Positions 1 to 64,000 of a stretch of DNA of 64,000 bases are shown piece after piece (position 1 is the stretch's first letter; each line of letters begins with the position of its first letter). The position numbers and the translations under genes were made by a program. The notes beneath the pieces were generated by a model that worked only from the letters and a program-made list of their open reading frames with translations, searched no databases and had not been told where the DNA came from. This DNA comes from Flavobacterium aquicola (GTDB lineage Bacteria > Bacteroidota > Bacteroidia > Flavobacteriales > Flavobacteriaceae): NCBI RefSeq assembly GCF_003385115.1, contig NZ_QUNI01000003.1, positions 1 to 64,000 of the forward strand, in the 5' to 3' direction.

Positions 1-35
1 ATGATAATTCAAATTTCATTCTCGAATGAAAAAAT

Positions 36-86
36 GAGGGACTTTCAGTCCCTCGTAAAACAAACCTCTGCACTTTCAGTGCAGAG
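36..86 (-). terminator. Twin hairpins downstream of the lipoprotein gene
   Basis: Two perfect stem-loops follow the minus-strand lipoprotein gene: 66-86 (9-bp stem, GAA triloop on the minus strand) and 36-54 (8-bp stem, same GAA triloop). On the minus strand the second is followed by a run of T, so together they fit a factor-independent terminator. Confidence 0.6.
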
Positions 87-108
87 TGGTTTAGTTAACT
101 AAAGAGTT

Positions 109-1521
109 TTATTTTAATAAATTAACTCCATCTACTGTACACCAAGCACCTGCTGTTAGTGAAGCCCCTGTAGCTGTAGCGCTTTGAGTGAAGTTTCCTT
201 CTGGGAAAGCAACTACAATTAAATCAGTAGCACCAATTGGTAAAATATTTGTAGTGTTAGTGATTTTTACATCTGTAAGTTTAATTTTTCCTGTTTTTAC
301 TTGGTGATCATTTGTAACACCATCAAGAATACTTACTGCACTACCTTTGAAAGTTGTACCACCTTTATTTGTGAAGTTTCCGTAACCATCAATGATGATA
401 TTGCTGTATGTCCCATTTCCTTCTTTTTTGAATTGGAAAGCATCAACTTGATTGTCACCTGTTTCAGGTTCATTTCCAGCTTCTCTTTTTAGAGTAATGT
501 TTTTTACTGTTGGTCCGTAAGCATTATCATTTGAAGAAGCTTCGATTTCCATACCGTAGTTACCTTTACCTGTTTGGTAAGCATACCAGTTTGTATTAGT
601 AGAACCTTGCCATCCATCTTGCCAGTCAAAAGCATCATCATAGTTACCATAAGAAATAGCGTTTGTCATACTTACAGTTCCTCCGAAGAATTCGTATCCA
701 TCATCAGCACCTTTATAAGATACTAAGTGATCTAAAGTTGTTCCTGAACCTACAGAGTAGAAAGTGAAACCGTTGTTTTCTTTATCTCCATCAGCTAATT
801 TTGCACCTGCATATTCAACTCTTGTGTACACTAATGAACCACTGTTGTCATTTGCAGTTGTTCCGCCGTAAGTAATTTTGTTTCCATCTTCTGAAGTAGA
901 AGTTGATTTTCCGCCAGCTACATTTACTGGAGCATCACCATACATAATAATTCCTCCCCAAGATCCTGGAACTTTTGATTTTTCTGTAAATACAACTGGT
1001 TTGTCAGCTGTTCCTTTTGTGATCAATTTCCCGCCTTTCAAAACAACTAAAGCATTATCTCCGTTTTCTTTGTCGCTTGTGATTGTGGATCCTGCTTCGA
1101 AAGTTACTGTAACACCATTGTTGATTTTTACAATCCCGATTAATTTATAATTTCCATAAGGATAAGTTATACTTGCAGTAATTGGTCCTTTTATATCTCC
1201 TGTCGCAACTGGTATTGCAGTTACAGTTACCGTTCTTGTTACGATTTCAGATCCTGGTACGTTATATGTGATAACAGATGATCCAACAGAAACTCCTGTT
1301 ATTACACCAGATTTAGCATCAATAGTTGCTACTGCTGGAGTGGCACTTGAAAAAGTTCCGCCTGGAGTAGTACTTGAAAAAGTAGTTGTTCCGCCTATGA
1401 TAATACTTTCGGTACCAGTTAACGGTGCTGTTTCTGGAACTGTTATTGTATCATCATCACTACTACATGATGCGAATAATAAGCCTAAAGACATTGCTAA
1501 AGCTAAAAATTTTGTTTTCAT
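109..1521 (-). CDS. Lipoprotein with Ig-like domain and beta-helix-like C-terminal part
   Basis: About 470 residues. I chose the ATG at 1521 because the protein then starts MKTKFLALAMS with a hydrophobic stretch and a lipobox ending in C, followed by SSDDD, typical of Bacteroidota surface lipoproteins. Roughly residues 35-105 resemble a bacterial Ig-like (BIG2) domain (VATIDAKSGVITGVSVGSS). The rest is rich in G, N, T and D with short beta-strand turns, suggesting a right-handed beta-helix or similar repeat fold. It sits just downstream of a TonB-dependent receptor gene on the same strand, separated by that gene's terminator and a possible Pho-type box of its own. By analogy with receptor/lipoprotein pairs it probably sits on the outer membrane and works with the receptor. 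The ligand cannot be read from sequence. The family and pairing are fairly sure; the function is inference. Confidence 0.8.
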   Translation of the reverse strand: MKTKFLALAMSLGLLFASCSSDDDTITVPETAPLTGTESIIIGGTTTFSSTTPGGTFSSATPAVATIDAKSGVITGVSVGSSVITYNVPGSEIVTRTVTVTAIPVATGDIKGPITASITYPYGNYKLIGIVKINNGVTVTFEAGSTITSDKENGDNALVVLKGGKLITKGTADKPVVFTEKSKVPGSWGGIIMYGDAPVNVAGGKSTSTSEDGNKITYGGTTANDNSGSLVYTRVEYAGAKLADGDKENNGFTFYSVGSGTTLDHLVSYKGADDGYEFFGGTVSMTNAISYGNYDDAFDWQDGWQGSTNTNWYAYQTGKGNYGMEIEASSNDNAYGPTVKNITLKREAGNEPETGDNQVDAFQFKKEGNGTYSNIIIDGYGNFTNKGGTTFKGSAVSILDGVTNDHQVKTGKIKLTDVKITNTTNILPIGATDLIVVAFPEGNFTQSATATGASLTAGAWCTVDGVNLLK

Positions 1522-1619
1522 AGTTTGTAATATTTTGTTTTTTATTTTTAACAAATGTATTGGCAAAATTCTCTTAGGGAGTTATCAGAACATTACATTA
1601 AAGTTATTATAAGACGATG

Positions 1620-1641
1620 TTAATGTGAAGATAATGTTACG
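1620..1641 (-). promoter_or_regulatory. Possible Pho-type direct repeat upstream of the lipoprotein gene
   Basis: On the minus strand two 11-bp units (CGTAACATTAT, then CTTCACATTAA) share the ACATTA core seen in the boxes upstream of the porin and pstS genes. A TAACTTTA sequence further downstream resembles the -7 element, but its spacing differs from the porin and pstS promoters, so this is the weakest of the four boxes. Confidence 0.4.
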
Positions 1642-1695
1642 AACTTTGTGCTTTCCTTTTGGATTTGATTTTCAATAATATATCGTGTATTCGAA

Positions 1696-1722
1696 TAAAA
1701 AAAGCTCCGAATTTCGGAGCTT
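1696..1722 (-). terminator. Terminator of the TonB-dependent receptor gene
   Basis: The hairpin AGCTCCG / CGGAGCT around 703-721 of this kilobase (1703-1721) is flanked by A-runs on one side and T-runs on the other. Read on the minus strand it ends in seven T, so it is a good intrinsic terminator between the receptor and the lipoprotein gene. Confidence 0.75.
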
Positions 1723-1748
1723 TTACTTTGTTGTAATCTAATTAGGTT

Positions 1749-4559
1749 CTAAAAAGTATATCCTAGTTTTAATGAGAATCCAATTCCTTTTTTATAGCTG
1801 CTTGCTAATAGAGACTGTTCGTCTACTTTTATAGTTCCATCATTTCCGAATTCTAATTTTCGTAATGGATTTAATAAGTTGTCAGCTGTGAATTTTACAT
1901 CAAAATGTTCAGAAATTTTGCTTCCCCATACAAAATCCAATTGCTGTACCGGCAGTTCGTAAGTATGGTCCTGACCATTTGTTCCTACAGCAAATATTCT
2001 TTTGCCAAATACACCATAAACTAAAGAGATAGTGTTGGTCCAATCGTTGCTAAAACTGAATTCATATTTTAGATCCGAATTAACTATCCAATCGGAAGCT
2101 CCTTGTAATGATCTTGACTGGTGAGTTTCAATAGTAGGTTTGTCGGTAATAACTCCGTCCTCATCTATCGATTCAGAAGTAGGACTTACAGAAACTTTTG
2201 ACGACATCAAAGTAGCATTAAATCCCCATGAAAAATTACCTAAGCTTTCGTCAATTCTTTCTAAACCAAGAATGAATTCAGCTTCAAGACCAAATAAATT
2301 TGCACTTTCAGAATTTAGGAAAGTAGTAATGGTTCCTGTTGTAGCGTTAGAGACAAATGTTTTTTCGATTGGATTGATAATGTGTTTTCCAAATAGTCCG
2401 ATAGCAAAGACTTCTTTTGCAGTAGGGAACAGTTCATATTTTAAATCAGCATTATAATTGTCGCTGTTTTTCAAAATAGAATTTCCCTGCGTTGAAGTTC
2501 CATCAGCATTTATGTATGATATAGGAAAAGCTTCCATTATAACTGGACGGCTGTATGTTTTACTGGCTGCAAAACGAATATTAGCAGTTTCCGTCAATAG
2601 ATATTTTAAGTTTAACGATGGTAAGAAATAAGTGTTGTCGTATTTTAATACTTTAAAATCAGCATCAAAAGTTCCCAATGTTCTGTAATGAGTCTCTTTA
2701 GTTGTGTTTTCAAATCTAATTCCTGCATTTGCTTCCAATTTTTCTCCAAATTTCCAAAACAGATTTGCATAACCTGCATTAGCCATTTCGTCAAGTTTAA
2801 CTTTGTAAGTAGCATTAGAACTTTCGTTAAAAGTTACTTTGTGAGCTAAAATGTCATTAATTATCTGTGGATCAATATCATTTATGCTTGAAGAAATACC
2901 ACCGCTTTCACTGGCACTGGCAACAAAACGGTATGAAGATTCCATCGATGATGCGTTACCATTATAACCAATTGTTAATTTGTTTTGTTTGTCGTTTCCG
3001 AATTTTAAATTATACTCTGCTAAAGCAGAATAAAATGAATCACCATCTACCGTTAAATACTGACGTAAAAAATTATTTCCGCCATATGAAGTGCTTATCA
3101 AATCTTCACTTTCTTTAATACCTGTAAAGAATTTTCTATCCGGCTGCTCATATTTTGTAACTGCGTATGAAGCTCCAGCTTTAATGGTTTGATTTTTGTC
3201 TTCAGTTATTGAATATTCACCTAACAATTGTCCATTTAAGTAATCACTTTTGTCTAACTGATTCGTACGGATAAGCGTGTTTTGAATTGCAGTTCCTCCA
3301 GATTGACCGAATTGATCTTTTATAGAGTTTAATGTAGTACGGATGTACATTGTATTAAAAGATAATTTAAGTCTGTCTGTATTGAAATTTAATCCAATCA
3401 ATGCTGAGTTTGTTGTTTTAAAACGATAATCAGTAGTGATGAAATTGTTTACATACTTTGAACCCGAAGTTTGTAAATCGATTGTTCTGTCCACACCTTC
3501 TCTTACTGCAAAGTTATTATCATAGTTTAAAGAAAGTAAATAAGAGAAAGCATTGTTGTTTTTCAAGTTGAATTTTTCAGCATGCAAAAGATTGATACTT
3601 GTATTCAAAGGACTTTTTTGTTCAATTACACTAAAACCTTTGTCATTGCTTACTGATTGTAAAGCTTGGTTAGTTGTGAACTTTTTTCGTGTCGCCTTTT
3701 CGCCTAAAAAGCTTGGCAGTTCTCTTTCACTTCCGTTAAAACCCCAAAATCCCTGCGGTGTTTCGGCATCTTGAGAAAGTAAGAATTCTTTAAGGCTGTT
3801 TCCGGTAGTGTAACCAAAACCAAGATTTAATTTGGTAACACTCTTGTTTACTTTTGATGTTTGTATATTAAAAGTTCCTCCGGCAAAATCTCCATAGATA
3901 TTTGGATTAAATGTTTTGTAAACATCAATTGTTCCAACAATATTCGTTGGAAACAAATCCAAAGGCACAATTTTTGAAAATGGATTATTCGTTGGTGCCG
4001 CTAATTCATTAATCAATAGATTATTATAACGGTCTTCCAATCCGCGTACAAATAATCCGCGGGAACCAACCTTAGTAATTCCAGTAATTTTTGTTAGTCC
4101 TTCTTCTACATCGCTGACTCCTTTACGTGACATTTCCTGCGCTCCAATACTTTGTTTGATAACGACTGCTTGTTTTTGTTCTAATAATAATGCAGTTTCT
4201 TTTTCTCTTCCGCCTCCATTGGATTTAACGACTACATCTTTTAATTTGTAGCTTCCTGATCCTAATGAACTGTTTGCTTCAACAGTTTCATTCTGTTTAA
4301 CGGTTACCTGAGTTTCTGTTGATTCGTAACCCACGAAGCTAAATTGAATAGTATAACTTCCAGGAGCGATTGCAATTGTATATTTTCCATCAATATCAGT
4401 ATTAGCACCAATTTTTGTTCCTTTTATCACAACATTTGCAAAAGGTAACGGCTGATTGTTGGAATCTTTGTCTAATAAAACACCTGTTATGGTTCCGTTA
4501 TTTTGCGAAAAACCGATAACACAAATAAAAAGTGTAAACAATAGAAATTTTAATTTCAT
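1749..4559 (-). CDS. TonB-dependent outer-membrane receptor with carboxypeptidase-like N-terminal domain
   Basis: About 936 residues from the ATG at 4559 (MKLKFLLFTLFICVIGFSQ is a clean signal peptide, whereas the longer frame lacks one). Roughly residues 22-110 form the CarboxypepD-reg-like domain (GTITGVLLDKDS, IDGKYTIAIAPGSYTIQFSFV). A plug domain follows (ISRKG-like region, GLFVRGLEDRYNNLLIN), then a long barrel with alternating aromatic strands ending in a C-terminal F (KLGYTF). Such receptors import ligands across the outer membrane using TonB/ExbBD energy. It is not a clear SusC: no SusD gene is adjacent. Its partner appears to be the lipoprotein gene downstream. A Pho-type direct repeat lies upstream on the minus strand, and the divergent neighbour is the PhoB-type regulator, so uptake of a phosphorus-containing ligand is a reasonable inference. 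The receptor class is certain. Confidence 0.9.
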   Translation of the reverse strand: MKLKFLLFTLFICVIGFSQNNGTITGVLLDKDSNNQPLPFANVVIKGTKIGANTDIDGKYTIAIAPGSYTIQFSFVGYESTETQVTVKQNETVEANSSLGSGSYKLKDVVVKSNGGGREKETALLLEQKQAVVIKQSIGAQEMSRKGVSDVEEGLTKITGITKVGSRGLFVRGLEDRYNNLLINELAAPTNNPFSKIVPLDLFPTNIVGTIDVYKTFNPNIYGDFAGGTFNIQTSKVNKSVTKLNLGFGYTTGNSLKEFLLSQDAETPQGFWGFNGSERELPSFLGEKATRKKFTTNQALQSVSNDKGFSVIEQKSPLNTSINLLHAEKFNLKNNNAFSYLLSLNYDNNFAVREGVDRTIDLQTSGSKYVNNFITTDYRFKTTNSALIGLNFNTDRLKLSFNTMYIRTTLNSIKDQFGQSGGTAIQNTLIRTNQLDKSDYLNGQLLGEYSITEDKNQTIKAGASYAVTKYEQPDRKFFTGIKESEDLISTSYGGNNFLRQYLTVDGDSFYSALAEYNLKFGNDKQNKLTIGYNGNASSMESSYRFVASASESGGISSSINDIDPQIINDILAHKVTFNESSNATYKVKLDEMANAGYANLFWKFGEKLEANAGIRFENTTKETHYRTLGTFDADFKVLKYDNTYFLPSLNLKYLLTETANIRFAASKTYSRPVIMEAFPISYINADGTSTQGNSILKNSDNYNADLKYELFPTAKEVFAIGLFGKHIINPIEKTFVSNATTGTITTFLNSESANLFGLEAEFILGLERIDESLGNFSWGFNATLMSSKVSVSPTSESIDEDGVITDKPTIETHQSRSLQGASDWIVNSDLKYEFSFSNDWTNTISLVYGVFGKRIFAVGTNGQDHTYELPVQQLDFVWGSKISEHFDVKFTADNLLNPLRKLEFGNDGTIKVDEQSLLASSYKKGIGFSLKLGYTF

Positions 4560-4606
4560 TTTAGTAGTATTTAATTTTTGGCAAAGAAATGGCAGGAATC
4601 TAGTCT

Positions 4607-4628
4607 TTGTGTTAACCATTCGTTATGA
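4607..4628 (-). promoter_or_regulatory. Pho-type box upstream of the TonB-dependent receptor
   Basis: On the minus strand ATAACG and TTAACAC occur 11 bp apart, with a further ATGACAT 11 bp upstream, matching the TTAACAT-every-11-bp pattern of the porin and pstS promoters. A TTTCTTTG sequence resembling the -7 element lies 19 nt downstream, one 11-bp turn further away than in those two promoters. Confidence 0.5.
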
Positions 4629-4797
4629 ATCAATGTCATAATTATTATGAAATTGTTACCATATTAAATTAAGGTTAAGTCAGTCTTTTTAATACTGTTA
4701 ATAATAGTTTATTGTTACTTTTACACTGCAATAAAAAGTTATTGTTAACTATTTAGAGGTTATATGATAAAAAAAGCTTAATTTTTTGCTACTATAT

Positions 4798-5481
4798 ATG
4801 AAGAAAAGAAACACAAAGATTCTTCTGGTTGATGATGAACCGGATATCTTGGAGATTGTAGGCTATAACTTAGCACAGGAAGGTTATCAAATAGTTACCG
4901 CAGTTAATGGTAAAGATGCTATTGAAAAAGCCAGAAAAGAAATTCCCAGCCTTATTATAATGGATGTTATGATGCCGGAAATGGATGGTATGGAAGCATG
5001 CGAGAATATCAGAAAAATTCCTGAGTTAAATAATGTTATCATAACTTTCCTTACTGCACGAAATGAAGATTACTCTCAAGTGGCAGGATTTGATGCTGGC
5101 GCTGATGACTATATTACTAAACCAATAAAACCAAAATTACTGGTTAGTAAAGTGAAGGCTTTGTTGCGAAGATTAAAAGAGCAGGATCAAAGCAGCGAAA
5201 CACTTAATGTAGGCGGAATCGAAATTAATCGCGAAGAATATAAAATTGTAAAGGATAATCTGGAAATTGCATTGCCAAGAAAAGAGTTTGAATTATTCTA
5301 CTTATTAGCATCTAAGCCTGGAAAAGTATTTAAAAGAGAAGAGATTCTTGACAAAGTTTGGGGTAATGATGTTGTTGTTGGAGGCAGAACTATTGATGTG
5401 CATATTAGAAAACTTCGTGAAAAAATTGGTGATGATCTATTCAAAACCATAAAAGGGGTAGGTTATAAGTTTGAAGCTTAA
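4798..5481 (+). CDS. phoB: PhoB-type DNA-binding response regulator
   Basis: 227 residues from the ATG at 4798; the TTG further upstream gives an unlikely extension. The receiver domain spans about residues 1-120, with the acidic pair in LVDDEPD, the phosphoacceptor Asp56 in LIIMDVMMPEMDG, the T in FLTAR and the K in YITKPIKP. The C-terminal winged-helix effector domain (about 130-225) carries the OmpR/PhoB signature GGRTIDVHIRKLREKIG and ends GVGYKFEA. Domain order and length are those of the OmpR/PhoB family. It is followed by a PhoR-type kinase and then by a phosphate porin and pst genes, so it very likely activates them at low phosphate. The upstream region has no convincing TTAACAT box, so autoregulation is not evident. 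Confidence 0.88.
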   Translation: MKKRNTKILLVDDEPDILEIVGYNLAQEGYQIVTAVNGKDAIEKARKEIPSLIIMDVMMPEMDGMEACENIRKIPELNNVIITFLTARNEDYSQVAGFDAGADDYITKPIKPKLLVSKVKALLRRLKEQDQSSETLNVGGIEINREEYKIVKDNLEIALPRKEFELFYLLASKPGKVFKREEILDKVWGNDVVVGGRTIDVHIRKLREKIGDDLFKTIKGVGYKFEA

Positions 5482-5704
5482 TTTTTTTATAGAAACTAAG
5501 TGTCTAAGAAACTGAGAATAAAAACGTTTTTGAAAAATAAAGAAACTTCTCGTATTATTGGGAAGTATTTTATTGGCGTTTAGAAAGGGCGGTAAAGCTT
5601 TTTTCTCTAACTTAGAATCTTAGAAATTTTGTGCTTTAGTTTTAAATCGCAGAACAGCTGTAAAAGTTTTTTCAATAACAATAATGCGCGCGCCTAAATC
5701 AATA

Positions 5705-6790
5705 ATGAAAATCAGTTTCAAAAAAAGTTACAAGTTTGCTATAAAATCAGCATTGTATATCAGTTTATTTGTATCGGGATTTTCGATGATCCTTAGCAGA
5801 ATATTTTTTAAATCGTCTTTTAGCAGTATGATGCTGCTGGGATTTATTACACTATTTTGTGTTTACTTATTTTCGTTTTTCGTTTTGCAGTATCGCGTAG
5901 AGCGCTTTATATATAGAAGAGTAAAAAAAATCTACGATGATGTTTCTTTGTTAGAATCCAGTACATTTATCAACAAGCCAATTAATACTGATATGGAAAC
6001 TTTGACCAGAGAGGTAAAGAAGTTTGCTACAGATAAAAAGCTGGAAATCGAAATGCTGCAGATACGTGAGGAATACCGCAGAGAATTTTTAGGGAATGTT
6101 TCTCATGAGCTTAAGACACCGTTATTCACTGTTCAGGGATATCTGTCAACACTTATTGACGGCGCAATGGAAGATAAAACCATTAGAAAAAAATACCTGA
6201 AACGTGCCGAAAAAGGAGTCGAGCGGTTAATTTATATTGTTGAAGATCTGGATATGATTACCAAATTAGAATCAGGTGATTTAAATCTTGAATTTACAAA
6301 ATTTGATATTGTTAAACTGATTAAGAATGTTTTTGATCTGCTAGAGATGAAAGCTGATAAAAAGAATGTCACTTTAGCATTTGAGAATGATAACATACAG
6401 CCCATTTTTGTAAATGGAGATAAAGACAAGATTCAGCAGGTAGTTGAGAATTTGATTGTAAACTCCATTAAATATGGAAAAGAAGGCGGTTTAACCGAAA
6501 TTTCAATTGTCAACTTAACCAATAAAAAAGTTTTGGTGCGAATTTCGGATAATGGAGAGGGGATCGAAGCTCATAATTTATCACGTGTTTTTGAGCGTTT
6601 TTATAGAGTAGATAAAAGCGGTGCGCGAACCGAAGGAGGTTCAGGACTAGGACTTTCGATAGTAAAACATATTATTGAGGCTCATAAAGAGAAAATATAT
6701 GTCGAAAGTGAATTCGGAATAGGTTCTGAATTCTCTTTTACACTTGAAAAAACATATATTACAGACCAATTCGGTCTAAAAAAGAAATAA
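5705..6790 (+). CDS. phoR: PhoR-type sensor histidine kinase
   Basis: 361 residues from the ATG at 5705; an ATG at 5684 would add seven residues. Two N-terminal membrane segments (about 12-32 and 41-62) are joined by a very short loop, so there is no real periplasmic sensor domain, which suits a kinase that senses through the Pst/PhoU complex. The HisKA domain has His134 in NVSHELKTP. The ATP-binding domain shows the N box (VENLIVNSIKYG), G1 (ISDNGEGI), F box (FERFYRVD) and G2 (GGSGLGLSIVKHI). It lies 223 bp after the regulator gene, with no clear terminator between them. It should phosphorylate that regulator. Kinase identity is certain; phosphate specificity is inferred from context. Confidence 0.87.
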   Translation: MKISFKKSYKFAIKSALYISLFVSGFSMILSRIFFKSSFSSMMLLGFITLFCVYLFSFFVLQYRVERFIYRRVKKIYDDVSLLESSTFINKPINTDMETLTREVKKFATDKKLEIEMLQIREEYRREFLGNVSHELKTPLFTVQGYLSTLIDGAMEDKTIRKKYLKRAEKGVERLIYIVEDLDMITKLESGDLNLEFTKFDIVKLIKNVFDLLEMKADKKNVTLAFENDNIQPIFVNGDKDKIQQVVENLIVNSIKYGKEGGLTEISIVNLTNKKVLVRISDNGEGIEAHNLSRVFERFYRVDKSGARTEGGSGLGLSIVKHIIEAHKEKIYVESEFGIGSEFSFTLEKTYITDQFGLKKK

Positions 6791-6899
6791 ATTAAACATT
6801 TGGTAATTATAATTTAAAGAGTACTAACTCATTGATTTTAAGATAAATAAATTAAATTTTAAAAGAAAAAGATAAAATTTTTACTTCAGAAAAAGACGA

Positions 6900-6966
6900 T
6901 TAACATTAAATTGTTGTCTAAATAACATTGTGTTAACATTAGCTTAACATAACAGCTTCACCTTTG
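6900..6966 (+). promoter_or_regulatory. Extended Pho-type box and promoter of the porin gene
   Basis: TTAACAT-type heptamers start at 6900, 6922 (ATAACAT), 6933 and 6944, spaced 22, 11 and 11 bp. Eight nucleotides after the last one comes CACCTTTG (6959-6966), close to the Bacteroidota -7 element TAnnTTTG. The layout is that of an activator bound at 11-bp direct repeats in place of a -33 element. Confidence 0.7.
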
Positions 6967-6991
6967 CAAAAAAAATAATAAATCATAAGTC

Positions 6992-8308
6992 ATGATGAAA
7001 AAAATTTTATTTGCAAGTTTATTAATTGTTTCATTTTCAATAAATGCGCAGGATAAAGATAAGAGGAATGCTGAAATCCAAAGAGAAGTAATCCGTGTTT
7101 TAGATTCCATAAATTCTGCCAATAAGGTAAAACAGGCCGAAAAAGAAAAAGAGGAAAAAGATGCCTGGTACAAGAAGATTTCTCTTCGCGGTTATGTTCA
7201 GGTAAGATACAACGGATTATTCTCTACTAATGATAAAGTTTCTTGTGAGCAATGTGATAAATCTTGGGGAACCACTTCAACAGAACCAGATGCTAAATCC
7301 AATAACGGATTCTTTATAAGACGTGCCCGACTTGTTTTTTCAGGGCAGGTTCATCCAAATGTTTTTATTTATATTCAGCCGGATTTTGCCAGTTCGCCAT
7401 CTTCAGGTATTCTTAATTTTGCGCAGCTTAGAGATGCTTACGCTGATGTTTCTTTTGATAAAAAAAGGGAATACAGAGTTAGAATTGGACAAAGTAAAAT
7501 GCCATTTGGTTTCGAAAATCTGCAGTCCAGCCAGAATCGTTTGACTTTAGATCGTAATGATGCCTTAAACAGTGGAATACCAAACGAAAGAGATTTAGGT
7601 GTGATTTTTTATTGGGCTCCAGCCGAAATTAGAGAACGTTTTGCGATGCTTGTAAAAGACGGATACAAGGGTTCAGGAGATTATGGAGTATTTGCATTCG
7701 GAGCTTTTAACGGATCAAATGTAAACAAAACCGAAGCCAATAGAGATCTGCATGTTGTAGCCAGAATTACTTATCCATTTGTTATTGGAAACCAGATCAT
7801 AGAACCAGGTTTGCAGGCTTATACAGGAAAATGGGCTTTCACTAACGAAATATCTTCGGGCGTAATAACAAATTTCAACAAACAGTATGTGACTGATCAA
7901 AGAGTTGGAGCTACGTTTGTATTGTATCCAAAACCATTCGGGATTCAGACAGAATATAATATCGGAAAAGGACCTCGCTACGACAAACTTACTAATGCTG
8001 TGGAAGTTACTAATTTGAACGGAGGTTATGTAACCTTAAATTATAAATGGGATTTGAATTTAGCAAAACACCAATTTTTATATCCTTTTGCAAAGTTTCA
8101 ATATTATGACGGAGGAAAAAAGTTTGAAAAAGATGCCAGAAGTTATGTAGTTAGAGATTATGAATTTGGCTTGGAATGGCAGCCATTAAAAGCATTCGAA
8201 TTGACCGCAGAATGGGTTGTCGCAGACAGAACATTTGAAGACAGCGCACTGCACGATAACAGACAGCAGGGAAATTTACTGCGGTTACAGGCACAGATTA
8301 ATTTTTAG
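6992..8308 (+). CDS. Phosphate-selective porin (OprO/OprP family)
   Basis: 438 residues; a second ATG three bases later (6995) is an equally good start. The signal peptide MMKKILFASLLIVSFSINA is followed by a charged, probably coiled-coil segment (about 22-58, rich in K and E) and then a beta barrel beginning near ISLRGYVQVRYNG. Motifs typical of Porin_O_P proteins are visible: FFIRRARLVFSGQVHPN, RIGQSKMPFGFENLQSS and a C-terminal strand ending QAQINF. The family forms trimeric outer-membrane channels for phosphate or polyphosphate. It stands alone between the kinase gene and pstS, with its own Pho-type promoter and terminator, so it is probably strongly induced at low phosphate. Confidence 0.88.
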   Translation: MMKKILFASLLIVSFSINAQDKDKRNAEIQREVIRVLDSINSANKVKQAEKEKEEKDAWYKKISLRGYVQVRYNGLFSTNDKVSCEQCDKSWGTTSTEPDAKSNNGFFIRRARLVFSGQVHPNVFIYIQPDFASSPSSGILNFAQLRDAYADVSFDKKREYRVRIGQSKMPFGFENLQSSQNRLTLDRNDALNSGIPNERDLGVIFYWAPAEIRERFAMLVKDGYKGSGDYGVFAFGAFNGSNVNKTEANRDLHVVARITYPFVIGNQIIEPGLQAYTGKWAFTNEISSGVITNFNKQYVTDQRVGATFVLYPKPFGIQTEYNIGKGPRYDKLTNAVEVTNLNGGYVTLNYKWDLNLAKHQFLYPFAKFQYYDGGKKFEKDARSYVVRDYEFGLEWQPLKAFELTAEWVVADRTFEDSALHDNRQQGNLLRLQAQINF

Positions 8309-8345
8309 AATTATAGCCTAAAATAAAGGAAAATTATTTATAGAA

Positions 8346-8381
8346 AAGGTGGTTTCATAAAATTGAAACTGCCTTTTTTTT
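8346..8381 (+). terminator. Terminator of the porin gene
   Basis: A 12-bp stem (8346-8357 with 8364-8375, two G-T pairs) with a 6-nt loop is followed by eight T. Confidence 0.85.
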
Positions 8382-8494
8382 GGTTTATATTGTTTATAAT
8401 CAGTTTTTTGAAAAACGAGGTTGGTTATCTTTTTTTTGTTTTATTGTAAAATTTGTGTAAAAACACCCAAATAGTAAAGATTGAATAATGCTTA

Positions 8495-8529
8495 CTTAAC
8501 ATAGGCTTAACGTTGCGGTTTTACTTTTG
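8495..8529 (+). promoter_or_regulatory. Pho-type box and promoter of pstS
   Basis: TTAACAT at 8496 and TTAACGT at 8507 are exactly 11 bp apart, each preceded by C. Eight nucleotides after the second comes TACTTTTG (8522-8529), a perfect -7 element. The spacing is identical to that at the porin promoter. Confidence 0.75.
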
Positions 8530-8554
8530 TTCAAAATTAAAAAGACACTTAAAA

Positions 8555-9388
8555 ATGAATACAGCTAAATTTAAAACAGCAATTCTATTAATGGCAGTAA
8601 TGATTATTGGATTTTCATTTACTACTATAAATAAAGTAACGATAAAAGGTTCTGATACTATGGTTATTTTGTCTCAAAAATGGGCCGAAGTATATATGAA
8701 GAAAAAACCGGGGACTTCTATTCAGGTAACAGGCGGAGGTTCTGGAGTAGGATTGGCAGCTTTAATTAACGGATCAACAGATATTGCTAATTCCAGCCGT
8801 CCGATCAAATCATCTGAAATTGAGAAATTGAAATCAAAATACAATTCAATGGGAGTTGAAATTCCTTGTGCCAAAGACGGTTTATCAGTTTTTCTTAATA
8901 AAGGAAATACGGTTTCCGAATTGACTTTGAAACAGATAGGAGATATTTTTTCCGGTAAAATAACGAATTGGAAAGAAGTAGGCGGTGCCGATGCCAAAAT
9001 ACAATTGTATGGAAGAGAAAGCAGCTCAGGAACTTTCGAATTTTTTAAAGATCACGTAGTTAAAACTGATTTTTCGCCAAGATGCCAAACTCTGCCAGGT
9101 ACTGCAGCGATCGTTAATGCGGTTAAAAAAGACAAATACAGTATTGGTTACGGAGGTTCTGCTTATGCAGAAGGTGTGAAAGATTGTGCCGTGAAGAAAG
9201 ATGCTAAAAGCAAAGGTATTTTGCCATCAGTTGCATCAATCAAAAATAACAGTTATCCAATTACTAGGTACCTATATATGTACCTTAAAGCAAAACCAAC
9301 AGGAGAAACTAAAGCTTTTATCGACTGGATTTTGAGTTCTCAAGGTCAGGGTCTGATTGCCGAAGTTGGATATTATCCTTTAAAGTAA
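8555..9388 (+). CDS. pstS: PstS, periplasmic phosphate-binding protein
   Basis: 277 residues from the ATG at 8555; the preceding in-frame TTG falls inside the promoter. The signal segment is AILLMAVMIIGFSF. The mature part begins VTIKGSDTM and shows the ligand-site patterns of PstS: GGGSGVG, STDIANSSRPIK, LYGRESSSGTFEFF and GYGGSAYAEG. It has no lipobox, so it is a soluble periplasmic protein. It delivers phosphate to the PstC/PstA permease encoded downstream. It is separated from pstC by a hairpin at 9398-9434, which may reduce read-through so that more binding protein than permease is made. Confidence 0.93.
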   Translation: MNTAKFKTAILLMAVMIIGFSFTTINKVTIKGSDTMVILSQKWAEVYMKKKPGTSIQVTGGGSGVGLAALINGSTDIANSSRPIKSSEIEKLKSKYNSMGVEIPCAKDGLSVFLNKGNTVSELTLKQIGDIFSGKITNWKEVGGADAKIQLYGRESSSGTFEFFKDHVVKTDFSPRCQTLPGTAAIVNAVKKDKYSIGYGGSAYAEGVKDCAVKKDAKSKGILPSVASIKNNSYPITRYLYMYLKAKPTGETKAFIDWILSSQGQGLIAEVGYYPLK

Positions 9389-9397
9389 TACTACGTA

Positions 9398-9434
9398 AAA
9401 TATCCCTCATTTTATATTGAAACGGGGGATATTT
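9398..9434 (+). terminator. Hairpin between pstS and pstC (possible attenuator)
   Basis: AAATATCCC (9398-9406) pairs with GGGATATTT (9426-9434). No long T-run follows, so it may be an mRNA-stabilising 3' stem or partial terminator. A TATGTTTG at 9434-9441 fits the -7 consensus and could give pstC its own start, but I see no clear -33 partner. Confidence 0.45.
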
Positions 9435-9536
9435 ATGTTTGCAAAAATGAAACAAATACAACTGCAACATATTAAAAAACAGTCGGTAAATTTCTCTAAG
9501 CAGACATTTTTTTATACGAATTCCTAAATAAATAAA

Positions 9537-10748
9537 ATGAATTCTCCATCCCAATTATCTCCAAAAACAACCACTTTTACAGAAGAAAGCTTAAAGAAGC
9601 AGTTCAGGATTTCTGAGTTTCTTGCCGAAAAAATTATTTCATCTGTAGCGTTTTTATCTATAGCATTTATCTTTTTAATCTTCATTTTTGTTTTTAAAGA
9701 GTCATTGCCATTATTCAATTCTGAGTCTGGTTCCAAAGAAAAAACCGAGGCTTCAGTGATAACTGCTAATAAGCCAGAAACTTATGGAACTGCTTCCGAA
9801 GAATTGAAGCCCGAATCCTACGGTACCGAGCCAGAAGCTGAATTAAAACCAGAAACCTATGGTACAGAATCTGTTTCCAATGAAGAGCTGAAACCTGAAT
9901 CGTACGGTGATACTCCAAAAGAAGATTTATCTGTTTCCCCATCCGAGGAAACAACAGAAGTAGTTTCACAAAATCAAGAAGGAGCAGACAAGACTTGGAG
10001 TACTTTCTTCACTACAGAATGGGTGCCGGTATCTGATAATCCTAGATTTGGATTGTTAGGATTGTTGATAGGAACTTTGAAAGTCACTATTATCGCCATG
10101 CTTATTGCTGGTCCATTGGCTGTTTTGGCAGCTTTATACACTTCCTGTTTCGCTTCCAAAAGAGTTAAGGAAATCATTAAGCCTATTATCGAAATGCTGG
10201 CTGCTTTCCCATCAGTTGTTATTGGTTTTTTTGCTTTGATGGTATTGGCAAGTTTCTTTCAGGACGTTTTTGGATATGATTCCAGACTGAATGCTTTTAT
10301 TGGCGGAATAGCCATGGCTTTGGCAGCAATTCCAATTATTTATACTATTTCGGAAGATGCGCTGGCAGCTGTTCCGAAAACTTATACAGAAGCTAGTTTA
10401 GCTTTGGGAGCCAGTAAATGGCAGACTGCATTTTTTGTGGTTTTACCGGCAGCAACGCCTGGTATTTTTGCAGCGTTGCTGCTCGGAGTAGGAAGGGTTT
10501 TTGGGGAAACCATGATTGCGCTGATGGCCACAGGAAATGCAGCTTTAGTTTCTGCGAATCCTTTTGAAAGCGTGCGTACGTTTGCAGCAACCATCGGTTC
10601 TGAAATGGCCGAAACGGTTTTTGGAGAAACGCATTACAGTGTATTGTTTTTTATTGGCTCATTGCTTTTTATCTTCTCATTTGCATTAAATGCAGTAGCG
10701 GAGTTTTATGTGAAAGGTAAATTATTGAAAAAATTCCAAGGTAAATAG
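9537..10748 (+). CDS. pstC: PstC, phosphate ABC transporter permease with repeat insert
   Basis: 403 residues, longer than a usual PstC (about 300-330). The first membrane segment (about 33-54) is followed by an extra acidic, low-complexity stretch (about 62-152) that holds four copies of KPE(S/T)YG at residues 79-84, 91-96, 104-109 and 119-124, then a normal core. The permease core shows GTLKVTIIAMLIAGPLAVLAALY, the EAA loop (EASLALGASKWQT) and GVGRVFGETM. It forms the inner-membrane channel with PstA. The insert should lie in the periplasm between the first two membrane segments. The pstA start follows the stop by two bases, so the genes are translationally linked. Confidence 0.92.
   Translation: MNSPSQLSPKTTTFTEESLKKQFRISEFLAEKIISSVAFLSIAFIFLIFIFVFKESLPLFNSESGSKEKTEASVITANKPETYGTASEELKPESYGTEPEAELKPETYGTESVSNEELKPESYGDTPKEDLSVSPSEETTEVVSQNQEGADKTWSTFFTTEWVPVSDNPRFGLLGLLIGTLKVTIIAMLIAGPLAVLAALYTSCFASKRVKEIIKPIIEMLAAFPSVVIGFFALMVLASFFQDVFGYDSRLNAFIGGIAMALAAIPIIYTISEDALAAVPKTYTEASLALGASKWQTAFFVVLPAATPGIFAALLLGVGRVFGETMIALMATGNAALVSANPFESVRTFAATIGSEMAETVFGETHYSVLFFIGSLLFIFSFALNAVAEFYVKGKLLKKFQGK
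9771..9908 (+). repeat. Four-copy KPE(S/T)YG-coding repeat inside pstC
   Basis: Imperfect in-frame repeats of about 36-45 bp encode KPETYG or KPESYG followed by an acidic linker (for example TASEEL, TEPEAEL). The codons for repeated residues vary, so the repeat is kept at protein level rather than being a recent DNA duplication. Confidence 0.8.
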
Positions 10749-10750
10749 TT

Positions 10751-11695
10751 ATGGATACAGTTGTAAATCAAACAGAAAATCAATTTTTTTCCAGTAAAAA
10801 AAATGTTTCAGAAACAAAAGGGAAATTTTTCATTGGGATAACCCAATTGGCTGTAATCCTTATTATTGCTATCCTTTTTATTATATTGGGAATTATAGTA
10901 TATCAAGGCCGTACCAAATTTTCCTGGGAATTTATTTCTTCTTTTCCAACCAACGGAATGACCGAAGGAGGAATTTTTCCAGCCTTAATCGGAACTTTTA
11001 TTTTGGTTATAGTAATGTCTATTGCAGCAGTTCCTTTCGGTACTATTACAGCACTTTACTTGACAGAATATGCCGGTGAAAATTCTAAATTTGCGGCAGC
11101 GGTTCGATTTTCAGTACGCACTTTGGCTGTTGTGCCTTCTATTATATTTGGTCTTTTTGGACTTGGATTTTTCATACAGTTTATCGGTGCAGGTGCTGAT
11201 ACCGTTCTCAATGACGGACAGCTTCGCTGGGGACAGCCTAATATTCTTTGGGCAAGTTTAACGATGTCTTTATTAACGCTGCCGGTTATTATCGTTTCTG
11301 TCGAAGAAGCTCTAAAAACGATTCCGAGAGAAATGAGAGAAGCAAGTCTTGCACTTGGTGCAACTAAATGGCAGACAATCCGCAAAGTGATTCTGCCCGA
11401 ATCGGTATCCGGAATTATGACGGGAACTATTCTTGCGGTAAGCAGGGGAGCGGGCGAAGTTGCACCAATTCTGTTTACGGGAGCAGCATACTATTTGGCT
11501 ACATTGCCAGGCTCTTTGAGCGATCAATTTATGAATTTGGGATACCATATTTATATTATGTCGACCCAGTCTTCGGATGTGGAGAAAACAATGCCGATAC
11601 AGTTTGCTACTACTTTGGTGCTGTTAATTTTGACATTATCACTAAATGTTGTTGCAGTAATTATCAGAGCAAGAATCAGAAGAAAAGCGAAATAA
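10751..11695 (+). CDS. pstA: PstA, phosphate ABC transporter permease
   Basis: 314 residues, normal for the family. A hydrophilic N-terminus (about 1-25) is followed by six predicted membrane segments. Diagnostic parts are GIFPALIGTFILVIVMS, the EAA-type loop (EASLALGATKWQTIRKVILPES) and SRGAGEVAPILFTGAAYY. It pairs with PstC to form the phosphate channel driven by PstB. It starts two bases after the pstC stop and is followed 40 bp later by pstB, so it belongs to the pstCAB operon. Confidence 0.93.
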   Translation: MDTVVNQTENQFFSSKKNVSETKGKFFIGITQLAVILIIAILFIILGIIVYQGRTKFSWEFISSFPTNGMTEGGIFPALIGTFILVIVMSIAAVPFGTITALYLTEYAGENSKFAAAVRFSVRTLAVVPSIIFGLFGLGFFIQFIGAGADTVLNDGQLRWGQPNILWASLTMSLLTLPVIIVSVEEALKTIPREMREASLALGATKWQTIRKVILPESVSGIMTGTILAVSRGAGEVAPILFTGAAYYLATLPGSLSDQFMNLGYHIYIMSTQSSDVEKTMPIQFATTLVLLILTLSLNVVAVIIRARIRRKAK

Positions 11696-11735
11696 TAATT
11701 TGCTCATAAAAAAATTATCCTTTTAGATATAAAAT

Positions 11736-12494
11736 ATGAAAGACATAAAAATAAAAGTTAATGATTTATCACTGTATTACGGTGAAAAAAAAGCACTTAA
11801 CGAAATCACAATGGAAATTCCTGCCAATAAAGTGACTGCCTTGATTGGACCTTCGGGCTGTGGGAAATCTACTTTTTTGAGATGTATCAACAGAATGAAT
11901 GATTTGATTCCGAATGTTTCTATTAAAGGCGAAATGCTTGTGGAAGGAATTGATATTTACAATAAAAATGTTGATGTTGTTAATATCCGCAAAAAGATTG
12001 GAATGGTTTTTCAAAAGTCCAATCCTTTTCCAAAATCTATTTATGAAAATATTGCTTACGGTCCAAGAATCAACGGTATAAAAGATAAAACGCAGTTGGA
12101 TGAAATTGTAGAAACCTCTTTGCGTCAGGCTGCTATCTGGGACGAGCTGAAAGATAGATTGGACGACTCTGCACTTGGGCTTTCGGGCGGTCAGCAACAA
12201 CGTTTGTGTATAGGGAGAACATTGGCGGTAAGCCCAGACATTATTTTGATGGATGAGCCAGCCAGTGCATTAGACCCTATTTCTACTTCGAAAATTGAGG
12301 AACTGATACATCAGTTAAAAGAGCAGTACACCATCATAATTGTTACTCATAATATGCAGCAGGCCGCCAGAACGAGCGACCAGACCGCTTTCTTTTATAT
12401 GGGGAATCTGATAGAAATGGGGAAAACAAATTCGATATTTACAAATCCTGTTCAAAAACAAACCGAAGATTATATTACAGGAAGATTTGGATAA
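11736..12494 (+). CDS. pstB: PstB, phosphate ABC transporter ATPase
   Basis: 252 residues, the usual size. Walker A is GPSGCGKST (38-46), the signature is LSGGQQQR starting at 149, Walker B is IILMDEP (169-175), and the switch histidine follows in [11 protein letters not shown]. The phrase [10 protein letters not shown] after Walker A and AYGPRINGI in the helical domain are typical of PstB rather than other ABC ATPases. It energises phosphate import through PstC/PstA and, with PhoU, reports transport status to PhoR. Confidence 0.95.
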
Positions 12495-12581
12495 TTGTTT
12501 AAAATTAGTTTAATATGGTTTGATTGTTTAGTTCTCGGGGAGTGATGTTTATTCGTTATTTAGTATAATTTCCCTTGAATT

Positions 12582-12638
12582 ATTAAACTTTTAAACTTTT
12601 AAACATTTAAACAATTTTAAATTTTTTAAACTTTTAAA
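12582..12638 (+). repeat. AT-rich direct repeats upstream of phoU
   Basis: Five or so copies of a (T)TTTAAAC(T) octamer follow one another directly in the 153-bp gap between pstB and phoU. They may be simple slippage products or affect spacing of a phoU promoter. No TTAACAT box is seen here. Confidence 0.5.
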
Positions 12639-12647
12639 TAAAAAAAG

Positions 12648-13328
12648 ATGACATCACATTTCGAAATAGAATTAGAAAAATTAAAAGGCATTATTGAAAA
12701 AATCGGACAGCTGGCAGAAAGCCAAGTCAGTGAGTCTGTCAAGATACTTCTGCAGGAGCCGGGTGTGGCTGAAGAGAAAATCATAAAGAAAACGGAAAGC
12801 AAAATCGATAAACTGGATGTCAAGATTGACGAAATCTGTCAGAGTATCTTTGCACTGCAACAGCCAGTAGCTTCGGATCTGCGTTTTATTATGTCGGCAA
12901 TGCAGATTAGCAATGAGATTGAGCGTATTGGTGATTTATCTTTAAGCATTGTAAAAAAGGCAAAAAACATAAAAGAAAAGCACGATTTGATTGTGAAGTT
13001 TTCTGTTGGCGATATAACCAAACAGGTGGAATTGATTACTGCAAAAACAAACAATTATTTTTTAACGCGTCAGGAAAGCACGATTGGAGAGATATTTGTT
13101 TTGAGCAAAGAAATCAAAAACAAATCGGAAGGTACCATTCATGAAATTATCAATGAAATGAAAACGAATTCCAAGGCGGTTGTTTCTGGAACGAATCTGA
13201 TAATTGTTTTAAAACATTTGGAACGCATTTCAGAGCATTGTACTAACATCGCGGAGTATGTTTATTTTATGGTCAATGCCAAAATTATCAAGCATGATAA
13301 AATAGATGATATACTGCCTAGAGAATAA
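12648..13328 (+). CDS. phoU: PhoU, phosphate signalling regulator
   Basis: 226 residues forming two PhoU three-helix repeats. The sequence shows the paired metal-binding style motif of the family: ESKIDKLDVKIDEIC in the first half and ISNEIERIGDLSLSIVKKA, with HLERISEHCTNIAEYVYFMV in the second half. PhoU couples the Pst transporter to the PhoR kinase and represses the regulon when phosphate is plentiful. It ends the cluster: a strong terminator follows. The 153-bp gap from pstB is AT-rich, so phoU may have an extra promoter. Confidence 0.92.
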   Translation: MTSHFEIELEKLKGIIEKIGQLAESQVSESVKILLQEPGVAEEKIIKKTESKIDKLDVKIDEICQSIFALQQPVASDLRFIMSAMQISNEIERIGDLSLSIVKKAKNIKEKHDLIVKFSVGDITKQVELITAKTNNYFLTRQESTIGEIFVLSKEIKNKSEGTIHEIINEMKTNSKAVVSGTNLIIVLKHLERISEHCTNIAEYVYFMVNAKIIKHDKIDDILPRE

Positions 13329-13363
13329 TTTTTCTTTTGGAATTTAAAGGGTTTTAAAAAGGC

Positions 13364-13393
13364 GGAGCTACTGTGGTGGCTCCGACTTTTTTT
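13364..13393 (+). terminator. Terminator after phoU
   Basis: GGAGCTAC (13364-13371) pairs with GTGGCTCC (13376-13383), one G-T pair, loop TGTG, followed by seven T. It closes the pst-phoU operon. Confidence 0.85.
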
Positions 13394-13447
13394 ATTGGTT
13401 TTTTCGGAGTTTTGGATTCTGTGGGCTTTGTGTTTTTGAGTCTTGGT

Positions 13448-13482
13448 GCAAAATTGAGCTCGCCAAGGCGCAGAGACGCGAA
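13448..13482. repeat. Half copy of the GCAAAGACGC-type intergenic repeat
   Basis: The stretch with GCCAAGGCGCAGAGACGCG resembles one arm of the palindrome at 52743-52810. The other arm is missing. The surrounding gap (13394-13510) otherwise shows nothing. Confidence 0.5.
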
Positions 13483-13510
13483 GTACTGAATGATAAAAGG
13501 GAAATTTATA

Positions 13511-13545
13511 TTTTGTAGGTTTGTGACTGTTATTTCTTATATTTG
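13511..13545 (+). promoter_or_regulatory. Conserved promoter module, copy 1 (heads the 13.7-14.9 kb genes)
   Basis: This 35-bp block matches 32 of 35 bases of the reverse complement of 19955-19989. It contains TTTG motifs and ends in TATATTTG, a perfect -7 element (TAnnTTTG). It is followed, 72 nt later, by a second conserved block (13617-13644). Confidence 0.7.
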
Positions 13546-13616
13546 GGAATGATAGAAAGATATAGCTTTCAGACTAAGCTATCTAAATTGGAATTATATG
13601 TCTGATTTTTATCAGA

Positions 13617-13644
13617 CATATATACAAGTTATCGGTAATTTAAC
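13617..13644 (+). other. Conserved leader block, copy 1 (attI-like candidate)
   Basis: The pattern CATATATA..CAAGTTA followed by (T/C)C(G/A)G(T/C)AATT and AAC is shared with the minus strand of 19855-19885, at nearly the same distance (about 70 nt) from the shared promoter. It ends in ATTTAAC, which fits the RYYYAAC core of integron recombination sites. The role is inferred from position only. Confidence 0.4.
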
Positions 13645-13686
13645 ACACCCGTAACCACTTATGTTTAACATTATAAAAAATATAAA

Positions 13687-14223
13687 ATGACTTTATTTTC
13701 TAAATATGAATATTTGAAACAAAACAGACTTTCAGATGTTATAAGATTAATTTCTGTTCTTGGTATCGACGATAATTATTCATTTAGAAAGAATGATGGA
13801 TTGACTAAAACATTAAATGGCAAACCTAAATCGGCAAAAGACTGGTTTGAAATTGCAACAGAACATCCAGAATTTTTCAAATTCAATGTAGCCGGAGATA
13901 GTGTCGTTTTGTTATTTAGGTCATTAGTAAAACCAGATTTAAATGATAAGCGTGAACCACTGTCAATTGACCAAACACAAAAACTAATTGATCAAGCTAT
14001 AACTCTTCACGATAAGCAAATTGCACGATTACAGAAAAATAGTTTTTTAATGCCAATTATCACTGCAATTATTGCATCATTAACAACAGGAATAATTGCA
14101 TATTTTACTTTGAAAAGTAATAACGAATCAATTAAAAATATTGACAAAAAGGTAGATAATATAGTTTTGATGATGAAACAGAATTCTAATTCGGAAAAAG
14201 ACAAATCTGTTAAAAAAAAATAA
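13687..14223 (+). CDS. Unknown protein with single C-terminal membrane segment
   Basis: 178 residues. The N-terminal ~100 residues are soluble-looking (MTLFSKYEYLKQNRLSDVIRL), with no motif I recognise. One membrane segment (about 119-139, MPIITAIIASLTTGIIAYF) is followed by a charged, probably coiled tail ending in a lysine run. The layout suggests an inner-membrane-anchored cytoplasmic domain. It is the first gene after promoter module copy 1 and is followed 55 bp later by another unknown gene on the same strand, so the two probably form a unit. The gene is AT-rich like the other accessory genes nearby. The function is unknown. Confidence 0.7.
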   Translation: MTLFSKYEYLKQNRLSDVIRLISVLGIDDNYSFRKNDGLTKTLNGKPKSAKDWFEIATEHPEFFKFNVAGDSVVLLFRSLVKPDLNDKREPLSIDQTQKLIDQAITLHDKQIARLQKNSFLMPIITAIIASLTTGIIAYFTLKSNNESIKNIDKKVDNIVLMMKQNSNSEKDKSVKKK

Positions 14224-14278
14224 ATTACCGCTAACACACGCTACAAGCGCGAAAACCTCTTGTTTAAAATCAAAATTT

Positions 14279-14935
14279 ATGCACTCAATTCATCTAATTT
14301 GTACCACTCATGCAGAAAACGGTATGTGTAGTTCATCTGAATTGCTAAAACTTTTTAAACAGATTGAGCCAGAAGTAATATTTGAAGAACTTCCACCTTC
14401 ATTTTATGAAAAATTTTATATAGCAAAAAGGCAGAGCAATTTAGAGACTAGCGCAATTATTATGTACTTGAAAAGTGCTCAATTTAGGCATGTTCCAGTG
14501 GATTTTGAGGATATTCCAAGCGAAACTTTTTTTCAAAATTATAAAAAACTAATTAGTAAGGTTGAAGGAAGTCTTAATAGAAATGGGTTTGATTTTAGAA
14601 ACCTCATTGATCAAAAAAGAAATTATACTTACTCATATGGGTTCAGTTTTATAAATAGTGATGATTGTATGAGAATCAATGATGGAATCTATGGTGCTAT
14701 TCAAAACGAAGTTCAAGAATTAAATGATGAAAATTTTAAGGAAATATTTAACTGCTGGAATGATGTAAATGAAAAGCGTGAAAATGTTATGCTTCAAAAT
14801 ATCTATGATTTCAGTAAAAGATATGAATATAAAAAAGCAATTTTCATGATTGGTCACGCACATCGCAAATCAATAATTTCAAAAATTAAAGATTGTAATG
14901 AAAGTCAAGAAATAAAATTAAATTGGATATACTAA
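14279..14935 (+). CDS. Possible TraB/TIKI-like protein
   Basis: 218 residues. The start HLICTTHAENGMCSSSELL, the phrase PEVIFEELPPS (about 30-40) and the late MIGHAHRKS (about 190-198) recall the TraB/PrgY/TIKI fold, whose members carry a GTAH-like motif near the start, a PD-V--EL motif and a conserved H near the end. That similarity is by eye and distant, so the call is tentative. No signal peptide or membrane segment is visible. It is the second gene of the locus headed by promoter module copy 1, and its 3' end runs into the 189-bp tandem repeats. Confidence 0.5.
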   Translation: MHSIHLICTTHAENGMCSSSELLKLFKQIEPEVIFEELPPSFYEKFYIAKRQSNLETSAIIMYLKSAQFRHVPVDFEDIPSETFFQNYKKLISKVEGSLNRNGFDFRNLIDQKRNYTYSYGFSFINSDDCMRINDGIYGAIQNEVQELNDENFKEIFNCWNDVNEKRENVMLQNIYDFSKRYEYKKAIFMIGHAHRKSIISKIKDCNESQEIKLNWIY

Positions 14936-14982
14936 AGCGTCAGCATCTAACATTTTTTGACATCCCAATATTCCGTAAACTT

Positions 14983-15650
14983 GTCATGCTGACGAAGGAA
15001 GCATCCCCACAAGTTGCTCGACAAAGATAATCGCAAACGTTGCGAAATACCATGCGGAGATGCTTCCTTCATCAGCATGACAAATATTGGGTGGTGTTGT
15101 GTGAAATATTTGAAATGCATTTGCTTCATTCCTCGCAATAACTTTTTTACGTCTCAACATTCCGCAAACTTGTCATGCTGACGTAGGAAGCATTCCCACA
15201 AGTTACTCGACAAAGATAATCGCAAACGTTGTGGAATATCAAGCGGAGATGCTTCCTACGTCAGCATGACAATATTGGGTGTTGTTGTGTGAAATATTTG
15301 AAATGCGTTTGTTTCGTTCCTCGTAATGACGTTTTAACGTCCTAACATTCCGCAAACTTGTCATGCTGACGAAGGAAGCATCGCCACAAGTTACTCGACA
15401 AAGATAATCGCAAACGTTGCCGAATACTATGCGGAGATGCTTCCTTCGTCAGCATGACAATATTGGGTGCTGTTGTGTGAAATAATTTGAAATGCGTTTG
15501 TTTCGTTCCTCGCAATGACGTTTTTTGACATTCCAACATTCCACAAACTTGTCATGCTGACGAAGGAAGCATCCCCACAAGTTACTCGACAAAGGTAGTC
15601 ACAAACGTTGCGGAATACTATGCGGAGATGCTTCCTTCGTCAGCATGATA
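14983..15650. repeat. Four tandem 189-bp units each with a long hairpin
   Basis: The unit start (GTCATGCTGAC) recurs at 14983, 15172, 15360 and 15551, giving periods of 189, 188 and 191 bp. Each unit has two 22-nt arms that pair across a loop of about 55 nt (arms close near 15081, 15270, 15458 and 15650), then a ~90-bp linker containing GTTCCTCGCAATGACG or variants. The fourth copy lacks most of the linker. In unit 2 an A-to-T change in the left arm is matched by T-to-A in the right arm, restoring the pair. No gene is supported here; the open frames at 14947-15138 and 15342-15539 are by-products of the repeat. Confidence 0.9.
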
Positions 15651-15710
15651 ATATTGGGTGCTATTGTGTGAAATATTAGTATCTCTGCAAAAAATCAAAA
15701 TCTCTTTCTT

Positions 15711-15790
15711 TAGCCCCGATTGAAGTGGAAATCCTTGTGGGCTGGGGTTCAGCCCACAAGATTGTAACGGAAAGCGGGACCAATGCTTCC
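15711..15790 (+). ncRNA. Dispersed structured element, copy A (Flavo-1-like candidate)
   Basis: Conserved flanks (TAGCCC(C/T)GAT, then AGTGGAAATCCTT; later GATTG, AACGGA and AGC(A/G)GGA) surround a hairpin that differs from the second copy at 37927-38006: here GTGGGCTG pairs across GGGTT with CAGCCCAC. Constant ends with a variable stem suggest an RNA structure. Elements of this appearance are frequent in Flavobacterium genomes and may correspond to the Flavo-1 RNA motif, which I could not check. Confidence 0.5.
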
Positions 15791-15837
15791 TGAAAATGCC
15801 TAATCTTTCTGCTCCTAAAAATTTTAATTGCAGTTCT

Positions 15838-16899
15838 TTAAAAGACTTTGAACAGTTCTTCCCAATTGACGGTGCTTTCTAGTTTTGGCAGTCCTTGATA
15901 ATGATCAATTTTTGAAATATCTTCGATTTTAAAGCGCTCTTGGCAGGTAAAGGGAACAAGACCTTCTTCCTGTAGTTTTTCGGCGAGATAAACTTGCTCG
16001 TATTGACCAGGAGTGGGGATGAAGAAAGCTTTTTTGTTCAGTTTTACCAAATCCATGATTGTGGTGTAGCCGGATCGGCAGAGGACTTTTTCGCTTTCGT
16101 TGAAGGTGTGTTCCAGCTGTCGGGTTTTCATGAAATTATAGTAGGTTACATTTCCTATCTGTTCTTTCTTTTGCTCGGCTTCGATTATTCCTTTTATGAA
16201 AACGACTTTTCCTTCGTAACGTTTTACTTCTTCGGTAAGGTGGGCTTCCAATAATCCGCGCTGAGGTTCGGGGCCGGATAAAATAATCATTAGGTCATAC
16301 TGGATGGGTAATGCCATTTTGTGCATTCGGCTCAATGGTCCCAGATAGTTTAGCGTTAGTGAATTGTCCTTTAAATGCCCCAGTTTTCCGGTAAGATTTA
16401 ATTCGGAATTGACGTCGGGAATCCAGCAGGCGGTATATTTTTTTATGATGTGCTGGTGTATTTTGCTGGTTAGCCAAGTGGTGTTTCCGGTCAGGACATT
16501 CAGCTGGTGCGTGATAAAGACAGACGGGATTTTTTTGCTGTATACTCCGAGTCGGTTGTCTGATATGATTCCGCCGATTTGGTGTTTTTTAATCCATTTT
16601 TTTACAATTTTTTTCTCTTCGCTGATGGCTTCGAGCATTCGGGGTAAGCTTTTTATTAGTTTCCATTTAAAGTTTTTGCCGTTTTTGGCATATTCGATTT
16701 GGTACGAAGGTAATTCGAGGGTTTTTAGGTATGGAAACTCTTTGCGAAGCAACTCAAGAGCTATCCCATCGGAAGCAATTATGGGTGTAAAGTTATTTTC
16801 CTGCAATGCTTTGATTATTGGGATACAGCGGGTAGCATGGCCTAGTCCCCAGTTTAAGGGCGCTACTAAAATGGTTTTATTTTCGGAGTTCAAATTCAT
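15838..16899 (-). CDS. MurG-like glycosyltransferase
   Basis: 353 residues from the ATG at 16899. The N-terminal domain opens with ILVAPLNWGLGHATR, the glycine-rich GHATR loop of GT-B enzymes of the MurG/GT28 type. The C-terminal domain has LMIILSGPEPQRG and the nucleotide-sugar site CRSGYTTIMDLVKLNKKAFFIPTPGQYEQ. It should move a sugar from a nucleotide donor to a lipid or sugar acceptor at the inner face of the membrane. It is not MurG itself by context: no peptidoglycan genes are near. It stands alone on the minus strand between the 189-bp repeats and the cassette-like region. Confidence 0.82.
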   Translation of the reverse strand: MNLNSENKTILVAPLNWGLGHATRCIPIIKALQENNFTPIIASDGIALELLRKEFPYLKTLELPSYQIEYAKNGKNFKWKLIKSLPRMLEAISEEKKIVKKWIKKHQIGGIISDNRLGVYSKKIPSVFITHQLNVLTGNTTWLTSKIHQHIIKKYTACWIPDVNSELNLTGKLGHLKDNSLTLNYLGPLSRMHKMALPIQYDLMIILSGPEPQRGLLEAHLTEEVKRYEGKVVFIKGIIEAEQKKEQIGNVTYYNFMKTRQLEHTFNESEKVLCRSGYTTIMDLVKLNKKAFFIPTPGQYEQVYLAEKLQEEGLVPFTCQERFKIEDISKIDHYQGLPKLESTVNWEELFKVF

Positions 16900-17080
16900 G
16901 TGCAAGTCTTAGGGTTTAGTTGTAAGGCTAAGATACTTGGTGTGTTGCTTTTTAATGTTTGCAATGTATTACTAAAAGATTATTTTAAACGATAAGGCAG
17001 CGTTTTATTTTTGGAGTAATACACATAACAGATTTTAAAAGCTTCATTGTAAGAAGTTCATGTAATAGTATTAAATTACA

Positions 17081-17595
17081 CTACCCACTAATTGATAATA
17101 ATGATAATGTTACAGCGATATAAATAATATATAGTATAGTATCAACGTTTGTTGTTTTTCTTTTGTCAAAAATATCAGTTTTGTTTTTAGATATACATAC
17201 CAATTCTTGGTTTTGAGTTCTTAAACTTATATACCGCAAAAGTTGAAATAAAATTATTAAAATAATTGTATTCCGAAGTCCTGTAACTCTATTACTGTGA
17301 AAGAATATTATTGAAGAATTTTCTTTTAACAAAAAATAAAGACAGAGATGTGAAACACTAATAATTAACCATAAAAAATAAACTCTTAAATTTCTTAAAG
17401 ATTTATACCCTAATGCATAAAGAAAGAATTGAGTTCCTAAAGCATAAAATGTAAGACACGAATTTTGCGTTTCACTTTCGCAAGTCTCAGAAAGAAACAT
17501 AATTCGATTGTGAGAAGAATATACGAAGCAAATATAATTACGTCCCAAAATTTTAATTTTTCAAAATAGAATAGTGGTTTTCGAATACTCCTCAT
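17081..17595 (-). pseudogene. Frameshifted multi-pass membrane protein (last cassette)
   Basis: Two overlapping minus-strand frames join into one membrane protein. Frame 1 begins at 17595 (MRSIRKPLFYFEKLKFWD) and gives a first membrane helix ending LTIELCFFL, then runs to a stop at 17437. Frame 2 continues with SETCESETQNS and four more helices (CLTFYALGTQFFLYALG; VYFLWLIISVSHLCLYFLL; NTIILIILFQLL; ILYIIYIAVTLSLL). The switch falls near 17490-17500, at a TTTCTTTCT tract that is prone to slippage. The start lies 16 bp after repeat copy 1, as expected for a cassette gene. It could alternatively be an intact 139-residue protein starting at 17500, or a sequencing error. No family is recognised. 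Confidence 0.55.
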
Positions 17596-17610
17596 TTTTT
17601 TATTATTACG

Positions 17611-17745
17611 GCTAACGTTCTGGTAATACAGCGGCTTAGGTACTAAATTAACCCCATTCTTCGGATTTGCCAAATCATCCAAATACAAGACCACTTTTCC
17701 ATTAAGGCTATTGCCTAAATTCGTTGCGGTAGCTGTTGGTAGGCG
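17611..17745 (-). repeat. attC-like repeat, copy 1
   Basis: 135 bp. It shares an almost identical core (for example CTTCGGATTTGCCAAATCAT) with copies 2 and 3. On the minus strand it starts GCCTACCAACAGC and ends CCAGAACGTTAGCC, so its ends are imperfect inverted repeats, and GTTAGCC is near the integron R' core GTTRRRY. It separates two co-oriented single genes. Confidence 0.7.
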
Positions 17746-17752
17746 TAATTTT

Positions 17753-18457
17753 TTACGAAATCCAAGTTCCTTCTGTTTTGTCAATTACCCATTTGTTATT
17801 TTTTTTCTTAATAAAGATTCTGAATCCTTGTCCGCAAAGTCTTCCACAATAAAATCCAGCATCGAGAATTCCAAATGTTTTTTGTTTGTCGAATTGTATT
17901 CTTGAAAAATAAACAACTCCTGAAAATAAAAAGTTGTATTTAGTTTCCCAAAATACTTTTCTTTCTTTTGGAAATTCAGATACATTTTTAATTTCAAATT
18001 TATTATTCAGTTTGATGCTTTTAAAATCTAAAACATATTCAGTTTTATTTTCCGTTTTTGGGATAAAAAGTTTAGTATTTGGAAAATGTTTTTCAAAATC
18101 ATTCTTTAAATCTTCTCGGCTATTTTTTATTATCGGGTCAAAAGCAATGATAATTTTGGAAGTATCGTTCTTTATTTCTAAAGTTCTTTTTTTCCATTCT
18201 AATAATTTTAATTTCTCTTCTTTAGTTGCTTTTGTAGAATCAACTCCAATGTAGTGCCCTGTTTTATCGTATATTGATTCTCCATATTTTGGCGGAAAAT
18301 TTGTCATTAATCTAATATCAATGCAAGTGGAATCAATTAAACTTGGAAAAATTTCTGTCATTACATTTTTCTCAAATTCTATTTCAGGGATTTTCTTTTC
18401 GCAACTTGCAAAGAAAATTATTAATAAGATTAATATCGTTTTGTTTAGTTTTTTCAT
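17753..18457 (-). CDS. Lipoprotein of unknown function (cassette gene)
   Basis: 234 residues from the ATG at 18457; the frame extends upstream into repeat copy 2, which I take as non-coding. MKKLNKTILILLIIFFASC is a lipoprotein signal with Cys19. The mature part is K- and E-rich with no motif I recognise. Near the end a Cys-containing stretch (GFYCGRLCGQGFRIF) leads into NNKWVIDKTEGTWIS. It should be membrane-anchored in the periplasm or on the surface. The stop codon lies just 8 bp before repeat copy 1, and repeat copy 2 ends just upstream of the start, so the gene fills its cassette completely and has no visible promoter. Confidence 0.72.
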   Translation of the reverse strand: MKKLNKTILILLIIFFASCEKKIPEIEFEKNVMTEIFPSLIDSTCIDIRLMTNFPPKYGESIYDKTGHYIGVDSTKATKEEKLKLLEWKKRTLEIKNDTSKIIIAFDPIIKNSREDLKNDFEKHFPNTKLFIPKTENKTEYVLDFKSIKLNNKFEIKNVSEFPKERKVFWETKYNFLFSGVVYFSRIQFDKQKTFGILDAGFYCGRLCGQGFRIFIKKKNNKWVIDKTEGTWIS

Positions 18458-18466
18458 AATATATCT

Positions 18467-18600
18467 GCCAACGTTCTGGTACTGCAGCGGGTTTGGGATT
18501 AAATTAAGACCATTCTTCGGATTTGCCAAATCATCCAAATACAAGACCACTTTTCCATTAAGTCTATTGCCTAAATCTGTTGTGATAGCAGTTGTAGACA
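18467..18600 (-). repeat. attC-like repeat, copy 2
   Basis: 134 bp. The core is nearly identical to copy 1. On the minus strand it starts GTCTACAACTGC and ends CCAGAACGTTGGCAG. Its end sequences differ from copies 1 and 3 while staying self-complementary in part. Confidence 0.7.
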
Positions 18601-18604
18601 GTAT

Positions 18605-19189
18605 TTATTCTTTCACAACACGTGTATTCGATAAACCATCATGAAAACCATTTTTTATAAATAAAAATGACATTCTATCAAATGGAATTAGTCTGCAAAA
18701 TGATCTTACAATAATGTCGTTTAAACTCGGTTTTTCTCCATTTATGGTGACAACTTTAGTTTTTGTGATGTATTTACCAAATGTTTTTTGAAAATGATAT
18801 TCTACAAAAGAATAATAAAAAACGAATGTTATTACCATTAAAAGCCAAGTAAATAAAAAGTTTTTGTTCACATCGAATTGAAAAATCGCTTGAAAGATTG
18901 AACCAACTATGACATAAAAGATAAAAAATATGAACGTGTCAACGATAAAATGAACAAATCTCGTACTTGATTTTACCGTGTTTAGATCTAATTGGTCTTT
19001 TTTTTGTTTTTCGATATTTACAGAATCTTTTATTTTATTAAATTCAGTAATATCAATATTTCGTGACTCAATTTCTTTTTCGGCACTATCAAGCGCTAAT
19101 TTTTGATATTTTGAATTTTCAATTGTTACTATTTTAATTAATTCTTCGTTTGTCTTTTCAGACATAACTTTATCAAAATTATTCTCCAT
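18605..19189 (-). CDS. RDD-family membrane protein (cassette gene)
   Basis: 194 residues from the ATG at 19189 (MENNFDKVM). The N-terminal ~75 residues are charged and helical. The RDD domain follows: RFVHFIVDTFIFFIFYVIVGSIF, a second helix (FTWLLMVITFVFYYSFVEY), then the conserved FGKYITKTKVVTINGEKPS and a C-terminal ..CRLIPFDRMSFLF.. region. Two membrane segments are predicted. RDD proteins sit in the inner membrane, and a few are linked to ion exchange, but the role here is unknown. It lies between repeat copies 2 and 3. A second, distantly similar RDD gene is at 45869-46345. Confidence 0.78.
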   Translation of the reverse strand: MENNFDKVMSEKTNEELIKIVTIENSKYQKLALDSAEKEIESRNIDITEFNKIKDSVNIEKQKKDQLDLNTVKSSTRFVHFIVDTFIFFIFYVIVGSIFQAIFQFDVNKNFLFTWLLMVITFVFYYSFVEYHFQKTFGKYITKTKVVTINGEKPSLNDIIVRSFCRLIPFDRMSFLFIKNGFHDGLSNTRVVKE

Positions 19190-19250
19190 ATTTATTAAAT
19201 TCAGTTGTTGGTTATATGATATTTTTGACTTCGGTTCTTGTAGTATTGCG

Positions 19251-19389
19251 TACAACGTTCTGGTACAACAGCTGGTTTGGGACTAAATTAAACCCATTCT
19301 TCGGATTTGCCAAATCATTCAAATACAAAACCATTTTTCCATTAAGCCAATTGCCTAAATCCGTTGTAGTGGATGTTACCAGCAGTTAA
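19251..19389 (-). repeat. attC-like repeat, copy 3
   Basis: 139 bp, with the same core as copies 1 and 2. On the minus strand it starts TTAACTGCTGGTAACA and ends TGTACCAGAACGTTGTACG, so the CTGGTA/TACCAG ends are inverted. The outer AATTAAC and GTTGTAC are each one mismatch from the integron cores RYYYAAC and GTTRRRY. Confidence 0.7.
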
Positions 19390-19397
19390 TTTAGCAA

Positions 19398-19832
19398 TTA
19401 TTTGTTTTTTTTCCACATTTTTACAGCCTCAACATAAAAAGATTGTTTTTCTTTTTCTGTTCCATCTACACAAACTTTGAATGTTTCATTATTAGATTTT
19501 GTTACAAGAATGTACGGGCAATAAGTTAATCCAACTTTATAAAAAGGTTCAAGTTTTATAATGTCTTTGAAGTATGCAAATTCTACTTTATTTTTTAAGG
19601 TATCTCTTTCATCAAGCCAATAAGATGCAATTCGTTTATTAGTATAAAAATTACCGGCTATCTTATTTTTAAATTCAGAGTAAAATTGAATGATTTTTTC
19701 ATCTTTTTCTAATAATTTAATATTCTTTATTCTTTGTAAATCTTCGTTACTTAAAGTTGTATTCGTCTCAATTTTATTTTGACAAGAGGATAGAAGTAAA
19801 AGGATTAGAATTGAATTAAAAAATCTTATCAT
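19398..19832 (-). CDS. Small lipoprotein of unknown function (first cassette gene)
   Basis: 144 residues. MIRFFNSILILLLLSSC is a lipoprotein signal with Cys17. The mature part is lysine-rich with no recognised domain; it includes YFKDIIKLEPFYKVGLTY and ends VEAVKMWKKNK. It is the first gene after promoter module copy 2 and the leader block at 19855-19885, and its stop lies 8 bp before repeat copy 3, so it would be transcribed first in the array. Confidence 0.7.
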   Translation of the reverse strand: MIRFFNSILILLLLSSCQNKIETNTTLSNEDLQRIKNIKLLEKDEKIIQFYSEFKNKIAGNFYTNKRIASYWLDERDTLKNKVEFAYFKDIIKLEPFYKVGLTYCPYILVTKSNNETFKVCVDGTEKEKQSFYVEAVKMWKKNK

Positions 19833-19854
19833 ATGGGTAATCCGTTAGTTTTTT

Positions 19855-19885
19855 GGTTAATTGCTGGTAACTTGCATATATATGC
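19855..19885 (-). other. Conserved leader block, copy 2 (attI-like candidate)
   Basis: On the minus strand GCATATATATGCAAGTTACC followed by AGCAATTAACC matches the block at 13617-13644. It also resembles the end of repeat copy 3 (GTTACCAGCAGTTAA on the plus strand). It lies immediately upstream of the first gene of the array. Confidence 0.4.
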
Positions 19886-19954
19886 TACAAACCTTCCTAT
19901 ATACACCCAAAATCGGGTAATTTGACAAAAGTTAGTCTCGTTTTATACTTCCTT

Positions 19955-19989
19955 CAAATATAGAAAATAATAGTCACAAACCTACAAAA
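19955..19989 (-). promoter_or_regulatory. Conserved promoter module, copy 2 (heads the cassette array)
   Basis: The reverse complement matches 13511-13545 at 32 of 35 positions and ends in TATATTTG, a perfect -7 element. It is 70 nt upstream of leader block copy 2. It is the only clear promoter for the four minus-strand genes down to 17081. Confidence 0.65.
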
Positions 19990-20073
19990 CGTAATTTTTG
20001 TTCATTTTAGCTGTTTTTATACTCAGCCCAGTAAAATAGGGTGTCCGAAGAAAAAAAAGTGCCGTCAAAGAAG

Positions 20074-20218
20074 CTTCGGACTCCATCACACGAGCTTCGG
20101 AGTCCGTCAAGAGGTCTTCGGACTGCGTCAAAAGATCTTCGGAGTCCATCAAAAGGTCTTCGGATTGGCTCCCACGATCTTCGGATGATTAACTGCCTGC
20201 TTCGGATTGCGTTTCTCA
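20074..20218. repeat. 21-bp tandem array with CTTCGGA units
   Basis: CTTCGG starts at 20074, 20095, 20116, 20137, 20158, 20179 and 20200, exactly 21 bp apart, while the other 14 bases of each unit vary (often TCCATCAAAAGGT-like). The period is a multiple of three, so both strands stay open (an LR-PS-type heptad on the plus strand), but neither frame has a convincing start site or homologue. It fills most of the 483-bp gap between 19833 and 20316. Confidence 0.85.
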
Positions 20219-20261
20219 TACTACTGAGTGAATCTGGGAGACTTTATAACTGCTATGAAAT

Positions 20262-20293
20262 GTAAAAAAAAAGCCTGCCAATATTGGCAGGCC
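20262..20293 (-). terminator. Terminator of the K/T/A-rich protein gene
   Basis: GCCTGCCAAT and its perfect complement form a 10-bp palindromic stem at 20273-20292, followed on the minus strand by nine T. Confidence 0.85.
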
Positions 20294-20316
20294 TTCACAG
20301 TCGTTTGAAAACAAAT

Positions 20317-20844
20317 TTATTGTTTGATATACGTTTTGTTTCCGTTAGAATTGATATAGTATTTACCTCCCTGCGGGCCGGTGTATACTTTTTTGCCGTT
20401 GTATGTGCCTGTAACTTTATCGGCTGTTTTTACGGTTGGAGTTGTTTTGGCTGTAGATTTAGTAACCGTTTTGGTCTCTTTTACAGTAGCTTTTGCATCT
20501 TTAGTGACTTTTGTGGTTGCTTTTTGGGTTTCTTTTACCGTTTTATCTGCTGTAGCTTTAGAATCTTTAGTTACTTTGGCGGTAGTTTTTTTAGTTTCTT
20601 TTACCGTTTTATCCGCTGCAGCTTTAGAATCTTTAGTTGCTTTGGCAGTAGTTTTTTTGGTTTCTTTTACGGTCTTATCGGCTGTTGCTTTGGAATCTTT
20701 AGCTGTTTTGTCTGCCTTTTTTTTAGTAGATTTTGTTGTTTTTTCGACAGTTGTCTGCTCTTTGGTTTTAGCGGTTTGTCCATAAAAAACATTCGAAGCA
20801 ATAAAGAATAAACTTAATAACAATAATTTTTTACTCAAGCTCAT
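20317..20844 (-). CDS. Secreted K/T/A-rich repeat protein with C-terminal GG-YYI motif
   Basis: 175 residues from the ATG at 20844 (MSLSKKLLLLSLFFIASNVF gives a standard signal peptide); an ATG at 20883 would add 13 residues. After the signal, about 100 residues consist of 18-residue-type repeats of the form KDSKATADKTVKETKKTTAK, very rich in K, T and A and probably helical and DNA- or polymer-binding by charge. The last ~35 residues (GTYNGKKVYTGPQGGKYYIN.. ending NKTYIK) resemble a short domain found at the end of many Bacteroidota secreted proteins, similar to the PBCV-type basic adaptor. The function is unknown. Confidence 0.75.
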   Translation of the reverse strand: MSLSKKLLLLSLFFIASNVFYGQTAKTKEQTTVEKTTKSTKKKADKTAKDSKATADKTVKETKKTTAKATKDSKAAADKTVKETKKTTAKVTKDSKATADKTVKETQKATTKVTKDAKATVKETKTVTKSTAKTTPTVKTADKVTGTYNGKKVYTGPQGGKYYINSNGNKTYIKQ

Positions 20845-21007
20845 CAGTCTGTTTTTTTTGTTTTCGTGAATTTGCAATTTCATAGCTATTTAGATTTTAA
20901 ATTAGATTTAAATTTACTACTATTTTTTAAAATTCTATGCTAAATTGTTGAAAATAAAAGAGTAAACACAGGAATTATTTTCACCTCAGATTCACAAATT
21001 TTATATT

Positions 21008-24000
21008 TTAAAAATAAGCTCTTAACTCAACACTTCCTGTGTGAACAGCATCGCTGGTTTCGCTTTTTCGGCCTTGATAAATTAGATTCAGGTCTAGAAA
21101 CTTCGTCAGGTTCACTTGACATAAGGTTCTCCAAGTAAGGTTTTGTCCTTTTTGCAGTCCTTCCAGCATCTGATATCCTGCCGAAGAATACTCATTGCCG
21201 GTAAAGTCATTTTTATACAAGGAGATTTCACTGTTGATGTTAAATTTAGAACTGCCTACGTAACTGAAAGCAGTACCGAATCGGTTTTGCTGTAAAACAT
21301 CCAGACTGCCGATTTGGTTTTCCTTACTTATGTATTCATAAAACAGATCTAAATTCACTTTTTGCGAGAACAGATAGCTAATCTTGGGCATGCACTGATA
21401 ACCTTCGATATCATAATTTTTTTCGGCAAAAGTCTGGGATTCTGTTTCGTTTTGAATGGTTTTTCCAATTAAATCAAAGAGCCAGCTTTTATGCAGTAAA
21501 TGTTGGTATTCGAGCTGATGAAAATTATTATTGTTCTTAATAGTTCCAATGGACAGTAGATTTTGGGTTTCACTCTGGGTAAAAGTATAGATAACCGAAT
21601 GGTTTCTCTTTCCTCGGTTGTAAAACAGGCTGTTAGTGAATGTTTTTATGAGTCCAAGCATAGCCTCATCTGAAGATTGAAATGGATTGAGTTCCAGATG
21701 CTCTCCGTCATTTTTAACTTTTCGATCCATAACATATGAAGTCTGTACATAAAAATGAGACAAAATTTTCTTGTAGTCAGTTTCGTTTTGCCAAATAATA
21801 GGATTGATTATAAACGACTGAGAGAACCTGTTCTGATTGGTTTTAATGTAAATCTGATTCGGCAGAAAAATTCGGGTATAAGTAGCTAAATCCGAAAAAG
21901 GAGCAATTTCAAATTCTTCTAAATCCTTGATTCCGTCGCCGTTGTAATCATTCCATGTGTATTTTCCCTGGCCTGCGGGAACTTCGACATAGGTATAATC
22001 CTGAAAAGGCATGGTTCCGGAGTTGGTCTCATAACGGGTATTGCTTTGAACCAGTTTGTCAAAATACTGGTCGCTGTAAACAATTCGGGCGTTAAGAGAA
22101 GGGGTGTTTTTTAAAGCAGGGTCGTTATAGTTTAATTGCCTGTAATTAACAAATATCGAAATATCACGAGTCTCTGTCTGCAGTAATTTGGATTGAAAAT
22201 TATAAGTATTTGAAGTGTTTACCCTTTGCAGTAATCCGTTCTGCACGCTGTCATTTAATCTTCGGGCATATCCCAATTGAACATATACTTTGGTGCTGTC
22301 GCCGTGGCCGGCGTAAATTCCGTATTCCGTAAAGCGCTGGCTGAGCAATGAAAACTGCTGTGTGGCTTTGTTTTTTTCCTGATTGTCCTCTATGTGAAGC
22401 GTACCGCCGATCCAGTTCTTTTTGTGATGATAACGAAGCTGCGAAAGATTTCTCAAAAAGGTGGAATTACTTTCTATGTCATCACTTTTTAAATAACTTC
22501 CATCGTTTTTTATGCTCCATTTTTTGAATTCAAAATTAGCGCTGAGGTTATTTTTTACTCCCGAATAGGTGTTGGAAAGTGCTAGTCTTTCGAAGGTATA
22601 TGTGATATTTGCGACTGTTGCAGAATCTTTTTTTGCTGGTGCTAAATTAAAATTGATTCCAGTGCCCAGTAAACTTTGATTACCAATAGCAACAGTGTTA
22701 ACATTCCAGTCACGGTAAAACTCAATGCTGTTGATGCGTTCTACAGGTTTAAAATTGGCCTGCAGGGTCTGGAAATTAGCAAGCGCATCGATGTTCCATT
22801 TTTTGGAATACAGCCTTTGCTTTGCATTGATTTCGGCAGATATTCCCTGATTATTGGCATCGTCTATGGATGAAAATAGATTTTGGTCGTTGTTACTGAC
22901 GGCGAGTTCAAAAGCTACAGCTGTTTTTTCGGAAGGATTGTATTTCCCGAAGAACGTGGCAACCTGAGATTTTACTGGAGCCATCAGTTGAATAATGGGT
23001 TCGTAGCTTCCCTGCGGAATTCCGTTAACAGGCGCCGCATATTCGAATATTCTGTCAACACTTGTTGGGTTGGTTAAAATATAATTCCCTTTGGCTTGAC
23101 CGATTAAAGTAAAAGTAACATTGTATAGTTCGTCATTTGGATCTGCCGAATATTCATAAATAGTACTGCTTCCAAGAATTGTTTTTTTGTACTGTATTTT
23201 TTTCTCATCATAATCAGCAGCAACTGCCGATGGTGCAGTCATTAAACTCGTATTATCGCCTGCATCTTTCAAAATCAAAGCTTGTTCCTGCGTAAGATTC
23301 TGCTGGACGGGCTGATTTTTTAAATCATTCTCAGAATATACTGCCGCTCCAAAATTCCATTTTTTGTCTGTAAAAGTTCCTCCGTCATAAGTGATAAATC
23401 GGGAGTAATTATTTTCGGAATATTGATATTCGACCACAATCCGCATTTCGGACGTAATAGGAAATTGCGGTGTAAATACAATTTCACCCGAATTGTAATC
23501 AATGATATAATCGTTGTCCTGACCTCTTTTTACTAAAATGCCATTGACATACACCCGTTCAGAACCAATGATGACCAATACATATAATTCTCCGTTTTTC
23601 CCGACCAGTTTATAAGGTCCCTGATTGCCTTCCTGTCCTTTGAAATTACTGCTGGCATAATTTCCTGTTACAAGCCCGCCTGAGGCAAAAACAGTTGTCT
23701 TTTTGTCTTCGTTTCCAAAGTTGACGGTTGCTAATAATCCCTGTATTTTTTTGGTGAAAGTAAGGAAGCGTGTATAATTGTTGCCAATAAAAACATCGCC
23801 GGCGCGAACGTTCCAGCTGTCGGTAAAAAGTTCCATGAAAATATTGTCATACTGATTCAGCCTCTGCGAATAGCTTCCTTCCTGAACCGGAATGTTGGTA
23901 TCCTGAATGGAGGCGCGAATACTGAGTTTATCGGATAGTTGCCCTGTGATTCTGAAATCCAGTTTCGAATTGACAACTGCATCCTGATTGTTGCCTACAG

Positions 24001-24442
24001 TAACACCTCTGGAAAGACTGCCATCTGCAACAAGCCCGTCAAAAGGTATATTCTTTGGTGTCGCTGGATCTTCAATTCGATAGAGATTTTGATTAGTGGC
24101 ATCGTTATCAATCATCTTACTTCTGTCGTAAATGGTATATTCCCTAGTCAGAATATCGGGTAGTTTTCGATAATGAACGGTCAGAGAATCGGCAGTGGCA
24201 ATATTTTGATTTTTGAATAAAAGAATGCCTTTTGGGAAGTTTACCTCATAAGAAGTGCTGTCAACGACCTGGTTTTTATAATCGTAAATTTTAAAATAGC
24301 TGGGATTGATGCTAAAGGATTCCAGATGAATTGTATCTGTGGTAAAAGCTATTTTTTTGGTACTGTAAGCCGAATCTATTTCCTGAGCATGAAGCCCGGA
24401 AAAATAAAAAACGACAATCCAAAATATTACCTTTTTTAGCAT
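21008..24442 (-). CDS. Large predicted outer-membrane beta-barrel protein
   Basis: 1144 residues with a signal peptide ending LHAQ. The N-terminal ~400 residues carry beta-rich domains (LESFSINPSYFKIYD; GSERVYVNGILVKRGQDND; YIIDYNSGEIVFTPQFPI), and the remainder alternates hydrophobic and polar residues with many aromatic strand ends, closing with ELRAYF, an outer-membrane barrel signature. A calcium-site-like loop (DYNGDGIKDLEEFE) is present. It is a conserved Bacteroidota type of protein to my eye, but I cannot name it. It has no TonB plug domain. It is a single gene preceded by a TAATTTTG -7-like element on the minus strand. The cellular location is fairly sure; the role is unknown. Confidence 0.75.
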   Translation of the reverse strand: MLKKVIFWIVVFYFSGLHAQEIDSAYSTKKIAFTTDTIHLESFSINPSYFKIYDYKNQVVDSTSYEVNFPKGILLFKNQNIATADSLTVHYRKLPDILTREYTIYDRSKMIDNDATNQNLYRIEDPATPKNIPFDGLVADGSLSRGVTVGNNQDAVVNSKLDFRITGQLSDKLSIRASIQDTNIPVQEGSYSQRLNQYDNIFMELFTDSWNVRAGDVFIGNNYTRFLTFTKKIQGLLATVNFGNEDKKTTVFASGGLVTGNYASSNFKGQEGNQGPYKLVGKNGELYVLVIIGSERVYVNGILVKRGQDNDYIIDYNSGEIVFTPQFPITSEMRIVVEYQYSENNYSRFITYDGGTFTDKKWNFGAAVYSENDLKNQPVQQNLTQEQALILKDAGDNTSLMTAPSAVAADYDEKKIQYKKTILGSSTIYEYSADPNDELYNVTFTLIGQAKGNYILTNPTSVDRIFEYAAPVNGIPQGSYEPIIQLMAPVKSQVATFFGKYNPSEKTAVAFELAVSNNDQNLFSSIDDANNQGISAEINAKQRLYSKKWNIDALANFQTLQANFKPVERINSIEFYRDWNVNTVAIGNQSLLGTGINFNLAPAKKDSATVANITYTFERLALSNTYSGVKNNLSANFEFKKWSIKNDGSYLKSDDIESNSTFLRNLSQLRYHHKKNWIGGTLHIEDNQEKNKATQQFSLLSQRFTEYGIYAGHGDSTKVYVQLGYARRLNDSVQNGLLQRVNTSNTYNFQSKLLQTETRDISIFVNYRQLNYNDPALKNTPSLNARIVYSDQYFDKLVQSNTRYETNSGTMPFQDYTYVEVPAGQGKYTWNDYNGDGIKDLEEFEIAPFSDLATYTRIFLPNQIYIKTNQNRFSQSFIINPIIWQNETDYKKILSHFYVQTSYVMDRKVKNDGEHLELNPFQSSDEAMLGLIKTFTNSLFYNRGKRNHSVIYTFTQSETQNLLSIGTIKNNNNFHQLEYQHLLHKSWLFDLIGKTIQNETESQTFAEKNYDIEGYQCMPKISYLFSQKVNLDLFYEYISKENQIGSLDVLQQNRFGTAFSYVGSSKFNINSEISLYKNDFTGNEYSSAGYQMLEGLQKGQNLTWRTLCQVNLTKFLDLNLIYQGRKSETSDAVHTGSVELRAYF

Positions 24443-24543
24443 AAACAGTATAACTCCAAAGTGCCAAAATTAGTGTTTATTATTTTTATAATGTGTTAAT
24501 TAGTCAGCAGTGCAAAATGTAGTATTGCAGACAAGTTTTTATA

Positions 24544-24579
24544 AAAAAATGGAAGCCAATTTCTCAGCTTCCATTTTTT
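24544..24579 (-). terminator. Terminator after lysC (bidirectional)
   Basis: AAAAAATGGAAGC (24544-24556) pairs fully with GCTTCCATTTTTT (24567-24579) around a 10-nt loop. Read on the minus strand it ends in T and closes lysC. Confidence 0.85.
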
Positions 24580-24607
24580 AAATTAACTAATATTTTATAA
24601 CAGAGAA

Positions 24608-25864
24608 TTAATTCTCTTTAGTCACAATCTGCATTGTTTCTCTGCTGACTTGCTTCAGTAAAACAGTTTTGTTTTCTTCAACGGTTTGAGCAGCGTTTTC
24701 ATTAAAATGTCTGATGGTGTATAACGTAACATCTTCAGTAAAATCTACTTTGAATTTTTTCGAAAGGATTGCGTTACAGTCATTAAAGTTGCCAAATTTA
24801 TCCTCCACACAAACAGAAAAACTAATTGCAGAATTCTGAATCAGGTTTACTTTCAGTTTAAATTGGTGGAACAAACCAAAGATTTCGCTGATGTTTTCTT
24901 CCATAATGAAAGAGAAATCTATTGATGACAGCGAAATTAGTAATTGTTGTCTTTTTACAATAAAACAAGGCAGATAAGGCTCAAGATCAACTCCTTTGGA
25001 AACAGCAGTTCCTTTCAGCAAAGGATTGATAAATGATTTTACGTATAACGGAATTTCTTTTTTCTGTAATGGCTGTAATGTTTTTGGGTGAATTACCGAT
25101 GCTCCGTAAAACGCCAGTTCGATGGCTTCACGATACGAAATCTGGTTCAGAAGGCTTGCGTTTTCAAAATATCTTGGGTCAGCGTTCATTACTCCAGGAA
25201 CATCTTTCCAGATGGTTACGCTCTCGGCATTTAGGCAGTAAGCAAAAATCGCAGCGCTGTAATCCGATCCTTCACGGCCTAATGTAGTTGTGAAATTATT
25301 TTCGTCAGATCCTAAGAATCCTTGAGTAATATTTAGGATTTTGCGTTTAACGTTATTCGCGATATTTTTCTGTGTCAATTCCCAGTCTACTTCAGCATCA
25401 CGGTAAGTAGAATCTGTTTTTACAAAGTTTCTAACATCCAGCCATTGTGTCTGAATTCCTTTGAAAGACATAAAATGACTCAAAATCGTTGTTGATATTA
25501 GCTCTCCGAAACTTACGATCTGATCGTAAACAAAGTTATAATTTGGTGATTTATTGTGAGCCAAGAAATATTCTAAGTCTGCAAATTGAGTATTTACAGC
25601 TGTAAAAACTTCATTTTTTTCATCTTCAAATAAATCCAAAAGAATTTGGTTGTGATACTTTTTAACTTCCTGTACCGATGAATTTAATTCCGGTGATTTG
25701 TCAAAATAATTTTTGATAACATCTTCGAGTGCATTAGTCGTTTTCCCCATTGCCGAAACAATCACCAATACATCTTCGTAACCTACCTGCTGTAAAACGT
25801 CATAAACGTTTTTAATACCGGCTGCATCTTTTACTGATGCACCGCCAAATTTGAATACCCTCAT
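24608..25864 (-). CDS. lysC: Aspartate kinase
   Basis: 418 residues, a monofunctional enzyme with no homoserine dehydrogenase domain. MRVFKFGGASVKDAAGI is the N-terminal kinase motif. TTLGREGSDYSAAI and VTIWKDVPGVMNADPR form the ATP/aspartate site, and the C-terminal ~130 residues are the ACT-type regulatory region. It makes aspartyl phosphate, the first step to lysine, threonine and methionine. It lies just downstream (58 bp) of an acetyltransferase gene on the same strand, so the two may be cotranscribed. Feedback inhibition through the ACT region is expected from the family. Confidence 0.93.
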   Translation of the reverse strand: MRVFKFGGASVKDAAGIKNVYDVLQQVGYEDVLVIVSAMGKTTNALEDVIKNYFDKSPELNSSVQEVKKYHNQILLDLFEDEKNEVFTAVNTQFADLEYFLAHNKSPNYNFVYDQIVSFGELISTTILSHFMSFKGIQTQWLDVRNFVKTDSTYRDAEVDWELTQKNIANNVKRKILNITQGFLGSDENNFTTTLGREGSDYSAAIFAYCLNAESVTIWKDVPGVMNADPRYFENASLLNQISYREAIELAFYGASVIHPKTLQPLQKKEIPLYVKSFINPLLKGTAVSKGVDLEPYLPCFIVKRQQLLISLSSIDFSFIMEENISEIFGLFHQFKLKVNLIQNSAISFSVCVEDKFGNFNDCNAILSKKFKVDFTEDVTLYTIRHFNENAAQTVEENKTVLLKQVSRETMQIVTKEN

Positions 25865-25922
25865 TTTTATTCAGATTTTAAATTTCCAATTTCAGTTGTT
25901 TAGTCCGAAATTAATAACATTT

Positions 25923-26402
25923 TTATTTTAATTTATTTTCTACAAAATAGTTAATAGCTTCTTCGTCCATTTGTGCTACACGCCATTCGTCTAATATTTT
26001 AGCTCCTGATTTTTCATAAAAATCAATTGCTGGAGTGTTCCAGTCCAATACGTTCCATTCAATTCTTCGGACTTTATCTTTTTGTCCCTGTTTGATAACT
26101 TCAGAATATAAAGCATAGCCAAGTCCTGTTCCTCGCATGCTTTCCTTTACAACCAGATCTTCAAGATGGATTGTTTTTCCTTTCCATGTAGAATATCGGT
26201 TATAGTATAAGGCAATACCAACGATTTCTTTTTCTGCTTCGGCAACAAAAACTTCAAATAAAGGTTTGTCTCCAAATCCATCACGAACGAGATCTTCAGC
26301 GGTAATTAAAACAGCATCTGGTTCTTTTTCGAATACTGCCAATTCTTGAATTAGTGCCAGGACACCTTTCATGTCTTCTTTTTGACCTTTACGTATTTTC
26401 AT
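25923..26402 (-). CDS. GNAT-family N-acetyltransferase
   Basis: 159 residues, a complete GNAT domain. The acetyl-CoA loop is VVKESMRGTGLGYALYSEV, preceded by the beta-4 strand IHLEDLVV. ALYYNRYSTWKGKTI and WNVLDWNTPAIDFYEKSGA resemble the diamine (spermidine/spermine) or thialysine acetyltransferase branch, so an amine substrate is plausible. It is soluble. It lies upstream of lysC on the same strand. The substrate is uncertain. Confidence 0.85.
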   Translation of the reverse strand: MKIRKGQKEDMKGVLALIQELAVFEKEPDAVLITAEDLVRDGFGDKPLFEVFVAEAEKEIVGIALYYNRYSTWKGKTIHLEDLVVKESMRGTGLGYALYSEVIKQGQKDKVRRIEWNVLDWNTPAIDFYEKSGAKILDEWRVAQMDEEAINYFVENKLK

Positions 26403-26573
26403 GATTTCGTATTATTATACTATAATTCTATTAAAAAACAGTCATTTAAGAACAAGTTTTTGTAGAATATGTAGCAAATATACAATACTGATAAACTATC
26501 TAAGTATTATTCTTTTCATTATCACAAAAAAAACGATATTTGTGACTTCAAATTAACTACATCGATTTCGTAA

Positions 26574-27593
26574 ATGAAAGAACAAAACAAGACATTAGGA
26601 GAATTTATCATTGAAAATCAAAAAGCTTTTCAGTATTCATCGGGTGAATTATCACGGATTATTAACTCAATTCGGCTGGCGGCAAAAGTGGTCAATTATA
26701 AAGTAAATAAAGCCGGATTAGTAGATATTGTTGGAGCTGCCGGTGAACAGAATATTCAGGGTGAAGACCAGCAGAAACTGGATGTTTACGCCAATGAAGT
26801 TTTCATTCAGACTTTAATCAACCGTGAAATTGTCTGTGGCATTGCATCAGAAGAGAACGATGATTTTATCACTGTGCAGGGGAGTGACAATAGCCATAAC
26901 AATAAATATGTGCTTTTGATGGATCCTTTGGATGGTTCGTCAAACATTGATGTAAACGTATCTGTAGGAACTATTTTTTCAGTATACAGAAGAATCACGC
27001 CTATTGGAACTCCGGTAACATTAGAGGATTTTCTGCAGCCGGGTGTTAATCAGGTAGCAGCGGGTTATGTGATTTATGGAACATCGACGATGCTGGTTTA
27101 TACAACAGGTTACGGTGTAAATGGATTTACATTAAATCCAGCGATTGGAACTTTTTACCTTTCGCATCCCAACATGAAATTTTCAGAAGACGGAAATATT
27201 TACTCGATTAACGAAGGGAATTATGTTCATTTTCCGCAAGGAGTAAAAGATTATATTAAATACTGCCAGCTGGAGGAAGAGGACCGTCCTTATACTTCAA
27301 GATATATAGGAAGCCTAGTTTCAGATATTCACAGAAATATGATTAAAGGAGGAATTTATATATATCCAACTAGTACTAAAGCTCCAAAAGGAAAGCTGCG
27401 TTTACTGTACGAATGTAATCCGATGGCTTTTATTGTGGAACAGGCGGGCGGAAAAGCTTCGGATGGTTTTGACCGTATCATGGAAATTCAGCCATCAGAA
27501 CTGCATCAAAGAGTTCCTTTCTTTTGCGGAAGCTTAAACATGGTCGAAAAAGCTGAGGATTTTATGCATAAAGCAAAATTGAGCAAATATTAA
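26574..27593 (+). CDS. fbp: Class I fructose-1,6-bisphosphatase
   Basis: 339 residues, the normal length. The metal-binding motif [12 protein letters not shown], the early substrate and metal residues (EENDD) and the C-terminal [27 protein letters not shown] are all present. It hydrolyses fructose-1,6-bisphosphate in gluconeogenesis. It is a single gene with its own terminator, divergent from the acetyltransferase gene. Confidence 0.95.
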
Positions 27594-27630
27594 ACAATAA
27601 ACCAAAAACCAACCAAAGAATAAACCAAAA

Positions 27631-27661
27631 AAACAGCTCCCATTTTCGGGAGCTGTTTTTA
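27631..27661. terminator. Bidirectional terminator between fbp and the TerB-like gene
   Basis: AAACAGCTCCC (27631-27641) pairs with GGGAGCTGTTT (27648-27658), with A before and T after, serving both convergent genes. Confidence 0.9.
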
Positions 27662-28090
27662 TTTATACATGTTTTTCATTTCGTATAGAAAGGTTTCTTC
27701 ATCCACTGCCAAGTCTACTAATTTTAAGGCTTTGTCTACTATATAATTTACATTGCCGGGAGTAAAACCTAAGGCTAATGCAAACTTGACTAGCAAGTGT
27801 TCCTGCAGATCGCCCAATTGATGATCACGGTGTACGATTCTGGCTAATTTATAGAGTGCTTCGAGCCGTTCAATATATAAATACGGGGCATTGATTGGGT
27901 ATTTTGAAGGGTTTTCTAGAATCTCTTCATATTCTTCTTTAGAGATTTGAAGTGCTACTGCTAATTTATCCAAAAAATTCTGCTCTTTCTCCGTAATATT
28001 GCCGTCAGCATGAGCTACGCGGACAATAGCTGAAAAATGACCTCTGTTCTTTTGAATATTTTCGCTGTTGAATAAGTCTGAAAAAGGCAT
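27659..28090 (-). CDS. TerB-like domain protein
   Basis: 143 residues. IVRVAHADGNITEKEQNFLDKLAVALQIS is the acidic helix pair typical of the TerB fold (DG.. then E). It is a small soluble helical protein. TerB relatives occur in stress, tellurite and phage-defence settings, but no ter genes are nearby, so tellurite resistance should not be assumed. The function is unknown. Confidence 0.75.
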   Translation of the reverse strand: MPFSDLFNSENIQKNRGHFSAIVRVAHADGNITEKEQNFLDKLAVALQISKEEYEEILENPSKYPINAPYLYIERLEALYKLARIVHRDHQLGDLQEHLLVKFALALGFTPGNVNYIVDKALKLVDLAVDEETFLYEMKNMYK

Positions 28091-28242
28091 AGTTTTAATG
28101 TTTAAGGTTTGATATAAAGTTAGTTATTTTTTTAGTACTAATTTTACTTTTTGTTCGTTTTTAATATGATTGATTTCTAATATTTCATTTTCAAAATTAA
28201 TCGTAAGTTTACGTCCCCTTATCATTTTAATTCATTTTATCA

Positions 28243-28833
28243 ATGTCAGAATTTTTAATTTACTTTCAGATAGGTTTAAAACATGTATTGGATGTACATG
28301 CTTATGACCATGTTTTGTTTTTAATTGCTTTATCCGTTCCGTTTTCTTTTAATGACTGGAAAAGAATTCTGCTTTTAGTAACTATATTCACTTTAGGGCA
28401 TACCGCGGCATTGTTTCTTTCGGTTTTTGGCATCATTGCTGTCAAAGTAAATGTGGTAGAACTGCTGATTCCCATTACGATTTTGATAACAGCTTTTTAT
28501 AATTTATTTACCGCAGGGAAAACCAGTAAAAACGGGAGCGTTAATTTGGTTTTTATCATAACTTTGTTCTTTGGAATTATCCATGGATTGGGCTTTTCAA
28601 ATTATTTTAAAACATTATTGGGAGGAAGTGCTGCTTCAAAATTACTGCCAATGTGCGAATTTGCATTAGGAATAGAAGCTGCGCAGATTACGGTTGTGAT
28701 TGTGGTCTTGATTTTGTCATATATCGTACAAACTGTCTTCCGTTTTTCAAAAAGAGATTGGGCTTTAGTAATGTCGGCATTTATAATTGGCGTAGTTTTA
28801 CCAATGATTGTGGAAAGCGAAATCTGGAAATGA
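28243..28833 (+). CDS. HupE/UreJ-family membrane protein
   Basis: 196 residues with about six membrane segments. The N-terminal GLKHVLDVHAYDHVLFL and FTLGHTAAL carry the histidines and aspartate of HupE/UreJ proteins, and FGIIHGLGFSNYF is a second conserved patch. The family is associated with nickel or cobalt uptake, but no hydrogenase or urease gene is seen here, so the substrate is open. It starts a plus-strand run with dCMP deaminase 10 bp downstream. Confidence 0.85.
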   Translation: MSEFLIYFQIGLKHVLDVHAYDHVLFLIALSVPFSFNDWKRILLLVTIFTLGHTAALFLSVFGIIAVKVNVVELLIPITILITAFYNLFTAGKTSKNGSVNLVFIITLFFGIIHGLGFSNYFKTLLGGSAASKLLPMCEFALGIEAAQITVVIVVLILSYIVQTVFRFSKRDWALVMSAFIIGVVLPMIVESEIWK

Positions 28834-28843
28834 TAAAGATTTT

Positions 28844-29275
28844 ATGGAGAAAGTTAAATTGAATAAATACGATAAAGCGTATCTTAGAATTGCAACAGAA
28901 TGGGGTTTATTGTCTTACTGCAAAAGAAAGCAGGTTGGGGCGATTATAGTAAAAGACCGAATGATTATTTCTGACGGGTACAATGGAACGCCATCAGGAT
29001 TTGAAAATTGCTGTGAGGATGAAGACGGATTAACCCGCTGGGATGTCCTTCATGCCGAAGCCAATGCAATCTTGAAAGTAGCAAGATCCACACAATCCTG
29101 CGAAGGAGCCACTTTATATATCACGCTTTCACCTTGCAAAGAATGCAGTAAGCTGATTCATCAGTCAGGCATAAAAAGAGTGGTGTATCATAACGGTTAT
29201 CGAGATGATTCCGGAATACAATTTTTAATAAAAGCAGGTATTGAAGTAGAACATATTCCTGTTTTAGAAGATTAA
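28844..29275 (+). CDS. dCMP deaminase (ComEB-like)
   Basis: 143 residues from the ATG at 28844. The cytidine deaminase zinc site is complete: HAEANAILK and SPCKECSKLI. A second Cys pair (NCCEDEDGL) is typical of dCMP deaminases with structural zinc. It converts dCMP to dUMP for thymidylate synthesis. It lies 10 bp after the HupE gene and 4 bp before the CtpA gene, so all three are cotranscribed. Confidence 0.88.
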   Translation: MEKVKLNKYDKAYLRIATEWGLLSYCKRKQVGAIIVKDRMIISDGYNGTPSGFENCCEDEDGLTRWDVLHAEANAILKVARSTQSCEGATLYITLSPCKECSKLIHQSGIKRVVYHNGYRDDSGIQFLIKAGIEVEHIPVLED

Positions 29276-29279
29276 TAAA

Positions 29280-30857
29280 ATGAAATTTGATAACAAGTAT
29301 TTGCCCATACTGGTTGGAGGGATTTTTGCCCTCGGGATTTTTATTGGCAGTTTATCTGGATCTCCATCATCCAAATCTTTTAGTTCTAAAAAAAACACCA
29401 AAGAAAAACTTAACAAACTGATTGATTTCATCGATAATGAATATGTTGATGATGTCAATACCGATTCGATAGTGAGTCTTACTGTCGATAATATTCTGGC
29501 AAAATTAGATCCACATTCCGTTTATATTCCGCCACAGCAGCAAGCTGAAATTGCCGAAACCATGAAAGGAGATTTTGTGGGTATTGGAATTAATTTTTAT
29601 ATGTTTAAAGATTCAGTTGCTGTTATTGCGCCAGTAAAAAACGGGCCTTCTGCCAGAGCAGGTATTTTAGCAGGCGACCGCATTCTTTTTGCAGATAAAA
29701 CCAAATTATTTGGACGAAAACTGCCTAATGACAGTTTGTTTGCTACTCTAAAAGGGGAAGTTGGTTCTCAGATACAATTGACCGTTTATCGCAAATCGGA
29801 ACATAAAAAAATGAAAATCACTATCAAACGTGATGTGATTCCACTGAAAAGTGTTGATGTTGCCATGCGGTTAAATGCCACTACCGGTTACATCAAAATC
29901 AATCGTTTTGCCGAAACTACTTATGCTGAATTCATAAAAGCTCTCGCTAGTTTGAAAAAGCAAGGCGTAAAATCTATTGTAATTGACGTTCGTGATAATG
30001 GCGGAGGATATATGGAGGAAGCAATTGCTATTGCCGATGAGTTTTTGAAAGATAAAGCGCTGATTGTTTTTACCAAAAGCGCAAAAGAAGCAACTGAAAA
30101 AATGTATGCTACTGAAAAAGGCAGTTTTGAAACAGGTAATGTGTTCGTTTTAATTAATGAAAACAGTGCTTCGGCTAGTGAGATTTTGGCGGGAGCCATA
30201 CAGGATAATGACCGTGGCACTATTGTAGGTCGGCGTTCTTTCGGAAAAGGATTGGTACAGCGAGAAATGGATTTTAATGATGGCTCGGCAGTTCGGCTTA
30301 CAATTGCCAGATATTATACGCCAACAGGAAGGTCAATCCAAAAACCGTATGTCAAAGGAAATGAAGAGTATTTTAAAGAATCAGAATCTCGTTTTTTACA
30401 CGGAGAATTGTATAAAAAAGATAGTATTAAAGTTGTTGATTCTTTAAAGTTTAAAACTAAAAAAGGAAAGATTGTTTACGGCGGAGGCGGTATTGTACCG
30501 GATGTTTTTGTACCATTGGAAGCAGAACACGGAACTGAAAATGTTTCTTATTTATTGCAGTCCGGAATTGTCGGTCACTTTGTTTTTGAGCAATTGGATA
30601 AAAACAGAAATGCTTTTGCAAAACTGACTTTCGAAGAGTTTCAGGTTAAAATCAATTCTACGGATTTATATTTTGGTGCTTTTCAAAAATATCTTGCTCA
30701 AAACGGATTAGAGATTGATTTGCGTAATTACAAATCTTTGGTAAAAAGATATGTAAATGCTGAATTTGCCCGACAATTGTATGGTGACATCTTTTATTAT
30801 AAAATGGTTCTGAAAGAAGATGCCATGATAAAGACAGTACTGAATTCAAAACAGTAA
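29280..30857 (+). CDS. C-terminal processing peptidase (S41, CtpA)
   Basis: 525 residues. An N-terminal membrane anchor or signal (LVGGIFALGIFIGSL) is followed by a helical region, a PDZ domain (GIGINFYMFKDSVAVI.. PSARAGILAGDRI), then the protease core with the SASASE motif (catalytic Ser298) and Lys323 in FGKGLVQ, a Ser/Lys dyad. The C-terminal ~110 residues form the extra domain common in Bacteroidota members. It acts in the periplasm on C-termini or misfolded proteins. It is separated from the dCMP deaminase gene by only 4 bp. Confidence 0.92.
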   Translation: MKFDNKYLPILVGGIFALGIFIGSLSGSPSSKSFSSKKNTKEKLNKLIDFIDNEYVDDVNTDSIVSLTVDNILAKLDPHSVYIPPQQQAEIAETMKGDFVGIGINFYMFKDSVAVIAPVKNGPSARAGILAGDRILFADKTKLFGRKLPNDSLFATLKGEVGSQIQLTVYRKSEHKKMKITIKRDVIPLKSVDVAMRLNATTGYIKINRFAETTYAEFIKALASLKKQGVKSIVIDVRDNGGGYMEEAIAIADEFLKDKALIVFTKSAKEATEKMYATEKGSFETGNVFVLINENSASASEILAGAIQDNDRGTIVGRRSFGKGLVQREMDFNDGSAVRLTIARYYTPTGRSIQKPYVKGNEEYFKESESRFLHGELYKKDSIKVVDSLKFKTKKGKIVYGGGGIVPDVFVPLEAEHGTENVSYLLQSGIVGHFVFEQLDKNRNAFAKLTFEEFQVKINSTDLYFGAFQKYLAQNGLEIDLRNYKSLVKRYVNAEFARQLYGDIFYYKMVLKEDAMIKTVLNSKQ

Positions 30858-30877
30858 ATGCTAAATAGTTGTTTTAA

Positions 30878-31246
30878 ATGGAAAAAAGTGAAATTGTAAA
30901 TGCTGAGAACGAGCTTTTGTCAGCTATTAAAAATATTGATATTTCAGTTCTGGAAAGAGTATTGCATGATAATTTGCTTTTTAATTTACCAAATGGACAG
31001 ACTATTACCAAAGATGCTGATCTTGCGGGTTACCGTGCTGGCAAAATGAAAATAGATTTTCTCGAAGCTTCGAATCAGGTTATTAATATTATAGGCGATT
31101 CGGCTGTTGTCTGTGTTAGTATTTTGCTAAAAGGAACCTATGATAACTCACCATTAGATGGAAATTATAGATATATTAGGGTTTGGAAACAGTTTGATGA
31201 CGGTTTAAAAGTAATTGCCGGAAGCTGTGTAGCGTTTTTAAAATAA
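30878..31246 (+). CDS. NTF2-like (DUF4440/SnoaL-type) protein
   Basis: 122 residues with the cone-shaped NTF2 fold pattern: an N-terminal helix (ENELLSAIKNIDISVLERVL), LFNLPNGQTITKDADLAGYR, then beta strands VCVSILLKGTY and YRYIRVWKQFDDGLKVIAGS. It is a soluble cytoplasmic protein whose ligand or reaction cannot be told. It lies 20 bp downstream of the CtpA gene. Confidence 0.8.
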   Translation: MEKSEIVNAENELLSAIKNIDISVLERVLHDNLLFNLPNGQTITKDADLAGYRAGKMKIDFLEASNQVINIIGDSAVVCVSILLKGTYDNSPLDGNYRYIRVWKQFDDGLKVIAGSCVAFLK

Positions 31247-31260
31247 AGATTAAAATAGAT

Positions 31261-31572
31261 ATGAAAAATATAAATAGATTTTTGGCAGTATTGATGATTT
31301 TGACTTTTGTAGTTTCCTGCGCTTGTATGAAAGACAAAAACACAGTTTCAGGAAAAGTTGTTACAGTAGAGTTTGGAAAAGACGGTTATACGGCCAAAAT
31401 TAATACAGATAAAAACGAAGTTTATTTGGCTTTAATCAGCATTGTAAATGTTGGCGGGCCTCAAAATTACAAACAGCTTAAAGAAGGTGATGAAGTTTCA
31501 TTAAAAGGAGAAATCTGGAAAACCGAAACCGAAAACCATATAAAAGTAAAAGAGATTGTTTCGGTTAAATAA
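31261..31572 (+). CDS. Small lipoprotein with OB-like domain
   Basis: 103 residues. FLAVLMILTFVVSC is a lipoprotein signal with Cys20. The rest (VSGKVVTVEFGKDGYTAKIN.. LKEGDEVSLKGEIWK.. HIKVKEIVSV) has the strand pattern of an OB-fold. It follows the NTF2-like gene by 14 bp. Its end lies 10 bp from the end of the convergent oxidoreductase gene. No specific function can be given. Confidence 0.7.
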   Translation: MKNINRFLAVLMILTFVVSCACMKDKNTVSGKVVTVEFGKDGYTAKINTDKNEVYLALISIVNVGGPQNYKQLKEGDEVSLKGEIWKTETENHIKVKEIVSVK

Positions 31573-31581
31573 AATTAGTTT

Positions 31582-32187
31582 CTATCGAATACTATCATGC
31601 GAATGCGTCTGAATTCCATTATTCCAAAGCGTAAGTAAATCGGTAGCAACAGCGGCACCGCTTCCTGCAGCAATCGCTAATTGACTTCTCCAGCCGGCAA
31701 GAGTTCCAATAACATAAACGCCTTCGGTGACTTTGTGGTCAGTATTTTTAAGCTGAATTCTTTGTTTTTCCGGAAGTGCTTTTTTGTGCGGTTCCACAAA
31801 CTGCATTAAACCTTCTATGGCAAAAGTATTGGCAGAGCCAATGCCTATTACAACATTACGGGTCTGATACGAGCTTTTATTGGTGACAACAGTAAATTCT
31901 GGATATGTTCCTTCAATTTTTAATATTTTTTCTTCAGGAATTTGGACAATATGCGGGTAAGTATTTGATAAATGATCAACACTTTCGGTTAATAATTCCG
32001 ATCCTAATTTACCTGCAGCAATTCCATAAGCATTGTTGAAAAGCGCTTCCTGTAGTGCAGAAGTCTTCTGGTGGGTAAAAACCCCAATTTTTTTATCGGT
32101 AACAAAAGCTTTGTTTTTGGCTGAGCCCAATACCATTGCACATGATACTCCTGAAACGCCTCCGCCTATAATTAATACATCAAACAC
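31582..32187 (-). CDS. Thioredoxin-reductase-like FAD protein, short form
   Basis: 201 residues, starting at a GTG (32187) that lies 2 bp after the stop of the preceding gene. The N-terminal FAD-binding loop is VLIIGGGVSGVSCAMVLGSA. The C-terminal GVYVIGTLAGWRSQLAIAAGSGAAVATDLL is the FAD site that closes thioredoxin-reductase-like proteins. At about two-thirds of the usual 300 residues it lacks the NADPH domain and any CxxC pair, so it is not a thioredoxin reductase. The GTG start with the 67-residue gene just upstream suggests translational coupling. Confidence 0.78.
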   Translation of the reverse strand: MFDVLIIGGGVSGVSCAMVLGSAKNKAFVTDKKIGVFTHQKTSALQEALFNNAYGIAAGKLGSELLTESVDHLSNTYPHIVQIPEEKILKIEGTYPEFTVVTNKSSYQTRNVVIGIGSANTFAIEGLMQFVEPHKKALPEKQRIQLKNTDHKVTEGVYVIGTLAGWRSQLAIAAGSGAAVATDLLTLWNNGIQTHSHDSIR

Positions 32188-32189
32188 AG

Positions 32190-32393
32190 TTATGCGTTGT
32201 CGTTCATTTTTTCAACTATTTTTTTAGACATTCTAAAAATCAGAAGAATTAATACTGCGCAAAATGAAGCGACTACACCAACAAGTGCTATTACACTATC
32301 TCCTTTGAATGGATTCTGAAAATCGATTAAGGTAATATTAAAAACAAGAAGTGAAACGGCCAAGAGCACTAAGATGTTAGTGAAAATTTTCAT
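32190..32393 (-). CDS. Small two-helix membrane protein
   Basis: 67 residues with two membrane segments (IFTNILVLLAVSLLVFNITLI and VIALVGVVASFCAVLILLIF) and a charged tail. It is immediately upstream of the FAD protein gene, with a 2-bp gap and probable coupled translation. The family is not recognised; the pairing suggests a membrane partner of the FAD protein. Confidence 0.65.
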   Translation of the reverse strand: MKIFTNILVLLAVSLLVFNITLIDFQNPFKGDSVIALVGVVASFCAVLILLIFRMSKKIVEKMNDNA

Positions 32394-32514
32394 AAGTTAA
32401 ATTTTTGTTTTTCTTGAGTAATTTTTTAATCAATAATTCGTTTTTAAATACGGTTGAACATGATATAATAATTACCATGAAAAATATTAGGGGGTAAATG
32501 TATAAATTTTTTTT

Positions 32515-33093
32515 TTAGAGAAACAAACCTTTAACATTAGCTGCAAATAATTTAACAGCAATTGCCAAAAGTACTACGCCAAAGGTCTTACGAATAACGC
32601 CAAGACCATTTTTGCCTAGCATTTTTTCGATTTTTCTGGAAGATTTTAAAACGATATAAACCAGTATAATGTTGAGTATAATAGCTATTACGATGTTGAG
32701 TGTGTGAAATTGAGAGCGCAGGGATAATAAAGTAGTCATAGTTCCGGCACCGGCAATGAGCGGAAAAGCTAATGGAACTATGGATGCCGAACTTGCTTCT
32801 TCGTCTCGGTATATGCGTATTCCCAAAATCATTTCTAATGCCAGAAAGAAAAGTACAAAAGATCCCGCTACTGCAAAAGAATGAACATCGATTCCTATTA
32901 AGCTCAAAAATTCTTCTCCTATAAATAAGAAGAGAATCATTATCAGTCCAGCTACAAGTGCTGCTTTTTCGGATTCGATATGGCCATGTTTGGCTCGCAG
33001 CCCTATAATAATTGGAATAGAACCTACTATGTCAATTACAGCAAAAAGAACCATTCCCACTGTTATTATTTCTTTGATATTGAATTCCATCAT
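32515..33093 (-). CDS. MarC-family membrane protein
   Basis: 192 residues with six membrane segments. The conserved AVIDIVGSIPIIIGL near the start and PLAFPLIAGAGTMTTLLSL in the middle are diagnostic of MarC/UPF0056. The family lies in the inner membrane and its function is not established; the older link to multiple antibiotic resistance is not supported in general. It has no close partners. Confidence 0.9.
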   Translation of the reverse strand: MMEFNIKEIITVGMVLFAVIDIVGSIPIIIGLRAKHGHIESEKAALVAGLIMILFLFIGEEFLSLIGIDVHSFAVAGSFVLFFLALEMILGIRIYRDEEASSASIVPLAFPLIAGAGTMTTLLSLRSQFHTLNIVIAIILNIILVYIVLKSSRKIEKMLGKNGLGVIRKTFGVVLLAIAVKLFAANVKGLFL

Positions 33094-33315
33094 AATGTTT
33101 GCTTTTTAATGAATGATTAGGGCTAATATAATTTCGTTATTCAAAAATACATATGTTTTTTTATTTTAAGTGTTTTGTTGCTAAATCATCACTTTTTTGT
33201 TTTCTAGACAGATTCGTAATAATCGTTTATGTAAGTAAAATTGCTGCAATGTGTTAATTTGTTTCGTTTGGAAATGTAAGTTTAAAATGTGGCTTTTATT
33301 TATTGAATCTTTGGT

Positions 33316-33323
33316 TACCTTTG
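33316..33323 (+). promoter_or_regulatory. -7 element very close to a start codon
   Basis: TACCTTTG is a perfect TAnnTTTG and ends 4 bases before the ATG at 33328. Transcription would start at or inside the first codon, giving a leaderless or nearly leaderless mRNA. Confidence 0.45.
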
Positions 33324-33327
33324 CAAA

Positions 33328-33900
33328 ATGTTTCAGCTAGGAAAAACCATCGTCTCCGAGGATATACTCGAAAAAGAATTTGTCTGTAATTTATCAGCCT
33401 GCAAAGGGGCTTGCTGCGTCGATGGCGATGCAGGAGCACCTCTGAGTTTGGAAGAAACAAAGATACTGGAACAAATATATCCTAAAGTAAAACCTTTTTT
33501 AAGGAAAGAAGGAATTGAGGCCATTGAAGCCCAAGGAACTTGGCTGAACGGAACGGATGGTGATCTGGAAACACCGCTGATTGATAATAAAGATTGTGCT
33601 TATGTCATTTTTGACGGCAAAACTGCGCTTTGCGGAATTGAGCAAGCTTACAATCAAGGAATAGTCGACTGGAAGAAACCTGTTTCGTGTCATTTATACC
33701 CAATACGGGTAAAAGATTTTACCGAATTTGCAGCTGTTAATTATGACAAATGGGATATTTGTGATGATGCCTGTTCATTGGGTAAAGAACTAGAGGTTCC
33801 AGTATATAAATTTGTCAAAGAAGCGCTTATACGCCGCTTTGGAAATGACTGGTATATGGAGCTTGAAAAGGTGGCCGAAGACTTGAAAAAAGGTCTGTAG
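33328..33900 (+). CDS. DUF3109-family cysteine-rich protein
   Basis: 190 residues. FVCNLSACKGACCVDGDAG holds the closely spaced cysteines of a YkgJ-like cluster, with further cysteines in NKDCAYVIFDGKTALCGIEQAYNQG, PVSCHLYPIRV and WDICDDACSLG. The pattern is that of a zinc or iron-sulfur binding domain widespread in Bacteroidota. The biochemical role is unknown. It is a single gene with a -7 element only a few bases before its ATG. Confidence 0.85.
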   Translation: MFQLGKTIVSEDILEKEFVCNLSACKGACCVDGDAGAPLSLEETKILEQIYPKVKPFLRKEGIEAIEAQGTWLNGTDGDLETPLIDNKDCAYVIFDGKTALCGIEQAYNQGIVDWKKPVSCHLYPIRVKDFTEFAAVNYDKWDICDDACSLGKELEVPVYKFVKEALIRRFGNDWYMELEKVAEDLKKGL

Positions 33901-34158
33901 AACCAACTCTGGAATTTCTTCTTGTTTTTTTAAAAATCGTTATTTTATGGGAGTTTACATCGTTTTATTAGATGTAAATTATTGGAAATCAAATAAATAT
34001 AATTTGTATGAAAAATATTCCCATTTTTATTTTTTGTTAAAAACTAGGAGCTATTGTGAATAAGTTTGACTTTTAATAACCGCATTATTTCACAATCTTT
34101 GTAATTCGATTTTCGCATAAATTTTCAATAAAAAAATCAAAAATAAACAACATATCTC

Positions 34159-35139
34159 ATGTCTAAAATAGAACCAATTTTACAAGAAAATAAAAATCGT
34201 TTCGTGATTTTTCCAATTAAGCATCATGATATTTGGGAAAGGTACAAAATGATGGAAGCTAGTTTTTGGACAGCAGAAGAAATCGATTTGTCTCAGGATT
34301 TAAATGACTGGAATAATAAGCTGAATGATGATGAACGTTATTTTATAAAACACATCTTGGCATTTTTTGCCGCTTCAGATGGAATTGTAAATGAAAATCT
34401 GGCTGAGAATTTTGTGAATGAAGTGCAGTATGCCGAAGCTAAATTTTTCTATGGTTTCCAGATCATGATGGAAAATATTCACAGCGAAACCTATTCTCTT
34501 TTGATTGATACTTATGTAAAAGATGAAAACGAAAAATCGGAATTGTTTAATGCTTTGGATGTTTTTCCTGCTATCAGAAAAAAAGCGGATTGGGCATTAA
34601 AGTGGATTGAGTCTGATTCTTTTGCCGAAAGGCTGATTGCTTTTGCGGCTGTAGAAGGAATTTTCTTTTCAGGAGCATTTTGTTCTATTTATTGGTTAAA
34701 GAAACGCGGATTAATGCCAGGTTTGACATTTTCAAATGAGCTGATTTCCCGTGACGAAGGTGTTCACTGTGATTTTGCGGTACACTTGCACAATCATCAT
34801 TTGGTAAATAAAGTGCCAAAAGAAAGAATTAGAAGCATTATTGTTAATGCTTTGGATATAGAAAGAGAATTTATCACCGAATCGCTTCCGGTAAGTTTAA
34901 TCGGAATGAATGCAGGTTTAATGACTCAATATTTAGAATTTGTTGCCGACAGACTGTTGGTAGAATTGGGTTGTGACAGAGAATACAATGTTGCCAATCC
35001 ATTTGATTTCATGGATATGATTTCACTTCAGGGAAAAACCAATTTCTTTGAGAAAAAAGTTGCCGAATATCAAAAAGCAGGGGTGAAAGTTGCCGAAGGC
35101 GGTGATTCCCAAAAAATAAGCTTCGATGCTGATTTTTAA
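34159..35139 (+). CDS. nrdB: Ribonucleotide reductase beta subunit, class I
   Basis: 326 residues. The di-iron ligands lie in [33 protein letters not shown] and later EGIFFSG and RDEGVHCDF. Tyr112 in HSETY matches the radical-bearing tyrosine of class Ia NrdB. It supplies the tyrosyl radical to NrdA for deoxynucleotide synthesis. It is separated from nrdA by 280 bp, which is unusually wide, yet the two face the same way. AATCTTTG near 34095 resembles a -7 element. Confidence 0.95.
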
Positions 35140-35419
35140 AATACAATTTTGATATAAAATACGTTATAGTATTTGATGCAGTTTTAAAAAATAATAAAAG
35201 AATAATTATAATTAAGTAGTTTTTTAAGATCCCAAATCTAAAAACTAAGTTAATTCAGCCCGATTATTTTCGGGACTACAACGGCGTTTTGTTTCATTTC
35301 ATTTTTATGCGATGAAACGAAGTATCGAAGTAAGTTATGGATTGACACCGAGTAAAAAATGAATTATGAATTCCTACTGTTCGTAAGTCACAATTCATTA
35401 ATTAAAAATTTGATAAAGT

Positions 35420-37840
35420 ATGTTTGTAGTAAAAAGAGACGGCCACAAAGAGCCTGTAATGTTTGACAAAATTACAGAGAGAATTAAAAAGTTATGTTAT
35501 GGATTGAACGAATTGGTAGATCCGGTTAAAGTTGCCATGCGTGTTATTGAGGGATTGTATGATGGGGTTTCTACATCTGAACTTGATAATCTTGCTGCAG
35601 AAACTGCTGCTTCTATGACAATTGCACATCCAGATTACGCACAATTGGCTGCTCGTATTGCAATATCAAATTTACATTCTAATACCAAAAAATCATTCTC
35701 GGAAACGATGAATGAAATGTTTCATTATATCAATCCAAGAACCAATCAGGAATCACCATTGTTAGCAGAAGAAGTTCATAAAGTGATTATGGATAATGCA
35801 GCATTTTTGGATTCTCATATTATTTACACAAGAGATTTTAACTACGATTATTTTGGTTTCAAAACATTGGAACGTTCGTATTTATTAAAAATAAACGGAA
35901 AAATAGTAGAGCGTCCGCAGCATATGTTAATGCGTGTTGCAGTAGGAATCCACCTTGACGATTTAAAATCGGTTTTGGAGACTTATGACTTGATGTCTAA
36001 GAAGTATTTTACTCATGCAACACCAACATTATTCAACGCTGGAACGCCAAAACCTCAAATGTCTTCTTGCTTCCTTTTGGCAATGCAGGATGACAGTATT
36101 GACGGTATTTATGATACTTTAAAACAAACAGCAAAAATCTCTCAGTCTGCAGGAGGAGTAGGACTTTCTATTCACAACGTTCGTGCGACTGGTTCTTATA
36201 TCCGCGGTACAAACGGTACTTCAAACGGAATTGTTCCAATGTTGAGAGTTTTCAACGATACTGCCCGTTACGTAGATCAAGGAGGAGGAAAAAGAAAAGG
36301 AAGTTTTGCCATTTATATAGAAACTTGGCATGCTGATATTTTTGATTTCTTAGACTTAAAAAAGAATACAGGTAAAGAAGAAATGCGCGCAAGAGATTTA
36401 TTCTTCGCCATGTGGACTTCTGATTTATTCATGAAACGCGTTCAGGAAGATTCTACTTGGACTTTGATGTGTCCTAACGAATGTCCTGGTTTGTATGACG
36501 TGTACGGCGAAGAATTCGAAGCTTTATATACGGATTACGAATTTAGAGGAAAAGGAAGAAAAACCATCAAAGCGCGTGAATTATGGGAAAAAATCCTTGA
36601 ATCACAAATCGAGACTGGAACGCCATACATGCTCTACAAAGATGCAGCTAACAGAAAATCAAATCAAAAAAATCTAGGTACGATTCGTTCTTCGAATTTA
36701 TGTACAGAGATTTTGGAATATACTTCAAGTGATGAGGTGGCGGTTTGTAATCTTGCTTCTATTTCATTGCCAATGTTCATTGAAAACGGAAAATTTAATC
36801 ACCAATTGTTATACGATGTAACGAAACGCGTTACCCGCAACTTGAACAGAGTAATCGACAGAAACTATTATCCTGTAAAAGAAGCTGAAAATTCCAATAT
36901 GCGTCACAGACCAATTGGTCTTGGAGTGCAGGGATTGGCAGATGCTTTTATCATGCTGCGTATGCCTTTTACAAGTGATGAAGCCAAAGAATTAAATCAG
37001 GAAATATTTGAAACCCTTTACTTCGCAGCTTGTACTGCTTCTATGGAAATGGCAGTAGAAGAAGGGCCATATTCAACTTTCAAAGGATCTCCAATGTCAA
37101 ACGGAGAATTCCAGCATAATCTTTGGGGATTGAAAGACGAAGAATTATCAGGACGTTGGGATTGGGCTTCGCTTAGAAAAGAAGTTGTTAAAAATGGTGT
37201 CCGTAACTCATTATTAGTTGCGCCTATGCCAACAGCTTCGACTTCTCAAATCTTGGGTAACAACGAAGCATTCGAACCATATACTTCAAACATCTACACA
37301 AGACGCGTATTGTCTGGTGAATTTATCGTAGTAAACAAACATTTATTGCACGATTTAGTAAGACTTGGATTGTGGAATGAGAACCTGAAACAAGAAATCA
37401 TGCGTCACAACGGATCGGTACAAAACATTGATATCATTCCGCAGGACTTGAAAGAATTGTACAAAACAGTTTGGGAAATGTCTATGAAAGATATCATCGA
37501 CATGTCTCGTCAAAGAGGATATTTCGTGGATCAGTCACAATCGTTGAACTTGTTCATGCAGGATGCAAATTATTCTAAATTAACGTCAATGCACTTTTAC
37601 GCTTGGCAGTCTGGTTTGAAAACCGGAATGTATTATTTAAGAACCAAAGCGGCTGTTGATGCGATTAAATTCACATTGAACAATGATAAAAAGCAGGAAG
37701 TTGTTCCAGATTCTAAACCGCAGGCAAGAGTTCTTGAAGCGGTTGAGGTAGATGCTCCAATGAGTGCAGAAGAATACAGAGCAATGATTGAACTGGCTAA
37801 AAATGCTGGTCCAGAGGATTGCGAAATGTGTGGGTCATAA
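35420..37840 (+). CDS. nrdA: Ribonucleotide reductase alpha subunit, class I
   Basis: 806 residues. An ATP-cone occupies about 1-90 ([15 protein letters not shown]). The catalytic barrel carries the redox cysteine in MSSCFLL, the active-site trio N426, C428 and E430 in SSNLCTEI, and the partner cysteine in VAVCNLAS. The C-terminal tail ends CEMCGS, the swinging dithiol that passes electrons from thioredoxin or glutaredoxin. A strong terminator follows. Overall this is a class Ia/Ib-type NrdA; the ATP-cone points to dATP feedback control. Confidence 0.95.
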
Positions 37841-37883
37841 GTCATAACGACAAAGAACGAAGCCATTTCATATAATTAGAAAC

Positions 37884-37925
37884 AGCTGTTCTCCTTTATA
37901 TTTGAGGAGAATGGCTTTTTTATTT
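37884..37925 (+). terminator. Terminator after nrdA
   Basis: An 11-bp stem (37884-37894 with 37906-37916, two G-T pairs) is followed by T-rich sequence. Confidence 0.85.
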
Positions 37926-37926
37926 A

Positions 37927-38006
37927 GGAGCTATTTCCTGCTATCCGTTCCAATCTTTTTATTTTTAAAGGAAAAATAAAAAGGATTTCCACTGCTATCA
38001 GGGCTA
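37927..38006 (-). ncRNA. Dispersed structured element, copy B (Flavo-1-like candidate)
   Basis: Read on the minus strand it begins TAGCCCTGATAGCAGTGG and ends with GATTGGAACGGATAGCAGG, matching copy A (15711-15790) at both flanks. The central stem is different, AT-rich here and GC-rich in copy A, so structure is kept without sequence. Confidence 0.5.
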
Positions 38007-38073
38007 GGGCATTAGCTTTCATAATTAGCTATTTGTCATTGTGCGGAATGAAGCAATCACATTGAAATTTTGC

Positions 38074-38155
38074 TCATCCTAAGAAAAAGTTTGCAGCAAT
38101 ACCATTAAAAATCATTACTATATGCCTCTTCAAATTCAAAAAAGGCATTTTTTTG
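38074..38155 (+). repeat. Direct repeat left of the SnoaL-like gene
   Basis: It matches 38739-38811: TCATCCTAAGAAAAAGTTTG, CAGCAATACC, then a CCTCTTCAAATTC hairpin and T-run. Here 13 extra bases and a broken stem (AAAAAAGGC in place of AAAGAGGC) show decay. Confidence 0.7.
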
Positions 38156-38278
38156 CCTCTGGCTAGTGCAAGCGTCCCGCTTGTGCCCACAAAGAATGTT
38201 CTTCCATTTATATTTACCCAATTACCTACGGCAAGTCAAACCTCCCATTATGCTTATTAATAATTATAAAATAAATCC

Positions 38279-38677
38279 ATGACGAAAATTTTCGACAGAA
38301 CAAACCCATCAGAAGCAGTAAAATATTTTAGACATTGCATTCTTACCGGTGACTTAGCTGGAGCATTAAGTTGTTTTGATAAAGATGCCACCTTTATAGA
38401 ACGTGATGGGCAAGAAATAAAAGGATTGGACAATATTGAGAAATCAATGGAACACCTTTGTAATTGGAAACCAGACATAAAAGGAAGTAAACAAAAAGTA
38501 ACAATTGTAGGTGACCTAGCTGTTTGGGTAGATGCATTTACTTTAAAAGCATTTACTGCCGACGGAAATCTTCTTGAAATGAATGGTGCAACTGCCTGCT
38601 TAATGAAAAAAAATGAAAACGGAATTTGGTTATGGCTTGTAGATAATCCATTTGCAGGACAAGTATTCGAAAACTAA
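38279..38677 (+). CDS. SnoaL-like (NTF2 fold) protein
   Basis: 132 residues. The N-terminal helices (EAVKYFRHCILTGDLAGALSCF) lead to DATFIERDGQEIKGLDNIEKSM and strands KVTIVGDLAVWVDAFTLKAFT, ending WLWLVDNPFAG. This is the pattern of SnoaL/NTF2-like proteins, which bind small hydrophobic ligands or act as isomerases and hydrolases; no catalytic set is identifiable. The gene sits alone between two direct repeats, in a region of repeats, and looks like a discrete insertion. Confidence 0.78.
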   Translation: MTKIFDRTNPSEAVKYFRHCILTGDLAGALSCFDKDATFIERDGQEIKGLDNIEKSMEHLCNWKPDIKGSKQKVTIVGDLAVWVDAFTLKAFTADGNLLEMNGATACLMKKNENGIWLWLVDNPFAGQVFEN

Positions 38678-38738
38678 ATCCATTATTACGTATGCTAATG
38701 TTTACAATATTCAAGAACAGTTTAAGGTATTACTTTGT

Positions 38739-38811
38739 CTCGTCCTAAAAAAAAGTTTACAGCAATACCCATTAAAATGCCTCTTCAAATTCAAAGAGGC
38801 ATTTTTTTTGC
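38739..38811 (+). terminator. Direct repeat right of the SnoaL-like gene, with intact terminator
   Basis: The second copy of the element at 38074-38155. TGCCTCTT pairs with AAGAGGCA across a short loop, followed by eight T, so this copy still works as a terminator. Confidence 0.7.
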
Positions 38812-38863
38812 TCCAAATACATTTAGCAATCCAGCCAAAATACGCGATAATTTACCAAAAACA

Positions 38864-39083
38864 GGTGCTTAACCATAATAAAACAGGTGCTTAATACCTG
38901 CATTACTGGTGTTAAGCACCAATAATATAGGTACAAAATACTAGTAGTGTTGGTGATTAAAGCCAATATAACAGGTAGTTTACACCAATACTATTGGTTT
39001 TTAACCATAGTAACGCAGGTACTTAAGACCAATAGTGTAGGTGTTTCGAACCAATACTATTGGTGATTAACACCTGATTTTGA
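38864..39083. repeat. Ten-unit degenerate 22-bp tandem array
   Basis: GGT starts at 38864, 38886, 38908, 38930, 38952, 38974, 38996, 39018, 39040 and 39062, with no deviation from 22 bp. Units resemble GGTG-TTAA-ACCAATA-T-TA with much variation. Units contain GGT..ACC inverted halves. No spacers are present, so it is not CRISPR. It fills most of the 550-bp gap before 39229. Confidence 0.88.
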
Positions 39084-39228
39084 CAAAATAAGAGGTAATT
39101 GTATCTGTCAGTTAATTGTTAGGTCAATATTCGAGAACCTAAAACGATAATTGTAAATGTTAATAGTTACAATATTTAATAGTAGTTGTAGTTATTACTT
39201 TATAAACTGAATCCTAAAATAGTAAAGA

Positions 39229-39525
39229 ATGACAATTAATTATGTAACCCTTACTAATACTATTAAGGCTCTTTCTGAAGTAGGGAAAGTTAAACTAATT
39301 GACAAGCTATTGGATAATCTTCAGCACAATGAAATTCCGAAATCGGAAAGACATAATAAGAAAAAAGATCTTACCACAAGTTACTTTGCTATTGATCTCA
39401 ATGATAATGAAGTTAATGAAATCATCAGAATTTTAGAAGAAATCCAATTAAAATTTCTGGATGATGGTGACGGAAATGATCAGAAATATTATTATTACTT
39501 GGAATTAATTGATAATTGGATTTAG
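39229..39525 (+). CDS. Small acidic protein of unknown function
   Basis: 98 residues, strongly acidic in its second half (DLNDNEVNEIIRILEEIQ, DDGDGNDQ). It has no signal peptide and no membrane segment. The N-terminal phrase TNTIKALSEVGKVKLIDKLL is helical. It has no similarity I recognise. It is the first gene after the 22-bp array and ends 15 bp from the convergent ABC transporter gene. A real gene is likely from its codon pattern and position, but not certain. Confidence 0.55.
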   Translation: MTINYVTLTNTIKALSEVGKVKLIDKLLDNLQHNEIPKSERHNKKKDLTTSYFAIDLNDNEVNEIIRILEEIQLKFLDDGDGNDQKYYYYLELIDNWI

Positions 39526-39539
39526 TTGTTAATCTATAC

Positions 39540-41288
39540 TTACTTTCTCTCTCCAATCTGCTGTCTCCACATCGCATAATACAAGCCTTTTTCATCTAAT
39601 AAATCCTGATGTTTTCCCTGCTCGATGATTTGTCCCTGTTCCAGGACAAATATTTTATCAGCATGCATAATGGTCGATAAACGGTGCGCAATCAAGACGG
39701 TTATTTGATCTTGTTTTGACGAAATACTGCGGATGGTTTTGGTGATTTCTTCTTCGGTAATGGAGTCCAATGCTGATGTCGCTTCGTCAAAAAGCAGTAA
39801 ATGCGGATTTCTAAGCAAAGCTCTAGCAATAGACAAACGCTGTTTTTCACCACCCGATACTTTGATCCCGCCTTCGCCAATGGTGGTGTAAATACCATTT
39901 TCGGCGCGTTTTAATAAATTCTGACAAGCCGATTTTTGCAAGACATCGTTGATTTCTTCGTCGGTGGCGTTTGGTTTTACAAATAGTAAATTGTCTTTTA
40001 TGGTTCCCGAAAACAATTGTGCATCCTGAGTCACAAATCCCAGTTGTTGTCTTAATTCGGTAAGATCAATGTCTTTGGCATTTTTTTCATTATAAAAAAT
40101 AGCACCTTCGGCGGGATTGTATAGCCCAACTAACATTTTTACCAAAGTTGTTTTTCCGCTTCCCGAAGGTCCTACAAAAGCAATGGTTTCTCCGGCTTTG
40201 GCATCAAAAGAAATGTTTTTCACAGCATAGGAACTTGCTGTTTGATGTTTGAATGAAATATTCTCAAAACGCAGGTGATTGATAGCGCCAATAGTTTTAG
40301 GATTTAAAGGCGTTTCCTCACTTTTGGAATTCATTAAATCGGCAAAATTATCCATCGAAGCTTTTGTTTCGTTATAGGTTGCTATCACATTTCCAAGTTC
40401 TTGCAATGGATTGAATAAAAAGAACGAAAAGAACATCAAAGTAATCAAATCTCCTGGTTTGATGATGTCGTGAAAGATGAACATATAAAGGGCAAAAACC
40501 AAACTGGTTCTCATAAAATGAACCGTTGTTCCCTGAATGAAACTCAACGAGCGGATGAAACGAACTTTTTTGAGTTCCAATCCAAGGATTTTAATCGTTG
40601 TAGCGTTCAGTCGGTTGACTTCCTGTTCGGTTAATCCCAAACTTTTTACGAGTTCAATATTTCGAAGGGATTCGGTTGTGGCTCCCGCCAAAGCAGTCGT
40701 TTCTCCTAAAATTTCTCTTGAAACTAGTTTGATTCTTTTGCCTAAAAAGGAGCTGATAAATGCAATTACTGGAACTGTTACTAAGAATATCGGACCCAAA
40801 AGCCAATGAATACTTATCGCATAAACCACAACAAATACTATCCCAACTATCGATTGAAATATTAGAGAAATTGCCAGCGTGATAAACTTTTCGCAGTCAA
40901 TTTTTACTTTTTGAAGTTTGCCTAAAGTTTCACCGCTGCGTTGGTCTTCAAAATCCTGAAAAGGCAATTGCAGTGCTTTTTGAATTCCGTCTGTGTACAT
41001 TTGCGCACCTGTTCGCTGAATGATAATATTGGTGAAATAATCCTGAAAATTTTTGGCAATTCTGGAAACCATCGCAGCTCCCAAAGATAAAGCCAGCCAG
41101 CCGATAACTGCTTTCGTAAAACTGAGCTGATTGTGATTGAAATTGGCAACACCAACACCGCATTCGTTAAGCAGTTTACCAATAATTATGGAATCATATA
41201 ACGAAAAACATTGATTTATTGTCGCCAAAAACAGCGCTATGTATAAAAGTGTTTTATGAGTTTTGAGATAGGTATATAATGTTTTCAT
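39540..41288 (-). CDS. ABC exporter, fused permease and ATPase
   Basis: 582 residues from the ATG at 41288; the upstream TTG is not needed. About six membrane segments in the first 310 residues are followed by the nucleotide-binding domain: Walker A GPSGSGKTTL near 372, signature VSGGEKQRLSIARALL near 475, Walker B LLLFDEATSALD and the switch IAHRLSTI. It is a half-transporter that must dimerise (MsbA/multidrug type). Its start is 121 bp from the divergent ArsR-type regulator, with a palindromic operator between them, so it is probably controlled by that regulator. The substrate is unknown. Confidence 0.9.
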   Translation of the reverse strand: MKTLYTYLKTHKTLLYIALFLATINQCFSLYDSIIIGKLLNECGVGVANFNHNQLSFTKAVIGWLALSLGAAMVSRIAKNFQDYFTNIIIQRTGAQMYTDGIQKALQLPFQDFEDQRSGETLGKLQKVKIDCEKFITLAISLIFQSIVGIVFVVVYAISIHWLLGPIFLVTVPVIAFISSFLGKRIKLVSREILGETTALAGATTESLRNIELVKSLGLTEQEVNRLNATTIKILGLELKKVRFIRSLSFIQGTTVHFMRTSLVFALYMFIFHDIIKPGDLITLMFFSFFLFNPLQELGNVIATYNETKASMDNFADLMNSKSEETPLNPKTIGAINHLRFENISFKHQTASSYAVKNISFDAKAGETIAFVGPSGSGKTTLVKMLVGLYNPAEGAIFYNEKNAKDIDLTELRQQLGFVTQDAQLFSGTIKDNLLFVKPNATDEEINDVLQKSACQNLLKRAENGIYTTIGEGGIKVSGGEKQRLSIARALLRNPHLLLFDEATSALDSITEEEITKTIRSISSKQDQITVLIAHRLSTIMHADKIFVLEQGQIIEQGKHQDLLDEKGLYYAMWRQQIGERK

Positions 41289-41363
41289 AGAGGATGTTTT
41301 GAAGAAATAATTCAAATAATATTTGATTATCTGAATGTAAGCCGATGCAAATTTAAATTAAAT

Positions 41364-41379
41364 ATCGAAATATTTCGAT
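41364..41379. promoter_or_regulatory. Palindromic operator 1 (probably for the ArsR-type regulator)
   Basis: ATCGAAATATTTCGAT is a perfect 16-bp palindrome between the divergent ABC exporter and arsR-type genes, overlapping the region just upstream of the regulator's -7 element. Confidence 0.7.
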
Positions 41380-41397
41380 GTATTAAAAATATATTTT

Positions 41398-41405
41398 TAT
41401 CTTTG
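41398..41405 (+). promoter_or_regulatory. -7 element of the ArsR-type regulator gene
   Basis: TATCTTTG is a perfect TAnnTTTG ending 4 bases before the ATG at 41410. As at 33316, this predicts a leaderless or nearly leaderless transcript. Confidence 0.5.
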
Positions 41406-41409
41406 CTTC

Positions 41410-41697
41410 ATGATTACTGAATTAAACATAAAACAAATCGAAAAAATCTCAAAAGCTTTGGGCGATCCCTATCGTTTGAAGATTATGAAGATTGTGAGCA
41501 ACAACGCGACCTGTACGCAGTGCTGTGATGTTTCGGCTGAGTTTAATCTGGCACAGTCTACAATGTCGCATCATATAAAACAGCTTATAGATGCCGATTT
41601 ATTAATTGCTGACAAAGAAGGGCGCAACCTGAAATTTGTTGTAAACAAAGAAGTTTGTACTGCGTATGCGGATTATATCAACAGTTTAGTGCTTTAG
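41410..41697 (+). CDS. ArsR-family transcriptional regulator
   Basis: 95 residues. A winged helix-turn-helix is evident: ISKALGDPYRLKIMKIVS, then the recognition region CCDVSAEFNLAQSTMSHHIKQL and the wing DLLIADKEGRNLKFVV. Cysteines 35, 38, 39 (CTQCC) and 83 are clustered in a way that could bind a metal or sense oxidants, though the canonical ELCVCDL arsenic site is absent. It probably represses itself, the SDR gene downstream and perhaps the ABC exporter through the palindromes at 41364 and 41717. Confidence 0.88.
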   Translation: MITELNIKQIEKISKALGDPYRLKIMKIVSNNATCTQCCDVSAEFNLAQSTMSHHIKQLIDADLLIADKEGRNLKFVVNKEVCTAYADYINSLVL

Positions 41698-41716
41698 CTT
41701 TTTTTTAATCAAAAAC

Positions 41717-41732
41717 ATCGAAATATTTAGAT
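41717..41732. promoter_or_regulatory. Palindromic operator 2 upstream of the SDR gene
   Basis: ATCGAAATATTTAGAT matches operator 1 at 15 of 16 bases. It lies between the regulator and the SDR gene, 36 bp before the latter's ATG. Confidence 0.65.
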
Positions 41733-41767
41733 ATTTAAATACTTAAAATAATCAAACTATAAATAAA

Positions 41768-42517
41768 ATGAAAAAATTAGACAAAAAAGTAGCCGTAATC
41801 ACAGGCGGTAACAGCGGAATAGGTTTGGCAACAGCAAAATTATTTGCAGAACAAGGGGCAAAAGTGGCGATAACAGGCCGTAATAAAAAAACAATTGACG
41901 AAGCAGTTTTCGAAATTGGGAATGCTTCAATTGGTTTGGTAAGCGATGTTTCGGATATTAATAATATTGACACCACTTACGGAACTGTAAAAGATACTTT
42001 TGGGAAAATTGATGTATTGGTAGTTAATGCAGGCGTATTTATAGCAGCGCCATTAGCAGATTATACCGAAGAAATGTTTGACCAGACCAGTGATATTAAC
42101 TTCAAAGGGGTTTTCTTCACGATTCAGAAGTCTCTACCGCATTTAAATGATGGTGCATCAATTATCATCACGGCATCTACTGTGGCTCACAAAGGATTTG
42201 CTACAACAGCAGCTTATTCTGCATCGAAAGCAGCGGTTCGTTCATTGGCACGAACTTTATCTGCTGAATTATTGGATAGAAATATTCGTGTGAATGTACT
42301 TTCGCCTGGGCCTATCGATACACCGATATTTCAAAGAGAAGGCGCTTCAGAAGAAGAGGCTAATCAGACCAAAGCTTATTTTGCTTCTACAATACCTGCC
42401 AAACGTGTAGGAACATCAGAGGAAATGGCCGAAGGATTTCTTTATTTGGCTTCGGATGATTCTAAGTTTATGATAGGGGGCGAGTTGTTGTTGGATGGAG
42501 GAGCAGCGACACTATAA
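41768..42517 (+). CDS. Short-chain dehydrogenase/reductase
   Basis: 249 residues, classical SDR. TGGNSGIGLATAKL is the NAD(P)-binding loop, VVNAGV the structural motif, and YSASKAAV the catalytic Tyr-x3-Lys; the catalytic Ser is in IIITASTVAH. LSPGPIDTPIF and GGELLLDGG are typical of the 3-oxoacyl/quinone-reductase-like group. It is probably under the neighbouring ArsR-type regulator. The substrate is unknown. Confidence 0.9.
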   Translation: MKKLDKKVAVITGGNSGIGLATAKLFAEQGAKVAITGRNKKTIDEAVFEIGNASIGLVSDVSDINNIDTTYGTVKDTFGKIDVLVVNAGVFIAAPLADYTEEMFDQTSDINFKGVFFTIQKSLPHLNDGASIIITASTVAHKGFATTAAYSASKAAVRSLARTLSAELLDRNIRVNVLSPGPIDTPIFQREGASEEEANQTKAYFASTIPAKRVGTSEEMAEGFLYLASDDSKFMIGGELLLDGGAATL

Positions 42518-42527
42518 TTATTTTTTC

Positions 42528-42595
42528 GCCACAGATCACACAGATTTTATTACCTTTTTTAAAAAAAATCTGTGTAAATCTTTTTAATCTGTGGC
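42528..42595. repeat. Palindromic CACAGATT-type intergenic repeat
   Basis: GCCACAGAT at the left and ATCTGTGGC at the right flank an AT-rich centre that contains a second, inner ACACAGATTTT/AAAATCTGTGT pairing. It is of the same style as the elements at 50788 and 58698. Confidence 0.7.
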
Positions 42596-42648
42596 TGATT
42601 CTATCTGTTTGCATTAATTACGGATAGTCATAATTAAAAGAAAGAAGA

Positions 42649-42686
42649 AGCCCTAGCTGAAATAAATCGGCTAGGGCTTTTTTTAT
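42649..42686 (+). terminator. Terminator between the SDR gene and metE
   Basis: A 12-bp stem (42649-42660 with 42667-42678) with loop AATAAA is followed by T on the plus strand. The minus side lacks a T-run but may also serve metE. Confidence 0.75.
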
Positions 42687-42697
42687 AAAAAAAATAT

Positions 42698-45022
42698 TTA
42701 AACAAGAGCAGTGTTTTCTACAGCCACACGCATTTTCTTAGCTGCATTCACCATTTCGATCAAAGCTTTTTTGGTTTCGTCCCAATGGCGTGTTTTTAAA
42801 CCACAATCAGGATTTACCCATAATTGATCCGCAGGAATAACCGAAGATGCTTTTTTCAACAGATGAACCATTTCTTCATTTGAAGGAACACGAGGTGAGT
42901 GAATGTCATACACTCCGGGGCCAATTTCGTTAGGATATTTAAAATCAGCAAAAGCATCTAGTAATTCCATTTGCGAACGAGAGCATTCGATCGTAATTAC
43001 ATCAGCATCCATATCGGCAATGTTTTGAATAATGTCGTTGAATTCGCTATAACACATGTGCGTGTGAATCTGTGTGTCATCAGCAACACCGCTGGCTGAA
43101 ATTCGGAATGCTTTTATCGCCCAATCCAAATAGTTTGCCCAATCTTCTTTACGCAAAGGCAGTCCCTCACGAATCGCTGGTTCGTCAATTTGGATGATTT
43201 TGATTCCTGCTTTTTCCAAATCCACCACTTCATCACGAATCGCCAAAGCAATCTGCGTGCAGGTCTCGGAACGTGGCTGATCGTTACGTACAAATGACCA
43301 TTGCAGAATAGTTACAGGACCAGTAAGCATTCCTTTTACCCATTTTGGCGTAAGCGATTGTGCAAATTCTGCCCATTTTACAGTCATTGGAGTTGGACGC
43401 GAAACATCACCGTAAATAACTGGAGGTTTTACACAACGGCTTCCGTAACTCTGCACCCAGCCATTTTTGGTAAACGTAAATCCGTCCAGTTGTTCACCAA
43501 AATATTCCACCATATCATTACGTTCAAATTCTCCGTGAACCAAAACATCGATTCCTGATTCTTCCTGAAAACGAATAGTTTCTTCTGTTTCTTTTTGAAG
43601 CAAATCATCGTATTGCTGTTGTGTTAATTCCCCTTTTTTGAATTTGGCTCTCCAGCTTCTTACTTCGGCAGTCTGCGGAAAAGAACCGATAGTTGTCGTT
43701 GGAAACAAAGGAAGTTTTAAAGCCTCAGCCTGACTTTTTCTTCTTACTGCAAAAGTATTTTGTCTTTGATCATCTCCTTTTTCAATGCTTGCTACACGAT
43801 TTTTAACTCCTTCATTGTGAATTAATGCAGATGATTTACGATTTTCATTTGCCAAAGTATTTTCTGCAAATTTCAATGAATTAGTACGGTCAGTTTCATT
43901 TGTTGCAAATTGTTTTAATAAGCTTATCTCCTGAATTTTTTGTTTGGCAAAAGCCAGCCATTGCTTGATTTCGGGAGTTAAAGTTTCGTCATTCGTTTCC
44001 AAATCCAAATCACATGGTGAGTGAATCAAAGAGCAGGAAGAAGCAATCAAAATTCGGTTTTCGCCCAAAGCTGTAATCGCTTTTTCGATTAAAACTAATG
44101 ATTTTTTGAAATCATTTTTCCAGATATTTCTTCCATCAACAACTCCAAGAGAAAGATTTACATTGTCAGCCAGTTTTCCCGATTCTAAAATGTCATCCAG
44201 CTGTAATGGACAACGCACTAAATCCAAGTGAAAAGTATCCACAGGCAAAGCCAAAGCTGTTTCCAAATTTTCTCCAAAACAATCAAAATAATTTGCCAAA
44301 ACAACCTTTAGATTTGGAAAGTTTTTGTTGATTTCATTGTAAACATAAGTAATCGCATCACGTTCTTTATCGGTCAGGTTTAACGCTAGGAATGGTTCGT
44401 CCAGTTGAATATAACTTGCTCCTTCAGCTTCTAATTTGCTTAAAATTTCAAAATACACTGGAAGTAAATTGTAAATCAGGTCAATTCTATGAAAATCGTC
44501 GCCTTTTTCTTTTCCAAGCAATAAGTAAGAAACTGGTCCAATCAGAACAGGTTTTGTTCTAATTCCAAGATTTTTTGCTTCTATAAATTCGGCTATAACT
44601 TTGGTCGAAAACAATTCGAATTTTTGGTTTTTGGTAAATTCAGGAACAATATAATGGTAATTGGTATCAAACCATTTGGTCATTTCCATTGCCACCACAT
44701 CTTGTCCGTTTTTTTGCGCTCCACGAGCCATCGCAAAATACAAATCAAGTGAATTATTTGTTCTGGAAAATTCTTGGTAACGCTCAGGGATTGCGCCAAG
44801 ACTAAGTGTCAAATCCAGTACTTGGTCATAAAGTGAAAAATCATTGGACGGAATTAAATCAATGCCATTTTCGGCTTGTAATTTCCAGTTTTGCGTTCTA
44901 ATTGCAGAACCTGTTGCTAATAGTTCTTCGGCAGTAATTTTCCCAGCCCAGTACAATTCATTCGCTTTTTTCAGTTCTCTGTTGCTCCCGATTCTTGGAT
45001 AACCTAAATTATTTGTTTTCAT
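42698..45022 (-). CDS. metE: Cobalamin-independent methionine synthase
   Basis: 774 residues, normal for MetE, with N- and C-terminal barrel halves. The zinc site lies in the C-terminal half: THMCYSEF and VNPDCGLKTRHW supply His and Cys ligands. FPTTTIGSFPQT marks the start of the C-terminal half, and LGYPRIGSNRELKKANE the N-terminus. It transfers a methyl group from methyltetrahydrofolate to homocysteine. It is divergent from an Lrp-type regulator gene 155 bp away, a likely controller. No SAM riboswitch fold was seen upstream. Confidence 0.95.
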   Translation of the reverse strand: MKTNNLGYPRIGSNRELKKANELYWAGKITAEELLATGSAIRTQNWKLQAENGIDLIPSNDFSLYDQVLDLTLSLGAIPERYQEFSRTNNSLDLYFAMARGAQKNGQDVVAMEMTKWFDTNYHYIVPEFTKNQKFELFSTKVIAEFIEAKNLGIRTKPVLIGPVSYLLLGKEKGDDFHRIDLIYNLLPVYFEILSKLEAEGASYIQLDEPFLALNLTDKERDAITYVYNEINKNFPNLKVVLANYFDCFGENLETALALPVDTFHLDLVRCPLQLDDILESGKLADNVNLSLGVVDGRNIWKNDFKKSLVLIEKAITALGENRILIASSCSLIHSPCDLDLETNDETLTPEIKQWLAFAKQKIQEISLLKQFATNETDRTNSLKFAENTLANENRKSSALIHNEGVKNRVASIEKGDDQRQNTFAVRRKSQAEALKLPLFPTTTIGSFPQTAEVRSWRAKFKKGELTQQQYDDLLQKETEETIRFQEESGIDVLVHGEFERNDMVEYFGEQLDGFTFTKNGWVQSYGSRCVKPPVIYGDVSRPTPMTVKWAEFAQSLTPKWVKGMLTGPVTILQWSFVRNDQPRSETCTQIALAIRDEVVDLEKAGIKIIQIDEPAIREGLPLRKEDWANYLDWAIKAFRISASGVADDTQIHTHMCYSEFNDIIQNIADMDADVITIECSRSQMELLDAFADFKYPNEIGPGVYDIHSPRVPSNEEMVHLLKKASSVIPADQLWVNPDCGLKTRHWDETKKALIEMVNAAKKMRVAVENTALV

Positions 45023-45177
45023 TTTTATCAGTATTTATTACTGAACAAAGTTATTGTATTAGAAAATTAAACTTAAATTAGCTATATATTTTAGTGAAAT
45101 GAAATCTATTAGTGTAATTTTTCAGTAATTATTTTTAAATGCAACTATAAATTCGAACTTTAACCGTAAAAATAACT

Positions 45178-45639
45178 ATGGATAATATTGACAGTATCGA
45201 TTTACAAATCCTAAAACACCTGCAGGAGAACTCCAATATCAATATAAAAGAGCTGGCCGGTAAATTATTTCTCACCGTAACGCCCGTTTATGAACGCATC
45301 AAAAGGCTCGAACGCGATGGTTACATCATGAAATATGTCGCATTATTGGACAAGAAAAAACTAAATCTCGGAATGACCGTTTTTTGCAATGTCCGGCTCA
45401 AGGAACACGCCAAAAACGTAGGAAGCAATTTTGTAAAAGACATCGTCGCACTTCCCGAAATCATCGAATGCTACAACATTGCCGGCGATTACGACTTTAT
45501 GCTGAAAATCCTTGTCGAAGACATGTCCAGCTATCAGGATTTTGTAATGAACAAACTTTCCACTATCGAGAATATTGGGAATACCCAAAGCGTTTTTGTA
45601 ATGGGAGAAATCAAACACAGTACGGCATTGGCGATTTGA
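45178..45639 (+). CDS. Lrp/AsnC-family transcriptional regulator
   Basis: 153 residues. The N-terminal helix-turn-helix is in DLQILKHLQENSNINIKELA.. VTPVYERIKRLERDGYI. The C-terminal RAM domain follows (VKDIVALPEIIECYNIAGDYDFMLKILVEDM). It should act as a dimer or octamer responding to an amino acid, plausibly methionine given the divergent metE; that link is inference. Confidence 0.88.
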   Translation: MDNIDSIDLQILKHLQENSNINIKELAGKLFLTVTPVYERIKRLERDGYIMKYVALLDKKKLNLGMTVFCNVRLKEHAKNVGSNFVKDIVALPEIIECYNIAGDYDFMLKILVEDMSSYQDFVMNKLSTIENIGNTQSVFVMGEIKHSTALAI

Positions 45640-45655
45640 TTAATTATTTGGGCGT

Positions 45656-45745
45656 GACCACATTGAGCAAAGGGGCTTACTTATGGTGACGCGTATACAG
45701 CCCCTTCGCTCAATGCGGTCGGGCTATCCATGCTACTTCGGTAGC
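45656..45745. repeat. Hairpin repeat element after the Lrp-type gene
   Basis: A 22-nt arm (45656-45677) pairs with 45699-45720 at 20 of 22 positions (arms carry CATTGAGC and AGGGGCT). GGGCTATCCATGC and a second small hairpin (GCTACTTCGGTAGC, 45732-45745) follow. It resembles intergenic elements I know from Bacteroidota. The remainder of the 229-bp gap shows nothing. Confidence 0.6.
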
Positions 45746-45868
45746 TTATTCCTATCCCTCACGCGGGCAACAGCGATAGTAAAACATCATCGTTTTAACA
45801 ATAGCTATTGACTTCAGTTGCGGGAACAAAATAAAATGTATTTTTGGATTGTTTAAAATCTGAAATTA

Positions 45869-46345
45869 ATGCAAAACGAAGAGTTTAGAATTCAAAAATT
45901 TTTACTGGCATCAAAACAAAAACGAGTTTTAAATTGGATCATTGACAGTTTAATAAAGTTAATTATTTTAAGATTAGTGGTCAGTTCTTTGAATTCTTCT
46001 GTGATTTCAAACAAAATAAATTCTTTTGACATGATTGAAAGATATTTGTTTTGGAGTATTATTAGTTTTGTTTATTATGGAGTTACAGAAGTTTTTCTTT
46101 CTCGTTCGTTAGCAAAATTTTTAACCAAAACGATAGTTGTAATGGAAAATGGATCAAAACCCAGCACAATCACAATCTTGACCAGAACGATACTGCGTAT
46201 ATTACCTTTTGAAGCATTAACTTTTTTAAGAGGACGTGCTTTAGGTTTACACGATGAAAATTCTGGAACTTTTGTTGTCATAAAATCTAAACTGGAACAG
46301 CAAAAGAATGAACATCTAGCACTCTTATCTTTAGAAAAATCTTAA
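45869..46345 (+). CDS. RDD-family membrane protein
   Basis: 158 residues with an RDD domain: KRVLNWIIDSLIKLIILRLVV, a second helix (LFWSIISFVYYGVTEVF), then SLAKFLTKTIVVMENGSKPS and LRILPFEALTFLRGRALG. Two or three membrane segments are predicted. It is a distant relative of the cassette gene at 18605-19189. Its function is unknown. It is followed by the repeat DNA at 46378 and by dgt, with no clear operon link. Confidence 0.75.
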   Translation: MQNEEFRIQKFLLASKQKRVLNWIIDSLIKLIILRLVVSSLNSSVISNKINSFDMIERYLFWSIISFVYYGVTEVFLSRSLAKFLTKTIVVMENGSKPSTITILTRTILRILPFEALTFLRGRALGLHDENSGTFVVIKSKLEQQKNEHLALLSLEKS

Positions 46346-46374
46346 AATAAATGTATTTTTGGTTTTTTAAATCT

Positions 46375-46462
46375 GACCCGAGCGAAAGCGAATGGGCATA
46401 GCAAATCAAAAATCGTTACACGAGCGATAGCGAACTGGCGAAGCAATCTAAAATCAAAAATC
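46375..46462. repeat. Imperfect direct repeats upstream of dgt
   Basis: Two ~42-bp copies (CGAGCGAAAGCGAATGGGCA.. and CGAGCGATAGCGAACTGGCG.. each followed by an AATCAAAAATC-like tail) stand end to end just before the dgt start. The right copy ends four bases before the ATG. Confidence 0.65.
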
Positions 46463-46465
46463 ACA

Positions 46466-47803
46466 ATGAACTGGGAGCAATTATTATCACTAAAAAGACA
46501 AGGAGATACAGGTAAAAGACTTAGAATCGAGCAGGACGAAACCCGTTTGGGCTTTGAAGTCGATTATGACCGAATCATATTCTCCTCCGCTTTTAGAAGT
46601 TTACAGGACAAAACACAAGTGATTCCACTCTCAAAAACCGATTTTGTGCATACTCGATTGACACACAGTCTGGAAGTTTCGGTAGTTGGGCGTTCATTAG
46701 GAAGATTGGTTGGGAAAAAAATCATCGAAAAATATCCATACTTACAAGAAGTTCACGGTTACCAGATGAATGATTTTGGGGCTATTGTTGCGGCCGCCTC
46801 TTTGGCACACGATATAGGAAATCCGCCTTTTGGACATTCGGGAGAAAAAGCCATTGGTGAATATTTTTCGATTGGAAAAGGATTAAAATATAAAGAACAA
46901 TTGTCTGCCAAGGAATGGCAGGATTTAATAGATTTTGAAGGTAATGCCAATGGATTTTCTGTTTTAAACAGTTCGCGTCCCGGCGTTGATGGCGGCATCA
47001 GACTTTCGTATGCAACTCTTGGCGCTTTTATGAAATACCCAAAAGAAAGCTTGCCAAAAAAACCAACAAAAAATATAGCTGATAAAAAATATGGTTTTTT
47101 TCAAACCGATAAGTCATTCTTTCAAGAAGTCGCTTCCGAAATGGGAATGATTGCCAATAAAACAGGAGATGATATCGGTTTTGAAAGACATCCGCTTGCT
47201 TATCTTGTTGAAGCTGCCGACGATATTTGCTATACAATAATTGATTTTGAAGACGGTATTAATTTAGGTTTAGTTTCTGAGGATTTTGCTTTAGAATATT
47301 TAATCAAATTGGTAAAAGACAGTATCGATACTTTAAAGTACAAAACATTAGAAACCAAAGAAGACCGAATCAGTTATCTGCGCGCTTTGGCAATCGGGAG
47401 TTTAATTAATGATGCCGTAAAAGTTTTTATCGAAAATGAAGAAGCTATCATGAAAGGAGAATTTCCTTTTGCTTTGACAGATAAAAGTAAATACAAAGCC
47501 CAGATGGATGACATTATCAAGATCAGTGTAAAGAATATTTATCAAAGCCGCGAAGTGGTAGAAAAAGAGATTGTTGGGTACCAGATTATTCAAACGCTGT
47601 TGGATAAATTCGTAACCGCTTTCAATAATAAATACGAAGGAAAAACGTCAAATTATGACAATCTTATTTTGAAAATGCTGCCTGAAAAACATCATTTGGA
47701 AAAAGAAAATCTATATGAAAGACTGCTTCACATCTGCCATTTCGTTTCAATGCTGACCGATGGAAATGCTTTGTTATTTTACCGAACAATTAATGCTTAT
47801 TAG
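46466..47803 (+). CDS. dgt: dNTP triphosphohydrolase (dGTPase)
   Basis: 445 residues. The HD-domain metal site is formed by RLTHSLEVSVVGRSLG and AASLAHDIGNPPFGHSGE, with a later D in EAADDICYTIIDFEDG. FSSAFRSLQDKTQVIPL near the start is typical of Dgt. It hydrolyses dNTPs to the nucleoside and triphosphate, affecting dNTP pools and phage defence. It stands alone and ends at a very strong palindromic terminator. Confidence 0.93.
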   Translation: MNWEQLLSLKRQGDTGKRLRIEQDETRLGFEVDYDRIIFSSAFRSLQDKTQVIPLSKTDFVHTRLTHSLEVSVVGRSLGRLVGKKIIEKYPYLQEVHGYQMNDFGAIVAAASLAHDIGNPPFGHSGEKAIGEYFSIGKGLKYKEQLSAKEWQDLIDFEGNANGFSVLNSSRPGVDGGIRLSYATLGAFMKYPKESLPKKPTKNIADKKYGFFQTDKSFFQEVASEMGMIANKTGDDIGFERHPLAYLVEAADDICYTIIDFEDGINLGLVSEDFALEYLIKLVKDSIDTLKYKTLETKEDRISYLRALAIGSLINDAVKVFIENEEAIMKGEFPFALTDKSKYKAQMDDIIKISVKNIYQSREVVEKEIVGYQIIQTLLDKFVTAFNNKYEGKTSNYDNLILKMLPEKHHLEKENLYERLLHICHFVSMLTDGNALLFYRTINAY

Positions 47804-47820
47804 ATTTCTTGTAAAGTTCT

Positions 47821-47869
47821 AATATAAAAGAAAAGAGAGTCAAATACTGACTCTCTTTTCTTTTATATT
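47821..47869. terminator. 22-bp perfect inverted repeat between dgt and the DUF3078 gene
   Basis: 47821-47842 and 47848-47869 are perfect complements around a 5-nt loop (AATAC). The stem includes GAGAGTCA and T-rich ends on both strands, so it terminates both convergent genes. Confidence 0.9.
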
Positions 47870-48883
47870 TTAAAATGCATATTCAACTCCAATTCCAAGG
47901 ACTTGTTTTAATTGTACTTTAGGACCTTCGTTGATTTTGACTCCATTTTCTTCTTTGATGACATCAATATCTTCATCATAAACTAAATTGAAGCCAACAT
48001 TTGCCTTCACATATTGATTTACTGTTAAATAGGAGAAACATTGCCAGTCGACATCAATATTGCCAAAATTATGCAGGTAATCCGTATATAAGGTTAAACG
48101 GTTTTTTAAAATGATATTGTTGAATATTTCTTTTTCAAGATACGAAGTCATTAAAATACCAAGTTCTGTTTTTGCTTTTTTACCTTCAGTAATTAAATTT
48201 CCATCGGCATCGTACACTGCTTTTTTAACACCATATGCTCCGGTATTAGCTAATTTTTGATCTAAAACTAAAGTGCTTTTTAAGGTTAATGGAGATAAAT
48301 ACAGGTTGAAATTTACTGGTTTATAAATATATTCTGATCCGATCCCCAGAAAGGTGTACGCAGGAGCAAACGGGCGGGAAATTGGATTCTCCGTGTCAGG
48401 ATAGTTGTATCCGTTAGTGAATTGTGTATTAAAGTTAAATTTAGCAGAATGATACCAATTTGAGTTGGGACTGGTTCGAAGGCCATAAGTAGAGTTGACT
48501 TTGAAAGCGTCATCCGTTTTTCGAAGTTCAATACCTTCTTGTTTGTTCATGCCGTATCTAAAAAAAAGTTCATTTGACCAAACTTGATAATCGTCTTTGT
48601 AGTCATATTTTAAATCACCTCTAACAAGCCCTGTAATTGCGCTTGTTCCCCCAGCGCTCCAATTTACAAATGCAATTTCTGAAATATCAACTCCTACAAC
48701 ATTTTTGTGTTTCCAGTTGGAAATTGTATCTGGCTTAACAGTTATAATAACGTTTGTTTGTGAATCGTTAATTTTTTGGGTAGTAATAGTGTCAGCAATA
48801 CTTGTGATTATCCTAACTTGCGAGAAACAGCAAAGAGAAAATAAGAAGAATAGGATTGCAAAATATTTGGTTACGAAAGTCAT
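47870..48883 (-). CDS. DUF3078-family protein, probable outer-membrane barrel
   Basis: 337 residues with a signal peptide (MTFVTKYFAILFFLFSLCCF). WKHKNVVGVDISEIAFVNWSAGGTSAITG is the opening of DUF3078, followed by strands with aromatic ends and a final GIGVEYAF, as for outer-membrane barrels. The family is common in Bacteroidota and has no assigned function. It is followed on the same strand, after 33 bp, by dxs upstream of it (dxs start side), so the order dxs-DUF3078 suggests one transcript. Confidence 0.85.
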   Translation of the reverse strand: MTFVTKYFAILFFLFSLCCFSQVRIITSIADTITTQKINDSQTNVIITVKPDTISNWKHKNVVGVDISEIAFVNWSAGGTSAITGLVRGDLKYDYKDDYQVWSNELFFRYGMNKQEGIELRKTDDAFKVNSTYGLRTSPNSNWYHSAKFNFNTQFTNGYNYPDTENPISRPFAPAYTFLGIGSEYIYKPVNFNLYLSPLTLKSTLVLDQKLANTGAYGVKKAVYDADGNLITEGKKAKTELGILMTSYLEKEIFNNIILKNRLTLYTDYLHNFGNIDVDWQCFSYLTVNQYVKANVGFNLVYDEDIDVIKEENGVKINEGPKVQLKQVLGIGVEYAF

Positions 48884-48916
48884 AATAGAGTTATGGTATT
48901 TAAGAGCGCAAAATAA

Positions 48917-50704
48917 TCAATTTGAATAACTTGAGAAAATCATTTCCAGATTATCAACGGAAATTCCGCAATTTTGTTGCAGCTCATCAATAGATCCTTG
49001 TTCAATGAATTGGTCTGGAATTCCTAACAGCTGTATTTTAGAACTATAGTGATAAGTAGCAGCAAATTCCAAAACCGCACTTCCAAAGCCGCCTTTTATG
49101 GTTCCATCTTCAATGGTTATGATACTTTCGAATTGATCAAAAATTGTATGCAGTTCGTTTTCATCCAATGGTTTGATAAAGGCAAAATCATAATGAGCAA
49201 AATTTTCCGGTTGCTTTATTTTGGCTAGAGCCAAAGTAACGTTGTTGCCAATTGCGCCTGAAGATAATATGGCTGTTTTTGAACCATTTTTTAAGCATTT
49301 TGCTTTACCGATTTCAATGGCTTCGTATTTTCCGAAATGCAAATTCTTCCAGTCATTGATAACACCTCTTCCTCTTGGATAACGAATGGCAATAGGATGT
49401 TCCAATCCTAATTGTGCAGTATATAAAATGTTTTGCAGTTCAATTTCGTTTAAAGGAGCATGAATAATCATGTTGGGAATACAACGCAGATAAGCCAAGT
49501 CGAAAACACCATGATGGGTAGCTCCGTCTTCACCAACCAAACCAGCTCTGTCAAGGCAAAAAATAACAGGCAAGTTCTGTAAAGCCACATCATGTATCAC
49601 CTGATCGTAGGCGCGTTGTAAGAAAGTCGAATAAATATTGCAATACACAATCATTCCCTGAGCTGCCATTCCTGCAGAAAGTGTTACAGCATGCTGTTCG
49701 GCAATTCCGACATCAAATGCACGTTTTGGAAAAGCGTCCATCATAAATTTTAACGAACTTCCCGAAGGCATAGCAGGAGTGATTCCAACAATTTTTTCGT
49801 TCTTTTTGGCTAAATCCAAAATGGTCAAGCCGAAAACATCCTGATATTTTGGAGGTAAATGCTCTTCTGATTTTGGGATAATTTCGCCTGTTGTGGCGTC
49901 AAATTTTCCTGGAGCATGATATTTTACCTGATTTTCTTCGGCCTGCTGAAGTCCTTTGCCTTTGGTAGTAATTAAATGTAGAAATTTTGGGCCTTTTATT
50001 TTTTTTAGGCGTTTCAATTCTTTAATTACCGCAAAAATATCATTACCGTCAATTGGTCCCGAATAATTGAAATTCAGTGACCGAATCATATTGTTCTGTT
50101 TCGGGTTTTTTCCCTCTTTTACTGAAGTGAGATATTTTTTAAGCGCGCCAACGCTTGGGTCTATTCCAATGGCGTTATCATTAAGGATGACTAACAAATT
50201 AGCATCAGTAACTCCGGCGTGATTCAGCCCTTCAAAAGCCATTCCGGAGGCAATCGAAGCATCTCCGATAACCGCTATATGCTGTTTTTCGAAATCGCCT
50301 TTCAAATTCGAAGCAATCGCCATTCCCAAAACAGCCGAAATGGAAGTAGAAGAATGACCTACGCCAAAAGTGTCATAAATGCTTTCACTTCTTCGCGGAA
50401 AACCGGAAATGCCATTTAGTTGGCGATTCGTGTGGAAAATGGTTCTTCTTTCGGTTAAAATTTTATGTCCGTAGGCTTGGTGGCCTACATCCCAAACCAA
50501 TAAATCTTCGGGTGTGTTGAAGACATAGTGCAAAGCAATCGTGAGTTCGACCACACCTAGACTAGCACCAAGATGACCTTCCTTTGTGGCAACAATATTA
50601 ATGATGAAATCCCGTAATTCCTGAGCCAATTGTGGAAGTTGCGCCTCATCAAGCTGGCGTAAGTCTATTGGATTATGGATCTGTTCGAGTAAGTTGCTTT
50701 TCAT
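48917..50704 (-). CDS. dxs: 1-deoxy-D-xylulose-5-phosphate synthase
   Basis: 595 residues, slightly shorter than the common 620. The thiamine-diphosphate site is IGDASIASGMAFEGLNHAG..NDN. The early DVGHQAYGHKILTER, the middle IAEQHAVTLSAGMA and the end of the central part DRAGLVGEDGATHHG match the transketolase-like enzyme. It makes DXP from pyruvate and glyceraldehyde-3-phosphate for isoprenoids. It precedes the DUF3078 gene by 33 bp. Confidence 0.94.
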   Translation of the reverse strand: MKSNLLEQIHNPIDLRQLDEAQLPQLAQELRDFIINIVATKEGHLGASLGVVELTIALHYVFNTPEDLLVWDVGHQAYGHKILTERRTIFHTNRQLNGISGFPRRSESIYDTFGVGHSSTSISAVLGMAIASNLKGDFEKQHIAVIGDASIASGMAFEGLNHAGVTDANLLVILNDNAIGIDPSVGALKKYLTSVKEGKNPKQNNMIRSLNFNYSGPIDGNDIFAVIKELKRLKKIKGPKFLHLITTKGKGLQQAEENQVKYHAPGKFDATTGEIIPKSEEHLPPKYQDVFGLTILDLAKKNEKIVGITPAMPSGSSLKFMMDAFPKRAFDVGIAEQHAVTLSAGMAAQGMIVYCNIYSTFLQRAYDQVIHDVALQNLPVIFCLDRAGLVGEDGATHHGVFDLAYLRCIPNMIIHAPLNEIELQNILYTAQLGLEHPIAIRYPRGRGVINDWKNLHFGKYEAIEIGKAKCLKNGSKTAILSSGAIGNNVTLALAKIKQPENFAHYDFAFIKPLDENELHTIFDQFESIITIEDGTIKGGFGSAVLEFAATYHYSSKIQLLGIPDQFIEQGSIDELQQNCGISVDNLEMIFSSYSN

Positions 50705-50787
50705 TATGGTATAAAAAGCGAATTTACGGTTTTAAATTTAAATCTGTTTTTTAAAGTTTTAGCCAAAGATCTTCACTTTTAAAAAAA

Positions 50788-50892
50788 TTAACCACGGATG
50801 TAACGGATAAAACGGATTTTACACAGATTTAATCTATAAGCCAAGTAAAAAAATCCGCGAGAATCTGTTTTATCCGTTACATCCGTGGTTAA
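50788..50892. repeat. Long palindrome with 26-bp perfect arms (ACGGAT type)
   Basis: Arms 50788-50813 and 50867-50892 are perfect complements beginning TTAACCACGGATG. An inner, less perfect pairing (AACGGATTTTACACAGATTT against AAATCCGCGAGAATCTG) continues the stem. The loop is about 53 nt. Family members also occur at 42528 and 58698. Confidence 0.88.
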
Positions 50893-50954
50893 ATAACCTT
50901 GTTGTTTTCGATTATATAAAAATAAGTATTAGTGAATTTGTAGCTGAAAAAAAA

Positions 50955-51130
50955 TGAGGCAAATAATTTTGCTAATCGCCTCAAAAAAGGGCATTATTTG
51001 AGGCGAATAGTCATGAAATGTATGTTTTTGTATGTTTTGGGTATTCTCCATTTTCTTTCGTTTTTTATATATTTACATTCAATCAATTGGTTTAAAATAG
51101 AGTATTAAAAAATCGAAATTTCCGATTTTT
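50955..51130. other. Non-coding stretch with further small hairpins
   Basis: The rest of the 498-bp gap before 51204 contains overlapping GAGGC/GCCTC stems (50955-51012) and AAAAATCG pairing with CGATTTTT (51108-51130). No gene or named element can be supported. Confidence 0.4.
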
Positions 51131-51203
51131 CTAAAGTCGAATGCATACAAATGCAGACAGTAATTTAAAGCTATTGAAAAGGATTAAATAATAATCTCCG
51201 AAA

Positions 51204-51914
51204 ATGAAATTAATTACTTGGAATTGTAATATGGCTTTTCGTAAAAAAGCGGAATTTATCTTAAAAGAACAGCCTGATATTTTGATTGTTCCAGAATGTG
51301 AACACCCTGATAAATTGATTTTTAAAAATACAATTGCTCAACCGACAAATCAATTGTGGTTTGGACAAAATCATAATAAGGGACTTGGAATATTCTCTTA
51401 TTCAGATTTTAAAATTGAACTTTTAAGTATTCATAATGCTGAGTTTAAATATGTGTTACCCTTATTAGTAAGCAACAACAAATTCAAAGTAATAATTTTT
51501 GCAATTTGGGCGCAGAAGCCAGAAAAGCATGACTGCTATACAGAGCAAGTTTGGAATGCTATCCATTTTTATAGTGATTTATTAGATAATGAAAATGTTA
51601 TTCTCGCTGGTGATTTTAACAGTAATTCAATTTGGGATAAGCCAAACAGAATTTATAATCATACGAATCTTGTTGGCATTTTAAAAAATAAAAATATTTT
51701 TAGTACTTACCATACTTTCCACAATCAAGAGCAAGGAAAAGAAACAACTCCGACTTTATTTATGCATAGAAAATTAGAAAGGCCATATCATATTGACTTT
51801 TGTTTTGCATCAAAAAATCTTATCGACAAAATGAAAAGTGTGGAAATTGGAAAATACGAGAATTGGACTAAACATAGTGACCATAAACCTTTAACTGTGA
51901 CATTTGAAATATGA
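51204..51914 (+). CDS. Endonuclease/exonuclease/phosphatase-family protein
   Basis: 236 residues. The EEP fold shows its usual metal and catalytic residues: WNCN at the start, the glutamate in VPECE, the motif GDFNSNS and the closing SDHKP. There is no signal peptide, so it is cytoplasmic, and no other domain is present. The family includes AP-endonuclease-like nucleases and phosphatases, so the substrate is not predictable. It is AT-rich and sits near the partial tadA duplication, consistent with an inserted block. Confidence 0.85.
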   Translation: MKLITWNCNMAFRKKAEFILKEQPDILIVPECEHPDKLIFKNTIAQPTNQLWFGQNHNKGLGIFSYSDFKIELLSIHNAEFKYVLPLLVSNNKFKVIIFAIWAQKPEKHDCYTEQVWNAIHFYSDLLDNENVILAGDFNSNSIWDKPNRIYNHTNLVGILKNKNIFSTYHTFHNQEQGKETTPTLFMHRKLERPYHIDFCFASKNLIDKMKSVEIGKYENWTKHSDHKPLTVTFEI

Positions 51915-51978
51915 TTTCAAAAAATGGCAATTGTGTAAAAAACTAATAACTCTTGACTGAATCACAAAAAAATTATAG

Positions 51979-52007
51979 AACACATTTTCACCGAAGAATA
52001 TTTATAA
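51979..52007 (+). repeat. Duplicated 5' end of tadA, copy 1
   Basis: CACATTTTCACCGAAGAATA followed by TTTATAA resembles the start of tadA at 52250-52275 (ACATTTTCACCGACGAATAC..). The frame is interrupted by a stop (TAA at 52005). It looks like the left remnant of a duplication that brackets the 66-residue gene. Confidence 0.55.
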
Positions 52008-52012
52008 CTTTG
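52005..52012 (+). promoter_or_regulatory. -7 element in front of the 66-residue gene
   Basis: TAACTTTG is a perfect TAnnTTTG, 19 bp before the ATG at 52031. The duplicated tadA sequence ends inside it. Confidence 0.45.
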
Positions 52013-52030
52013 GAGTAAAATCAGCACAGT

Positions 52031-52231
52031 ATGAATGTAGAAGTACAACTTAGAAATATTGTACATAATAATGATATTTATATCTATTCGACAGAAGGAA
52101 AACCATTAACAGTTAAGGAATATAAAAATCATTTGAATGATATTATGAAGCTTTCAGATGCTGGAGAAGTTGGCTATACAACTGAACAAGCCAGAAAAAA
52201 GATTTTACATCCTAAAAATTTCAAATTATAG
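52031..52231 (+). CDS. Small unknown protein between the EEP gene and tadA
   Basis: 66 residues: MNVEVQLRNIVHNNDIYIYS.. KPLTVKEYKNHLNDIMKLSD and a K-rich tail. The arrangement of helix and TTEQARKKIL tail recalls small antitoxin-type proteins, but no toxin partner is adjacent and the similarity is by eye only. It lies between the duplicated tadA 5' fragment and the real tadA start, with 13 bp to the latter. Confidence 0.5.
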   Translation: MNVEVQLRNIVHNNDIYIYSTEGKPLTVKEYKNHLNDIMKLSDAGEVGYTTEQARKKILHPKNFKL

Positions 52232-52244
52232 TTTTTTAAAATAC

Positions 52245-52688
52245 ATGATAAACATTTTCACCGACGAATACTTTATGAAGAAAGCTTTGCAGGAAGCCGA
52301 AATGGCTTTTGAGAAAGGCGAAATTCCTGTGGGTGCCGTTGTGGTGGTCAATAATATCGTGATTGCCCGAAGTCATAATTTAACCGAATTGCTCAATGAT
52401 GTTACTGCCCACGCCGAAATGCAGGCTATTACTGCGTCGGCGAATTATCTTGGGGGGAAATACCTGAAAGACTGCACGCTTTACGTTACGGTGGAACCCT
52501 GCCAAATGTGTGCTGGCGCTTTGTATTGGAGTCAAATTACCAAAGTTGTTTATGGCGCTACTGATGAACACCGTGGTTATGTGAAAATGGGAACTAAACT
52601 ACATCCCAAAACCGTTGTCGTTAGCGGAGTTATGGCCGATGAAGCTTCGGAATTGATGAAACGTTTTTTTGCTGAGAGAAGAAAGTAA
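52245..52688 (+). CDS. tadA: tRNA-specific adenosine deaminase
   Basis: 147 residues from the ATG at 52245; the frame is open further upstream but that part overlaps the 66-residue gene. The zinc deaminase site is complete: HAEMQAI with E as proton shuttle, and PCQMCAGAL. VGAVVVVNNIVIARSHN and the C-terminal FFAERRK are typical of TadA. It converts adenosine-34 to inosine in tRNA-Arg. Its first codons are duplicated at 51979. Confidence 0.92.
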   Translation: MINIFTDEYFMKKALQEAEMAFEKGEIPVGAVVVVNNIVIARSHNLTELLNDVTAHAEMQAITASANYLGGKYLKDCTLYVTVEPCQMCAGALYWSQITKVVYGATDEHRGYVKMGTKLHPKTVVVSGVMADEASELMKRFFAERRK

Positions 52689-52742
52689 ACTTTTAGCAAA
52701 ACGAGATTATAGATTTTCTTGCTAAGCTTTTTCTAAGTATAA

Positions 52743-52810
52743 TTCTCGCAAAGACGCGAAGACGCAAAGAAATCCCATTATGACTTTGCGTCTTCGCTTC
52801 TTTGCGAGAA
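52743..52810. repeat. Palindromic GCAAAGACGC-type intergenic repeat
   Basis: Arms 52743-52769 and 52784-52810 (27 nt, one mismatch) carry TTCTCGCAAAGACGCG and its complement. This fills most of the 328-bp gap before 53017; the rest (52811-53016) is AT-rich. GAATCTTTG at 52970 resembles a -7 element for the next gene. Confidence 0.85.
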
Positions 52811-53016
52811 AAACCAAGGTTTAGTATGTTTATATTATGCATGATGCAGTAAAATTATCTTAAAAAAACACCTCCAAAAAATAATTCCCCTCCAAAGAAT
52901 TTTCTTCTTAAAATTATATACATTTACTACAATATTGTATCGGTTTTGCAGTTATGATTTTTAACTGTGAATCTTTGTCATTGTCTTAGTTCGTAACCCA
53001 TTAACTCTAAATAAAA

Positions 53017-56000
53017 GTGAAAACAAAAGGATTAATTTACGTGATTTGTGTGTTTTTTTTGTTTCAGGCGTGTGGCCGAAAATCTGCCTCCGATTTTAAT
53101 TCCGATTTTTCATTATTTAAAGAGTATATAGTCAGTTTTACGGGGGGAATCGTCTCGGCGCAATCAGATATTCGTGTGGTTTTGGCTTTCGATAACAATT
53201 GGAAAGTCAATCAGGTTTTGGATGATGATTTGATCGATATTTCTCCTAATGTCCACGGAAAAGTAGTGGCACTTTCGAACAATACCATTGCTTTTATTCC
53301 CGAAAAAAAGCTGGAATCGGGCACTGAATATCAGGTGACTCTGCATTTGGATAAACTGAATTCAAAGGTAGCCGAAAAGAACAAGGAACTTTCCAATTTC
53401 AATTTCACGGTAAAAACCATCAAGCAGGACTTTATTGTAAATACGCTCGACGTTCAGTCGTACAGCAAGGAATACCAATATCTGAATTGTGTGCTGAAAA
53501 CTGCCGACAATATGGATTTTGAAACCGCCAAAAAGTTGGTGGAAGCCGAGTATAACGGCAATGATTTGAAAATTATTTTCGAAAAATCGAATGCTGTTGG
53601 GAAAGAGTTTAAATTCAGAATTGACAGTATTCAGAGAGTGGATTCTGCAAGTAATCTCGAGATAAAATACGACGGAAGCGATTATGATATGGACCAAAAA
53701 GGGACGATTGATTTTCCGATTACGGCTCTGAATGAGTTCAAAGTTATCAAAACCGAATTGCAGGAGGGAAATAATCAAATGTTGTCGATTAATTTTTCGG
53801 AACCTTTGGAGAAAGGGCAGGATTTTAAAGGTTTGGTGGCGATTCAAAATACTAATAATTTGAAGTTTTCGACACAGGGAAATGTCTTGAAAGTTTATTT
53901 TAATAATGAAAAAGCGGTTGAAAAACCAGTTGAAGTTGTACCTGAAGTTATTGAAACTACTGTGGTTGTTGATAGTGCAGCGGTTGTGGTTGATTCAGCT
54001 TCGGTTGCAGAACCTGAAGAAGAGGAGGTGGTTGAGGTTGTAGAACCTGAGCCAGTTGCTGTCTTTTCGCAAAAACTCACCGGAGAATTATTGTTGGAAG
54101 TCTTTCAGGGAATTGAAAGTGAATACGGTAAAAAACTGAATGAGAATTACTCCGATAAAATTTCATTTGACGAAATAAAACCTAGTGTTCGTTTCATCAA
54201 AAACGGAACGATTCTGCCAAGTTCGAGTAATTTAAAACTCAATTTTGAAGCCGTAAATCTTCGAGCTGTCGATGTAAAAGTGTTTAAAATTTATAAAAAT
54301 AATATTCTTCAATTTTTACAGGATAATGAATTGAATGGCACAAGAAATCTAAAAAGAGTAGGTCAGCCTGTTGCCAAAACAACGCTCAATCTTAACGAGG
54401 GGAATTTAGTAAATCTAAGTAAATGGAACACTTTTGCTTTGGATTTATCCAAAATCATAACGCCGGAACCTGGAGCGATTTACAGAGTGGAGTTCGCTTA
54501 TAAAAAAGCGTATTCGTTATATAAATGTCAAAATTCGGAAGCTGATGACGGTGAAAATGAAGAGGAAGAAGTCGATGAAAAGGATGTGAATTACAGTCAA
54601 AATGCCTACGACGAATATTATTACGACGATTATGACTGGAGGGAAAGCCAGGATCCCTGTACGGATTCCTATTATTACAATGCCAAGATCGGAACTAATA
54701 TTTTGGCTTCGGATGTTGGGGTAATTGCCAAAAGAGGAGAAAATAAATCCTATCTATTCGCGGTAAGCAACATTATTACGACCGAACCGATTGCGAATGC
54801 CAGAGTGGATTTGTACAGTTTTCAGCAACAAAAATTAGCAACTTTGGCGACAAGTAGTGAGGGAATTGCGAGCTTTCAGTTGGATACTTTTGCCTATTTT
54901 GCGATTGTGACTTATGGAATGCAATCCACTTACGTGCGATTGGACGATGGAAATTCATTGTCGGTGAGTAATTTTAATGTTTCGGGTGAGACTTTGCAAA
55001 AAGGTCTCAAAGGTTTTATTTATGGGGAACGAGGGGTTTGGCGACCTGGCGATAATTTGTATTTGTCTTTTATTTTGAACGATGCCTCGAATAAATTGCC
55101 GTTGGGACATCCGATAAAATTCAGATTGAGCGATCCTAACGGGAAAGTTACCTATCAGACGGTTCAAAAAATCAATGAGTGGAATCATTATGCTTTTACC
55201 GTTCCCACAGAAGCGGATGCGCCTACGGGAAGTTGGGAAGCCATGGTTAGTGTCGGAGGTGCCAAATTTTACAAAAATATCAAAATCGAAACGATCAAAC
55301 CGAATCGTTTGAAAATTAAAAATACGTTCAAAAGAGCGGTGCTTTCGTCTTCGTATCCAAACACAAGCAACCTCAAGGTGACTTGGCTTCACGGGGCTGT
55401 CGCCAAAAATTTGAATGTCGAAATACAGGCTAAATTTTCGCCACAAACAACGACTTTCAAAAACTATGAAAAGTATACATTTGATGATTTGGTGCGACAA
55501 TTCAGTACCGAGGAAATTACTGTTTTCTCAGGAAAATTGGATGCCAACGGAAAAGCAAATACCGCAATAGATCCAAATATACAAGGAGTGGCGCCTGGAA
55601 TGCTTAAGGCTTTGTTCATCACAAAAGTGTATGAGGAAGGCGGTGATTTCAGCACCGATGTTATTGCGACAACTTATTCTCCGTTCAGCACTTATGTTGG
55701 GATTAAGTCACCTGAACTCAGTAAATATGGAATGCTGGAAACCCGTAAAGTGAACCAATTTGATATCGTTACGGTAGATGAAAACGGACGCCCAAAGTCG
55801 GTTAAAAATCTGGAAGTAAAAATCTATAAAGTAGAATGGCGCTGGTGGTGGGATGCGTCGAGTGATAATTTATCCAATTATAATTCGGATAATGCCACGA
55901 CTTCCTATAAAACTTTTAGAATAAATACCGATGCGAATGGAAAAGGAGCAGTGCGGTTTGCATTGACGGATGAAGAATGGGGACGTTATTTGATTCGGGT

Positions 56001-58689
56001 TTCGGATGAAGTTGGTGGGCACGCAACGGCTTTAACGGTAAATATCGATTGGCCAATGTGGTCTGGAAAAACTAAAAATACTGATGCTTCAACGGCCAAT
56101 ATGTTGGTTTTTTCTACTGATAAAGAAAAGTATGCTGTAGGCGAAAATGCTCAAATTTCGTTTCCATCAAGTGAAGGGGGACGTGCTTTTATTTCTATCG
56201 AAAATGGTTCGAAAGTAGTACAAACTCTTTGGGCAGAAACCAAAAAAGGTGAAACAAAAGTAACGATTCCAATTACCGCTTCGATGGCGCCGAATGTATA
56301 TTTCAATATTACGCTGTTGCAACCGCACGCTTCAACCAAGAACGATTTGCCGATTCGTATGTACGGAATTGTACCGATTGAAGTGGTGGACAAAAACACG
56401 ATACTTACGCCAAAATTAACGATGCCGGATGTATTGCGCCCCGAACAGTCATTTGCGCTAAAAGTGAGCGAACAATCCGGCAGGGAAATGACATATACGA
56501 TTGCAATTGTAGATGAAGGATTATTGGATTTGACCCGTTTTAAAGCACCAAATGCATGGGACAGTTTTTATGTTCGCGAAGCTTTGGGCGTAAAAACCTG
56601 GGATATTTACGATGATGTGATCGGTGCGTATGGCGGAAAAGTGAATCAGGTTTTCAGCATTGGTGGTGATCAGGATTTAGGTGGCGGAAAAGCTAAAAAA
56701 GCAAACCGATTTAAACCAGTTGTGATTTTTATGGGGCCTTTTAAACTGGAAAAAGGTCAAACCAAAACCCATCAGATAAAATTGCCAAAATACATTGGTT
56801 CGGTAAAAACGATGATCGTGGCTGGCGATGCGACTACAAGTGCCTACGGAAGTGTCGAAAAAGCAACTCCTGTCCGCAGTCCGTTGATGGTTTTGGCTTC
56901 GTTGCCAAGAAAAATTTCTCCATCAGAAAAGGTGACGATTCCGGTTACTGTTTTTGCAATGGAAAAAAATATCAAAAATGTTACGGTTCAGATTAAAACG
57001 AATAACGGTCTGAAAGTAATTGGCAATGCCGTTCAAAATGTTGTATTTACTCAGCCTGACGAGAAAATGGCTTATTTCAATTTGGCTGTTGGTTCCGTTA
57101 CAGGAATCGGAAAAGTGCAGATTGTGGCGACTTCGGGCAAAGAGAAATCAGTTTATGATGTGGAAATTGATATGACCAATCCGAATCCGGTGACTAATAC
57201 GTTTACCGATGTGATTTTGGAACCGAACAGTTCGAAAACTATTTCGTGGAAAACATTCGGTGTTTCGGGAAGTAATAAGGCGAAATTGGAAATTTCATCA
57301 ATGCCGACCATCAATTTGAATGGGCGTTTGCAGTATCTTATTCAGTATCCTCACGGTTGTGTGGAGCAGACTACATCGTCGGTTTTCCCACAGTTGTATC
57401 TGAATGACATCGTTGATTTGGATGCTTATCGCAAAGATTTGATTCAGAAAAATGTAACCGCAGGAATTACCCGTTTGGGAAGTTTTCAATTGTCGAATGG
57501 CGGAGTGGCGTATTGGCAGGGGAATACGGTCGCAGATGATTGGGGAACTTCATATGCCGGACATTTTATGATTGAAGCGGAGAAAAAAGGGTATTTTTTG
57601 CCGATTAATTTTAAATCAAAATGGCTTTCGTACCAACAAAAAGAAGCCAAGCAATGGCGTTTTATGCCAAGCTACGGAAATGATTTGGCGCAGGCCTATC
57701 GTTTATACACTTTGGCTTTGGCGGGATCACCTGATTTGGCTTCGATGAACAGATTGCGAGAGACGAAAGGGATTTCGAACGAAAGTAAATTGCGTTTGGC
57801 AGTGGCGTATGTGTTGGCAGGACAAAAATCGGCTGGTCAGACATTATTTTTGAACAGTACAATAGAAGATAATTCCAATTACAACTATTACTATTATGGT
57901 TCGGCCGACAGAAATCGGGCAATGGCATTGGAAACGATGTTGTTGCTTGGGCAAAAGGAAAAGTCATTTGCAATGGCGATAAAATTAGCAAAAGACATGT
58001 CCAGCGATCAATGGATGAGCACGCAGACCACGGCTTATTGCTTGTATGCAATGGCTAAATTTTCGATGAGCAATGGTGCCAAAGGAATTGATATTCAGTT
58101 TACCAAAGACGGAAAATCGCAAGCAGTTAAAACTATGAAAACCATAGCAGACAAGAGTTTGGCTGTCAAAATGGGTTCAAACAGTGTGACTCTAAAAAAT
58201 AACAGAAAGAACAGATTGTTTGTTAGGGTGCTGAATACCGGAATTCTTCCTATTGGTCAGGAAAATGAAATACAGAGCAATGTTTCGGCTTCTATAGTTT
58301 TCAAAAACCGAAAAGGTGGTGTTATCAATGTATCTAAAATCAATCAGGGAACCGAGTTTGTGGCTGAGGTTACCGTTAGAAACCAAAAGAACGAACACGT
58401 TGAAAATGTAGCGTTGTCTCAGATTTTACCATCCGGTTTTGAAATTGTAAATACCCGTTTTACGGACTATGGTGACGCAACCAACAATGTTGCCGATTAT
58501 ATTGATATTCGTGATGATAGAACTAATTTCTATTTTGGCTTGAAAGCAGGTGAGGCAAAAACGTTTAGAATATTGCTGAATGCTTCTTATTTGGGAACGT
58601 ATTATTTACCTGGACTGCAATGCGAGGCGATGTATGATAATACGTTTTTGGCAAGGACTAAAGGATTTTGGGTTCAGGTGGTGAAGTAG
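53017..58689 (+). CDS. Alpha-2-macroglobulin-family lipoprotein with thioester site
   Basis: 1890 residues, starting at GTG (53017), which I prefer because MKTKGLIYVICVFFLFQAC is then a lipoprotein signal with Cys19. Two acidic linkers (about 315-350 and 507-545, rich in E and D) separate N-terminal beta domains. An MG2-type domain follows (YGERGVWRPGDNLYLSFILND), then the central A2M region. The thioester motif HGCVEQTTS has Cys1448, with E1450 and Q1451. Bacterial members trap attacking proteases in the periplasm. The pbpC gene lies 288 bp downstream on the same strand, the classical yfhM/pbpC pairing. Confidence 0.93.
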   Translation: MKTKGLIYVICVFFLFQACGRKSASDFNSDFSLFKEYIVSFTGGIVSAQSDIRVVLAFDNNWKVNQVLDDDLIDISPNVHGKVVALSNNTIAFIPEKKLESGTEYQVTLHLDKLNSKVAEKNKELSNFNFTVKTIKQDFIVNTLDVQSYSKEYQYLNCVLKTADNMDFETAKKLVEAEYNGNDLKIIFEKSNAVGKEFKFRIDSIQRVDSASNLEIKYDGSDYDMDQKGTIDFPITALNEFKVIKTELQEGNNQMLSINFSEPLEKGQDFKGLVAIQNTNNLKFSTQGNVLKVYFNNEKAVEKPVEVVPEVIETTVVVDSAAVVVDSASVAEPEEEEVVEVVEPEPVAVFSQKLTGELLLEVFQGIESEYGKKLNENYSDKISFDEIKPSVRFIKNGTILPSSSNLKLNFEAVNLRAVDVKVFKIYKNNILQFLQDNELNGTRNLKRVGQPVAKTTLNLNEGNLVNLSKWNTFALDLSKIITPEPGAIYRVEFAYKKAYSLYKCQNSEADDGENEEEEVDEKDVNYSQNAYDEYYYDDYDWRESQDPCTDSYYYNAKIGTNILASDVGVIAKRGENKSYLFAVSNIITTEPIANARVDLYSFQQQKLATLATSSEGIASFQLDTFAYFAIVTYGMQSTYVRLDDGNSLSVSNFNVSGETLQKGLKGFIYGERGVWRPGDNLYLSFILNDASNKLPLGHPIKFRLSDPNGKVTYQTVQKINEWNHYAFTVPTEADAPTGSWEAMVSVGGAKFYKNIKIETIKPNRLKIKNTFKRAVLSSSYPNTSNLKVTWLHGAVAKNLNVEIQAKFSPQTTTFKNYEKYTFDDLVRQFSTEEITVFSGKLDANGKANTAIDPNIQGVAPGMLKALFITKVYEEGGDFSTDVIATTYSPFSTYVGIKSPELSKYGMLETRKVNQFDIVTVDENGRPKSVKNLEVKIYKVEWRWWWDASSDNLSNYNSDNATTSYKTFRINTDANGKGAVRFALTDEEWGRYLIRVSDEVGGHATALTVNIDWPMWSGKTKNTDASTANMLVFSTDKEKYAVGENAQISFPSSEGGRAFISIENGSKVVQTLWAETKKGETKVTIPITASMAPNVYFNITLLQPHASTKNDLPIRMYGIVPIEVVDKNTILTPKLTMPDVLRPEQSFALKVSEQSGREMTYTIAIVDEGLLDLTRFKAPNAWDSFYVREALGVKTWDIYDDVIGAYGGKVNQVFSIGGDQDLGGGKAKKANRFKPVVIFMGPFKLEKGQTKTHQIKLPKYIGSVKTMIVAGDATTSAYGSVEKATPVRSPLMVLASLPRKISPSEKVTIPVTVFAMEKNIKNVTVQIKTNNGLKVIGNAVQNVVFTQPDEKMAYFNLAVGSVTGIGKVQIVATSGKEKSVYDVEIDMTNPNPVTNTFTDVILEPNSSKTISWKTFGVSGSNKAKLEISSMPTINLNGRLQYLIQYPHGCVEQTTSSVFPQLYLNDIVDLDAYRKDLIQKNVTAGITRLGSFQLSNGGVAYWQGNTVADDWGTSYAGHFMIEAEKKGYFLPINFKSKWLSYQQKEAKQWRFMPSYGNDLAQAYRLYTLALAGSPDLASMNRLRETKGISNESKLRLAVAYVLAGQKSAGQTLFLNSTIEDNSNYNYYYYGSADRNRAMALETMLLLGQKEKSFAMAIKLAKDMSSDQWMSTQTTAYCLYAMAKFSMSNGAKGIDIQFTKDGKSQAVKTMKTIADKSLAVKMGSNSVTLKNNRKNRLFVRVLNTGILPIGQENEIQSNVSASIVFKNRKGGVINVSKINQGTEFVAEVTVRNQKNEHVENVALSQILPSGFEIVNTRFTDYGDATNNVADYIDIRDDRTNFYFGLKAGEAKTFRILLNASYLGTYYLPGLQCEAMYDNTFLARTKGFWVQVVK

Positions 58690-58697
58690 ATAATGAT

Positions 58698-58920
58698 ATG
58701 GGCCACGGATGCCACGGATTAAACGGATTTTACACGGATTGAATTAAAAATAAATCTGCTGAATCTGCGAAATCTGCATGAAAAATATAGCACGCAGATT
58801 TTGCAGATTTACGCAGATAAAATATAGCTCGGATACAAAGGATTTTATGCAAATTGAAATAAAAATTTATAAAGTAAAAATCTGTGATAATCCGTTCCAT
58901 CCGTGTCATCCGTGTCCAAA
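58698..58920. repeat. Nested palindromes of the ACGGAT/GCAGATT type
   Basis: Outer arms with CCACGGATGCCACGGAT pair with ATCCGTGTCATCCGTGTCC near 58900; inner arms (AAATCTGCTGAATCTGC.. with GCAGATTTTGCAGATTTACG) form a second hairpin. The style matches 42528 and 50788. The element makes up most of the gap between the alpha-2-macroglobulin gene and pbpC, so read-through may meet strong structure. Confidence 0.8.
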
Positions 58921-58921
58921 A

Positions 58922-58969
58922 AAACTTTGCGTACTTAGCGTATAACTTTGCGACCCTTGCGGTTAAACA
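58922..58969 (+). repeat. ACTTTGCG-type short repeat overlapping the pbpC start region
   Basis: AAAACTTTGCGTACTTAGCG and ACTTTGCGACCCTTGCGG are two short similar segments. They belong to the same style as the GCAAAGACGC palindromes (13448, 52743). This puts repeat DNA directly before the pbpC start. Confidence 0.5.
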
Positions 58970-58977
58970 AAAAAACT

Positions 58978-61353
58978 TTGAAAAATAAACTAATAGCGTT
59001 CTCACAACGCATCATCAATTGGATAAAAAGGAATAAAATAAAATCATCAATAGCATTTTTGCTGTTGGTGGTTTATTATTTTTCGTTGCGACGAACTTTG
59101 TTTCAGGAACCGTATTCCACGGTGATTGAAAGCAGGGAAGGTGAGTTGCTTGGCGCTAAAATTGCGCTTGACGGACAATGGCGGTTTCCCGCGCAAGACA
59201 GCGTTCCTAATAAATTCAAGAAATGCATTGTCTATTTTGAGGATGAGTATTTTTATAAACACCCTGGATTCAATCCTGTGGCGATGGTCAACGCATTTAA
59301 GCAAAATAGAAAAGCAGGCAAAGTCGTTCGTGGCGGAAGTACTTTGACGCAACAAGTAATCCGCTTATCTAGAAATGGAAAAGGGCGAACCTATTTCGAA
59401 AAATTAATCGAACTTATTCTCGCAACGAGATTAGAGTTGGGATATTCGAAAAATGGAATATTGGAATTATACGCTTCTCATGCTCCTTTTGGCGGAAATG
59501 TGGTGGGTCTCGAAATGGCTTCCTGGCGGTATTTTGGAGTGCAGTCACATCAATTGTCTTGGGCTGAAAGCGCAACATTGGCGGTTTTGCCGAATGCTCC
59601 AAGTTTAATTTACCCTGGTAAAAACCAAATTAAATTATTAAGTAAACGCAATAGGCTTTTGCTAAAATTAAATCAAGAAGGAATAATCGACAAGCAAACT
59701 TATGAACTTTCGATAGACGAACCGTTGCCACAAAAGCCGTATGATCTGCCTCAAATTGCACCTCATTTATTGCAACGTGTTGCCAGAAATCAGTCGGGAA
59801 CAAGGGTTAAAACGACTATTGAAATTGGATTGCAGAACAGGGTCAACCAAATTGCGAAGTATTATTACAATCAATACAGACAAAATGAAGTCCATAATTT
59901 GGCCATTTTGGTTATTGACGTGTCCAATCGAAAAGTGCTGAGTTACGTGGGGAATTCGCCTACGGATGGTAACCACCAAAAAGATGTGGATATTATCGAT
60001 GCGCCACGAAGTACGGGAAGTATTCTCAAACCGCTTTTGTACGGGGCTATGCTCGACGACGGGGAATTGTTGCCCAACACATTGGTGGCTGATATCCCGA
60101 CACAGATTTCGGGTTATACACCACAAAATTTCAACCTGACATTTGACGGTGCGGTTCCGGCACATCGGGCATTGTCGCGTTCGCTGAATATTCCCGCCGT
60201 ATTGATGTTGCAGGATTTTGGTGTGAATAAATTTTATGAAGAATTACAGCGTTTCAAATTAAGAGATATAAATAAACCTCCAGACCATTACGGTTTGTCG
60301 CTTATTTTGGGCGGAGCCGAAAGCAATTTATGGGATTTGTGCCGAACCTATGCGGGTTTGTCTTCAACCTTAAATTATTTCAATAAAAATCAAGGAAACT
60401 ACCGAACCAATGAATTTGCAGAACTTAATTATGATGATGATTTTCAAATAGATTTTGGGGACGAAACCAAGCAAAAGAACATTTTGGGAGCGGGTTCGAT
60501 TTGGCAGACCTATAATGCAATGGAACAGGTAAATCGTCCCGAGGGTGACGAGGCTTGGAAATTCTACGACAGTTCGCTCAAAATTGCTTGGAAAACTGGA
60601 ACTAGTTTTGGTAACCGCGATGCGTGGGCGATAGGAACGAATGCAAAATATGTTGTGGGTGTGTGGGTAGGTAACGCAACAGGTGAGGGAAGGCCTACAT
60701 TGACGGGAGTTACAAGTTCGGCTCCTATTTTGTTTGATGTCTTTAATTTGTTGCCAAGACAACGATGGTTTGATACGCCCTATAAAGATTTGGATGAAGT
60801 TGAGGTCTGTAACCTGAGTGGCTATATTGCCAAAGAAGGCTGTCCGACAATTAAACAATGGGTTTCCAAAAAAGGGAAGAATACTCCTGTTTGTCCCTAC
60901 CATAAAACGGTGCATTTGGATAAAACACTGCAGTTTCAGGTTAACAGCAGTTGCGAAAGTGTTGATAAAATTGTGACCAAAAATTGGTTTGTTTTGCCTC
61001 CCGTGATGGCTTGGTATTACAAAAGTCAGCACATTGAGTATTTGCCGTTGCCTCCGTTCAGAAATGATTGTATGGGAACACAAACCGCTACAATGGATTT
61101 TATTTACCCAAAAACCAACAGCAAAATCTATTTGACCAAAAATTTCAACAGCGAAGTACAGCCCGTGATTTTAAAAGTGGCTCATTCGCAACGCGAAAGC
61201 AAATTGTTTTGGTATGTCGATAATGTTTTTAAAGGCACGACCAAAACCTTTCATGAAATGCCTATTTCGGCAACGACGGGATTTCATTACATTACTGTGG
61301 TCGATGAATTTGGAAACGAAATTCGAAGAAAAATTGAGATTGTGAAGGAATAA
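58978..61353 (+). CDS. pbpC: Penicillin-binding protein 1C
   Basis: 791 residues from a TTG at 58978 (LKNKLIAFSQRIINW); no ATG occurs before the transglycosylase domain, and the TTG at 58948 lies in repeat DNA. An N-terminal membrane anchor (SSIAFLLLVVYYFSL) leads to the transglycosylase domain (EDEYFYKHPGF, GGSTLTQQVIRLSRN) and the transpeptidase domain with S348-I-L-K351, SRSLN and KTGTS. The C-terminal ~100 residues form the extra BiPBP-C domain. It builds or repairs peptidoglycan. Together with the upstream alpha-2-macroglobulin it fits the envelope-defence pair seen in many bacteria. Confidence 0.92.
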   Translation: MKNKLIAFSQRIINWIKRNKIKSSIAFLLLVVYYFSLRRTLFQEPYSTVIESREGELLGAKIALDGQWRFPAQDSVPNKFKKCIVYFEDEYFYKHPGFNPVAMVNAFKQNRKAGKVVRGGSTLTQQVIRLSRNGKGRTYFEKLIELILATRLELGYSKNGILELYASHAPFGGNVVGLEMASWRYFGVQSHQLSWAESATLAVLPNAPSLIYPGKNQIKLLSKRNRLLLKLNQEGIIDKQTYELSIDEPLPQKPYDLPQIAPHLLQRVARNQSGTRVKTTIEIGLQNRVNQIAKYYYNQYRQNEVHNLAILVIDVSNRKVLSYVGNSPTDGNHQKDVDIIDAPRSTGSILKPLLYGAMLDDGELLPNTLVADIPTQISGYTPQNFNLTFDGAVPAHRALSRSLNIPAVLMLQDFGVNKFYEELQRFKLRDINKPPDHYGLSLILGGAESNLWDLCRTYAGLSSTLNYFNKNQGNYRTNEFAELNYDDDFQIDFGDETKQKNILGAGSIWQTYNAMEQVNRPEGDEAWKFYDSSLKIAWKTGTSFGNRDAWAIGTNAKYVVGVWVGNATGEGRPTLTGVTSSAPILFDVFNLLPRQRWFDTPYKDLDEVEVCNLSGYIAKEGCPTIKQWVSKKGKNTPVCPYHKTVHLDKTLQFQVNSSCESVDKIVTKNWFVLPPVMAWYYKSQHIEYLPLPPFRNDCMGTQTATMDFIYPKTNSKIYLTKNFNSEVQPVILKVAHSQRESKLFWYVDNVFKGTTKTFHEMPISATTGFHYITVVDEFGNEIRRKIEIVKE

Positions 61354-61356
61354 TTT

Positions 61357-62892
61357 TTATTCGTCAGTATAATCCTGAAGTAAATAAACCAGCATATTTC
61401 GGGCAGGTTTTTTATTCCTGAATTGTCTAATAATTATTGGAGGATTAATTTTTTTAAAGCTCTTTTTGTACAATTCTTTCGGATCGCTAAAACTATTTGA
61501 AACAGTTACAAAATAGGCATCATCACCAATTTTTAGCTGTTTTCTATAGGTATTTAACCAATTATAAGTATGGATATCTTCCAGTTTTCCTAAAGCTATA
61601 AAGTCCAGTCCCAAAGGCTGTGCAATATAATTGTCAATATGCGCTCCAGGAAACCATTTGTTATTTAGGATGAAAGTAGTTTTTGTTATGCCCGATTGTA
61701 TGTTTTTATTGCGTACTTTTTTAAATTCAGTTTTGAAGAAGTTCCAATCATACATGTCAAGTGTAAAGTCTTTTTTGCCCAAGGATATTTCGTCCTTCTT
61801 TCCAATTGTTCCTGGGTAGAAATTTATAGTTAGAATACCTGCCACTGCAATTACAGAAATCAATATGCATGAGGAATTTACTGATCTTTTCCATATTGTA
61901 TTAGTATTCTTGGTACTTTCAATTTCATCGGAAATGTAACAGGAAGTGAGTATTAGTAGTGTAACAAATGCCGGACCTGACCAATGTGGCAGAGTGTCTC
62001 TGAAGAATGAGATAGAAAGTAATAATAGAATTAAAGGAAGGCTTATCAAAAGAAGCAGTCTTTTGACAGCTGTCGAAATGTCGATTTTATTTTTCCAAAC
62101 GGCAATTAAAGTACAAATTGTCAAAAAATAATTAATCGGATTGTTATAAAAAAAGCCTCCAAAAAACTCTCTAAAAAAACCGGAAACATTGATTCCTCTG
62201 TTAATTGTGACTCTTTGACTGTGAAAGGTATAGGTTATAAAATGATTTTCGATGTTCCAAATTAAAATTGGCGAAATAATGAGCAAAGTAATCAGAACTG
62301 CTAAATACAGATAACCATTTTTTAGTAAAGCTCTTTGGTAGCATAAAATGTACAACCCAAAACCAGCCCATAAAAAGATCCCGTGAATTTTGCTCATAAT
62401 ACACAATCCGCTGAATAAACCGAAAAGGATCAGATGTTTGTTAAGTTTTTTAGGTTCGGCAGTTTCGGAAACAATTTGAATTAAAAAGCGAATACTAATC
62501 AGCCAAAAAAATAATTGTGGAGAGTCCGGCAAAATAAATACTCCTGCAATTATGCTGGAATACAAGGAACCTGAATAAAGCAACGAGGCGATTAAACCCG
62601 CTTTTTTATTTTTAATTCTTTCGCAGATGCGATAAATCAAATAAGTATTAACTGCACCAAAAATAATTGATCCCAAACGAACAAAAAACTCATTGGTGAA
62701 ATAGAGATTAAAAGTTGTCAGCCGAATTAACAAGGCAACCATTGGTGGATGGTCAAAATAATTCCATTGCAGATGTTGGGCATACGTCAGATAATACACT
62801 TCGTCGTTGCCCAAGCCTATTGATACGGCTATAATGCATCTAGTGATTGTTGCCAGTGCTATAATTAAGATTAACTGTTGATTTTCTTTCAT
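61357..62892 (-). CDS. GT39-type (ArnT/PMT-like) glycosyltransferase
   Basis: 511 residues with around ten or more membrane segments. The first loop has IGLGNDEVYYLTYAQHLQWN and YFDHPPMVALLIRL, matching the acidic and DHPP motifs of polyprenyl-phosphate-sugar-using GT39/PMT_2 enzymes. A soluble C-terminal part (about 390-511) follows. It probably transfers a sugar from an undecaprenyl-phosphate donor to a periplasmic target such as lipid A. Its start overlaps the GtrA stop by one base, so the operon PAP2-GtrA-GT39 is translationally linked. Confidence 0.85.
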   Translation of the reverse strand: MKENQQLILIIALATITRCIIAVSIGLGNDEVYYLTYAQHLQWNYFDHPPMVALLIRLTTFNLYFTNEFFVRLGSIIFGAVNTYLIYRICERIKNKKAGLIASLLYSGSLYSSIIAGVFILPDSPQLFFWLISIRFLIQIVSETAEPKKLNKHLILFGLFSGLCIMSKIHGIFLWAGFGLYILCYQRALLKNGYLYLAVLITLLIISPILIWNIENHFITYTFHSQRVTINRGINVSGFFREFFGGFFYNNPINYFLTICTLIAVWKNKIDISTAVKRLLLLISLPLILLLLSISFFRDTLPHWSGPAFVTLLILTSCYISDEIESTKNTNTIWKRSVNSSCILISVIAVAGILTINFYPGTIGKKDEISLGKKDFTLDMYDWNFFKTEFKKVRNKNIQSGITKTTFILNNKWFPGAHIDNYIAQPLGLDFIALGKLEDIHTYNWLNTYRKQLKIGDDAYFVTVSNSFSDPKELYKKSFKKINPPIIIRQFRNKKPARNMLVYLLQDYTDE

Positions 62893-63269
62893 TATAATTT
62901 AAAGGTGTACAATGAGTTTGCGGTAAAATTCCAGACGAAAACAATTATTGTTACGATTGCTTTGCAAACATAGAAATTGATTTTGGTATTTTTTTGAAGT
63001 AAATAAAGAAATGAGGTATTCAATAAAAAACCGATAATGGAGATAATCAGAAAGCTTAAAAATTGAGTGGCAAGATGGTTATCTGTATTGTGAAAAGTGA
63101 AATATTTATTCAGAAAATAATTGTTGACAACACCAAAAAGAAATCCAAATGAATTGGAAAGGTATTTGTTAAGCAACAATTTTTCTTTACAAAACCAAGT
63201 TATTGAGAAATCTATCAGGAGTCCGGAAAACCCAACCAATCCAAATTTAAAAAATTTAATAAGATCCAT
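62892..63269 (-). CDS. GtrA-family membrane protein
   Basis: 125 residues with four membrane segments. LIKFFKFGLVGFSGLLIDFSITWF and the conserved NYFLNKYFTF are typical of GtrA. The family is thought to flip or help transfer undecaprenyl-phosphate-linked sugars across the inner membrane. It overlaps the PAP2 gene by 14 bp and the GT39 gene by one base, matching a joint role in lipid-linked sugar transfer. Confidence 0.88.
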   Translation of the reverse strand: MDLIKFFKFGLVGFSGLLIDFSITWFCKEKLLLNKYLSNSFGFLFGVVNNYFLNKYFTFHNTDNHLATQFLSFLIISIIGFLLNTSFLYLLQKNTKINFYVCKAIVTIIVFVWNFTANSLYTFKL

Positions 63270-63984
63270 TTATTTTTGGTTTATGCTGAGTTTTAAAATT
63301 GTGCATCGTTAAGTTGTATTGCCTTGTAATTTGAATACCCGCTTTTTTGATCTTGAATTTATTTTTTCTGTACCATAAAATACTGAAAGTACCTGATAGA
63401 ATGCCTAAAGTAGCTCCCGCCAATACATCAATTGGGAAATGATGGGCCAGATAAATTCGGGAATATCCTATCGCCATTGCAAATAACAATGAAAAAGCCC
63501 AGATATGTCTTGTTTTAAAATAATTTGTAAAAACGGTCACCATTGCAAATGCCGAAGCGGTATGACCAGAAGGGAAACTTCGAAATCCAATTCTGCAATT
63601 TGAAAAAGTGTCCAAATAATAGCTATAATGTAGGGATTCGAAATATACGCTAGGCCTAGGCGACATAACAAAATGTTTTATGATTTGGGATAAAATTCCA
63701 GAACTTAAATAGCCAAGGAGCAAAAGCACCCCTAATTCTCTATGTTTTTTAAAGGAAAGCATGATAACCACAAATAGCAATAAAGTGAAAAGGCCATCTC
63801 CGCAAATAGTAATGTTTTGAAAAAAGATTGTTAGTGAAGCTGAGTGGAAGACATTCAAAATGATGAAACTATTAGCTTTTGTATTAGTGCATAAAAAGAA
63901 AACAGCAGAGATAGTCAAGAGCAAACTTGCAATATAAAAAAAGTTGTTTTTGTCTATTATTTCTAAAAGTCTTTTCATTTTCAT
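63256..63984 (-). CDS. PAP2-family phosphatase
   Basis: 242 residues with about six membrane segments; a start at 63978 is equally possible. The phosphatase motifs are KHFVMSPRPSVY, FPSGHTASAF and SRIYLAHHFPIDVLAG, the latter with the second catalytic His. Such enzymes dephosphorylate lipid pyrophosphates, such as undecaprenyl pyrophosphate, or lipid A. It is the first gene of the operon with GtrA and GT39, so lipid-carrier recycling or lipid A modification is likely. Confidence 0.9.
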   Translation of the reverse strand: MKMKRLLEIIDKNNFFYIASLLLTISAVFFLCTNTKANSFIILNVFHSASLTIFFQNITICGDGLFTLLLFVVIMLSFKKHRELGVLLLLGYLSSGILSQIIKHFVMSPRPSVYFESLHYSYYLDTFSNCRIGFRSFPSGHTASAFAMVTVFTNYFKTRHIWAFSLLFAMAIGYSRIYLAHHFPIDVLAGATLGILSGTFSILWYRKNKFKIKKAGIQITRQYNLTMHNFKTQHKPKINGSY

Positions 63985-64000
63985 AAAATTAATATATGGT

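Follow-up and report, generated by a model that had tools for sequence, protein, structure and literature searches.

The window, by which we mean the whole stretch of 64,000 nucleotides of the Flavobacterium aquicola genome (G000) analysed here, carries a block of minus-strand genes separated by long repeats and headed by a promoter-bearing site, as well as a second site of this type on the plus strand. The features are the following, with the bounds of the attC-like sites set at the G^TT crossovers:

13530..13642, plus strand: second attI-like site and promoter, crossover G at 13628
13629..14290, plus strand: cassette belonging to the second platform, composed of ORF 13687-14223 and, from 14221, a degenerate site
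16988..20256, no strand: array block, missing from four close relatives
17030..17615, minus strand: array tail beyond site 1, with ORF 17081-17548, far edge placed by eye
17616..18471, minus strand: cassette 3, ORF 17753-18463 (lipoprotein-like by eye, without a Pfam family) and site 17749-17616
17749-17616, minus strand: attC-like site 1, 134 nt, repeat copy 17595-17752
18472..19255, minus strand: cassette 2, ORF 18605-19183 (Pfam RDD family) and site 18605-18472
18605-18472, minus strand: attC-like site 2, 134 nt, repeat copy 18451-18608
19256..19870, minus strand: cassette 1, ORF 19398-19832 (lipoprotein-like by eye, without a Pfam family) and site 19389-19256
19389-19256, minus strand: attC-like site 3, 134 nt, repeat copy 19235-19392
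19871..19976, minus strand: attI-like site and promoter, crossover G at 19871, promoter TATATTTG some 90 nt upstream of the crossover

The three repeats described in an earlier note on this DNA are real, their copies being 80-82% alike across 158 nt. In the examined parts of the window genome we counted 129 occurrences of this site, including partial copies at contig ends, and therefore the window repeats are not a product of chance. The single minus-strand ORF that the note had placed between successive sites was also recovered, with ORF starts set by hand to the inner ATG, and its RDD protein (18605-19183) is the only one of the three cassette ORFs to pass the Pfam cut-off. Cassette 3 shows 70% likeness to a cassette on contig C17 of the same genome. 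At the end of the fourth ORF, 17081-17548, no site passing the arm-pairing test was found. In the four close relatives that lack the block, 45-220 bp separate the homologous flanks.

Analysis of the site anatomy indicates that the window repeats are real attC-like cassette ends, with the imperfect hairpin and paired ends expected of an attC. The outer 15 nt of each site pairs with the start of its own cassette and not with that of the next one: for 107 sites of the window genome the pairing was 9.37/11 with the own cassette, against 4.78 with the next cassette and, after shuffling, 4.46 (sd 0.16), and for 54 sites of other species it was 7.39/11, against 4.06 and 4.34 (sd 0.21), respectively. 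Perfect arms are kept in only one of the three window cassettes, cassette 1 (11/11, with the fixed A.C described below), while cassettes 2 and 3 pair at 8/11 and 7/11. The inner stem covaries: in 15 of 16 pairs both partners vary; 88% of its cells are paired, compared with 73% in shuffled and 34-46% in slid versions. Columns 18 and 113 hold an A.C on the top strand in 32 of 36 cases, which reads G.T on the bottom strand, so that these columns pair on the bottom strand in 33/36 and on the top strand in 1/36. It is known for integrons that the bottom strand of attC folds better, and here the bottom strand gave the better fold in 99/106 sites of the window genome and 38/51 sites elsewhere. The form present in the free circle outfolds the form present in the array (98/106 and 42/51 sites, respectively). 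Folded as they lie in the array, the window sites gave no signal (z 0.6, 1.7 and -1.1), since in that arrangement the right arm is part of the following cassette.

At the head of the array, positions 19971-19858 are matched with an E of 1e-16 by an attI profile that we built from 23 integrase-linked loci. The motif TAnnTTTG is present in 40 of 47 attI-like sites, against 11% of background windows; of the 23 integrase loci, 19 have it. A Flavobacterium-type promoter pattern was detected in the first 135 nt of only 4/160 cassettes from several species, compared with 30/47 attI-like sites, and the earlier suggestion that the ORFs lack promoters of their own thus holds as a trend. The arrangement suggests that the promoter of the attI-like site reads into the array. 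The attI-like sites form hairpins whose mean fold energy has no strand bias (-12.4 and -12.3 kcal/mol), with z under -2 in 36/47 cases, although that of the window array reaches only -0.7. In the larger array contigs of the window genome (e.g. C25, C27 and C17) no attI-like site was found in the parts examined.

In relatives, an attI of the window type lies behind the gene of a 347-aa tyrosine recombinase. Its end is located 99-109 nt after the integrase stop codon, on the same strand, in all 23 loci of the genus, which were chosen for having the gene, and by eye an attI-like end also lies next to the integrase gene in both Chryseobacterium plasmids. Of these 23 loci, 13 have an attC-like site of this family (E below 1e-3); the other 10 gave no match to the site profile, and several of their contigs, not all, end soon after the gene. 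The distance from the K box to the HxLRH motif is 58-60 aa in 65/65 proteins, versus 100 in IntI1 and in one IntI of the phylum (L307), and in the alignment with IntI4 about 65 aa of IntI4 stand opposite 23; the additional domain specific to IntI is missing from all 65. In three proteins tested, the model TIGR02249 gave 198-204 bits in two pieces, below the curated IntI cut-off of 265, and NF040815 (XerA_Arch) gave 213-221 bits with a cut-off of 220, which one of the three exceeds. The phylogenetic tree groups the integrase clade with IntI at 99/93, probably as its sister, although the XerA rows are long branches; a derived IntI that has lost its domain would be the alternative. The closest matches in sequence (PDB 5hxy) and fold (PDB 4a8e, Z 22.4, rmsd 8.4 over 259 residues) are XerA/Xer proteins, which likewise have no IntI-like insert before the HxLRH motif; unlike these, the Bacteroidia integrase is linked to attI and cassette arrays, groups with IntI in the tree and has an extra N-terminal domain of about 60 aa. 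The likeness of this domain to HARP is weak (top Foldseek match 4o66 at E 0.59, profile E 1.0, and a PF07443 match in one of 38 members at E 0.0087), and HARP is not among the 50 matches listed for it in a further comparison.

Within the class Bacteroidia, 190 of 395 genomes have a homologue of the integrase. The window genome gave none at E 1e-60, nor a remnant in the stretches examined, and eight of twelve repeat-bearing congeners (G004, G006, G008, G010, G013, G014, G015 and G017) also gave none at this threshold; G001, G009, G011 and G022 have a weaker homologue and no such repeats. The eight tyrosine recombinases of the window genome were considered as integrase of the array: two are Xer-like by eye, the rest are larger or shorter integrases, and none adjoins an array found. 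No recombinase of the IntI group appeared either, the nine weak TIGR02249 matches all falling below the cut-off. Since no integrase was found in this genome, its sites and platforms would be leftovers or would be moved in trans. With three sites and no integrase of the family found in the genome, the window corresponds to a CALIN (at least two attC sites, no integrase), a comparable array of sites without a nearby integrase. The earlier description as a CALIN stands for the cassettes without an integrase and fails for an array of attC sites only: because it keeps its own attI-like site and promoter at the head, the window array is a platform without integrase and more than an attC cluster.

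Evidence for cassette movement comes from a 0.7-kb cassette that follows an attC in the window genome and an attI in another species (G010), both junctions being exact at G^TT. Together with the block missing from four relatives, this one cassette in two species leans, at the level of species, towards the exact cassette-wise presence or absence on which the earlier note had made its reading depend. In addition, one array of G124 holds two identical 443-bp cassettes. Among 80 named loci, 35 have a first cassette that closes on the start of the attI, versus 2 in the mirror control; 45/80 fail this test, and 44/80 contigs end within 2.5 kb downstream.

It is conceivable, but in our judgement unlikely, that the arrays are old and immobile by site-specific recombination in this host, and are reshuffled by homologous recombination between their long, alike sites. 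The lack of a detected integrase in the window genome fits this view, and its sites are near-identical over about 125 nt, which is enough for RecA. However, the attC and attI that precede the shared cassette have only a few bases in common ahead of G^TT, the cassette is 96% alike in the two genomes whereas the protein of the array-flanking gene is 75% identical, and the arms are still paired at most sites of the window genome.

Much less probable is an ordinary integron, with the array as a usual CALIN whose canonical attC sites a classic IntI had captured or moved. The Vibrio superintegron, with its IntI, has one-gene cassettes in one orientation and long sites that are alike within the species, as found here, and chromosomal IntI integrons share the hairpin sites, the G^TT crossover, the attI, the promoter into the array and a tyrosine recombinase, that of Bacteroidia belonging to a sister clade. 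Canonical IntI also passes the cut-off in 105/395 genomes of the phylum, but all of those sampled except G198 lie outside the class of the window and none in its genus. The integrase adjoining these sites has the short spacing and N-terminal domain described above in place of the IntI-specific domain; its gene has the same orientation as the cassettes, and the promoter lies at the stop codon of this gene. The Bacteroidia sites are not canonical attC, since 15-nt cassette-specific arms and the fixed A.C replace the 7-nt GTTRRRY core: among sites with arm pairing of at least 8 (92 from the window genome and 39 others), GTTRRRY was found at 8/92 cassette starts and RYYYAAC at 9/92 left ends, and each in 3/39 of the others, with GTTR in all 131. 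The attC identity given in the earlier note needs this correction. The attI-like site with hairpins and the several platforms per genome are further differences. Scarcely credible is an origin of the repeats as the ends of a gene-carrying transposon, MITE or group II intron: the block is an insertion and the repeats have imperfect inverted ends, but the ends of an IS or intron would not be expected to have outer arms that vary between cassettes and pair with the start of their own, at gathering scores no Rfam family lies on the sites (the window has two Flavo-1 RNAs elsewhere only), and attI and integrase accompany the arrays in other species.

In our reading, the window array is a small outpost, now decayed, of a system for gene capture; this system resembles the Vibrio integron and is associated with a different integrase lineage, one common in Bacteroidia. 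Given the site anatomy, arm pairing, covariation, exact junctions and integrase linkage in relatives, we consider it very likely that the array, with its three cassettes, belongs to a second integron lineage spread through Bacteroidia, which would work as follows. The enzyme would be a tyrosine recombinase of some 345-380 aa that forms a sister lineage of IntI and has no IntI domain. It would insert one-gene cassettes, in circular form, at an attI-like site located about 100 nt downstream of the stop codon of the recombinase gene, and a promoter at that place would read into the array. The cassette site would be used as a folded single bottom strand, its 15-nt cassette-specific arms closing fully only in the free circle and its inner stem of about 18 pairs carrying G.T pairs on that strand. 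The bottom strand is presumably the recombination substrate, and this recombinase presumably performs the reaction. With less assurance, we favour the broader reading that Bacteroidia own a second integron lineage whose integrase, without the IntI domain, captures cassettes on folded single strands. In this reading the G.T pairs determine which strand is used, and many scattered platforms, each with an attI and a promoter, are served in trans by a single integrase; the lineage would have been overlooked because the usual search demands the IntI domain and canonical attC cores.

Messier and Roy (2001) reportedly called the IntI additional domain necessary for activity. If the proposal is true, a sister lineage that has hairpin sites, attI and arrays yet no such domain would allow the origin of integrons to be tested, and the homologues in the class would point to a large added reservoir of cassette genes. 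Searches of published open-access papers returned no earlier account that we recognised of such arrays or of this integrase lineage in Bacteroidia. One paper describes a complete integron of the known type from Salinibacter ruber and, for Bacteroidetes before that, only integrases that lacked cassettes (PMC9024848), and another gives Bacteroidota as an integron host phylum (PMC8618304). In a survey (PMC2426708) and a detection paper (PMC9668308), the additional domain is used to pick out IntI.

Two features had escaped the earlier note: the attI-like site and its promoter at 19976-19871, and the second platform at 13530-13642. The degenerate site of the second platform, from 14221, is not matched by the attC-like site profile, its arms pair at 10/11 and the usual A.C is missing. 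The attI-like site of this platform is matched by the attI profile with an E of 1.2e-8 and folds with a z of -5.3.

Read from its sequence, the window most likely harbours a small, decayed offshoot of an integron lineage that has a type of integrase, sites and an attI of its own. The three repeats that the earlier note had taken for an integron-like cassette array without an integrase (17081-19890) were borne out, being 80-82% alike across 158 nt; the kind of array was correctly recognized and its extent proved greater than claimed. With E 1e-5 as the limit, a site-profile search of part of the F. aquicola genome, namely 35 contig pieces and the window, revealed 129 copies of the attC-like site, a count that takes in copies cut off by contig ends. 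They are present in 18 of these 36 stretches, on a single strand within each, and mostly 300-1500 bp apart. Of 101 F. aquicola cassettes measuring 300-1600 bp, 96 have their longest ORF in sense orientation, and the median share of the cassette body taken up by the longest ORF is 89%. Several short contigs consist wholly of array, as expected if sites so alike break the assembly. An array of a congener (G007) is letter-for-letter identical to one in F. caseinilyticum AT-3-2.

A crossover at G^TT, as in integrons, predicts that a site's left end pairs with the beginning of the cassette it belongs to and not with that of the next one, because the former adjoins it in the free circle. In 107 F. 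aquicola sites the left arm paired with its own cassette start at 9.37 of 11 positions, against 4.78 for the next cassette and 4.46 for shuffled starts (sd 0.16, maximum 4.92 among 500). The corresponding values for 54 sites of other species were 7.39, 4.06 and 4.34 (sd 0.21, maximum 4.91). This pairing extends 15 nt and then ends. It is interrupted at the 11th position by a fixed mismatch: in 87 of 88 well-paired F. aquicola sites the cassette start has A there, opposite C in 78 and G in 9. All four scorable first cassettes behind attI-like sites in F. aquicola paired at 11 of 11 positions, which pins down the attI crossover as well; 20 first cassettes in other species ranged from 2 to 11. 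The three cassettes of the window paired at 11, 8 and 7 of 11 positions, so that two of them seem to have begun decaying.

The inner stem was analyzed in 36 diverse sites, in which both sides have changed at 15 of 16 pairs and 88.2% of cells are paired, compared with 73.3% (sd 1.0) after shuffling and 34-46% for slid partners. At columns 18 and 113, 32 of the 36 sites have A.C, which reads G.T on the bottom strand, so these columns pair on the bottom strand in 33 sites and on the top strand in one; a second position of this type, 14/118, is more mixed (26 bottom, 15 top). The bottom strand outfolds the top in 99 of 106 F. aquicola sites and 38 of 51 others; when the free circle is compared with the array form, the circle folds better in 98 and 42 of these, respectively. 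Judging by these predicted folds, strand choice is shared with integron attC sites, but it is written differently here.

All 23 loci of the genus taken as having the integrase gene, which is interrupted by stops at three of them, carry a conserved end 99-109 nt past the integrase stop and on the same strand; it reads ...TATATACAAG^TTR or differs little from this. A profile of this attI-like end identified two elements in the window:

19971-19858, minus strand: attI-like element at the head of the array (E 1e-16)
13530-13642, plus strand: second attI-like element (E 1e-8)

The profile also placed one such element ahead of each array on contigs C5, C7, C8 and C18, and none in those portions of the larger array contigs that were retrieved. 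A putative promoter motif, TAnnTTTG, is found no more than 60 nt from the integrase stop in 19 of the 23 loci, and occurs in 40 of 47 attI-like sites vs 11% of background windows. The hairpins of these 47 sites have a mean z of -3.7 and no strand bias; by eye (for example at locus L179), their letters vary while pairing persists.

Upstream of many integrase-free attI sites of other species the sequence resembles, by eye, a decayed tail of the integrase gene. The window array head and C18 have in common about 110 bp of another kind adjoining attI, of which the second window site retains only the final ~35. Integrase-free attI-like sites are closely preceded by tandem repeats in the window (20062-20187, period 21 bp) and, by eye, at loci L022 (8600-8840) and L020 (12382-12672); these repeats and the ~110-bp sequence could be part of whatever relocates the platforms. 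On C5 a small HTH-like gene, named by eye, occupies the place upstream of the attI-like site. At L019 (11640-12005) the integrase's place directly ahead of an attI-like site is taken by a small gene that, by eye, encodes an HTH or coiled-coil protein, and the pre-attI sequences of L020 and L139 look like the tail end of a gene of this type. Three to four attI-like sites fall inside ~11 kb of a contig of the congener G004 (L092), amid attC-like sites. A ~188-bp tandem repeat in four copies with long inverted repeats (window 15000-15677) adjoins a Flavo-1 RNA at 15708-15785.

Comparisons between species or within one array indicated movement of cassettes. A 702-703 bp cassette, 96% alike, stands behind attC in F. 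aquicola (contig C31) and behind attI in the congener G010; homology starts exactly at GTT and stops 8 bases beyond the next crossover, and the two genomes share 75% identity in the protein encoded by a gene next to the window array. In another array-bearing genome (G124), one 443-bp cassette is present twice in a single array, letter for letter. The window block 16988-20256 is missing from four close relatives, where homologous flanks lie 45-220 bp apart and no attI-like element was matched in 18 kb around each locus, so on this comparison the platforms themselves seem to have moved.

A 347-aa tyrosine recombinase lies immediately ahead of arrays in two congeners (G005, G007), close to a site in G019, and as a broken remnant in G004. 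F. aquicola yielded no integrase of this family at E 1e-60, and no remnant in the fetched stretches. Eight of 12 repeat-bearing congeners likewise lacked it at E 1e-60, and no such repeats were found in four genomes with a weaker homologue; site and enzyme thus show no tight genome-by-genome match, and their proposed linkage rests on the loci holding both. With attC-like sites detected by the site profile at 13, not all, of the 23 loci that carry the integrase, our confidence in the overall reading is slightly reduced.

By its sequence features, the recombinase falls outside the usual IntI definition. The K box and HxLRH are 58-60 aa apart in 65 of 65 proteins, compared with 100 in IntI1 and in one canonical IntI of the phylum. 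Against a cut-off of 265 bits for IntI, three integrases scored 198-204; their XerA_Arch scores were 213-221 (cut-off 220). In a midpoint-rooted tree of 50 rows, for which the program warns of long branches, the 36 integrase rows form a clade (100/94) whose sister, at 99/93, is IntI with only six rows; XerA and XerC/D lie outside. The predicted structure (pLDDT 86, pTM 0.60) matched XerA 4a8e (Z 22.4, rmsd 8.4, 259 residues) and IntI4 2a3v (Z 19.3, rmsd 4.7, 256 residues); its first 60 aa make up a small domain, possibly HARP-like.

Integrase homologues were found in 72 of 150 genomes of the genus at E 1e-60 and, at E 1e-80, in 190 of the 395 genomes of the class, which covers 108 of its 196 sampled genera, an array not being implied for each. 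In the phylum, 105 of 395 genomes have a canonical IntI above the cut-off, and a single one of these belongs to the class. The lineage is probably the common integron of Bacteroidia. The best 80 of 569 loci, kept from a scan of named genomes, include Flavobacterium, Kaistella, Pedobacter, Algoriphagus and Cyclobacterium; among these 80 the putative attI start is closed by a downstream site (at least 10 of 11) in 35, vs 2 in the mirror control, with contig ends within 2.5 kb downstream in 44 and upstream in 6. Two Chryseobacterium plasmids (L191, L192), in which the Flavobacterium site profile gave no convincing site, carry the integrase gene and an attI-like end, and may represent a mobile version of the system. 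Plasmids of Klebsiella, Aeromonas and Acinetobacter encode recombinases 49-52% identical to the integrase across its C-terminal two thirds (H7-H11, H17-H30), one of which is annotated as TnpF.
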